Of a stretch of 36,908 bases of DNA, positions 1-36,908 are shown piece by piece. Positions within the stretch are counted from its first letter, which is position 1. Each line of letters starts with the position of its first letter. The notes beneath the pieces were generated by a model. It saw nothing but the letters and a program-made list of their open reading frames with translations. It searched no databases and was not told the DNA's origin. Position numbers and translations under genes: made by a program. The DNA is from Myxococcales bacterium (lineage in GTDB: Bacteria; Myxococcota_A; Polyangia; Polyangiales; Polyangiaceae), in NCBI GenBank assembly GCA_003153495.1, contig PLYU01000289.1, forward strand, positions 1 to 36,908. The letters are read 5' to 3'.

Positions 1-2
1 CA

Positions 3-110
3 ACGGCAGTGCCGAAGGCGACCGCGCGAACGGTGGAGGAGGACGCTGCGCGTCGCGTAGAGGTGGATTGGCCAGAGGTCGACGCGGTGTTCGGGCGAAT
101 CGCGAAGTGA
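3..110 (+). CDS. C-terminal end of an unknown protein (cut by window edge)
   Basis: An open frame enters from the left edge and ends at TGA 108-110. The readable tail is about 35 residues, with an acidic stretch (VEEDAARRVEVDWPEVDAVF) and the end GRIAK. The codons have GC-rich third positions, as in neighbouring genes. A strong Shine-Dalgarno for the next gene lies 31 bases after the stop, so the two may share a transcript. I do not recognise a family and nothing about function can be said. Confidence 0.45.
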   Translation, partial: TAVPKATARTVEEDAARRVEVDWPEVDAVFGRIAK

Positions 111-140
111 TGTGGCTCGGAGAGCGCGGCTGGCGAAGCG

Positions 141-146
141 AGGAGG
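141..146 (+). promoter_or_regulatory. Strong Shine-Dalgarno (AGGAGG) ahead of ATG 155
   Basis: A perfect AGGAGG lies 8 bases before ATG 155. That ATG opens only a 27-codon frame ending at TGA 236. The long ATPase frame next to it (202-861) has only a GTG start with no such site. The site therefore argues that the original start of the ATPase gene was ATG 155 and that one base has been gained or lost between 155 and about 205. Confidence 0.6.
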
Positions 147-201
147 CTCCAGCAATGAAGGACGCTAACGGGTCGGGGCGCAGTCGGGGCGCATCGACTG
201 G

Positions 202-861
202 GTGGGCGCAAGCAAGGGCCGGGTCGGCAAGTCGATGATGACCCTGGCGGTGCTCGACCCCCTCCTCGAGCGCGCCGCCCCCGTGCTGCTCGTGGAGTGC
301 GACACGTCCAACCCAGACGTGTGCAAGGCGTACAAGGAGCTGGCCGAGGCGGAGCTCATCGATCTGGACGACGCCGACGGGTGGATTCACCTGGTGAATA
401 CCGGCGACCGGCATCGCGACCGGATCGTGGTGGTACACACGGCGGCAGGTAGCAACGTCGCGGTCCGGCAGTACCGACAGACGCTCGACAGCAGCCTGGA
501 GGAGCTCGGGAGCAAGCTCGTAGCGCTCTGGATGATCCACCGGCAGCGCGACAGCCTGGAGCTCCTGAAAGAGCTCATGGTGGCGGTGCCGAAGGCCGAG
601 GCGCACGTCGTGCGCAACGAGTACTGCGGCGACGAGAACGAGGTCGAGCTGTACAACGGGTCGAACCTGCGCGACGCGGTGGAGAGCCGCGGAGGGAAAT
701 CGATCACGCTGCCGGACCTGGCCGACCGGGTCGCCAACGACATCGACGTGAATCGCCTCTCGCTCGGCGCGGCCGCCCAGTCGCTGCCGCTCGGCAACCG
801 CGCGGAGCTCGCGGGATGGCGGGGGGAAGTCCGCAAGGTGCTCGCCGAAGTGCTGGGGTGA
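202..861 (+). CDS. ParA/MinD-like P-loop ATPase, start probably frameshifted
   Basis: The 219-residue frame begins almost directly on a deviant Walker A loop, GASKGRVGKS, where the ParA/MinD/TraL type has KGGVGKS; the second glycine is arginine. The motif LVECDTSNPDV after strand 2 resembles the A' region of such ATPases. Proteins of this sort partition DNA or cargo or act in plasmid transfer, and no ParB partner is visible. The codons just before GTG 202 read GRIDWV in the same frame, the usual lead-in to such a P-loop, but a TAA at 166-168 cuts them off. The strong ribosome site points instead to ATG 155 in another frame. The gene is thus either a 5' frameshift mutant or carries a sequencing error. 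It overlaps the next gene by 4 bases (GTGA at 858-861), so the two are translationally coupled. Confidence 0.6.
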   Translation: MGASKGRVGKSMMTLAVLDPLLERAAPVLLVECDTSNPDVCKAYKELAEAELIDLDDADGWIHLVNTGDRHRDRIVVVHTAAGSNVAVRQYRQTLDSSLEELGSKLVALWMIHRQRDSLELLKELMVAVPKAEAHVVRNEYCGDENEVELYNGSNLRDAVESRGGKSITLPDLADRVANDIDVNRLSLGAAAQSLPLGNRAELAGWRGEVRKVLAEVLG

Positions 862-1700
862 GCGTCGAGGAGGTGTTCGCGAAGGGGGTGGGAAGGCCGC
901 CATCGGAAGACGAGCGGGCGCGCCTCTATCGGCCCCCTGACGCCCTCGGGATCCGCGACAACGACGCGTTCTGGAGCATCGTGATGGCGCTCGAGCACGA
1001 CGATGCGTTCTTCCGGCGATACCCCGCCGAGCTGGCCGAGCAGGTGCAGCGGGTGCTCTCGGAGAAGGTCGCGGAGACAAGCGTGGCGATCGCTCGCCAG
1101 ATCGCCGAGCGGCCGCTCGGTCGTCATCGCATCACGGCGGTGATGACCGTGGTGGTGGCCTTCGGAGCGCTGTGCGTGAGCGCCGGGTACAGCCTGGCGA
1201 CGTCCGACAAGCCGTTCTGGGTGACGACGGACGCGAGCCAGCCCGCGAGCCAGCGCGTGCTCGCGGGAGTGCTCGCGGTACCGGCCGGGTCGATGATCTT
1301 CGCACTGCTCGTGCCGGCCGCGGGGTACGGCGCGACGGTGGGCTGGGGGATGGCCGGCGATGCGATGGGCGACCGGCGGGACACGGCAATCGGGCGGAGC
1401 TTGGGCGATGGCATCGAGAATGCCCGGGCTGCGTTTGCGGTGGCGGCCGAGAGCGAGACTGCGCGCGTGCAGGGGGTGCTCTCCGAGAAGGTCGCCGAGA
1501 CGAGCGTGGAGCTGGCCCGCAAGCTCGCCGAGAGGCCGACAGGTATGCATCGCATCGGCTACGGTCATGGCCACGGTGGTGACCTTTGGGGCGCTGTGCG
1601 TGGCCGCCCCGGGTACAGTGACGCGACGCCGGAGAGGCCCTTTTGGGTGGGCGAGGCGACGAACCGCCTCAGCATCAGCACAGTCACCGCGGCGTCCTGA
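858..1700 (+). CDS. Membrane protein with decayed internal duplication
   Basis: GTG 858 overlaps the TGA of the ATPase gene, so translation is coupled. The protein (280 residues) has a soluble N-terminus, then an amphipathic helix containing VLSEKVAETSVAIARQIAER, a membrane segment (VMTVVVAFGALCVSAGYS) and a second hydrophobic stretch around SMIFALLVPAAGYGATVGW. The helix motif recurs near 1470-1545 as VLSEKVAETSVELARKLAER, followed by DNA clearly homologous to the first membrane segment. In this second copy one extra base near 1556 and two near 1610 put the membrane segment out of frame (it reads GYGHGHGGDLWGAVRGRPGY) before the frame is restored at PERPFWV. The coupled ATPase suggests a membrane partner, but the function is unknown. 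Confidence 0.55.
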   Translation: MSVEEVFAKGVGRPPSEDERARLYRPPDALGIRDNDAFWSIVMALEHDDAFFRRYPAELAEQVQRVLSEKVAETSVAIARQIAERPLGRHRITAVMTVVVAFGALCVSAGYSLATSDKPFWVTTDASQPASQRVLAGVLAVPAGSMIFALLVPAAGYGATVGWGMAGDAMGDRRDTAIGRSLGDGIENARAAFAVAAESETARVQGVLSEKVAETSVELARKLAERPTGMHRIGYGHGHGGDLWGAVRGRPGYSDATPERPFWVGEATNRLSISTVTAAS

Positions 1701-1744
1701 CCGAAGTGCGGCTTGTCGCTCCTAACGCCAGGCCGGGTCGTGAC

Positions 1745-2281
1745 TCAACGAACGCGATGCGCAGTGACGAGACGGAGGTATTGGGGCCACGCCCTACTGA
1801 GCTCGTGGACAAGGCCATGTCGCTTGCACAGCGCGATGCTCTTCGCGTTGTTCTCGTGGACGACAGCGTACACACGCGCGTCACGCGGCGGTGTGCGCGC
1901 GGTGATGTCCGTCATCGCTGCGGACATCACGACGTCACTTGCACGCTGGCCGCTCGCGAATCGCCGGCCCTGCCAGGCGCTCGACACGGCAACGACCTGC
2001 AGTTTGGTGGCAGCCAACCTCTCTGCTCCCGTGACCGCTAGGAAGACGCGCTCATGCGCAGCCAGGCCGACGAGCTCGTTCGAGCGACGCTCTGACACGA
2101 GAAGGACCCTCGGTTCGTCCTCCGCCGCCCCTGGTGCGAGAGCCCAGTTCAGGAGCTGGGTTCGGATGAACCTCTCGACTTCGACAGACCAATCAAACGT
2201 CGAATCCGCGCACGCGAATCCGGCGAGTTGGGCGCGGTCGCCCTCGCGCCCGACTCGAACGCGCCACTCGGGCTCGGTCAT
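1745..2281 (-). CDS. GNAT-family N-acetyltransferase
   Basis: A 178-residue protein with the layout of a Gcn5-related acetyltransferase. It has an N-terminal helix pair, a central strand (KLQVVAVSSAWQGRRFASGQ) leading to a pyrophosphate-binding turn of the R/Q-x-x-G/A type, and a C-terminal VVHENNAKSIALCKRHGLV with the conserved Asn and the helix-strand end of the fold. Such enzymes move acetyl from acetyl-CoA to an amine; the substrate is unknown. Its ATG overlaps the stop of the upstream 261-residue gene by 4 bases (2278-2281), so the two are made together. It converges on the membrane-protein gene ending at 1700. Confidence 0.75.
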   Translation of the reverse strand: MTEPEWRVRVGREGDRAQLAGFACADSTFDWSVEVERFIRTQLLNWALAPGAAEDEPRVLLVSERRSNELVGLAAHERVFLAVTGAERLAATKLQVVAVSSAWQGRRFASGQRASDVVMSAAMTDITARTPPRDARVYAVVHENNAKSIALCKRHGLVHELSRAWPQYLRLVTAHRVR

Positions 2282-3063
2282 TGCTCGATCGCGACCGGGA
2301 TCTGAATCGTGAGCGGTGTAGGTCGTCCGCGAAGATACGCTTGGTCGGCCGCGTTGATGCGCTCGAAGCCGTCGACTCGTGCGAACGGTGAATATGGTTC
2401 AGCATGCTCACGGCCGACATCGATGCCAGGCATGGCGCGGACGATGAGCTCCCGTTCGTCGACGTGACTGTTGATGACGCCAAGGCATTCGCCGATCCGC
2501 TCGCGGTGCGCCGCGCGTGCAAGTCCCCGCGGCACAGCCACGGACTGGCCACCCTCGTTGGTGACGACGACGTACCCTTCCGTGGAACTTGAGATGCGAC
2601 CGACATGGAACGCGAGCGCATGCCTCGCAAACTGTCGCTGAAGACGAATCGTCGCCGTTTGAAGCGCAAGGGCGCGGAGTACCAGAGTGAGATCGGAATC
2701 CTCGGGGATTAGGGCTCCTTCGACGAGCGAAGGCACGGTACTCGCCGGGCACTGCGACAGGAATCCCTGTAGACGAACAAACGCGCCGCTTGCCTCGATG
2801 CGAGCCGCCGCTCTCGCGAAGGAGGCCGCCGTCGTCGCCTCGCCACAACGCGCGCAGATAGCCGCCTCGATGTTCAGAATGCTGAACACCACCAATTGTC
2901 CAGCTGCCCGTCCGCCGTGCCGCATGTGCAGGGGAACGCCTGGCGTGGCCCAGCCGTGTTGACGGAGCGTGCGAAAAGGCCCTTCGCGCGTCGCGGGCTC
3001 CCCGGGACGAAAGGCGCGGACGAGATCTGCGCGTAGCGCAATCGGCCAAAGAGCGAACTCCAT
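2278..3063 (-). CDS. Unknown 261-aa protein coupled to a GNAT enzyme
   Basis: ATG 3063 follows a weak GGA site, and the frame ends by overlapping the GNAT start (ATGA, 2278-2281). The protein has no signal peptide or membrane span. It is rich in helices with Ala and Arg, and contains a CARCG pair (AAICARCGEA near residue 72) that could be part of a metal site, though no second pair is evident. The C-terminus has PLTIQIPVAIEQ, probably a strand. I do not recognise a family. The strict coupling suggests that the product is the substrate, partner or regulator of the acetyltransferase. A toxin-antitoxin role is possible but unsupported, as no ribbon-helix-helix motif is seen. Confidence 0.6.
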   Translation of the reverse strand: MEFALWPIALRADLVRAFRPGEPATREGPFRTLRQHGWATPGVPLHMRHGGRAAGQLVVFSILNIEAAICARCGEATTAASFARAAARIEASGAFVRLQGFLSQCPASTVPSLVEGALIPEDSDLTLVLRALALQTATIRLQRQFARHALAFHVGRISSSTEGYVVVTNEGGQSVAVPRGLARAAHRERIGECLGVINSHVDERELIVRAMPGIDVGREHAEPYSPFARVDGFERINAADQAYLRGRPTPLTIQIPVAIEQ

Positions 3064-3150
3064 GTCCGTAGCTTAGCACGCTGAAGCGTCGAAACAACGT
3101 CTCGTCGAGCTCTGGCGTGCGCCTTCACATGGTCACGTGCCCACGCGAGG

Positions 3151-3462
3151 TCAGGCACCGACGAGCAGCGCACGGGCTTCGGTTCGGCGCAGCGGGATCA
3201 GGGCGAGGGCGGCGGAAGCGACCGAGAGCAGAGCGCCGTACTTCTTGTCGGTCGCCCAGCGGCCCGACAGGCGCACGCTCTCGCCGGGCTGGACGCCGAG
3301 CAGGTTGCCCACCGCGGTCACGAGTTCGGTCTCGCCGGCGACGACGAGCTTGACGACGCTCCAGGCGTTGTCGTCGTTCGCGTAGATCACCCGTTCAAGC
3401 ACGCCCTCGATAGTGGTCGCGGCGGCCTGCTGCGTGGGGATGAGGGCGGGGGCGCGCGGCAT
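3151..3462 (-). pseudogene. recD2: RecD2-like helicase fragment (N-terminal domain only)
   Basis: The frame holds the typical opening of RecD2 / RecD-like helicases: TIEGVLERVIYANDDNAWSV, then VTAVGNLLGVQPGESVRLSG and W..DKKYG. In the family this small N-terminal domain precedes a helix-hairpin-helix region and a SF1 helicase of more than 600 residues. Here homology ends after KYGALLSV and the frame stops about 20 residues later. No Walker A motif follows in any frame before the next gene. It is a truncated relic, probably left by a deletion. ATG 3462 is the best start; the frame is open to TTG 3513. Confidence 0.7.
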
Positions 3463-3558
3463 CGGGGAAGGGGTCAGCGTGGACACGAAGCCAGATGGCG
3501 GGTCGGGGGTCAACGGCGGCGGCTGCCGTCGGACGAGGACGATGCTGGCCCGCGGCCC

Positions 3559-3771
3559 CTACGCCGGCAAGTGCGCGCGGAACTGCTCCGTCGAGAAGGA
3601 CGGCTTGCCGGGGAAGAAGCCGTCGTCCTTGAGCTCGATGAGCGCCTCGCGAACGTCGAGCTTGCTCACGCCCAGCTCCTCGGCGATCTCCTCGTAGAAG
3701 ACCGTCACCCGGTTGCGCAGGTCCACGCGCTTGCGCAGGGCGTGGACGATCTTGGTCTGCAGCGGGGTCAT
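3559..3771 (-). CDS. Small winged-helix-like protein
   Basis: A 70-residue protein starting at ATG 3771. Residues 1-55 look like a winged helix: a helix (MTPLQTKIVHALRKRV), then FYEEIAEELGVSKLDVREAL with the turn typical of HTH recognition, then a wing-like IELKDDGFFPGKPSF. Such a fold would bind DNA, but the target is unknown. It lies 46 bases or more upstream of the RecD2 fragment on the same strand, so it may once have been in the same unit. It could also be a remnant of a longer protein; its high charge and clean start favour a real small gene. Confidence 0.5.
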   Translation of the reverse strand: MTPLQTKIVHALRKRVDLRNRVTVFYEEIAEELGVSKLDVREALIELKDDGFFPGKPSFSTEQFRAHLPA

Positions 3772-3826
3772 GACGGGGCGCCAACTCGACTCGTAAAGGC
3801 TTTTCGCCGTCGCGGCCGCCGATCCT

Positions 3827-4027
3827 TCAACGCGATCGAAAGACGAAGTACGCGGCGGCGACGATGCACAGCGCGGTCCAGAAATAGTCGAGCTTGGGCG
3901 CTTCCTTCATGTACACGATGGAAAACGGCACGAAGACCGCCAGCGTGTTCATCTCCTGCGTGATCTTGAGTTGGGCCGGGGCTGGGCCTCCCGGGGTACG
4001 CGCCTGCCACGTCGTGGACAACGCCAC
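3827..4027 (-). pseudogene. DUF486 / DMT-superfamily fragment (C-terminal half)
   Basis: The last 45 residues match the end of the DUF486 small membrane protein family: QLKITQEMNTLAVFVPFSI, then YMKEAPKLDYFWTALCIVAA, then YFVFRS. The family is normally about 110 residues with four membrane helices; only the last two are present. Upstream codons (ARTPGGPAPA) may be a scrambled end of the loop before helix 3, and no earlier helices are seen in any frame. The start shown is a GTG chosen only because the frame is open; the gene is probably dead. Confidence 0.65.
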
Positions 4028-4080
4028 CGTCCGCCAGCGTCTAGCACGACGCCGGCGACCGCTCCGATTCGCTCACGAGC

Positions 4081-4656
4081 TCAGCTCGGCGTCCAGCGCA
4101 GTCCGGTGTCGCAGTCGTAGTGCGCGAGATGAACGGCGGTCGGCGTGACGTCGATGGTGCCGAAGACGATCGGCAAGCGGAACCGGCGTGGCCCCACGGA
4201 GCCGGGGTTGAACACCGAGAGGTCGCGGTCTCGTGATACGAGCGGCACGTGTGAATGGCCGCACACGACCAGGGAAACGTCGCGCGAGCGCGCGAGGCGG
4301 CCGGCGTCGGCGCGCAGTCTCGGCCCGTCGACGGCAATGTGCATGAGCAGGATGCGCAGCAGCGTCACATCGCCCGCGACGATGTCGAGCGTCAGGTGGT
4401 CGGGGAGGCTCGGCGCGCGAGCGTCGATGTTCCCGCAAACCGCGAAGACCGGCGCGATCGCCGCCAGCTCGTCGAGCACGGCAAGGTCGCCGATGTCCCC
4501 CGCGTGCAGGATGGCGTCCGGAGACAGCGACCGGACATGCTTCGTCGTCGCGGGATGGGGCGCCGAGTGCGTGTCGGCCACGACGGCCAACCGCAAGGAA
4601 CCGTCGCCACGCACCGCGACGCGCGCGCTGCTCTCCACCGTCTTCGGTCGGGCCAC
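4081..4656 (-). CDS. YfcE/MJ0936-type metallophosphoesterase
   Basis: A calcineurin-like phosphoesterase of the small YfcE group, which hydrolyses phosphodiesters with two metal ions. Motifs in order: VVADTHS (D-x-H), HAGDIGD (GD), CGNID (GN-x-D), LLMHIAVDG (metal His), VCGHSHVP (GH-x-H) and the family's NPGSVGPRR. All metal ligands appear intact. GTG 4656 gives 191 residues, close to the family norm of 160-190. The frame is open up to GTG 4818, but that extension is Arg/Ala-rich and unlike the family. No operon partner is visible; it sits between two decayed genes. Confidence 0.85.
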
Positions 4657-5162
4657 GCGGTCATCGTAGTCTGACGAGGGCGCGCCGCGTCGCAGTGCGT
4701 TTCCGGAGGCGGCTACGCGCGTGCCGGTTGGCGCATCTCCGCCCCCTCGACGGTCGATGGCCGACCGGGCCGCCGCCCGGAAGGTCGCCCCGGTCGACGG
4801 CCTTCGGTCAGTTACCACCCAGTAACCACGGCCCTGTGATCTAGCGTGACTTCACGATGCATCTGGTTGCGGGGAGAGGTAGGCTTCCTCGGGGATTTCA
4901 CCGTGTCGCGCGCATGTAGCCGCGGTTTTCCCGACGAAGCCGTTCAGATCCCGCCTCCCCGACCTCTTTTGCGGTCTTTTGTGGTCGATTTTGTAACTTG
5001 GCCCAATGCTTGGCCCGATGGGCGCGTCTGGACCCGCCGCCTCCTCCTCGTCGGCCCTTGGGGGGCTCCACCAGTGCCGTCGGGAGCGGCGGGAACGGTT
5101 CGCCGATCGAGCCCGTCAGGTCCTCGGCCATCTTCAACGTAACCGAGCGTCGTCGAGAGACG
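4657..5162. other. Gene-free stretch upstream of an IS66 remnant
   Basis: No frame here has recognisable motifs. Around 4960-5010 the local GC falls (cctcttttgcggtcttttgtggtcgattttgt region), unlike the surroundings. The frame that later contains the IS66 remnants runs open from about 4998, but residues before 5163 are Pro/Gly-rich and not recognisably IS66. I saw no clear terminal inverted repeat that would fix the element's left end. Confidence 0.4.
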
Positions 5163-5420
5163 CGCGTGTGCGTACCGCCATCGTTCGATGCCGACGCGCT
5201 CGCCCGGCTACTTGACGGTGCTCGGGGCGGCGCGGTGATCCCCGCGCAGGTCCGCATCTTCGTGTGCACCGAGCCGGTGGACATGCGCCAGGGATTCGAC
5301 CGGCTGGCGCTCGCCGCGCGCCAGCGCACCGGCGTCGACCTTTAGGCGGGCGGCGCGCTGGTGGTGTTCGCCAACCGCGCGGCGACGCGCATCAAGGTGC
5401 TCTGGTTCGAGCGCCAACCG
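5163..5420 (+). mobile_element. Decayed IS66-family insertion sequence fragment
   Basis: Two IS66 accessory genes can be traced, fused in one frame. The segment 5163-5234 reads RVCVPPSFDADALARLLDGA, the typical tail of IS66 TnpA (orf1). GTG 5235 then opens the TnpB start. The third and largest gene, the TnpC transposase, is absent in all frames up to the next gene. TnpB itself is broken by an in-frame stop. The element cannot move and marks old transposition in this stretch. Confidence 0.75.
5235..5420 (+). pseudogene. tnpB: IS66 TnpB (orf2) fragment with in-frame stop
   Basis: The frame from GTG 5235 reads VIPAQVRIFVCTEPVDMRQG then FDRLALAARQRTGVDL, the highly conserved beginning of IS66 TnpB. 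TAG at 5343-5345 interrupts it. The same frame goes on after the stop with ALVVFANRAATRIKVLWFER, the next conserved TnpB block. Homology is lost after LWFER, where the family has a Gly-Tyr-x-x-x-Tyr-Lys-Arg-Leu segment. One point mutation and a later rearrangement thus killed the gene. Confidence 0.75.
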
Positions 5421-6062
5421 AGAGGAGACCGCGAATTGGTCTCGCTCACTTTCGGCCGCGGCGACGCGGAGACCGCCGATACTGCCCTCGAAATCGCGGC
5501 GAAACTGAAGCCGAGCGAGTCTCATCGTTCGACGTTCCAGAGGGCATGGACCCGGTCGACGCCTTCCTGCGAGCAAGCGCGCCGCTCCAGGGCTCCACAC
5601 CGATCTGGGGCGACGGCCGGGACTACCCCCTGCCACACTCCCTGGGCCGCCGCGGATTCTCCGGCGATGCCACCCAGGGAGGACTCGTGCATCTCGTCTA
5701 CGTCCTTCTCATGGGGTGCGGTCACGCACGATCTCAGATCAGATCGTCGTTCTAGACACGACCCGCGACACCGAGGGCGTGCTCGACGGCGAGCTCCGGC
5801 GCATCATAGGGTCGCTCCGCGAGCCATGAGGCGCCGGCATCGCTAAGGCGGCGGCGGCCGCGAGTTAGCTCAGCGCCTGCCGCGACCATGGCCGCCGGAT
5901 CGGACTGGGGTTACGTTTCTTCCGTGACTGCCGCCATCCGTACCTTGACCGTGAGCGTGGAGCTCCCGCTGTCGGCCGGCGAGGGCGACAATCCTGATCT
6001 GACGGCTTTGGGGGACGAGCTGCGCTTGCTCTGGATCATCGAGCGAGTCCGCTTGCGCCGGA
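5421..6062. other. Gene-poor stretch after the IS66 fragment
   Basis: No complete gene is recognised. A short frame at 5716-5829 (+; GTG to TGA, 37 codons) reads ISDQIVVLDTTRDTEGVLDG then ELRRIIGSLREP and looks protein-like. It has no ribosome site and may be the tail of a lost gene. Longer frames through 5264-5846 have no known motifs. The stretch is best read as decayed DNA. Confidence 0.35.
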
Positions 6063-6593
6063 TCACGCGGGCAGGACGACCTGCCCGCGCGCGTCGAGCT
6101 TCCAGTGAGGGTTGTACGCGATCTCCCACGGATGCCCGTCCGGGTCGGCGAAGTAGCCGGAGTAGCCGCCCCAGAAGACTTCCTGCGCCGCCTTGAGGAT
6201 GGTCGCACCGGCCCTCTTCGCGGCGGCGAGCGCGGCGTCCACCTCGGCTTTCGAGCCGACGTTGCGCGCGAGGGTTACGCCCCCGAAGCCCGAGCCTTCG
6301 GAGGGCACGTTCGCGTCGTCGGCCAGGAGCTTGCGCCGGTACAGGGCGAGCACGGGACCGCCCGCGTCCAGGAACACGATGCTCTCGTTCGAGGTGCTCG
6401 AAGCTCGGAAGCCGAGGCCGTCGCAGTAGAAGGTCCGGGAGCGCACCAGGTCCTGGACGCCGAGGGTCACGACGGTGACGCGCGGGCCGGGGCTGTGTGC
6501 GAGCTTCACCTTCCGGCGTGAGGCCGGGCGGACGGGCTTCTTCGGAGGCGGGGACTTCTTCGCTCTGCGAGAGGGCATGGAGGGCGCCGGCAT
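6063..6593 (-). CDS. VOC-superfamily (glyoxalase-like) protein
   Basis: From about residue 38 the protein has the vicinal-oxygen-chelate fold: TVVTLGVQDLVRSRTFYCDG then LGF, a middle block FGGVTLARNV, and the end GGYSGYFADPDGHPWEIAYN. The F.DPDGH.WE block carries the usual C-terminal metal-ligand Glu. The first 35 residues are a Lys/Arg/Pro-rich tail not part of the fold. ATG 6593 or ATG 6578 are the likely starts; the frame is open to TTG 6620. Family members act in glyoxal, antibiotic or ring-cleavage chemistry; the substrate here is unknown. No operon is evident, as 42 bases separate it from the upstream lipoprotein gene. Confidence 0.8.
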   Translation of the reverse strand: MPAPSMPSRRAKKSPPPKKPVRPASRRKVKLAHSPGPRVTVVTLGVQDLVRSRTFYCDGLGFRASSTSNESIVFLDAGGPVLALYRRKLLADDANVPSEGSGFGGVTLARNVGSKAEVDAALAAAKRAGATILKAAQEVFWGGYSGYFADPDGHPWEIAYNPHWKLDARGQVVLPA

Positions 6594-6635
6594 GATCCGG
6601 CGGTTGGGGCCGTCGAGCAACAGCCCCGACGCAGG

Positions 6636-7724
6636 TCACGGCGAGAGCACGCGGTAAACCCCGGGGCCGTACGCGAAGTACACGTAGACTCCGTCGGCCG
6701 CGAGCGCGTAGCGGTCGGCCTGATAGGCGAGCACCTCGGGTGCGCCCCCGGTCGTCGGAACCCGCTGCACGGCCCCTTCGGCCACGAAGTAGACGTAGCG
6801 CCCGTCGGTGGCGATCTGGTTTCCGACTCCGTTCATCGCGGCGAGCACGGTCACGCTTCCGCCGCCTTTCGGGACGGACAGCACTTGCCCCGGGGCGGAG
6901 AAGTGGGGCGCGTCCACGTCGGGGAAATAGACGTTCGTGACGTCGATCGCGACGCTCCGGATGTCCCAGCTGCCCTGGGCGAGCACCACGGCGGTGCCGC
7001 TCGCGTGGTCGATCGCAAGCACCTTGCCGGCCCCCGCGAGGTAGAGCGAGGCAGCATCGGCCGCCAGCGACAGGGGATCGCCCGAGTAGGTCGCGTCGTA
7101 CACGCTCGACGGCGCGCCGCCGGCACGTCCCGCGACGAACACACGGGCCATCGCAAACGCGGTGTGCTCATCGACCCAGTAGGTCGCTCCGGATCCGAGC
7201 GCAATCCCGGAGGGCGCGTCCTGCCCCGAGGCAAGCACCTGGAGGCCACCGCTGCCCCAGCACACGACCAGCCCGTCGTTCCGGTACTGGCCGCCTACGG
7301 TCTGACCGAAGCTCGTCCAGCACGCACCGCTCCCGTCGGCCACGAGGTCGAAAGGGTCGGGCTGCTGCGAGGCGATCTGCGATCCCCCCGCTCCGCAGTG
7401 CTCCACGTAGCCAACGGTTCCGTCGGCGGCGTATACGGCACTGCCGACATCGATCCAGTAGACGCGGCCGCCTCCTGCGGCGAGCCGCCCGACGCTCCGG
7501 TCCGCGCCGCCTGGGAGTCGCACGGCGGGGCATGGGCCGGCGTCGCACTCCGGCTCGTCGGGGCAGACCGAAGCGGAGGACGCGTCGCGCGAGTGAGTGG
7601 AGCCGCCTTCGACCTCGCCTCCCCCGTCCGCTCTCGCGAGGGCCGCTGCGCCTTTGCCGCACGCGACTCCGGCCAGGCACGCGACCAGCGCGAGGTTTCC
7701 GATCGTGGCCGCGCACTCGCGCAC
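6636..7724 (-). CDS. Beta-propeller lipoprotein
   Basis: GTG 7724 gives a short signal peptide (MRECAATIGNLALVAC) with lipobox LVAC and a GGAAGGAAG site just upstream; a TTG at 7790 would add 22 residues. The mature protein has a low-complexity Gly/Ser/Asp linker and a small Cys-rich stretch (CPDEPECDAGPCPAV). It then has six or so repeats of the form xVYWIDVGSAVYAA, TYWVDEHTAFAMAR, SLYLAGAGKVLAID, NVYFPDVDAP, YVYFVAEGAVQRV and YVYFAYGPGVYRV. The repeats, each with a strand and a G..x.L/V.A turn, are typical of DUF5050/SMP-30-like propellers that are numerous in myxobacteria. It is probably an outer-surface lipoprotein of unknown ligand. Confidence 0.75.
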   Translation of the reverse strand: MRECAATIGNLALVACLAGVACGKGAAALARADGGGEVEGGSTHSRDASSASVCPDEPECDAGPCPAVRLPGGADRSVGRLAAGGGRVYWIDVGSAVYAADGTVGYVEHCGAGGSQIASQQPDPFDLVADGSGACWTSFGQTVGGQYRNDGLVVCWGSGGLQVLASGQDAPSGIALGSGATYWVDEHTAFAMARVFVAGRAGGAPSSVYDATYSGDPLSLAADAASLYLAGAGKVLAIDHASGTAVVLAQGSWDIRSVAIDVTNVYFPDVDAPHFSAPGQVLSVPKGGGSVTVLAAMNGVGNQIATDGRYVYFVAEGAVQRVPTTGGAPEVLAYQADRYALAADGVYVYFAYGPGVYRVLSP

Positions 7725-7842
7725 GAAGGACTTCCTTCCGCCGACGTTCCCGACAAGCCGACGGGTGGCGCTCCCGAGAACCTCGCTCAATCGTCACCAC
7801 CGTCGAGCGGCGATCCGCCCGACCCGTAGCACGTCGTCTGGA

Positions 7843-7995
7843 TCACGCTGCACTCCGCAGGTCGCGTCGCTCGGACAGCTTCTTCGATGCGTCCAGCGGA
7901 GGCCCCGACGACGACCCGGAGCCATTGCTCGTGCCACAGGCCATGGGAAGGGCGACGGAGACGGCGGCAGCGAGGAACGTGGATCCGATTCGCAT
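7843..7995 (-). pseudogene. Truncated lipoprotein
   Basis: ATG 7995 opens MRIGSTFLAAAVSVALPMAC, a lipoprotein signal peptide, followed by GTSNGSGSSSG, the Ser/Gly linker common in myxobacterial lipoproteins. Only about 17 more residues follow (DASKKLSERRDLRSAA) before the stop. In such families the KKLSE motif normally begins a 100-200-residue domain. A neighbouring frame on the same strand reads CPSDATCGVQRDPDDVLRVG, which may belong to the lost part, so a frameshift near 7870 is likely. It could also be a genuine 50-residue lipopeptide, but truncation is more likely. Confidence 0.5.
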
Positions 7996-8020
7996 TTCGA
8001 CCCCCGACGCAGGGTAGCTC

Positions 8021-8449
8021 TCACGAAGCCAGGCGTTTGCCCATGCTGACGCGCTCTTCGACGGCGTACCCCAGCCGCGCGTAGAACGCGACGACGGACG
8101 CATTCGACGCAAGCACCTGCAGGTTGACCTTCGAACAGCCCAGAGTCTCGAGCGCGGCTTCGACGTGCCGCACGAGGGCGGTCCCGATGCCGAGCCTTCG
8201 CAGGTCCGGGCGAACGGCCACCGTGTATAGCCATCCCCGGTGCCCGTCGAAGCCGCCCATCGCCGTTCCGACGACGGCCCCTTCAGATACTGCGACGAAG
8301 AAGAGGTCGGGCTGGGTTGCGAGCTTCTTGGCGATCACGGACCGGGGTTCGTTCCACGGTGCCGGATCCGGGAAGGCGTCGCGCCACAGAGCCATCACGG
8401 CGCTCTCGTCGTCCGGCCGGTACACGCGAACCTCCGTTCTGGTGGACAT
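8021..8449 (-). CDS. YpeA-like GNAT acetyltransferase
   Basis: The 142-residue protein from ATG 8449 matches the YpeA type of GNAT enzymes. It has VRVYRPDDESAVMALWRDAF, the VVGTAMGGFDGHRGWLYTVA strand, VRPDLRRLGIGTALV (acetyl-CoA loop R-x-x-G-I-G), LGCSKVNLQVLASNASVVAF and the end YARLGYAVEERVSMGKRL. The family acetylates an unknown amine and its size is usually 140-150 residues. The frame is open 11 codons further to TTG 8482, but MSTRTEVRV is the natural start. It stands alone between the lipoprotein remnant and the exporter operon. Confidence 0.85.
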   Translation of the reverse strand: MSTRTEVRVYRPDDESAVMALWRDAFPDPAPWNEPRSVIAKKLATQPDLFFVAVSEGAVVGTAMGGFDGHRGWLYTVAVRPDLRRLGIGTALVRHVEAALETLGCSKVNLQVLASNASVVAFYARLGYAVEERVSMGKRLAS

Positions 8450-8536
8450 GGACCTTGAAGTTAGCGCGATGCGGTTCAACAAGAGATCCCACGAAGTCCC
8501 CCCGCCTACTATGCCTTACCCTCGATGAGCCGCCGC

Positions 8537-9655
8537 TCAGAGCATCCGCTTCATCGTCGCCGTCGAGAGAAGCAACATCGCTCCGGTGAAGCACGCCAGG
8601 AACGTGACGTGCCCGGTCGCCGCGGCGAGGTCGCCGCCGCGGAAGAGCACGGCCTTGAGCGCCGCGACGGCGTGCGTCTCCGGGTTGACCCGCGAGAAGG
8701 CGCGCAGCCACGCGGGGAAGCTCTGGACGGGGTAGAGCGCGCCGCTCGGGAAGAACAGGATGATGTTCAAGAAGCCGTTGACCGCGCCGACGATGCGCGG
8801 GTGGGCCGCCCGTCCCAGGAGGACCATAGTCATCGCGAGCATGCCTAGCGCCGTCAGCACCACCACGGTCGCCACGACCGCGTACGCCCAGGGGCCTCCA
8901 TGGATGCGAACGCCCGTGGCGAGCATGCCGATGGCCAGCACGATCGTGCTGGTGGCGCACGTGATGGTGGTGCCGCTGAGCAGGACACCCAGGTTGATGT
9001 GCAGCCGCCGCAGAGGGGTCGACAGATACGCCTCTTGCACGCCCAAGAAGCGGTCCATCACCATGTTGAACGCGCCGGCAATCATCGTGGCCATGAAGAT
9101 CGACATCACCACCACGCCCGGAATGAGCGAGGCGTCGTAGTCGACCCGCGGGTAGATCTCTTCCGAGCGAACCTCGGCCTGCCCCAGGTGGGTCTCGTAA
9201 CGGGCCAGCGGCTGACGGATCGCTGAGAGCGCCGACTGCACGGCGAACTCGACCGCGCTGGCCGCGATGCCGTCGACGTTGTCGACGAAGAGCCCCGGCG
9301 TCGCGGCAACGCCTCGCTCCAGGTCCGACGAGAAGTGCGGCGGTACGACCAGCACGCCCGACAGCGCGCCGGCACGCAGGTCGTGCATGGCGACGTCGAC
9401 GTTGTCGGCGCGGACCAGCTTGATCGTCGCGGGCCCGTGCTCGATCGCCTGCAGCGCGCCGAGCAGCCGGCGCGTCTCGGGTCCCTGGTCCTCGGCCACG
9501 ACGCCCAACGGAAGCCCCGTCAGGGGGCCCTGCAGCGAGTTGCCCAGGATCAGCAGGTACACCAGCGGCAAGAGGATCGCCGTGAGCAGCGTCATCGGAT
9601 TGCGGACCATGCGCAAGAGGTCGCGCTCCCACACAGCCCAGATCTTGCCCATCAT
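8537..9655 (-). CDS. ABC-2 type transporter permease (exporter)
   Basis: A 372-residue inner-membrane permease of the ABC-2/YhhJ-YbhS type. One helix lies near the N-terminus (NPMTLLTAILLPLVYLLILG). A large periplasmic loop of about 140 residues follows, then five or so helices from GVVVMSIFMATMIAGAFNMV to the C-terminus. The conserved FxxPSGALYPVQSFPAWL loop precedes the last helices. The ATG overlaps the stop of the ATPase gene (ATGA, 9652-9655), so the products are made as a set. It probably dimerises and works with the ATPase and the HlyD-type adaptor to export a drug or lipid. Confidence 0.88.
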   Translation of the reverse strand: MMGKIWAVWERDLLRMVRNPMTLLTAILLPLVYLLILGNSLQGPLTGLPLGVVAEDQGPETRRLLGALQAIEHGPATIKLVRADNVDVAMHDLRAGALSGVLVVPPHFSSDLERGVAATPGLFVDNVDGIAASAVEFAVQSALSAIRQPLARYETHLGQAEVRSEEIYPRVDYDASLIPGVVVMSIFMATMIAGAFNMVMDRFLGVQEAYLSTPLRRLHINLGVLLSGTTITCATSTIVLAIGMLATGVRIHGGPWAYAVVATVVVLTALGMLAMTMVLLGRAAHPRIVGAVNGFLNIILFFPSGALYPVQSFPAWLRAFSRVNPETHAVAALKAVLFRGGDLAAATGHVTFLACFTGAMLLLSTATMKRML

Positions 9656-10437
9656 CTGCCTCTCCTCGCCGGAGGGCCGCCCTTGGGAGCGCCCTCTTCG
9701 CGCAGCGATCGCCCGGCGAAGTGGATGAAGACGTCCTCGAGGTTGCGGCTGCCCGGAACCAGCTCCTTCAGCTCGGCAATGGTGCCCAGCGCGACGATGC
9801 GGCCGGCGTCGACGATGGCTACCCGGCCGCAGAGGGCTTCGGCTTCCTCGAGATAATGGGTGGTCAGCGAGATGGTCAGCGAGTCGCCCTTGCGAAGGTC
9901 GCGCAAGATATCCCAGATGACGAGGCGGCTCTGAGGATCCAGGCCGATGGTCGGCTCGTCGAGGAAGAGCACGCGCGGTTTGTGAATGAGCCCGCGCACG
10001 ATCTCGAGCCGCCTGCGCATCCCGCCCGAGAACTTCGAGACGAGCTCCTTGCGCCTTTCCCATAGCCCGGTACGCGTGAGAAGCTCCTCGATGCGTACCC
10101 GTCGAGCGCCACGGTCGACGCCGAAGTAGCGGGCGTAGATGTCCATGTTCTCGTAGGCGGTCAGGTCGAGATCCGACGTGAGCGCCTGGGGAACCACGCC
10201 CAGGACTTGCCGGACGCCGTCCGGATCGGTGCGGACATCGACGCCGGCGATGCGTGCCTCGCCCGACGTGATGGCGAGCAGGCCGGTCAGCATGCGCACG
10301 AGCGTGGTCTTGCCGGCGCCGTTCGGGCCGAGCAGCCCGAAGAGCTCACCTTCTTCGACGCGCAGGTCCACGGCGTCGACCGCCGTGAAGGCCCCGAATC
10401 GCTTGGTCAGCGCCCGCGCCTCGATGGCGGGCGTCAT
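9652..10437 (-). CDS. ABC exporter ATP-binding protein
   Basis: From ATG 10437 the protein has 261 residues, normal for an ABC-2 exporter ATPase. Walker A is GPNGAGKTT (residues 37-45), the Q-loop is VVPQ (81-84), the signature is KFSGGMRRRLEI (135-146), Walker B is VLFLDEPTIGLD (156-167), and the switch His is in SLTTHYLEEAE (194). The Arg-rich C-terminal tail (GGPPARRGR) is unusual but short. The start overlaps the stop of the HlyD gene by 4 bases. Order and coupling match YbhG-YbhF-YbhS/R systems. The longer open frame to 10806 only reflects an antisense-rich GC context. Confidence 0.92.
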   Translation of the reverse strand: MTPAIEARALTKRFGAFTAVDAVDLRVEEGELFGLLGPNGAGKTTLVRMLTGLLAITSGEARIAGVDVRTDPDGVRQVLGVVPQALTSDLDLTAYENMDIYARYFGVDRGARRVRIEELLTRTGLWERRKELVSKFSGGMRRRLEIVRGLIHKPRVLFLDEPTIGLDPQSRLVIWDILRDLRKGDSLTISLTTHYLEEAEALCGRVAIVDAGRIVALGTIAELKELVPGSRNLEDVFIHFAGRSLREEGAPKGGPPARRGR

Positions 10438-11474
10438 GGCGCCTGCGCGCCGGATGGGCCAGAAGCGCCGGGCGGACGAGAGGCGGGAGCCGGGCCCATG
10501 GCGAGGCGAACTTCGGCGGTCATGCCGGGCCGCAGCGTCTCGGGCGGATCGTCGAAGGCGATCCGCACGAGGAAGGTGCGCACGTCGGGTCGGCCACGCC
10601 TGACGTCGCGATCGAGAGCGAAGTCGCCTTCGGCCCCGATCTGGGCAACGTGCCCGCGAAACATCCGGCCGGGCAGCGCCACGACGCGGACCGTCGCCGC
10701 CGCGCCCAGGCTCAGCGACGCGAACTGGGTCTCCTCGACGTCCAGGCGCACCCACGGCCGCGACGTGTCTTCGACGGTGACGACCGCCGTGCCCGGCGCC
10801 GCCCACTCGCCATCCTCGAGGTTGCGCGACACCACCGCCCCATCGAACGGCGCGACGATATGGGTCTCCGCGAGGCGCGCCTTCGCGAGCAGGAGAGACG
10901 CCTCGCTGCTGCGCAGCCCCGCGCGCGCGTTGCTGATGGCGGCGAGCGAAGCGGAGACTCTCCCCTGGGTCGAGGCCTTCGCGGCCACGAGCGAGTCCAC
11001 CGTGGCTTCGGCCTCGAGCAGGCGAGCGCGCGCCGCGTCGAGGTCCGAGGCGGAGACCGAGTTGCTCGCCACGAGCTGCTCCGCGCGGTTGAAATCGAGG
11101 CGTGCTTGCTCGAGCGCAGCCCGGGCCTTGGCGATGTCCGCACCTGCCCCTCTCACCGAAGGCACCGTGGCATCGAGGTTCGCCTGCGCTTCCTTGAGCG
11201 CCTGCCTCGCGCGGTCCACGTTGGCCTCGGCCTCCGCGAGGCTCGCCTCGTACTCGCTGGATTCGAGCTGGGCCAGCAGGTCGCCCTTCTTCACGCGGTC
11301 TCCCTCGCGCACGGGGATGCTCACGACCTTGCCCGCGAGCTGACTGGCGACCGCCGACACCGGAGCGTCGACGAAGCCAGCATACGGTAGGGGTGCGGGC
11401 GAGGAGCAGCCCAGCGCGAGAAGGAGCAGGTAGCTGCCTGGAGAACGCACCATCGGTGGAGCAGCATACGTCAT
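10434..11474 (-). CDS. HlyD-family membrane fusion protein (lipoprotein-like)
   Basis: A periplasmic adaptor for the downstream ABC exporter. From ATG 11474, which has GGAGGAG some 10 bases upstream, the N-terminus contains a hydrophobic segment SYLLLLALGC that could be a lipoprotein signal. It then has the lipoyl half-motif (GKVVSIPVREGDRVKKGDLL), an alpha-helical hairpin of about 130 residues with many Ala/Glu/Arg, the second lipoyl half (IVAPFDGAVVSRNLEDGEWA) and beta-barrel domains ending in LRPGMTAEVRLA. ATG 11453 is another possible start. It is the first gene of a three-gene operon in which each junction overlaps by 4 bases. Confidence 0.88.
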   Translation of the reverse strand: MTYAAPPMVRSPGSYLLLLALGCSSPAPLPYAGFVDAPVSAVASQLAGKVVSIPVREGDRVKKGDLLAQLESSEYEASLAEAEANVDRARQALKEAQANLDATVPSVRGAGADIAKARAALEQARLDFNRAEQLVASNSVSASDLDAARARLLEAEATVDSLVAAKASTQGRVSASLAAISNARAGLRSSEASLLLAKARLAETHIVAPFDGAVVSRNLEDGEWAAPGTAVVTVEDTSRPWVRLDVEETQFASLSLGAAATVRVVALPGRMFRGHVAQIGAEGDFALDRDVRRGRPDVRTFLVRIAFDDPPETLRPGMTAEVRLAMGPAPASRPPGASGPSGAQAP

Positions 11475-11584
11475 GCCCTTGGCGCTCCTCCGGGGAAGCA
11501 GCGGCAACATCGTACGCCTCTGCAAGCGCCTGCGAGCGGGGAACGCGCGCCCCGATTCGTGCTTACGCTACTACCGGCAGGACC

Positions 11585-13807
11585 ATGAAGATCGCCGACA
11601 AGCTGCTCGGAGTGTTCGGGTGCTCGCGTTCATTCGACGAGCTGCTCGGCTTCGCGGTCGCGAACATCGCGCACGAGATGGCGGCGGACTCGTGCTCCAT
11701 CTTTCTCTTCGACCCGAGCACGCGAAGCTTGCAGCTCAGGGCCTCTTCCGGGCAGCCTGCGGGGCACGCCACTGCTGCGCTGGCGGCAGCAGAAGGGCTC
11801 GCCGGAACGGCGCTCACCCAGATGCTCCCCGAGACGAAGGACCACGACTCCGGCTCGGTGCTCGCCGTCCCGATGGCGCTGCGTGGTCAGCCGATCGGAG
11901 CCATCGTGGTGCAGACCACGCAGCGGGGACCGTACACGGCCGAGCAGATCCAGGTGCTCTTCGAAGTAGCCTCGCAGATGGTCGGGATCGTCGAGAACGC
12001 GCGCGTGTTCAAGACTCTGGCGGGCGGCAAGGACCTCGAGAAGAAGCCGGGGGGCCCGGAAGGACGCGGCGAACGGCACGACGGTGAGCAGGTCCTGCAC
12101 GGCGTCGCGGCCTCCCCCGGGATCGCCATCGGCAGGGCGGTGTTGCGTCGTGCCTACGCGAAGCAGCCCGCGCAGCAGCCCAGCGGACCGCACGACGACG
12201 CGGCGGAGCGAGTTCGCGTCCGCGACGCCTTCGAGAAGACGCGCAACGACGTCGCGCGGATCCGGGACGCAGCGGCCCGCGATCTGGGCGAAGAGCACGC
12301 GCTCATCTTCACCTCGCACCTGGTGATGCTCGGCGATCCTGCGCTTCACGAGCGGATCGAGGAGGTCGTCGCGTCGGGACTGGCGGCGCCGGCCGCCATC
12401 GACGCGGCGCTGGGCGAGTTCGCCGATCGGCTCCGGACGGTTGGCGATCCTTACCTCCAGGATCGCGTGGAGGACATCGACGACCTCCACAGTCGCCTCG
12501 CAGACCACCTCGTCCTCGACGGACGCGGGGGCTCACTCGGAACGCAGATCGTCGTCAGTCCGCACGTCGCGCCGTCGCTCGTGATGGAGACGAAGGCGCA
12601 GGGAGCGCACGGGATCGTCGCGGAGCTGGGGGGAACGACGTCGCACGGCGTGCTTCTAGCGCGCTCGCTCGGTATCCCGGCGGTCACGGGCGTCGACGAC
12701 ATCGTCCGCCGGATCGATCCAGGCGACGTGGTCGTCGTGGACGGAAGCGCCGGCATCGTGGTCGTGCGACCGACGCCGGAGACCCTCGCGCGCTTCGAGA
12801 AGCGCGCGCAGGACGTCGAGCGGCTCCGGACGGAGTTCGCGAAATACCGGCACGTCCCGGCGCGGACGGCTGACGGCGTGGACGTCTCGATCCTGTCGAA
12901 CGTGGCGTTCGGGGCGGACCTGGCGCTCGCGAAGGAGAACGGGGCCGAAGGCGTGGGCCTCTACCGCACCGAGTTCCCCTTCATCGTGCGTGGTGGCTTC
13001 CCCACACGCGACGAGCAGGTGCGGATCTACCGCAAGGCGTACGACGCGTTCCCGCAGGGGCCGATCAACTTCCGGATCCTCGATCTGGCTGGCGACAAGT
13101 TCGTCTCGACGCGCGGAGCCGCGGCAGCGCGGGGGGCGTTTCACGGTTATCGATCGATTCGCGTGCTCTTCGACTATCCGCACGTGCTTCGCGATCAGGT
13201 GCAAGCCTTTGCGCTCGCGGCAGGACGCCGACCCTTGCGCATCCTCGTTCCGATGGTGAGCTCGGTGGACGAGCTCCTCCGGGTCAAGCAGATGACCCTG
13301 GAAGCCATCGAGCAGGTCGTCGAGCCTGGCGCCCGGGGCACGCTGCAGTTCGGCGCGATGATCGAGCTTGCGGCAGCGGTGGAGATCACGGCCGACCTGG
13401 CCGCGCACGTCGACTTCTTCTCCATCGGCACCAACGATCTGATCCAGTACACGCTGGTCATCGACCGGGAGGACCCGCGGATGACATCGGTCAACGATGC
13501 ATATCATCCGGCCATCCTCCGGATCATCCGGCGCGTGATCTCGGCGGCGCACCACGCCCACAAGCCGGTGACCGTCTGCGGCGAGATGGCCGCTCGCGCG
13601 GATCTCGCCCTCGCGCTCGTGGCGCTCGGGGCCGATGCGCTGAGCGTGGCGGCTCCGGAGATCCCCGGACTGAAGCGGTCGCTGGCCAGGGCGAGCATCG
13701 GCCCGCTGGCTGAGCAGATCGATCGCGTCCTTGCATGCCCGGACGGGCTCGCACTTCAGGCAGCTCTGCGCGAAGCGGTCACGGCGCGAGCAGAAGACAC
13801 TGCATGA
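11585..13807 (+). CDS. ptsP: PtsP: GAF-domain phosphoenolpyruvate-protein phosphotransferase
   Basis: A 740-residue enzyme I of the nitrogen-type phosphotransferase system; it takes phosphate from PEP and passes it to an HPr/NPr. Residues 1-145 are a GAF sensor domain (ADSCSIFLFDPSTRSLQLRA, VLAVPMALRGQPIGAIVVQ). After a charged linker come the HPr-binding helices (170-310) and the phosphohistidine block GGTTSHGVLLAR with His354. The PEP-binding barrel follows, with LYRTEFPF, GTNDLIQYT and VCGEMAAR, whose Cys is the catalytic acid. The signature MIEVPAA reads MIELAAA. ATG 11585 follows GGA, and the frame is open further upstream over the HlyD start. No ptsH or ptsN is in the window, so the partners lie elsewhere. 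Confidence 0.9.
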   Translation: MKIADKLLGVFGCSRSFDELLGFAVANIAHEMAADSCSIFLFDPSTRSLQLRASSGQPAGHATAALAAAEGLAGTALTQMLPETKDHDSGSVLAVPMALRGQPIGAIVVQTTQRGPYTAEQIQVLFEVASQMVGIVENARVFKTLAGGKDLEKKPGGPEGRGERHDGEQVLHGVAASPGIAIGRAVLRRAYAKQPAQQPSGPHDDAAERVRVRDAFEKTRNDVARIRDAAARDLGEEHALIFTSHLVMLGDPALHERIEEVVASGLAAPAAIDAALGEFADRLRTVGDPYLQDRVEDIDDLHSRLADHLVLDGRGGSLGTQIVVSPHVAPSLVMETKAQGAHGIVAELGGTTSHGVLLARSLGIPAVTGVDDIVRRIDPGDVVVVDGSAGIVVVRPTPETLARFEKRAQDVERLRTEFAKYRHVPARTADGVDVSILSNVAFGADLALAKENGAEGVGLYRTEFPFIVRGGFPTRDEQVRIYRKAYDAFPQGPINFRILDLAGDKFVSTRGAAAARGAFHGYRSIRVLFDYPHVLRDQVQAFALAAGRRPLRILVPMVSSVDELLRVKQMTLEAIEQVVEPGARGTLQFGAMIELAAAVEITADLAAHVDFFSIGTNDLIQYTLVIDREDPRMTSVNDAYHPAILRIIRRVISAAHHAHKPVTVCGEMAARADLALALVALGADALSVAAPEIPGLKRSLARASIGPLAEQIDRVLACPDGLALQAALREAVTARAEDTA

Positions 13808-13921
13808 GCGTCGGGCTCAGGTCCTCATTAGCAGAGACCCCTCGCGATGAGCCCTGGTCACCCGGCGACGCCGCGTCGTCACACCGGGAGGGGCGCATCT
13901 TCACCGCTCAGTGACCATAGT

Positions 13922-13938
13922 CGTCTGTGGGACAGACG
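13922..13938. terminator. Short stem-loop between convergent genes
   Basis: CGTCTGT and ACAGACG form a perfect 7-base-pair stem with a 3-base loop, placed between the convergent ptsP end (13807) and the stop of the next leftward gene (13969). There is no U-tract on either side, so a classical intrinsic terminator is doubtful. The place suits a shared transcription barrier or RNA end. Confidence 0.3.
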
Positions 13939-13968
13939 TGCTGCGGAAGCGGGGACCGCTCGACCCGC

Positions 13969-14331
13969 TCAGACCAGCATGTGCTCGGTACGCCCGGCGC
14001 CCAGCAGGATGTCGATCTCACGCTGCGAGCGCGACGTCTCGAGCAGGACGCGGACGCGGTCGACGTGCGGTGCTCGCTCGAACGAGAGCGTCACGCACCC
14101 GTCGCCGTTCGGCGGCCCGTCGAAGTGCACGAAGCCGGTCGGATCGATCACCTTCACCCAGGCGCCTTCGGCCGCGCGGCCCCGGAGTCCGCTGGCGACC
14201 ACGAGCAGCAGCGTGCGCGCAGCCGCGGGGACGTGCCGCACGCCGGAGGCCGGAGCCTTCTCCTGCAGGTTCCCGGTATCGGAGGGCAGGACGGGCGAGA
14301 GACCCTGGAGCGTGCGACCGCGCTTTGCCAT
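13969..14331 (-). CDS. Unknown 120-aa protein
   Basis: ATG 14331 gives a 120-residue protein; the frame is open to 14469, but that extension looks unlike a protein. It has no signal peptide. A central block, WVKVIDPTGFVHFDGPPNGD then GCVTLSFERAPHVDRVRVLL, looks like a compact beta-sandwich strand set and ends in ETSRSQREIDILLGAG. I cannot name a family. Its GC-rich codon use is even and there is no frame break, so it is probably a real gene. It stands alone, converging on ptsP. Confidence 0.5.
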   Translation of the reverse strand: MAKRGRTLQGLSPVLPSDTGNLQEKAPASGVRHVPAAARTLLLVVASGLRGRAAEGAWVKVIDPTGFVHFDGPPNGDGCVTLSFERAPHVDRVRVLLETSRSQREIDILLGAGRTEHMLV

Positions 14332-14449
14332 GGTCCGATGGACTGGAGCACCGCCCGGGCCGGAGCGGAAGACACGCACGTAGGTAAGGCACGTCCCATG
14401 AACGTCTCTCGGGCGCCCCGCGCCCCGTCGGCGCACGACCTGAGTAGGC

Positions 14450-14581
14450 TCATTCCACCCGAGCTTCACAAGGCGGGTATCCGCTCACCCCGTGCAAGTC
14501 GGACGGCGCGAGCGCGACATGCGAGACCAGCAACGGGTTCTGCGCCTGCGTCGTCACCGTGCAGTAGAGCCCGGGAGAGCG
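14450..14581 (-). pseudogene. Possible C-terminal remnant in frame behind the MYXO-CTERM stop
   Basis: Directly after the TGA of the MYXO-CTERM gene the same frame stays open for 43 codons: GLYCTVTTQAQNPLLVSHVA then LAPSDLHGVSGYPPCEARVE, then TGA. There is no start codon with a ribosome site. The composition and GC-rich third positions look coding, so this may be the tail of an older gene onto which the present tail was recombined. Chance openness in GC-rich DNA is an equal alternative. Confidence 0.25.
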
Positions 14582-15580
14582 TCACCGGCGACGCGCGCGT
14601 CGTAGCGCGATCAGCGCCAGCGACGCGAGCGCTGCCGACAGCGCCAGCGAAGACCTCCGGTCCGCGTCGACCGCGCGGCATCCGCACCCGCTGCTCGACG
14701 CGCGTTGCCCCCCTGTGCCGGCCGCCCCGCCGTCCCCGTTCGAGCCGCCGTTCCCAGTCGAGCCACCGTCGCCGTTCGAGCGGGCCGCGCCGCCGTCCGT
14801 CCCGCCGCCTGCGTCACCGGCCGACGCTGCGTCGCCGCCAGCGCCGCCGTCGCCGGGGCCAGCGGGGCCTCCGCAGCCTACGGGCTCGTTCGACTCGTCG
14901 ATGCCCTCCGGCCGCACTCCGTAGATGGGGACGGGGCAACCCGTCTCCTGCGCACCGAGATCCGGCGCGGCGCCGCGATAGCCGTCGGTGACGTTCGGGA
15001 GCACCATCCCGTGGTCGATCGCGTCGCTCCCCGCGGCGAGCGTGCCGTCGCCCGGGGTCACCGCGGTCTTGTAGCTCGGCGGAGCCACGAGGCCGCTCGC
15101 GAAGATCGAAGCGCCGAGCACGCGACCGTGGGCCTCGTAGAGCCCCCCGGCCTGGACCGCCGCGAAGCTCCCGTAGTTGTTCCCCGTCGCCCCGGTGCCG
15201 AAGTGAAACTGGCCGTCCGGATACCAGCCGTTCGAGTCGATGGTGTACGTCGGCGGGTCGAGCGGCTGATCCCAGTTCACCGTGCGCCCGCCCGGCGCCG
15301 GCGAAGGGCCCACCCAGATGTTGTTCTCGACGACGAGCTCGCGGGGCGTGGTGCCGTCGAGCACCTGCATCGCATAGGCCGCGCCGACGAAGCTGTTGTT
15401 CAGGAGGAGGACGCCGACCGTCGCGTTGTGCAGCTTGGCCTGCTCGACGGCCGCGTTGAAGACCAGGTTGCGGATGGCGTACGCCGGCCCGCCGAAGATC
15501 GGCTGGAAGCTCAGGGGCATGAACGTGTTGACGTATCGGTTGCGGAAAGCCGGTCCCCCCGGGAGCGCGGAGCGACGCAA
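14582..15580 (-). pseudogene. 5'-truncated beta-helix protein with MYXO-CTERM tail
   Basis: The frame begins in the middle of a right-handed beta-helix (pectin-lyase-like) domain: rungs such as YAIRNLVFNAAVEQAKLHNA, TVGVLLLNNSFVGAAYAMQV and LVVENNIWVGPSP. It continues to SDAIDHGMVLPNVTDGYRGA then PDLGAQE, the usual end of this repeat family. A Gly/Ser/Asp-rich linker follows, then the MYXO-CTERM tail: SSGCGCRAVDADRRS, a hydrophobic helix and RRARRR. This tail sorts proteins to the myxobacterial outer membrane through a CGC-type site. No signal peptide or first half is present. The frame runs open upstream into the Crp gene without an ATG or GTG. The first half was probably lost. Confidence 0.7.
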
Positions 15581-15638
15581 TTCCTGCTCGTGGGCCGCAG
15601 GGTCTGCGCCGGGCTCCCGGCGGCGCTCGAGCCGTCGC

Positions 15639-16307
15639 TCAGACGGCCTCGAGGCGAGTGCGGTCGAGGAGGCGAATGCCGTCGCGCCCGTGCTGGATCG
15701 CTCCGCTGCCCTCGAGAAGCCCGAGCGCGCGGCAGACCGACTCGTGCCGCAGGGCCATCAGCGCCGCGAGATCGCGCTGCTGCAGAGCGGCCGGAATCGT
15801 GTCGAGGCGGCGCGGGGGCGTGAGCGTGTCCGCCAGGGCGCACAGGGCCGCCGCCACGCGGCCCAGGGCCGTCGCGCGGCTCCGTGCGTCGGCCAGCCGC
15901 TCCACGCGGTCGAGCGCCGAGGCGTGGAGTGCGAGCATCTCCGACGACGTGGGAGCCCCGGCGTCGACGGCCGCTCGAAGCGGCTCCCTGGGGCAGAGAC
16001 ACAGCATGGTATCGCCGGCGGCGTACGCCGAGCTGCTCGGGTCATTGGCGTCCCCGAGCGGGAGCAACCCGCCGGCCCCCACGGCGTCGATGGCCGTGGC
16101 GCCGCCGCGCGCGTCGGTGCGCTGGCGCACGACGACTCCGCGCCGCACCAGGGCCATGCCGTAGGTCACCAGCCAGTCGACGGGGAAGGGCTGCCGCGCA
16201 CCCAGCGCGATGCAACGGAAGGCGCACGCGCTGCCGTCCGAGACGAGGCTGGCGAAGACGCTGTTCCGCGTCGCGGGGCAGTCGGGACAGACGGCGAGGC
16301 GCACCAC
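15639..16307 (-). CDS. Crp/Fnr-family transcription regulator with N-terminal Cys cluster
   Basis: A 222-residue regulator. The C-terminus (172-222) is a Crp-type winged helix: ALQQRDLAALMALRHESVCR, then ALGLLEGSGAI and GIRLLDR. The middle fits a cyclic-nucleotide-binding-like barrel plus dimer helix. The first 35 residues have four cysteines (C7-x2-C10-x17-C28-x3-C32), and a further pair occurs at 103/105. FNR proteins bind an Fe-S cluster with N-terminal cysteines, so an oxygen or redox sensor is plausible, but the spacing differs from E. coli FNR. GTG 16307 (or 16304) is the start. It lies 28 bases behind the acyl-CoA dehydrogenase gene and is probably the last gene of the FAAL operon. Confidence 0.7.
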   Translation of the reverse strand: MVRLAVCPDCPATRNSVFASLVSDGSACAFRCIALGARQPFPVDWLVTYGMALVRRGVVVRQRTDARGGATAIDAVGAGGLLPLGDANDPSSSAYAAGDTMLCLCPREPLRAAVDAGAPTSSEMLALHASALDRVERLADARSRATALGRVAAALCALADTLTPPRRLDTIPAALQQRDLAALMALRHESVCRALGLLEGSGAIQHGRDGIRLLDRTRLEAV

Positions 16308-16335
16308 ACCTTCGCTGCTGCAAGAAGAGGACCAC

Positions 16336-17871
16336 TCAGTGCGCCTGTCCTCCGTCCAGGACGTGAGCCGCCACGGCCTGGGCGGCGATCTCGTCGTCGT
16401 CGGCGTCCGCCAGACGCCGGAGCCAGCCCGACGCCTCGCCCGCGAGCGTCTCGGCCGCGTAGCCGCGCAGCAGGCGGGCATCCCCGGCGGGATCGCCGAT
16501 GACCGCGCGGGCGGCCCGGACGCAGGTGGCCGCCTGCGCCAGTCGCTGCAGCGCGATCTGTCGCCTGACGGCCCCCACGCCGAAGCGTTGCCGCAAGGAA
16601 CGCGCCTCGGCCGCGACGGCTCGTTCGACGTCGCCGATGCGCCCGTCGATGCGGCGGTCATCGGGGGCGACCTCCGGGAGCGGGAGGGCCGGCTCGCCGG
16701 GCGGCGCCGCGAGGAGCTGGGCGCCGACGCGGACCAGCAGGACGTCGTTCGCTCCCTCGAAGATCCGCGTGATGCGGCAGTCACGGAGCATCCGCGCCAC
16801 GCCCGTGGGCTCGAGGAAGCCCAGAGCTCCGTGGAGCTGGACGGCGCGGTCGCACGTCTCGAAGGCCCCCTCGCTGCAGAAGACCTTCGCCATCGCGGAG
16901 TCGATCTCGATCCCCGCCCCTCGCGCGTGCGCGGCGGCGACGCTCGAGACGAGCGATTGCATGGCGCAGAGGCGCGCCGACATCCACGCGACGTGGGCGC
17001 GGGTCGCAGCGAAGCGACTGATCGGACCGCCGAACTGCCGGCGCGTCGAGACGTGAGCCAGCGTCGCGTCGAGCGCTCCCCTCGCCGCTCCGACGCATCC
17101 GGCCGACATCAGGGTCCGGCCCCACGTCAGCAGCCCGTGGGCGACGTCCATGCCCGACCCCGGTTCGCCCAGGATGTGATCCAGGGGGACCTGTACGCCG
17201 TCGAAGCCGACCGTGACCGTGGACGACCCCCGGATGCCGAGCTTGTCCTCCTCCTTGCCTATCCGCACGCCCGGCGCGTCGGCGGGGACGAAGACGAGGG
17301 AATGGGCTCTTTCGCCTCCGAGCCCCGGCGTCTTCACGAGCACGGTGAAGACCCCGGCGATGCGGCCGTTGGTGACGTAGCTCTTCTCGCCGTCGATCCG
17401 GAGACGATCGCCCGCGACCCGGCCCGTGGTCCGTATGGCGGTGAGGTCCGACCCGGCCTCGGCCTCGGTCGCGGCAAAAGCAGCGACGCATCGCCCGGAG
17501 GCGAGGCGTGGAAGCCAGCGCGCGCGGAGCGCGGCCCCGCCTCGTTCGACGAGGCCGCGCGTACCGAGCCCCGCGTGCAGGCCCAGCATGATGGCGATCG
17601 AACGATCGACGCGAGCGACCTCGGCGACGACGCGGCCGGCGGCTCCCAGCGAGAGGCCGGCGCCGCCGTACCTCTCCGGCACGGTCATGCCGAAGAGCCC
17701 CAGCTCCGCGAGCCCCTCGCGCACCGCCGCGGGGATCTCGCCGCGGCGGTCGATCGCGTATCCGTCCACTTCTCGCGCGAGGAACCTCGCGACCTCGGGC
17801 AGGAGAGCGCCGAGGACGTCCGCTTCGCTCGCCTCGCTGGCGTCGCCGTCAGCTTCCCTCGGCGCGCCCAT
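16336..17871 (-). CDS. Acyl-CoA (acyl-ACP) dehydrogenase
   Basis: A 511-residue flavoenzyme that puts a 2,3 double bond into an acyl thioester. The N-terminal helices contain LGLFGMTVPERYGGAGLSLG. The FAD and substrate block is AAFAATEAEAGSDLTAIRTT, followed by YVTNGRIAG and DKLGIRGSSTVTVGFDGVQV. The C-terminal helices hold RRQFGGPISRF and VQLHGALGFLEPTGVARMLR, then RIFEGAND with the catalytic-base Glu372. A C-terminal extension of some 125 residues is like the VLCAD/ACAD9 group. It overlaps the ACP gene by 23 bases. The neighbouring FAAL and ACP suggest that the substrate is an ACP-bound fatty acid. Confidence 0.9.
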   Translation of the reverse strand: MGAPREADGDASEASEADVLGALLPEVARFLAREVDGYAIDRRGEIPAAVREGLAELGLFGMTVPERYGGAGLSLGAAGRVVAEVARVDRSIAIMLGLHAGLGTRGLVERGGAALRARWLPRLASGRCVAAFAATEAEAGSDLTAIRTTGRVAGDRLRIDGEKSYVTNGRIAGVFTVLVKTPGLGGERAHSLVFVPADAPGVRIGKEEDKLGIRGSSTVTVGFDGVQVPLDHILGEPGSGMDVAHGLLTWGRTLMSAGCVGAARGALDATLAHVSTRRQFGGPISRFAATRAHVAWMSARLCAMQSLVSSVAAAHARGAGIEIDSAMAKVFCSEGAFETCDRAVQLHGALGFLEPTGVARMLRDCRITRIFEGANDVLLVRVGAQLLAAPPGEPALPLPEVAPDDRRIDGRIGDVERAVAAEARSLRQRFGVGAVRRQIALQRLAQAATCVRAARAVIGDPAGDARLLRGYAAETLAGEASGWLRRLADADDDEIAAQAVAAHVLDGGQAH

Positions 17872-18130
17872 CGGACCCCTGCTCTTCGTACTGACGCAGG
17901 ACGAAGGCGCAGGCGTCGTCCACCGTGCGAATCCCCATCGCCTGCTCGATGTCCAGGTCGATCTTGAGCTGCTCTCCGATGCTCGAGAGAAGCTCCAGGC
18001 TCTGCAGCGAGTCCATTCCGAGATCCTCGCGGAGCTTCTGGTCCGCCCGGATGCTCTGCACGTCGGTCTCGGCGATCTCGGCGAGCGCCGCCAGGGTCAC
18101 CAGGCGGGCCCGATCATCGGGGGTTCTCAT
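17849..18130 (-). CDS. Acyl carrier protein
   Basis: A 93-residue carrier protein with the four-helix ACP pattern. The 4'-phosphopantetheine site is Ser41 in EDLGMDSLQSLELLSSIGEQ, and helix 3 has the usual acidic surface (LDIEQAMGIRTVDDACAFVL). The C-terminus is a flexible acidic tail. It is separate from any fab cluster and lies between a reductase and a dehydrogenase, behind a FAAL, so it is a dedicated pathway carrier. It overlaps the reductase end by 17 bases and the dehydrogenase start by 23 bases, a sign of tight translational coupling. Confidence 0.9.
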   Translation of the reverse strand: MRTPDDRARLVTLAALAEIAETDVQSIRADQKLREDLGMDSLQSLELLSSIGEQLKIDLDIEQAMGIRTVDDACAFVLRQYEEQGSDGRAEGS

Positions 18131-19133
18131 CGACTCTCCGTTCTTGTTTGGGGGTGGGCACGTACGAATGTCGCGCGAACCAGGCGTGGGCGCCGTCGAG
18201 CGCCCGATCGAGCGGCGTGAGCTCGAGGCCCAGCTCGTCGCGGGCGAGGCGGTCCGAGACGCGCTGGCCCGTGGTGGCCATGTCGACGAGCTCGCGAGGG
18301 ATCGGCACGCGCTCTCGTCGGGGGGCGGCCCCTCGCTCGTCCTGGTCGGCCCGGCGGCGCGCCTCCTCGGCGGACAGCTCCAGGGTCGGGGCCGTCCCGC
18401 CGTAGCGCGCGGCGATGTGCCCGAGCAACCACCCGATGCGCACGGTGTGGCCGGCGAGGCAGTACCGGTCGGAGGGCGTCGGCGCGACCGCAGCCACGTG
18501 CGCCCGGGCCACGTCCCCGACGTCGACCAGGTTGACGAGCCCGTCGACCCACCAGGGCAAGAGCCCCCGCACGACGCCGACGACGATGGCTCCGGTCCCC
18601 AGACGTACGTCCCAGGGCCCGAGACACCCGCCGGGCATGAGCGTGACCGCCGACAGCCCGAGGCGGCGGAAGCGATCCACCTCGCGCTCCATGGCCCACT
18701 TCACGCCGCGGTACACGCTGCCCTCCGGCATCTCGATCCCCGCGTCTCGCTCGTCGGCCGCTCTCCCGGCGGGGGAGCGCGCGAGCGTCGCGATGGTCGA
18801 CGTGTAGACCAGCCGCGGGACCCCTGCGGCGAGCGCGGCCTCGCAGACGTTCCGCACCCCGTCGACCCCCTGGGCGAGGGATGCCTCGAAGTCGAGCGAG
18901 TAGCGCGGGTAGTAGGCCCCGGTGAGAAACACGACGTCGCACCCCGTCATCGCCCGCCGGAGCTTTTCGGGCTCCTCGAGAGACGCGTCGGCGAGCTCGA
19001 CGCTCCGCTTGCGGAGCAGGACGGTCGCGGTCTGCCTGCGGCGCGTGATGCGGACCGCCGCGCCGGCGGCGAGGAGCGCATCGACGACGTTGAGCCCCAC
19101 GAACCCGGTACCGCCGACGACCAGCGCCCGCAT
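18114..19133 (-). CDS. Extended SDR / NAD(P)-dependent epimerase-reductase (OleD-like)
   Basis: From ATG 19133 (339 residues) the protein starts with the nucleotide-binding loop VVGGTGFVG (G-x-x-G-x-x-G). It has the catalytic pair Y141-x3-K145 (SVYRGVKWAMER), the active-site Thr/Ser in VYTSTIATLA, and the substrate-region block TLMPGGCLGPWD. This is the dihydroflavonol reductase / 3-beta-HSD-like branch, to which OleD (2-alkyl-3-oxoalkanoate reductase) and sugar epimerases belong. In this setting reduction of a beta-keto or 2-alkyl-3-keto fatty acid is the simplest guess. The start overlaps the FAAL stop by one base (TGATG). OleD identity is inferred from context and fold, not proven. Confidence 0.8.
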   Translation of the reverse strand: MRALVVGGTGFVGLNVVDALLAAGAAVRITRRRQTATVLLRKRSVELADASLEEPEKLRRAMTGCDVVFLTGAYYPRYSLDFEASLAQGVDGVRNVCEAALAAGVPRLVYTSTIATLARSPAGRAADERDAGIEMPEGSVYRGVKWAMEREVDRFRRLGLSAVTLMPGGCLGPWDVRLGTGAIVVGVVRGLLPWWVDGLVNLVDVGDVARAHVAAVAPTPSDRYCLAGHTVRIGWLLGHIAARYGGTAPTLELSAEEARRRADQDERGAAPRRERVPIPRELVDMATTGQRVSDRLARDELGLELTPLDRALDGAHAWFARHSYVPTPKQERRVDENPR

Positions 19134-20839
19134 CACGCGTCCTTGGCCGCGAAGACGCTCGCGCACTCTCGGCGCCGGATCTTTCCGCTGGTCGTCCTCG
19201 GGAGCGTACCGACCCCGCAGACGTGGATCTCGTCCGGCTTGATCCCGAGCACCTCGAGGAGGCCCGCGCGGACGTCCGACGCGATCCTGCTGCGTTTCGC
19301 GGGGTCGTCCCCGACGGTCTCCGCGGCGACCACGAGGTCGTCGGTGCCGGTCTCCTCGTTCGGCCTCGCAAACGCCGCGACGCAGCCGTCGCGGAGCCCG
19401 TCGACCTCCGCGGCGACGCGCTCGATGTCGTGCGGGCTGAGGTTGCGCCCGGCCCTGATGATGAGCTCCTTGGCGCGGCCGGTGACGAACAGCCGGCCAC
19501 CGCTGACGAAGCCCAGATCGCCGGTGCGAAGGCGGCGATCGACGATCGCCTCGGCGCTCGCGCGCTCGTTATGGAAGTAACCGTCCATCAGCGACGGTCC
19601 AGAGACCAGGATCTGCCCGATCGTTCCCTCGGAGACGATGTGACCCGCCGGGTCCACGATCTCGATGGTCGTACCGGCGACGGGCCCCCCGACGCTCACC
19701 GCCTGGTGGGCGCCCGGCCCGTGGTGCGGCTCCGCGCGGCCTTCACGCTCGAGCGCCGCGCGTGCGATCGGCAGCGTCTCGAACTTGGTGCTCAGCGCTG
19801 GGAACGTGACGGCGAGGGTCGCCTCGGCCATTCCGTAGACCGGCATGACGACGTCGCCGCGGAGCCCGCCGGCCGCGAACCGCTCTCCGAAGCGACTGAC
19901 CGTGCGAGCGTGCACCGGCTCCGCGCCGTTGAGCGCGACGCGCCACGAGTCGAGCCTCAGCCCCTGGGCTTCCCCGCCGCGGGCCATGCAGAGCTCGTAG
20001 GCGAAGTTGGGCGCCGGAGAGAGGGTCGCGCCGACCTGGGAGATCAGCTCGAGCCAGCGGCGCGGCCGCATCACGAACGACTCCGGGGCCAGGACGTGGA
20101 CGGGATACGGGTGGCAGATCGACGTGAGGACGACGCCGACGAGGCCCATGTCGTGGAACAGCGGGAGCCAGCTGACCCCGACGTCGGCGGGGCCGATGTC
20201 GAGGCCCCGGGCGATCGCGAACGCGTTGGAGACCAGGGCGCCGTGCGAGATCACGGCGCCCTTCGGCTCGCCCGTGGTCCCGGACGTGTACTGGATGAAG
20301 GCGGTATCGCGCGCGCCCAGCGACGGCTGGATGCAGGGCGTGGAAGGGATCCCGTCGAGCGCGGAGTCCGTGACGACGTCGCGCAGCGTGCGCGAGAGGA
20401 CCTCGTCGCGCGCGGCAGCCTCCGCCATGCGGCCGTGGGTCACCAGGACGCGGGCGCCACAGTCGGCGACGATGGCGCCGAGGTTGCGAAGGTACTTCTC
20501 GACGCCGCCGAAGGTCATCGGTCCGGCGAGAGGCACGGGGACGCCACCGGCGAGCATCGTGCCCAGCATGGCCTCGACGAAGGCGTGTCCGGTGGGCATG
20601 AGGAGAGGCACGCGGTCGCCCCGGGCGACGCCGCGGGACCGCAGGAGCGTTGCCCACCGCCAGGCCGAGGCGAGAGCGTCGGGAGCGGTCCGGACGACGG
20701 GCCCCTTGGCTCCGTGCAGCGTCATCCAGGGGGCGCGGTCCCGCGCGGCAGCCTCGAGCGCGGCGAGGAGCGTGTCGTGAGGCGCTCGCACTTCGATGTC
20801 GCTGCGCAGGCAGGAGAAGGTCATCGGGAGACGCATCAT
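19133..20839 (-). CDS. Fatty acyl-AMP ligase (FAAL)
   Basis: A 568-residue ANL-superfamily enzyme that activates a fatty acid with ATP and hands it to an ACP. Motifs: YTSGTTGEPKG (184-194), SWLPLFHDMGLVG (223-235), LSPAPNFAYELC, NGAEPV (304-309), VYGMAEATLAV (334-344), RTGDLGF, GRNLSPHDIE and the C-terminal lysine in TTSGKIRRRE (K553). The FHDMGL and SPAPNFAY motifs, and the insertion at 350-385 before the VGGPV strand, mark FAAL rather than acyl-CoA ligases. An ACP is two genes on. ATG 20839 is followed by ATG 20836 and ATG 20824. It is the first gene of the leftward operon; its promoter must lie between 20840 and the repeat element. Confidence 0.9.
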   Translation of the reverse strand: MMRLPMTFSCLRSDIEVRAPHDTLLAALEAAARDRAPWMTLHGAKGPVVRTAPDALASAWRWATLLRSRGVARGDRVPLLMPTGHAFVEAMLGTMLAGGVPVPLAGPMTFGGVEKYLRNLGAIVADCGARVLVTHGRMAEAAARDEVLSRTLRDVVTDSALDGIPSTPCIQPSLGARDTAFIQYTSGTTGEPKGAVISHGALVSNAFAIARGLDIGPADVGVSWLPLFHDMGLVGVVLTSICHPYPVHVLAPESFVMRPRRWLELISQVGATLSPAPNFAYELCMARGGEAQGLRLDSWRVALNGAEPVHARTVSRFGERFAAGGLRGDVVMPVYGMAEATLAVTFPALSTKFETLPIARAALEREGRAEPHHGPGAHQAVSVGGPVAGTTIEIVDPAGHIVSEGTIGQILVSGPSLMDGYFHNERASAEAIVDRRLRTGDLGFVSGGRLFVTGRAKELIIRAGRNLSPHDIERVAAEVDGLRDGCVAAFARPNEETGTDDLVVAAETVGDDPAKRSRIASDVRAGLLEVLGIKPDEIHVCGVGTLPRTTSGKIRRRECASVFAAKDA

Positions 20840-21008
20840 GCCCGCGCTCCCGTCGCCGCCAGTTGCGCTCGATCAACCAGAGCACTCGCGGTTCGTGTTC
20901 GCTCCGAACGCGTCCCAGAACCTTGCGAGACCGAGCGACGCCAAGGAGGGATGAGGAGCCCTACTCACGTCTCGTCATTCGTCACACCGTCACGGCCCCG
21001 AGGCGCAC

Positions 21009-21120
21009 GCGCCCGGAGGGTGAGCCTCTCCTCGGGGGCTCGGACGGCGCGTGCTGTCCGGACCGTCCGGTCGGGGCGCTACGAGCTCGCCCCCTTCGGA
21101 GAGGCTCACCCTCCGGGCGC
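21009..21120 (+). repeat. 112-bp palindromic module, copy A
   Basis: The module starts with GCGCCCGGAGGGTGAGCC (continuing TCTCC) and ends with the exact reverse complement of those 23 bases, so its own ends form a 23-bp perfect stem around a 66-base loop. It looks like a small non-coding inverted-repeat element. Copy B is the same module turned round. Confidence 0.85.
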
Positions 21121-21198
21121 TCGGACTTCGCAAGGGAGCGATGGCCCGTCGCCTGCAGCCGAGCTCCGACGACGGGGAGCTGCCTCCTCCTCGGGGGG

Positions 21199-21493
21199 AA
21201 GGGCATCCTCACCGCGAGGAGGCGCTCGCCCGCCAAGGGCAAGGGCCGGACCTTCGCGGGGCGACGGCCGCCCCCCGGCGGGCAAGGGCTTGCTCGTGGT
21301 GAGGGAGGGCTTCCTCGCGAGGGGCAAGGGCTCGCCCGTCGCGGGGCGACGCCTCGTCACGAGGGGCAAGGGCCTCCCCCTCGCCGGACGGCACCTCCTC
21401 GCGATGAGGAAGGGCTTGCCCATCACGAGCAAGGGCCTTCCCGGCGCGATGAAGGGCCCATCCTCGCGCAATGACGCGTTCTCCCGGTGAGAG
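21199..21493 (+). repeat. Array of 42-bp tandem repeats (2 x 21)
   Basis: The anchor AAGGGC occurs at 21199, 21241, 21284, 21326, 21368, 21410 and 21452: steps of 42, 43, 42, 42, 42 and 42. Secondary anchors at 21305 (GAGGGC) and 21431 lie 21 bases after the main ones, so the unit seems to be a doubled 21-mer. In one frame the units read as 14-residue peptides (GKGSPVAGRRLVTR, GKGLPLAGRHLLAM). The 43-base step breaks that frame, which argues against one continuous protein. Confidence 0.8.
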
Positions 21494-21540
21494 TCCCGTC
21501 CGCGCGCTGCGGGACCGCGCACCGGGTCCTGCGGACCCGA

Positions 21541-21652
21541 GCGCCCGGAGGGTGAGCCTCTCCGAAGGGGGCGAGCTCGTAGCGCCCCGACTGGACGGTC
21601 CCGACAGCACGCGCCGTCCGAGCCCCCGAGGAGAGGCTCACCCTCCGGGCGC
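21541..21652 (-). repeat. 112-bp palindromic module, copy B (inverted)
   Basis: This is the reverse complement of copy A, with differences only near positions 21591 and 21601. The same 23-base ends face each other. With copy A it can pair to form a very large stem that would enclose the 42-bp array. Confidence 0.85.
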
Positions 21653-21786
21653 GTGCGCTTCGCGGCCGCGACGAGATGGGACGAGTGACGAGACTCACGT
21701 ACGGCGACGATCCCCGACGCCGGCAGCGCGATGGGATCGCAAGGTTCTGGGATGCGTTCTATTCTGGTCACACCACGAGACAACCG

Positions 21787-22404
21787 ATGTCGACCCACGC
21801 GCGCATGCGGCACCCGACGCCGCGGCTCTTGCGGATGCATTTCGTCCCGCTCTTCGCTGCGTCGGCGACGCTCGCCTGTCGAACCGAGCCTGCTCCGTCC
21901 TCGCCGGAGGTCGGCGACGCTCTGCCCGCACCGACTGCCCCGCCCACCGTCGACGTGCTCGTCGGGGACGCGGCCCGGTACGCACGCGAGCGCCTGGGCA
22001 TGGCCGAGCCCCGGCTCTCATTCGTCCTCATCGGCTGCGTCGACTCCTCCGGTGCGCTCGATCCTCGCTCGGATCGGTGCGCCGGCAGCGTGGTCGCTAC
22101 CTTCGAAGACGACTCGAGCCTCGTCGCCGATCCGGCCTTCGTCGCCATCGGCGCCAGGGGGCTCACCGGAACACGGGCGCCGCGCGGCAGCGTCGTGTCG
22201 GTCGCGCCTGCGCGCTGCACCCCGGGCGCTCTCCTGGCGACGGCCCGGACGCGCGGGCTCTCGTGGGAGAGGGCGCGCGACTTCTATGTGTCCTACGGGC
22301 CTCGAAAGGGGGGTGGGGCCGTCTGGACGGTGGGACCGAAGGACGCCCCGATGCTCACCTCGACCGACGACGAGTGCGTCGCAACCGCGGCGGGCCAGCG
22401 CTGA
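21787..22404 (+). CDS. Unknown lipoprotein
   Basis: ATG 21787 (or ATG 21805) gives a basic N-terminus, a hydrophobic run HFVPLFAASATLAC with a lipobox-like end, then a Pro/Ser/Glu-rich linker of about 30 residues typical of exported myxobacterial proteins. The folded part (about 140 residues) has strands such as LSFVLIGCVDSSGAL, AGSVVATFEDDSSLVADPAF and VVSVAPARCTPGALL, with several cysteines that could pair in the periplasm (GCVDS, DRCAG, ARCTP, DECVA). I recognise no family. It sits beyond the repeat element and in front of a hydrolase gene, and may have its own promoter. Confidence 0.6.
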   Translation: MSTHARMRHPTPRLLRMHFVPLFAASATLACRTEPAPSSPEVGDALPAPTAPPTVDVLVGDAARYARERLGMAEPRLSFVLIGCVDSSGALDPRSDRCAGSVVATFEDDSSLVADPAFVAIGARGLTGTRAPRGSVVSVAPARCTPGALLATARTRGLSWERARDFYVSYGPRKGGGAVWTVGPKDAPMLTSTDDECVATAAGQR

Positions 22405-22533
22405 GCGGGGCCTGCGCGCAGGCGCAAACCTCGCGTGACGAGGCGGGAGTCGGGCACAGAATTCCAAGCGTTTCCCGGCACCTGCGCGGCGCGGCCCCCC
22501 TGGCGCGCGACATGCGTACACCTCTGCAGCGTC

Positions 22534-23466
22534 ATGACCATCCCCACCCGACAGATTAGGCTCCACGGACACACCGTCAGCTACCGCATGGCCGGCGAGG
22601 GTCCGGCGCTCGTACTCCTGCACGGCCTCAGCGGCAACTCGAGCACGTGGGAGAACCTCTTGCCCCCGCTGTCGGAGCACTTCACGGTCATCGCGCCGGA
22701 CCTGCTGGGGCACGGGCAGTCGTCCAAGCCCCCGGCCGAGTACTCGATCGCCGCGTACGCGAGCAGCGTGCGGGATCTGGTGACCGTCCTCGGTCAGCCC
22801 CGCGTCACGGTGGTCGGGCACTCGCTCGGCGGCGGAGTGGCCATGCAGTTCTCGTATCAGTTCCCGGAGATGTGCGAGCGGCTGGTGCTCGTGTCCAGCG
22901 GAGGGCTCGGACGCGAGCTGCATCCTGTCCTCCGGGCGGCCGCGCTGCCGGGCGCGGAGTGGTTCCTGCCGTGGCTCTGCTCGTCGCGGCTGCGCAGCGT
23001 GGTCGACGGCGGGTCGAAGATCCTCGGACGCCTGGGCCTCCGGACGGGCACCGACCTGCGCGAGATCTGGCGCGGCTACGTCTCTCTCTTCGACGCCGAC
23101 GCGCGGCAGGCCTTCATTCACACGGTGCGCACGGCGATCGACCTGGGGGGCCAGCGAGCCACCGCGCTCGACCGGCTGTACCTGGCCTCGCAGATCCCGA
23201 CGCTGATCGTGTGGGGTGAGCAGGACCCCATGATCCCTGCCTCGCACGGGCGCGCCGCGCACGCCGCGATCCGCGGGAGCCGCCTCGTCGTGTTCCCGGA
23301 CGCCGGGCACTTCCCTCACCTCGACGCGCCGCTGCAGTTCCTCTCGACGCTCCTCGACTTCATGAGCACCACCCGGCCCGCGCAGATGAGCACGGCCCTC
23401 TTCGGCGACGTCGTTCGCCGCCACGGGGAGCGCTCGCCAGCCGGAATGGCCGTGGCGATCAACTGA
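22534..23466 (+). CDS. Alpha/beta-fold hydrolase
   Basis: A 310-residue hydrolase from ATG 22534. Oxyanion motif LLHGLSGNSSTW (28-39), PDLLGHGQS, nucleophile elbow VVGHSLGG with Ser97, acid in WGEQDPMIP and His in DAGHFPHLD; the triad is complete. A cap domain lies between about 125 and 225. The type includes lipases, epoxide hydrolases, esterases and OleB-like enzymes, and the class alone does not tell which. The frame is open upstream to 22435, but the MTIPTRQIRLHG start is the natural one. The C-terminal 35 residues after the fold are an Arg-rich tail. It lies in the lipid-enzyme region and could act on a pathway ester or lactone. Confidence 0.85.
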   Translation: MTIPTRQIRLHGHTVSYRMAGEGPALVLLHGLSGNSSTWENLLPPLSEHFTVIAPDLLGHGQSSKPPAEYSIAAYASSVRDLVTVLGQPRVTVVGHSLGGGVAMQFSYQFPEMCERLVLVSSGGLGRELHPVLRAAALPGAEWFLPWLCSSRLRSVVDGGSKILGRLGLRTGTDLREIWRGYVSLFDADARQAFIHTVRTAIDLGGQRATALDRLYLASQIPTLIVWGEQDPMIPASHGRAAHAAIRGSRLVVFPDAGHFPHLDAPLQFLSTLLDFMSTTRPAQMSTALFGDVVRRHGERSPAGMAVAIN

Positions 23467-23556
23467 TCGCGCTTCAGCCGCCGGGGGCGAGCGACACGCA
23501 GCAGCGTGCCCGGCTACTGCGCCGGAGGGCGCCCTTCCTTCATCGAAGGCGCGGCG

Positions 23557-23703
23557 TCACGCCGACTCGCGCCCTTCCTCGCGCGCAGCGTCTCCGGGCA
23601 GGTGGCGCAGGCGCGCGGCCGGCACCGAGTCAGCGTCCAGGAAGTCCCGCAGGGCCCGCTCGAAGGCGTCGGGGTCCTGATGGTGCGGGTAGTGATACGA
23701 TGA
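23557..23703 (-). pseudogene. C-terminal remnant of an alpha/beta hydrolase
   Basis: On the minus strand the codons up to the stop at 23557 read SYHYPHHQDPDAFERALRDF and LDADSVPA, then a charged tail. This is the typical last helix of alpha/beta hydrolases (catalytic-His region, then H-x-E/D-x-P-x-x-F-x-x-x-L-x-x-F-L). The catalytic GH is replaced by YHYPHH, and everything upstream is occupied by the lipase gene on the other strand. The rest of the gene was thus lost, probably when the lipase segment was joined here. Confidence 0.5.
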
Positions 23704-23706
23704 GCC

Positions 23707-24891
23707 GTGCTTCACCGCATCTACCTCTCTCCGGGCATGTTCGGCTTCGGCCGCCTCGCCTCGTACGAGTACTTCGGGCACCTCGAGCGCGCGCTCTCGG
23801 AGCGGATCCGCGAGGCGGGCGACGACGTGGCGGTTCACGTGGCCCAGGTCGCACCGACCGCGTCGATCCGCCGCCGCGCGCTGACGCTCGCCCAGCTCGT
23901 GGCCGAGACGTGCGAGGAGGGAGGGCCCGGCGGCGGGCCCATTCACCTCGTCGGCCACTCGACCGGGGGTCTCGACGCCCGGCTCCTCGCGTCGCCCACC
24001 GCGTCGCTGGCGCGCACGTCGAGGGGCACGCCGTGGCAGCCTCGCATCGCGAGCGTCACGACCATCAACGCGCCGCACTTCGGGACGCCCCTGGCGAGCT
24101 TCTTCACCACGGTGAGCGGCATGCGGGTGCTGACCGCCCTCAGCGCCTTGACCGTCGTGGCGCTCTCGGTCGGAGCGCCTCCGCTGTCCGCCATGGGCGC
24201 GCTCGTCGCCGCCTTCGGCCGGGTCGACCGGACGCTCGGCCTCGACGTCAAGATGCTCGAGCGCGCGACCGACGCGCTGCTCCACGGCATCGAAGGGGCG
24301 CGGAGCAAGGAAGTGCGCCGATACATCGCCGCCATCAAGGAGGACAGCGGCTCGATGGTCCAGCTCATGCCGGAGGCGATGGATCTCTTCATCGCGGGGG
24401 TCGAGGACCGTCCGGGGGTCCTCTACCAGTCGACCGCCTCGATGGCGCCGCCGCCCACGGCGGGCACCCTGCTTCGCTCGCTGCGCGACCCGCGGAGCGC
24501 CGTGAGCGCCGGCATCTTCGCCCTGCTCTACGCCATCGCGTCGCGCTACGACCGCCGCTACCCGTGTGCCGCCGCGGACGCCGGCGAGGACAACGAGCGG
24601 GGGCTGGCGCGCGCGTTCGGCCGGTCACCCGGCGAGCACGAGAACGACGGAGTCGTGCCCGTGCGCTCGCAGATCTGGGGGCGGCTCGTCTGGGCGGGGT
24701 ACGGCGATCACCTGGACGTGATCGGGCACTTCCACGGCGACGAGCGCGGGGCCAGCGGGCATACGCCGGCTCACGTCGACTGGCTGCGGAGCGGCAGCGC
24801 CTTCGATCTCGCGCGATTCGCGTCGCTGATGGATGCCGTTGCCGGCGGTCTACTGTCGAGCGGGCGAGCCTGGGCGGGCAGGCCAGGCTAG
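23707..24891 (+). CDS. Lipase / triacylglycerol-lipase-like hydrolase
   Basis: A 394-residue protein opening at GTG 23707 with YLSPGMFGFGRLASYEYFGH. The nucleophile elbow is LVGHSTGGLDAR (Ser85), followed by TINAPHFGTP (the oxyanion and TP block of lipases), acid in ENDGVVPVRSQIW and His in GDHLDVIGHF. The 200-residue middle is a helical lid. No signal peptide is seen, so it is probably intracellular, unlike the secreted LipA group. The substrate is likely a lipid ester. It follows the hydrolase gene on the same strand after 240 bases and precedes the sensor kinase by 19 bases, so the last two may share a transcript. Confidence 0.75.
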   Translation: MLHRIYLSPGMFGFGRLASYEYFGHLERALSERIREAGDDVAVHVAQVAPTASIRRRALTLAQLVAETCEEGGPGGGPIHLVGHSTGGLDARLLASPTASLARTSRGTPWQPRIASVTTINAPHFGTPLASFFTTVSGMRVLTALSALTVVALSVGAPPLSAMGALVAAFGRVDRTLGLDVKMLERATDALLHGIEGARSKEVRRYIAAIKEDSGSMVQLMPEAMDLFIAGVEDRPGVLYQSTASMAPPPTAGTLLRSLRDPRSAVSAGIFALLYAIASRYDRRYPCAAADAGEDNERGLARAFGRSPGEHENDGVVPVRSQIWGRLVWAGYGDHLDVIGHFHGDERGASGHTPAHVDWLRSGSAFDLARFASLMDAVAGGLLSSGRAWAGRPG

Positions 24892-24910
24892 CCTCCCGAT
24901 CCCAGGGTCC

Positions 24911-26434
24911 ATGAGCGACGAGCTCGCAGAACAGAACCGCGTGCTCCGCGAGCGCGTCGCGCAGCTCGAGAAGGCGCTGACCACGGGCGCCGACCCGATC
25001 CTGCGGGCGCTGGGCGAGCACGCTCCGGCGTTCCTGAACGTGGTGACTCCGGACGGCCGGTCGCTCGCGACGGGCAGGACCTCCGAAGGCTTCGGCTCCG
25101 TCGTCGGGAGGAGCGTGTTCGAGTTCACCGACCCGGGCCACCACGAAGCCCAGCGCGCGGCGCTCGCCCGCGTGTGTGCCACCGGGGCTCCGGTCGTCTA
25201 CGAAGTCGTCGGCTACGGCGAGAACGGCGAGCCGGGACATTCGTACATCGTCCGCGCGATTCCTCTGCTCGAAGCCGGAAAGGTCGGCGCGATCGTGCTC
25301 GTGCCGGCCGACATCACCGAGCGCGTACGGCTGGAGCGCTCCCTCGCGGAGAGCGAACAGGCCCTCCGGCTGGCCGTCGGCGCGGCGAAGATCGGCTTCT
25401 GGCGATGGGACATGCGGGCCGACACCATCGAGTGGGACCGCCGCGTTTGCGAGATCTGGGGCGTCGCCGAGACGCCGGCCAGCGTCGACCGCTACATGGC
25501 CCTCGTTCACCCGGACGATCGGGCGCTCATCGAAGGCGTCGTGCGCGAGGTGCGCGAGACCGGCGTCTACCCGACCCTCGAGCACCGGCTGGCGGCCACG
25601 GCCGGGGGGGGCGAGCGGTGGGTCCTCGCGGCGGGGAGCGTGCTCAGAGACGCGAAAGGCAAGCCGAGCGTCCTGATGGGCGGCGTGCTCGACATCACCG
25701 AGCAGAAGCGCATGGCCACCCAGATGGAGCGGGCCGAGCGCGTCGAGTCGATCGGGCAGCTCACGGCGGGCCTCGCCCACAACTTCAACAACCTCCTCGC
25801 GGTGGTCGTCCCCAACCTCGAGCTCGCGCTAGCGAAGGCCGCGGAGCCGCAGCGTTCGAATCTCTCCGTCGCGCTCGACGCGTCGCTCCAGGCGCGAGAC
25901 CTCATCAAGAGCCTGCTCGAGCTCGGGCGCAAGCGGCCGGCCCTGGCCCGCGAGCCGGCCGACCCGCGCGTGGTGGTGGGCCGCGTCGAGACGATCTGCC
26001 GGATGACCTTCCCGCGCGACATCACCATCACCCACACGATCGACCCGACCGTGGGGCACGTGTCGATGCCCCCGACCGATCTCGAACAGGTGCTGCTCAA
26101 CCTCCTGCTCAACGCGCGCGACGCCGTGGAGAAGGTAGAGGGGCCCGGCCGCCGCATCGACCTGCGCCTCGAGCGCCTCGCCGGCGGGGCGGGCGCGCCG
26201 AGCGTCCGCCTTCAGGTCGCCGACTCGGGAGTCGGCATGACCGAGGACGTTCGCCGACGGATCTTCGAGCCGTTCTTCACGACGAAGCCCCCGTATCAGG
26301 GCAGCGGCCTGGGCTTGGCCAACGCCGCCGCACGCGTCCGCGAGGCCGGCGGGCTGCTCGAGTGCGAGAGCACGCCCGGCGTCGGCACCACGCTCACCCT
26401 CGTCCTGGCCGAGGTGCCGGCCTCCGTCCGATGA
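24911..26434 (+). CDS. Soluble PAS-PAS sensor histidine kinase
   Basis: A 507-residue kinase without membrane segments. A short coiled coil (ELAEQNRVLRERVAQLEKAL) leads to PAS 1 (about 25-135) and PAS 2 (about 145-265, with IGFWRWDMRADTIEWDRRVC, MALVHPDDR and a PAC tail VLDITEQKRMA). The phospho-acceptor box is GLAHNFNNLLAVV with His290. The ATPase has the N-box LLNARDAVE, G1 DSGVGM, F-box FEPFFTTK and G2 GSGLGL, all intact. No response regulator gene is next to it, so its partner is elsewhere. The phosphodonor family is the HxFNN type of two-component hybrids. Its 3' end overlaps the convergent acyltransferase gene by 41 bases. Confidence 0.88.
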   Translation: MSDELAEQNRVLRERVAQLEKALTTGADPILRALGEHAPAFLNVVTPDGRSLATGRTSEGFGSVVGRSVFEFTDPGHHEAQRAALARVCATGAPVVYEVVGYGENGEPGHSYIVRAIPLLEAGKVGAIVLVPADITERVRLERSLAESEQALRLAVGAAKIGFWRWDMRADTIEWDRRVCEIWGVAETPASVDRYMALVHPDDRALIEGVVREVRETGVYPTLEHRLAATAGGGERWVLAAGSVLRDAKGKPSVLMGGVLDITEQKRMATQMERAERVESIGQLTAGLAHNFNNLLAVVVPNLELALAKAAEPQRSNLSVALDASLQARDLIKSLLELGRKRPALAREPADPRVVVGRVETICRMTFPRDITITHTIDPTVGHVSMPPTDLEQVLLNLLLNARDAVEKVEGPGRRIDLRLERLAGGAGAPSVRLQVADSGVGMTEDVRRRIFEPFFTTKPPYQGSGLGLANAAARVREAGGLLECESTPGVGTTLTLVLAEVPASVR

Positions 26435-27410
26435 ATGGCCTGCGCCCCGCCGTGAGCTCGTCGAGCATCGCCTGCATCTTCGTCTCGACCTGCGCGTAGC
26501 ACCGGTCGAGGGCGGCCGGGTCGTGCGCGTCGCCGGGGCCGAGCTCGGGCCAGGTCATCGGCGGCCCGAACGCGATCGACGTCTGCGCCGGGAGGGGAAG
26601 GTACGGCAGGAACCCCGTCGTGATCCCCCACGGCAGCGCCGCCACGATCGGGCAGACGTCGGTGCGCGCCCACCTGTGCATCCGGAGCGCCTTCGCGAGC
26701 CGGTCGCCCCGCGTCAGCACGACGAGCTGCTCGTGCGTGCCGGCGCTCACGACGGGGACGATGGGCACGCCGGCCTCGAGGGCGAGGCGCACGAAACCCT
26801 TCCGCCCTCCGAGGACGATGCGGTTGCGGTCCCGCCAGGGGCGGAACGTTTCGAGGTCCGACCCCGGATACACCAGGACGATGCCGCCCCGGTCGAACAC
26901 CCGGCGGGCGTTCCGGTGGCCGGCGCGCAGCGCGCCGAGCTTGAGCGCGTAGCGCCTCAGCTGCTCGTCGTAGAAGAGAAAATCGTGCGCGAGGGCATAG
27001 ATTGCGCGCTCCGGTCCGTAGCGGTCCCAGATCGCCACCTGGGTGAAGAACCCGTCGGTGGGGAGCATGGCGCCGTTGTGGTTGCCGACGAGCAGGACCG
27101 GCCCGTGCGCCGGTACGTTGTCGACGCCCTGCACCTCGAGGCGGAAGTAGAAGCGGCCCAGGGCCCGGAAGAGGTCCGCCGCGAGGCGCGCGAAGTCGGG
27201 GCTCCGGGCGTCGGGATCGTCGGCGACGCTGTCGCGCTTGTGGCGCAGGCTCATCGCGTAGCGCAGAAACTTCGCCGCCAGGATCGGGGGGGAGGTGAGC
27301 TCGAGTCGGTCGCGCAGCGGGACGAGCGCTTTCAGCCGTCCCACCCAGTCGCGAGCCCCGCGAGCGTCCTCGCGCACCTCCTCGATGACGTCGTCGATGC
27401 GGATGTCCAT
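26394..27410 (-). CDS. Glycerolipid-type acyltransferase (PlsC-like)
   Basis: From ATG 27410 a 338-residue acyltransferase of the PlsC / Tmem68-like group. The N-terminal 75 residues are helical. Then come RFYFRLEVQGVDNVP, the acyl-acceptor motif LLVGNHNGAMLPTDG (His and Asp), the GIVLVYPGSD...FRPW block, the DRNRIVLGGRKGFVRLALEA strand and GVPIVPVVSAGTHEQLV. The order is as in family members that put an acyl chain onto glycerol-type or sterol-type alcohols. It is divergent from the fadD gene at 27519 (108 bases apart), so the two may share a control region. The long open frame to 28145 is only the shadow of fadD. The C-terminal overlap with the kinase gene is unusual. Confidence 0.85.
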   Translation of the reverse strand: MDIRIDDVIEEVREDARGARDWVGRLKALVPLRDRLELTSPPILAAKFLRYAMSLRHKRDSVADDPDARSPDFARLAADLFRALGRFYFRLEVQGVDNVPAHGPVLLVGNHNGAMLPTDGFFTQVAIWDRYGPERAIYALAHDFLFYDEQLRRYALKLGALRAGHRNARRVFDRGGIVLVYPGSDLETFRPWRDRNRIVLGGRKGFVRLALEAGVPIVPVVSAGTHEQLVVLTRGDRLAKALRMHRWARTDVCPIVAALPWGITTGFLPYLPLPAQTSIAFGPPMTWPELGPGDAHDPAALDRCYAQVETKMQAMLDELTAGRRPFIGRRPAPRPGRG

Positions 27411-27518
27411 CCCGCCAGGCCACCCATGCAAGTCGCGCGCGAGTCTTGCAACAACACCGTCAGCGAGTGCGGGGCGCCCCGGCACGCGCACAGCCAGGGC
27501 GGAAGGGTACAGGGCATC

Positions 27519-29345
27519 ATGAGCACCTCCAGCGTCGGTAATCTCGTTTCCTTGCTCGCTGCGTCCGTACACGCGCACGGCGAGCGCCCGCTCTTCGGGA
27601 CGCGCGGCGATGCCGGATGGGGCTGGATGAGCTACGGCGACTTCGCGCGCCGCGTCGACGCGCTTCGCGCGGGCCTCGCGGGCCTCGGCGTCGCCCCCGG
27701 CGATCGCGTGGCAGTCATCTCGCGCAATCGCGTCGAGTGGGCGGTCGGCTGCTACGCGACCGCGGGGCTCGGCGCCGCCTACGTTCCGATGTACGAGGGG
27801 CAGACCGAGCGCGACTGGACGCACATCCTGTCCGACAGCGGCGCCAGGGTCTGCCTGGTGTCCGGCGGCGCGGTCGGGCCGCGCGTCGCAGCCGTCGCGC
27901 GCGGAATCCCGACGCTGGCGCACGTGGTCGACTTCGACGCGCCGGCCGACGACCCGCGAGGCTACGCAGGCCTGCTCGCAGCCGGCGAGCGCTCGCCGGT
28001 CGCGCCGGTCGCGCTCGCCGGCAGCGAGATGGCCGAGCTCTGCTACACGTCCGGGACGACGGGGCGGCCCAAGGGCGTGCGGCTGACTCACGCGAGCATC
28101 GTGTCCAACGTCGAGGCGGTCACGCGGCTGCTGCCGCTGTCGCACGCGGACCGGTCCCTCGCGTTTCTACCCTGGGCCCACGTATTCGGCGGCGACGAGC
28201 TGCACGGCATGATCCTGCTCGGAGCGTCGGTGGCCATCTGCGAGGACGTCGACCGGCTGGTCGGCGAGCTGAAGGAGGTGAAGCCCACGTTGCTGTTCGC
28301 CGTGCCGCGCGTCTGGAACCGCGTCTTCCAGAACGTCAGGCACGGGTTGACCGAGCAGCCTCGCCTCGTGCAGGCGCTCTTCCAGCGCGCCACCCGGGCC
28401 CGGCACCGGCGGCGGGCCGGCGAGGCGTTGCCCGCCGGCGACGCGCTCGCCCTGGCGCTCGCGAATCGCCTCGTGTTCCCCAAGATCCGCCAGCGCTTCG
28501 GAGGCCGGCTCCGCTACGCCTTCTCGGCGGCGGCGGCCCTGTCGCCGGAGGTGGCCGAGTTCATCGACGACCTGGGAATCGTCGTCCTCGAGGCCTATGG
28601 CCTCACCGAGACGAGCGCGTGCGCGACCATCAACAGGCCCGAGGACCGCCGCATCGGGAGCGTGGGCAAGCCCATCCCGGGCGTGCGCGTGGAGCTGGAC
28701 ACGAAGGCGCCCGGCGCCGAGGGCGGCGAGGGCGAGATCGTCGTCTACGGCCACTGCGTCATGGCCGGCTACCACAACCTCCCCGCGGAGACGGCCACGA
28801 CTCTGACCGCCGACGGCGGCCTGCGCACCGGCGACCTGGGCCGGTTCGACTCCGACGGCTTCCTCTACGTCACCGGGCGCATCAAGGAGATCTACAAGCT
28901 CGAGAACGGCAAGTACGTGGCCCCGGCCGCCCTCGAAGAGCAGCTCACCCTGAGCCCGCTCATCGAGCAGGCGTTCGTCTACGGCGCCAACAGGCCCCAC
29001 AACGTCGCGCTGCTGGTGCCCAACCGCGAGGCCCTCCTGGCGTGGGCGCGGGCGCGCGGCAAGGACGCGACGCCGTTCGGAGAGCTTCTGTCCGACGCGG
29101 ACGTGCGCGCCGTCTTCGAGGGCGTGGTCGTCGCCGCGGGCGAGGGGTTCCGGGGCTACGAGCGCATCGGTCGGTTCGCGCTCATCGAGGACGGGTTCTC
29201 GACCACCAACGGGCTGCTCACCCCGACGCTCAAGGTGAAGCGGTCCGAGGTCCTCAAGCGATACCAGGGCTCGCTCGAGACTCTCTTCGCGGCGCGCGAG
29301 CCGGACCGCCGCCGCGAGGACGGCGAGGTGGCGCACCACGCATGA
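27519..29345 (+). CDS. Long-chain acyl-CoA ligase (FadD15-like)
   Basis: A 608-residue AMP-forming ligase. ATG 27519 has AGGG and GGAAGGG upstream. Motifs: ELCYTSGTTGRPKGVRLTH, FLPWAHVFGGDEL, the large family insert with VPRVWNRVFQNV, AFSAAAALSPEV, VLEAYGLTETSACATI, RTGDLGRFDSDGFLYVTGRI, KEIYKLENGKYVAP and the C-terminal Lys in TPTLKVKRSEVLKRY. The insert and the KLENGKYV block are those of long-chain ACSL/FadD15 enzymes, which make acyl-CoA. A second activating enzyme next to a FAAL suggests two differently activated acyl chains. It converges on the SCP2-hydrolase gene with only 3 bases between the stops. Confidence 0.9.
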   Translation: MSTSSVGNLVSLLAASVHAHGERPLFGTRGDAGWGWMSYGDFARRVDALRAGLAGLGVAPGDRVAVISRNRVEWAVGCYATAGLGAAYVPMYEGQTERDWTHILSDSGARVCLVSGGAVGPRVAAVARGIPTLAHVVDFDAPADDPRGYAGLLAAGERSPVAPVALAGSEMAELCYTSGTTGRPKGVRLTHASIVSNVEAVTRLLPLSHADRSLAFLPWAHVFGGDELHGMILLGASVAICEDVDRLVGELKEVKPTLLFAVPRVWNRVFQNVRHGLTEQPRLVQALFQRATRARHRRRAGEALPAGDALALALANRLVFPKIRQRFGGRLRYAFSAAAALSPEVAEFIDDLGIVVLEAYGLTETSACATINRPEDRRIGSVGKPIPGVRVELDTKAPGAEGGEGEIVVYGHCVMAGYHNLPAETATTLTADGGLRTGDLGRFDSDGFLYVTGRIKEIYKLENGKYVAPAALEEQLTLSPLIEQAFVYGANRPHNVALLVPNREALLAWARARGKDATPFGELLSDADVRAVFEGVVVAAGEGFRGYERIGRFALIEDGFSTTNGLLTPTLKVKRSEVLKRYQGSLETLFAAREPDRRREDGEVAHHA

Positions 29346-29348
29346 GCC

Positions 29349-30611
29349 TCAGGCCTTCGTCGGGTCGGCGAGAAACTCGCGGATGCGGGCGTTGGTGCGG
29401 GCCGGAAGCTCGAACTGGGGGACGTGCCCGCAGTCGTGGAAGACCTCGCAGGTCGCCGATGGCAACGCGTGGCGCACATGGCGCGCGAAGGCCCGCGGAA
29501 CGAGCCAGTCCTTGTCGCCGAAGATGAAGAGCGCCGGAGGCGACAGCGACGGCAGGCGGTCCCAGAAGCCCTTCGTGCCGTGCGGGTCCTCGAGGTAGAT
29601 CTCCCGGGCCCCGTGGAAGAAGGCGACGCGGCCGCGCGGCGTGGCGTAGATGCGCACGAACTCGTCTGCGGCTGCGTTGATCGCGGCGTCGGAGACGCGC
29701 TCGTGGTGGGCGAAGAGCGAGCGTACGAACGACGCGACCATGCGGTGGAGCATCGGCAGCGGGAGCGCCGCCAGCTCCGGCCTCAGCAGGCGTACGAGGC
29801 CGGCCGCCGCGCGGTAGCGCCGCCACGCCATCGACGGGGCCAGCAGGACCAGCCTGTCGACGCGGGAGGGAGAGAGCAGCCCGACCTCGAGCGCGACGCG
29901 GCCGCCCATCGAGTTGCCCACGAGGCTCGCGCGCTGCAGCCCCACCGCGTCGAGGAACGCGACCGTCCAGCGGGCGAGATAGTCGGCTTGCAGGCGTCGC
30001 AGGGGCTTGTCGGTCTCGCCGAAGCCAGGCAGGTCGACGGCGATGACGCGGTGGTCCTGCGAGAGGTCCCACAGCGTCGGCAGGAAGGAGGCGCCCGTGG
30101 CGCCGAGGCCGTGCAGGAGGACCACCGGGGGAGCGTCGGGAGGGCCGGCCTCGAGGTAGAACGCCTCGAGGCCATCGGCGGTGGTGCGCTGGCATCGCAC
30201 GGCGCGCGAGCGCATCGCGCCGGGAGGGTGCAGCAGATCGTCGAGCTCGAGGGTGAGGGCGATGTTGCCGCGGAGGAAGAGGCGGCCTTCGAGGAAGGCC
30301 TCGACGCCGGTCAGACGCCCATCGAGCACGCGCACGAGCGTCTCCGGATCGCCGAACACCGTGGACGTCGGACGGGCCACCCCGCCGGGCGTGAGCTTGA
30401 CCTGGTCGTTGCGGATGTCGACGGTGAACCGCCCGGCGCGCCCGCCGTCGAACACGATGCGGGCCTTGCGTCCGGCGATGCGCACGGACGGCCGGGCGAC
30501 GCGCGCCCGGAGGGCCTCTTCGAGGGCGCGCCGCTCGGGGAGGTCCGCGCGGCGGCCGACGCGCAGACGGTCCCACGGCACCAGAGAGCGTAGCGGTCGC
30601 ACGCCTCTCAT
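29349..30611 (-). CDS. SCP2 domain fused to an alpha/beta hydrolase
   Basis: From ATG 30611 (420 residues). Residues 40-130 are a sterol-carrier-protein-2-like lipid-binding domain: VRIAGRKARIVFDGGRAGRF, the block TVFGDPETLVRVLDGRLTGV and EAFLEGRLFLRGNIALTLEL. After a linker the hydrolase begins (VVLLHGLGATGASFLPTLWD), with the nucleophile elbow LVGNSMGG (Ser234), acid in FGDKDWL and His in CGHVPQFE. Both parts look intact. SCP2 domains carry fatty acyl or sterol lipids, so the fusion probably brings a hydrophobic substrate to the hydrolase. Placed between fadD and the KAS III pair, it is the best candidate for the OleB-type or chain-release step. It is divergent from the KAS III gene (179 bases apart). 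Confidence 0.88.
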   Translation of the reverse strand: MRGVRPLRSLVPWDRLRVGRRADLPERRALEEALRARVARPSVRIAGRKARIVFDGGRAGRFTVDIRNDQVKLTPGGVARPTSTVFGDPETLVRVLDGRLTGVEAFLEGRLFLRGNIALTLELDDLLHPPGAMRSRAVRCQRTTADGLEAFYLEAGPPDAPPVVLLHGLGATGASFLPTLWDLSQDHRVIAVDLPGFGETDKPLRRLQADYLARWTVAFLDAVGLQRASLVGNSMGGRVALEVGLLSPSRVDRLVLLAPSMAWRRYRAAAGLVRLLRPELAALPLPMLHRMVASFVRSLFAHHERVSDAAINAAADEFVRIYATPRGRVAFFHGAREIYLEDPHGTKGFWDRLPSLSPPALFIFGDKDWLVPRAFARHVRHALPSATCEVFHDCGHVPQFELPARTNARIREFLADPTKA

Positions 30612-30790
30612 CACTTAAGCGTCGCCCGGGAAGGCGGCAAGGCGCCCGCGGGCGGAACGCACGCTTTGCGCGGGGCCGCGGGTCCTGCGCCGCTGCGGCG
30701 AAGAGCAGGCGCAGACGGCCCGGGCCGGGCCGATCGGTGCACGGTGCGGAGCGTGCATCAGGGCACGGCGTGGGCACCGACCCCTCATGG

Positions 30791-31876
30791 ATGCTCGCCG
30801 AACGGCGGTGGAAGGACGGCGCTGGCCCGCCGTGCGCCGCGCGCATCGAGAGCATCGGCGCCAGGCTGCCAAAGCGCCGGCTGACCTCGCGAGAGCTCGT
30901 GGCGGGGATGCGGCACCGCACGCACATCGACCTCGAGCGCCTGACGGGCATCCGCGAGAGACGCGTCTGCTCGGACGGTGAGGACTCGTTCACCCTCGCC
31001 GTCGACGCTGCGCGCGACTGCCTCGCGCGGTCGTCGCTGCGCGCGGAAGAGCTGGAGATGGTCGTGTGCACGAGCATCACGCGCTACGTCGGAGGCCTGT
31101 CCTACCGGCTGGAGCCGCCGCTCAGCCTGTCGGTGAAGGAGGCCATCGGGGCGCCCCGGGCCCGGAGCTTCGACCTCGCCAACGCGTGCGCCGGGATGAT
31201 GACGGGCGTGTTCCTGCTCAACGACTTCATCCGCCGCGGGGCCATCCGGGCCGGCATGGTCGTGAGCGGAGAGTTCATCTCGAGTCTGGGCGCGAACGCC
31301 GCGCGGGACGTGAGAAGTATCTACAGCCGCCAGCTCGCGTCCCTGACCCTCGGCGACGCGGGGGCCGCGGTCATCGTGCAGCGCGCCCCCTCGGGTCGCG
31401 CCGGCATCGCGTTCGCGGGCTTCACGACGATCTCGGAGCACAGCCGGCTGTGCCTCGGGCTTCCGGCGTCGCAGATGCCCGGCGCCGAGATGTTCACGAA
31501 GGCTCGCACCATTCACAAGGTCGCGATGCAGGACGCGCCGCCGCTGGTGGGCGAGGCGCTCGAGGGCAGCGGGCTGCAGCTCTCCGACATCGACTGGCTC
31601 ATCCCGCACCAGACCTCGACGCGCGCGATCCGCGCCGGAGAGCGGGTCCTGCGCGAGCGGTTCGGCGCGGGCCCCAAGCACACCATCGTGAACGTCGAGA
31701 GCTTCGGCAACACGGCGTCGACCACGCACTTCGTGGCGCTGCACAAGTACCTGGGCGAGGGCGCGTTCCGCCGGGGCGAGCGGGTCATGCTGCTATCGGT
31801 GGCGTCGGGGCTCGAGATCGGAGTCATCGTGCTGGTCATGGACGACCTGGTGGAGACCCATGGGCGCACGCATTGA
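30791..31876 (+). CDS. KAS III / OleA-like thiolase-fold condensing enzyme
   Basis: A 361-residue KAS III protein from ATG 30791; an earlier start could add up to 18 residues. Catalytic residues: Cys133 in SFDLANACAGMMTGV, His273 in WLIPHQTSTRAI and Asn307 in ESFGNTASTTHF, so the triad is complete. Blocks such as FDLANAC, LASLTLGDAGAAVIV and SEHSRLCLGLPASQM are like OleA, which joins two fatty acyl-CoAs head to head, rather than FabH. Which acyl donor is used is unknown. It overlaps the next KAS III-like gene by 17 bases, so the two products are made at the same time and probably form one complex. Confidence 0.85.
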   Translation: MLAERRWKDGAGPPCAARIESIGARLPKRRLTSRELVAGMRHRTHIDLERLTGIRERRVCSDGEDSFTLAVDAARDCLARSSLRAEELEMVVCTSITRYVGGLSYRLEPPLSLSVKEAIGAPRARSFDLANACAGMMTGVFLLNDFIRRGAIRAGMVVSGEFISSLGANAARDVRSIYSRQLASLTLGDAGAAVIVQRAPSGRAGIAFAGFTTISEHSRLCLGLPASQMPGAEMFTKARTIHKVAMQDAPPLVGEALEGSGLQLSDIDWLIPHQTSTRAIRAGERVLRERFGAGPKHTIVNVESFGNTASTTHFVALHKYLGEGAFRRGERVMLLSVASGLEIGVIVLVMDDLVETHGRTH

Positions 31877-32768
31877 GTCGGCTGCCAGCTGGCGCGCGCA
31901 CCGAGGCCTCTTCGCGCGGGGCGCGCTGGCGCTGACCGAGATCGCCGCGCGGCGCTGCCTGGACCGCGGGCACCGTCGCCCCGAGGACATCGACCTGCTC
32001 GTCAACGCCGGCGTCTACAAGGACAGGAGCCTCGCCGAGCCGGCGCTCGCGGCGATCATCCAGGAGGATCTCGGCGCCAACCCCGGGCACCCCGCGCGAC
32101 CGCACAGCCACGGGACGTTCTCGTTCGACGTCCTCGACGGGGGGTGCGGGGCCCTCACCGCGCTGGAGCTGGCCGACTCGCTCATACGCGCGGGAACGTC
32201 GCGGCTCGCGCTGATCGTGGCGGGGGATGCCGACCCGTCGCCCCGTACGTCGCACGGGTTCCCTTTCGCGTCCGCCGGCGGGGCGGTCCTGGTCGAGCCG
32301 GGCGAGGGAGGCCAGGGCTTCGAGCGGTTCGCGCAGCGCACGTTCGCGGAGCACGCCGGCCTGTTCGAGGCGTGCGTCGAGTGGGAGGCCGCGAACCCGA
32401 AGGCGCGCAGGGGCGGCAACGTGCTCGTGGTCCGCGAGGATCCGGCGTTCGCCGACAGAGCGATCGCGTGCGCGGTCGAGACGACGGGCGCGTTCCTCGC
32501 TGACCTCGGGCTCCGCGGCGCGGACGTCGACCTGCTCGTGGCCAGCCAGTACCCCCCGCGCCTGGCCGACGAGGTCGCGCGCGCCATGGCCATCCCTCGG
32601 GAGCGGGTCGCTCCGGGCCCCGGCGAGCTCGGGCCGGCGCACACGGCCGGGCCGATCGCCTCGCTCGAGGCGGCGATCGACTCGGGGGCCTTCGCGCTCG
32701 CGCGCAACGTTCTCTTCGTCACGGCGGGAGCCGGGATCACGATCACAGTCGCCCTCTACAGGAGATGA
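31860..32768 (+). CDS. KAS III-like partner lacking His and Asn
   Basis: A 302-residue KAS III homologue that begins about 50 residues later than usual. Cys96 is kept (FDVLDGGCGALTALELA), but the catalytic His position reads LLVASQYPP instead of IPHQ, and the Asn position reads ELGPAHTAGP instead of GNTAS. It should not be a normal condensing enzyme. It may be a structural partner of the upstream protein, as PqsB is to PqsC, or hold an acyl group on the Cys. The ATG overlaps the upstream stop by 17 bases. The fold and length otherwise look intact, with no frame break. Confidence 0.8.
   Translation: MGARIESAASWRAHRGLFARGALALTEIAARRCLDRGHRRPEDIDLLVNAGVYKDRSLAEPALAAIIQEDLGANPGHPARPHSHGTFSFDVLDGGCGALTALELADSLIRAGTSRLALIVAGDADPSPRTSHGFPFASAGGAVLVEPGEGGQGFERFAQRTFAEHAGLFEACVEWEAANPKARRGGNVLVVREDPAFADRAIACAVETTGAFLADLGLRGADVDLLVASQYPPRLADEVARAMAIPRERVAPGPGELGPAHTAGPIASLEAAIDSGAFALARNVLFVTAGAGITITVALYRR
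32760..32764 (+). promoter_or_regulatory. Shine-Dalgarno AGGAG at ideal distance from ATG 32772
   Basis: AGGAG lies within the last codons of the KAS III-like gene and 7 bases before ATG 32772. Such a good site implies that a gene starts, or once started, there. Confidence 0.55.
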
Positions 32769-32771
32769 CAC

Positions 32772-32816
32772 ATGGCCAGCCCGTTCGGCGCCCCCGGTTT
32801 CCCGCGCGCGCCGTAG
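32772..32816 (+). CDS. 14-codon stub behind the KAS III pair
   Basis: ATG 32772 opens only MASPFGAPGFPRAP before TAG 32814-32816. It is 3 bases after the KAS III-like stop and has a near-perfect ribosome site. Either a third operon gene was cut down to its first codons, or a very short peptide is made. A candidate terminator follows 8 bases later, so nothing else belongs to this transcript. Confidence 0.35.
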   Translation: MASPFGAPGFPRAP

Positions 32817-32823
32817 AGAGAAG

Positions 32824-32842
32824 ACCGCCGCATCCTGGCGGT
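32824..32842. terminator. Stem-loop between convergent operons
   Basis: ACCGCC and GGCGGT form a 6-bp GC-rich stem with a 7-base loop, followed by TTTC on the plus strand. It stands just behind the KAS III operon and right at the stop of the convergent DsbA gene (32844). The U-tract is short, so it would be a modest intrinsic terminator, possibly working in both directions. Confidence 0.45.
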
Positions 32843-32843
32843 T

Positions 32844-34865
32844 TCACTTCACGTCGGAAAGCGCTCGCTCGACGATTCTCCGGAACCTGGCGTACGGCTG
32901 CGCGCCGCCGATGAAGTAACCGCTCGACGCGCCCGCCGGCACGACGAGGAACGCCGGCGTGCCGCCTATGCCGGCCTCGCCCGCCGCCTTCACGTCCGCC
33001 TCGATCGCCTGCGCGTGCGCGGCGCCGTCGAGCGCCGCGGCCCAGCGGTCCATGCTCAGGCCCGCCGCGCGAGCACGGGCGTCGAGGTCGGCTCTTGCCA
33101 GCGCCTGCCGGTTGGCGAGCAGCAGGTCGTGCATCGCCCAGAAGCCGGTATCACCCTTCTGCGCGTAGGCCTCGCGCGCCGCCTGCGCGGCGAGGCGCGC
33201 GTCCGGGTGCATCGGCAGCGGCAGGTCGTGCCACACGAGCCGCACGCGCTTGCCGTAGTCCTTCGCCAGCGCCGCGAGCGCGCTCTCGACCTTTCCGCAG
33301 AAGGGGCACTGGAAGTCGGCCCACTCGTGGACCACGACCCGGGCGGCCGCGCCGCCGAGGACCGGATCGCCGGCAGGCAGCGACGCCGGTACCGGCCGCC
33401 TCTCCAGCTCGGGCGGGCCGCGACCGTCCTTGATCCGCGCCCCGTACAGGTCGGCGGGCTTCATGCCTGCTGCGAGGAGCGCCCGCGCCTTGACGATCTC
33501 GTCGTCGATGACGGCCTCGAAGCGCTCCTGGGGCTGCGCCCCCACCAGGCGGCGTCCGTTGATGAAGAACTGCGGGGTGCCGTTCACCTGGAAGTCGGCC
33601 GCGACGTCTCCGTCGGCGTCGATCTCCTTGCCGTGGCTGCGAAGAGCGATGGCCTGCTTGACGCGGCCGGCGTTCGCCCCGGCCGCAGCCGCGATGGCGA
33701 CGATCGCGTCGACGTCGGCTACGTCGCCGGCGACGAGGCTGCGCTGCTCGGCGAAGAGCGCGTCGTGCATCGCCCAGAACGCGGCATCGCCCTTCTCGGC
33801 GCGCACTTCCATCGCGGCCTCGGCCGCCGGCCCGGCAGCCGCGTGGAACGCGAGCGGATCGTTTTTCCACACGAGCCTGAGCGCGTCGCCATACTTGGCC
33901 CGCAGCGCCTCGAGCGTCGGCTCGACCCGCGCGCAGAAAGGGCACTGGAAATCGCTGAACTCGACCATCGTGACGAGCGCCCCCGGCGAGCCGCGTGCGG
34001 GGCTCTTGCCGAGCGGGACGCGGTACACGACGCCCGAGTCGTCGTCTGCGTCCCGCCTCGCCTTGTCGGCGGCGGCGCGCTCGGCGGCCGCAGCGGCGAC
34101 GTTCACGGCGGCCTGCTTCGCGTACACGCGCTCGCGCGGCGTTCCCGAGTCGACCGCGGCCTGGGCGCTGGCCAGCTCCTGGTCGACGATCGACCTGAGC
34201 TCCTCGAACGGCTGCGCTCCGCTCAGCAGCACGCCGTTGATGAAGAACGACGGCACCCCCTCGAATCCGGCCGCGTCTCCCTCGGCCACGCCCCGGTCCA
34301 CCTGAGCGGCCCACCGGTGGTCATCGAGCCCCGCCCTGAAGGCGGCGAGGTCGCTGCTCGCGACGCCGGCCTCCCTGGCCCACTCGAGGTAGCCCTCCGG
34401 ACCGAGCGAGCCCTGGTGATCGAACGCGAGGCGGTGAAACTTCCAGAAGCCTTCGCTGCCTGCGAGGGCGAAGGCGCCCATCGCGGCCTCGGCCGCCGGG
34501 CGGGCGTTCGGGTGGAAGGAGAGCGGGTCGTTCTTCCACACGATCCGGACCTTGTCGGGTCCGTAAGCCGAGCGGACCGCCTGCAGCGCCGCCTCTGCGC
34601 GCTGGCAGAAGGGGCACTGGAAGTCGGCGAACTCCACGATCGTCACGAGAGCCAGGCGGCTCCCCCACGACGGATCTCTCGCGGACACGGGTATGGCCGC
34701 GTCCTCTTCCCCCGTCGCCGGGGGCGCAGGCCCGCCGTCGCTCGCCGCGATCGCAGGCGAGACCTCCGTCGCCGGGGCTGACGGCGACGACTGCACGCCC
34801 GCCCCGCCGCAGCAGACGGCCCCGAGCGCGAGCCCGAGGGCCGCCGCGAAGCGAACCAGGCTCAC
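32844..34865 (-). CDS. Triple DsbA/thioredoxin-domain lipoprotein-like protein
   Basis: A 673-residue protein with three DsbA-type domains in one chain. Their active sites are all CPFC: DFQCPFCQRAE (84-87), DFQCPFCARVE (308-311) and DFQCPFCGKVE (520-523). Each domain has the W(K/H)(N/D)xPLxxH block, a helical insert and a cis-Pro loop (GVPSFFING, GTPQFFING, GTPAFLVV). A hydrophobic N-terminus (FAAALGLALGAVCCGG) and a Ser/Pro/Ala linker suggest an exported lipoprotein. It would oxidise or isomerise thiols in the periplasm. Most family members have one domain and about 200-250 residues; three intact ones are unusual. GTG 34865 overlaps the stop of the small basic gene (GTGA). It is probably the last gene of the RRM operon. 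Confidence 0.9.
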   Translation of the reverse strand: MSLVRFAAALGLALGAVCCGGAGVQSSPSAPATEVSPAIAASDGGPAPPATGEEDAAIPVSARDPSWGSRLALVTIVEFADFQCPFCQRAEAALQAVRSAYGPDKVRIVWKNDPLSFHPNARPAAEAAMGAFALAGSEGFWKFHRLAFDHQGSLGPEGYLEWAREAGVASSDLAAFRAGLDDHRWAAQVDRGVAEGDAAGFEGVPSFFINGVLLSGAQPFEELRSIVDQELASAQAAVDSGTPRERVYAKQAAVNVAAAAAERAAADKARRDADDDSGVVYRVPLGKSPARGSPGALVTMVEFSDFQCPFCARVEPTLEALRAKYGDALRLVWKNDPLAFHAAAGPAAEAAMEVRAEKGDAAFWAMHDALFAEQRSLVAGDVADVDAIVAIAAAAGANAGRVKQAIALRSHGKEIDADGDVAADFQVNGTPQFFINGRRLVGAQPQERFEAVIDDEIVKARALLAAGMKPADLYGARIKDGRGPPELERRPVPASLPAGDPVLGGAAARVVVHEWADFQCPFCGKVESALAALAKDYGKRVRLVWHDLPLPMHPDARLAAQAAREAYAQKGDTGFWAMHDLLLANRQALARADLDARARAAGLSMDRWAAALDGAAHAQAIEADVKAAGEAGIGGTPAFLVVPAGASSGYFIGGAQPYARFRRIVERALSDVK

Positions 34866-35050
34866 TCCTCGGGAATCGGCTGAGGCCCCGGGACGATCCC
34901 GGCGATGTCCGGGTCGACGCCCGGCTCGACCGGCCCCCTCGGGGCCGGGCCTTCGGCGCGACGCTGCTTTCGCTTCGCGTCCTTCTCGCGCTGCTTTTCC
35001 TGGCGAGCGCGCTCTTTCTGGCGTTTGACGAAGGTGGTGTTCGAAGCCAT
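34862..35050 (-). CDS. Small basic, charged protein of unknown function
   Basis: A 62-residue protein from ATG 35050, with AAGGAAGG just upstream. The first 30 residues are almost all Lys, Arg, Glu and Gln (FVKRQKERARQEKQREKDAK), probably one long helix that can bind RNA or an acidic surface. The rest is Pro/Gly/Glu-rich and probably disordered. It lies 16 bases behind the RRM gene and overlaps the DsbA gene start. A role together with the RRM protein in RNA binding is plausible but not shown. Confidence 0.7.
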   Translation of the reverse strand: MASNTTFVKRQKERARQEKQREKDAKRKQRRAEGPAPRGPVEPGVDPDIAGIVPGPQPIPEE

Positions 35051-35066
35051 CTAACCTTCCTTTTAT

Positions 35067-35387
35067 TTACCAGCGCTCGCGCTTGCCGCCACCGCCACCG
35101 CCACCGCCACCACCGCCACCGGCCCCACCACCGCGGCTCTGGCGCTCTTCAGCCTCGTTCACGCGGAGCGCGCGACCGTCGAGCGTCGCGCCATTCATCT
35201 CCGCGATGGCCTTGGCGGCTTCCTGAGCCGTGCCCATCGTGACGAACCCGAAGCCGCGCGACTGGCCGGACTCGCGATCGGTCACGAGGTGAACGTCGGT
35301 CACCGAGCCGAACGCGGCGAACGCGGAGCGCAGGGACTCGGAGGTGCTTTGAAACGAAAGATTGCCTACGTAGAGACGATTGCCCAT
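35067..35387 (-). CDS. Glycine-rich RRM RNA-binding protein
   Basis: A 106-residue protein with one RNA recognition motif: RNP2 is LYVGNLSF (residues 5-12), RNP1 is RGFGFVTM, and the fold ends in [14 protein letters not shown]. The C-terminal 25 residues are a glycine run with RGGG and a final KRERW, as in plant-like and bacterial glycine-rich RNA-binding proteins. These bind single-stranded RNA and are often cold-induced. The glycine run is coded by a GCC/ACC (minus-strand GGT/GGC) triplet repeat at about 35090-35135. It is the first gene of the operon. A weak AAGGA lies 14 bases before the ATG. Confidence 0.92.
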
Positions 35388-35567
35388 GATTTTGTTCTCG
35401 ATCCTTACCTAGCGTCGCTGCCCGTTTCGCAACTTCGCGGATCCCAGAATCGAGAGAGCGTCGTCGTACACGGTGGAACGGTAGTTTCTGACCCGGACAC
35501 TAAATAACCTCGGACTGGCCCTTGCGCAAGGCTGGCGCGGCCGCCGCCCGGACCCCCGCGCTCGCGG

Positions 35568-36419
35568 CTACTGGGCGACCGCGCGAGCGTCGGAGGCGCG
35601 CGACGTGACCTCGAGGATGGCGCGGGCCACTCCGTCCGGGTCGTCGTACATCGGCACGTGGCCGGCGCCCGGGAGCTCGACCCACTCCGCGCCGGGGATG
35701 ATCGCGCGCCACCGCTCCGAGTAGCCGGACATGGGCAGGATCCGGTCCCTGCTGCCCCACACGATGCGAATCGGGCAAGGGATCGAATGGATGGGCTGCG
35801 GGGGCGGTTCGCGCTCGACCGCTCCGAGCACGCCCTCGAAGGCGTCGCACTTCCAGGAGGCCTCGATGATCGTGCGCGCCTGGGCGGGGGTCAGGCGTTC
35901 CGGGCGGGCGACGATGTTGCCGAGGGCGATCCGCCGCGATACGGCGAACCGGGCGAGCAGCGGCGCCAGGGGGCCGCCGACGTGGAGCGCGGCGCGGATC
36001 CTCCTGAACACGCCCTTGACTCGCCTCTGCTGCGCGCTGCCCGACTCCCAGCCGCCGGCCGGCGACAGCGCGACCACCGAGAGCGCCCTCCCCCGGCGCG
36101 CGAGCTCGATCGCGAGCCACCCGCCGAGCGAGTTGCCGACGATGTGCACCCGGCCGAAGCCGGCGGCGTCGAGCTCGGCCTCGGCGAGGTCCGCCGATTC
36201 GGAGATCGTGTGGCCGAAGGTCGCCGGCAGGCGGGGGCCGCCCCTGTGGCCGTGGAACGTGACCGCGATGACCTCGTGCCGACGCTCGAGCGCCGGCACG
36301 ATGGGCATCCAGGCCTCGGCGCACGACGAGAAGCCGTGCAAGAGCAGCAGCGGCTCGCCCGCGCCGCTCCGGTGGCGGACCGACGACGTGGGTCTGGTGG
36401 AGAGCCGCCTTGGGCGCAT
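35568..36419 (-). CDS. Alpha/beta-fold hydrolase
   Basis: From ATG 36419 the protein has 283 residues. Oxyanion loop LLLHGFSSCAEAW, nucleophile elbow IVGNSLGG (Ser97), acid in VWGSRDRILP and His in GAGHVPMYDDPDGVARAI. The cap (about 125-210) is helical and Arg-rich. The open frame reaches 36569, but the extension crosses an inverted repeat and is not protein-like. It lacks a signal peptide. It belongs to the same large class as the hydrolase at 22534, but the residues around the nucleophile differ (GNSLGG against GHSLGG), so it has another substrate. No operon partner is seen. Confidence 0.85.
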   Translation of the reverse strand: MRPRRLSTRPTSSVRHRSGAGEPLLLLHGFSSCAEAWMPIVPALERRHEVIAVTFHGHRGGPRLPATFGHTISESADLAEAELDAAGFGRVHIVGNSLGGWLAIELARRGRALSVVALSPAGGWESGSAQQRRVKGVFRRIRAALHVGGPLAPLLARFAVSRRIALGNIVARPERLTPAQARTIIEASWKCDAFEGVLGAVEREPPPQPIHSIPCPIRIVWGSRDRILPMSGYSERWRAIIPGAEWVELPGAGHVPMYDDPDGVARAILEVTSRASDARAVAQ

Positions 36420-36466
36420 TAAGCCAGTATAGCGCGCCTCAGGGGCCGACGACTTCCAACAATCCG

Positions 36467-36615
36467 CTGAGAGGATGTTCAACAGAAAGATCGGGAAGAT
36501 CAGGAAGGATTTCGGCCGGTGAAACGTCAGAAGTCGCCGGGTCGAGGCGCATTTGGGCCCAATCACCAAGACTCCTCCTTCCTGATCTTCTGATCTTGCT
36601 GTTGAACACCCTCTG
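36467..36615. repeat. Pair of about 40-bp inverted repeats, 66 bases apart
   Basis: The left arm (36467-36509, containing GTTCAACAGAAAGATCGGGA) and the right arm (36576-36615, containing TGATCTTGCTGTTGAAC) are near-perfect reverse complements with a few mismatches. Their AT-richer motif (AAGATCAGGAAGG) stands out from the local GC-rich DNA. The arms could be the ends of a small inserted element or a large RNA hairpin. No gene lies between them. This is the main content of the 388-base gap before the next gene. Confidence 0.65.
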
Positions 36616-36695
36616 AGTGACTGGCACCTCTCGGCGTCCGCCTCGGTTCATGCGACCCCCCGCAGCACCACACGCGCAAGTGCACGCGCGACTGC

Positions 36696-36779
36696 GGTCC
36701 CGGTCGAGGTCGAGGTCGAGGTCGAGGTCGAGGTCGAGGTCGAGGTCCAGGTCCAGGTCGAGGTCCAGGTCGAGGTCCC
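36696..36779 (+). repeat. Hexanucleotide tandem repeat (GGTCGA)n
   Basis: Fourteen 6-base units run without a gap from 36696 to 36779. Most are GGTCGA, with GGTCCA variants towards the end and GGTCCC as first and last units. On the plus strand the array reads as Arg-Ser repeats in one frame, but there is no ribosome site or further protein-like sequence. It sits 29 bases before the next likely start codon. Slippage could change its length. Confidence 0.9.
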
Positions 36780-36807
36780 GCGCGGGACGGCGGATGGGAG
36801 GAGTGAG

Positions 36808-36908
36808 GTGATCGAGGACGGAGGGAGCGTCGCCTCGGACCGGCGGACCATCGCAGCCTTCGACCTCAACATGTCGTCCTCGCCGTCGAACCGGGCCGTG
36901 GCCGCGTC
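36808..36908 (+). CDS. N-terminal start of an unknown gene (cut by window edge)
   Basis: GTG 36808 is preceded by GGAGGAG (36797-36803). The frame is open to the window end and reads MIEDGGSVASDRRTIAAFDL then NMSSSPSNRAVAA. No family can be named from 33 residues. The (GGTCGA)n array lies directly upstream, so its length could affect expression. Confidence 0.45.
   Translation, partial: MIEDGGSVASDRRTIAAFDLNMSSSPSNRAVAA

Follow-up and report, generated by a model that had tools for sequence, protein, structure and literature searches.

The gap between the FAAL operon (AMP-binding, epimerase, carrier protein) and a lipoprotein gene in a Myxococcales bacterium of the Polyangiaceae is filled by a 722-bp composite element, which is very probably a non-autonomous, MITE/BOX-like DNA transposable element that makes an 8-bp target duplication and is moved by a transposase acting in trans. 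Two inverted 121-bp palindromic modules, each with an outer arm bearing a terminal inverted repeat, enclose a non-coding 42-bp array, and the transposase would act on the terminal repeats to insert the whole unit. The mobility of the composite is well supported, and so far it appears species-specific, recently mobile and young. All positions refer to the window, the whole stretch of 36,908 nucleotides that was analyzed (contig PLYU01000289.1 of assembly GCA_003153495.1), in which the following features were delimited:

20906-20970, forward strand: left half of the host hairpin repeat R2, terminal inverted repeat GAACGCGTCCCAG; matches the uninterrupted R2 copies on contigs C203 and C33
20963-20970, forward strand: target-site duplication, left copy ACTCACGT; same as 21693-21700, single in the C203 empty site
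20971-21692, forward strand: composite element, 722 bp, with 8-bp direct repeats at its borders; second copy at C148:14773-15496 (95%)
20971-21002, forward strand: outer arm A, terminal inverted repeat CTCGTCATTCGTCAC, from the terminal-repeat search and arm comparison
21003-21123, forward strand: module A, 121 bp, a long hairpin with perfect 23-bp ends; covariance model match of 134 bits, fold z -7.7
21124-21195, forward strand: A-side linker, common to C148 and C5
21196-21460, forward strand: 42-bp tandem array with a 21-bp half period and AAGGGC anchors, from TRF and the anchors; equal length in C148 and C5
21461-21537, forward strand: B-side linker with short palindromes in its sequence (GGGTCCTGCGGACCC), common to C148 and C5
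21538-21658, reverse strand: module B, 121 bp, inverted copy of module A, from sequence match and covariance model
21659-21692, reverse strand: outer arm B, terminal inverted repeat CTCGTCACTCGTCCC, from the terminal-repeat search and arm comparison
21693-21700, forward strand: target-site duplication, right copy ACTCACGT, an exact match to the left copy
21693-21760, forward strand: right half of R2, ending in GATGCGTTC; matches the uninterrupted R2 copies on C203 and C33

The limits of the composite are set by the exact 8-bp direct repeats ACTCACGT found on both sides of it, just outside near-perfect terminal inverted repeats (CTCGTCAYTCGTC); the element starts with CTCGTCATTCGTCAC and terminates in the complement of CTCGTCACTCGTCCC. 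The sequence-only reading had rightly placed an element here, but its limits (20969-21694) overshot by 2 bp at either end. Reading the duplication as 4 bp (TCAC, the ends then being GT...AC) suits the window composite almost equally, the longest exact repeat being 8 bp. The flanks proved to be the two halves of a palindromic repeat of 126 nt, R2 (arms 20906-20928 and 21737-21759), a feature absent from the earlier reading, and uninterrupted copies of R2 lacking the insert were found at C203 and C33, where they constitute paralogous empty sites within the same genome. C203 reads CCATACTCACGTACCG, versus CCCTACTCACGT-[722 bp]-ACTCACGTACGG in the window, and a single ACTCACGT joins both flanks in C203. 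The ACTCACGT repeats are a target-site duplication, as shown by the paralogous empty site. The mobility that had been suggested for this locus is also borne out by nine full modules in the genome and by the second whole composite.

The place of insertion is itself structured. With its flanks joined, R2 folds end to end, and its apical loop TCAC is centred in the duplicated AC-TCAC-GT. The composite at C148 sits inside a different hairpin repeat, R4, of which an unfilled copy exists at C293, and its target AGCTCTGG overlaps the R4 apical loop GCTC, 1 bp off-centre. In both composite insertions, which are two independent placements, the host hairpin repeat has therefore been entered at its tip or no more than 1 bp away, and we infer from these two insertions a preference for the tips of extruded hairpins (cruciforms). 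The six target 8-mers adjoining a terminal repeat (window, C162, C234, C128, C148 and C71) conform to A-N4-Y-G-K, all six agreeing in the A of position 1, the Y of position 6 and the G of position 7, C148 and C71 being perhaps not independent of each other. Concerning the host repeats, R2 and the abundant R3 (seen at 20906-20970 and 21693-21760 in the window, on C203, C33 and C376, and elsewhere) are both palindromic and have interior sequence in common; the hairpins at their apices differ, as though this part had been replaced time and again. A query made of R2, R4 and R3 matched 13 of 60 sampled genomes of the family (12 of 48 genera) with varied apex sequences; the host repeats are therefore older and more widespread than the composite.

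Inside these limits, the two modules are reverse complements, as had been read from the letters at about 98%: 110 of 112 positions are identical between 21009-21120 (A) and 21541-21652 (B), and each module has perfect 23-bp inverted ends. The inverted match reaches 137 nt at 96%, and beyond the module the outer arms of 38-40 bp have diverged from each other, in agreement with the outward decay of homology described earlier. The likeness of A and B had been attributed to recent copying, gene conversion or selection. We ascribe it mainly to a young repeat family, because module A of the window is 100% identical to its counterpart in C148; arm-to-arm conversion can nevertheless be seen, at C148. 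There the composite, inserted between unrelated flanks, has two outer arms of B type, mirror-identical over the whole arm, the module start and 16 bp of flank. A direct repeat of 8 bp is missing from its flanks, where the 8 bp on the right instead repeat those on the left in reverse complement. A single event of hairpin-templated synthesis, overwriting one arm with a copy of the other and continuing beyond the end of the element, would account for both the mirror arms and the inverted right 8 bp, and template switching between the arms of inverted repeats has been described (PMC8604942, PMC8794818). The same cause may be shared by the paired arm changes within the module, namely C24-G101 to A-U in three copies and C11-G114 to G-C in one.

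Between the linkers, AAGGGC anchors start at 21199, 21241, 21284, 21326, 21368, 21410 and 21452, which gives the spacings previously listed (42, 43, 42, 42, 42, 42), with additional copies at 21235 and 21431. The autocorrelation at lag 42 is 0.61, versus a 99.9% shuffle maximum of 0.43, and the value of 0.49 at lag 21 agrees with the half-period that had been proposed; TRF reports period 42 over 21237-21421 with 70% matches. The array is present in the window, in C148 and in C5 (95%), and partly in C312 at a contig end, and its repeat number is constant in the first three. The C5 copy has a cut-down module A and lacks module B exactly at its boundary. A coding array was considered and rejected: copies differ by single-base indels, so the array is not coding, and it presents no codon pattern and has open frames on both strands. 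The element has terminal inverted repeats at both ends, a target duplication that is single in the empty site, no coding capacity, with frame-breaking indels, and multiple copies (composites C319 and C148, arrays C5 and C312).

Copy counts rest on searches of an assembly of 382 contigs that is 78% complete. In this genome, a covariance model detected nine full copies of the 121-bp module along with several fragments; 107 other family genomes, two of which belong to the same genus, gave no match. A 21-base core of the module had no exact match in 84,980 species genomes, weak matches (E 1e-4) in 108 genomes were short scattered pieces only, and a plasmid origin was discarded, as plasmid records gave no match to the element. 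Most named relatives of a neighbouring gene come from Myxococcales bins, which fits the phylum guessed in the sequence-only reading. Near the end of the window lies a hexamer tandem repeat, GGTCGA (36702-36777, 12.7 copies, 94% matches by TRF). Solo modules are without a right-hand terminal repeat and without clear duplications. At C5, C68 and C130, modules look, by eye, as if they had been lost or cut down. The flanks on contigs C68 (L162) and C298 (L054) are paralogous and differ in the presence of the module, and the C68 junction GTGCACGCG-TTCGG looks like a hairpin-deletion scar.

Very stable folds (z -6.3 to -9.0) and a conserved module loop were observed, and in 8 of 10 dispersed copies the left side of the module lies no more than about 60 nt from the end of a gene; at C234 (L057, 7745-8791), the miaA (IPP transferase) frame even enters the module and ends on the module's own TGA. 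These properties could suit a structured RNA or a 3'-UTR/terminator element, the hairpin acting at transcript ends and the composite being a non-coding RNA gene. The orientation toward gene ends (clear in 8 of 10) was left out as a test, since some loci are possibly convergent. We consider this explanation unlikely: Rfam gave only sub-threshold, miRNA-like noise and no family, the covariation term is nearly nil (-0.06) with paired changes in just 2 of 45 pairs, template switching also predicts the pairing of arms, MITEs and REPs typically lie beyond stop codons, and the module is absent from the relatives searched.

A transposase bearing the terminal repeats of the composite (CTCGTCA) was not found in the assembled 78% of the genome, where terminal-repeat searches returned only the known element loci plus matches at chance level. 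Genes of ISL3 and IS66, families known for 8-bp duplications, and of DDE_Tnp_1 exist in the genome and were rejected, having no matching terminal repeats. The exception, an IS1182-like transposase remnant (L167, G000:C108, 1273-2374), has the terminal repeats GGTGTCTTTCGKCCGA, with CTAG flanking it on both sides. The end of the remnant agrees at 15 of 15 positions with the outer arms of C5 and C51, whereas the window composite's arm shows a weaker resemblance, one that 28 of 2000 shuffles also reach. We regard this sequence match of the C5 and C51 arms as a lead only; both the R3 repeats and these outer arms probably derive from the remnant. The parent of the composite would be an insertion sequence with ends CTCRTCANTCGTC and 8-bp duplications.

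The inverted doublet of short conserved ends, its extragenic position at gene 3' ends and the solo modules without clear duplication also recall REPINs, whose movement depends on a RAYT (REP-associated tyrosine transposase). Such an origin is very improbable, considering that no Y1_Tnp (PF01797) was detected in the assembled 78% of the genome with positive controls, that the 23-bp module ends contain neither a GTAG/CGTC tag nor the closed short palindrome (20-40 bp) of a REP beside it, and that the composite is bounded by terminal repeats and duplicates 8 bp of its target. An assembly artefact of a metagenome-like bin, in which inverted repeats were wrongly joined, might be imagined from the 382 contigs, several of which end in or near repeats (C312, C5), but it is scarcely credible, given that the two composites differ in their flanks, that each has an empty-site paralogue of its own, and that misassembly would not create an exact target duplication.

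The proposed composite MITE/BOX-like transposable element belongs to a kind that is known (MITE/BOX/REP), and the earlier statement that no known element type came to mind was too strong; what is new is the composite build and the nesting on symmetry axes. BOX elements of Streptococcus pneumoniae, boxA-(boxB)n-boxC (PMC3049150), are likewise modular and intergenic, with a central array between end modules, terminal repeats, target duplications and mutual insertion. They come from another organism and have distinct ends and a variable array, whereas here a single palindrome, also found alone, supplies both end modules in opposite orientations, and the array is of equal length in three copies. 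MITEs, which are non-autonomous elements (PMC10969869), share the short terminal inverted repeats, the target duplication, the lack of coding capacity, the intergenic location and the multiple copies, but the present element is a 722-bp composite with two nested palindromic modules. ISPsy8, IS1397 and ISPpu9/10 target REP hairpins, and the composite is similar in its insertion on the axis of a palindrome, as reported for ISPsy8 at the REP symmetry axis (PMC1525189); they are autonomous, and ISPsy8 makes a 3-bp duplication, unlike the non-coding element described here with its 8-bp duplication and two host repeats. Finally, REPINs and BIMEs (PMC3116915, PMC3733652) are palindromic, extragenic doublets predominantly downstream of genes, from which the composite differs by its terminal repeats and target duplication, by the failure to find a RAYT and by 23-bp ends that are not tagged REPs.

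In the sequence of events that we favour, the transposase would insert the unit preferentially at extruded hairpin tips, and the arms would be homogenised by template switching within the hairpin, the product being visible at C148. The composite is most likely selfish, and if it affects the divergent promoters of the FAAL operon and the lipoprotein gene, this would be incidental. A broader and more tentative possibility, which we hold to be rather less than even, is that transposition recognising hairpin tips stacks palindromes axis on axis and that template switching then copies arms and flanks, lengthening the palindromes. If so, the genome would hold, as frozen stages, the layers R2 or R4, then the composite, then the module. 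As a case of nested palindromic mobile DNA, the locus is unusually easy to read, a single genome containing empty sites, filled ones, what are probably scars of deletion, and an arm copied as a mirror image. It turns two questions into testable ones: whether extruded hairpins are the chosen targets of some transposases, and what share of the paired changes in bacterial hairpin repeats is due to template switching as opposed to RNA selection.
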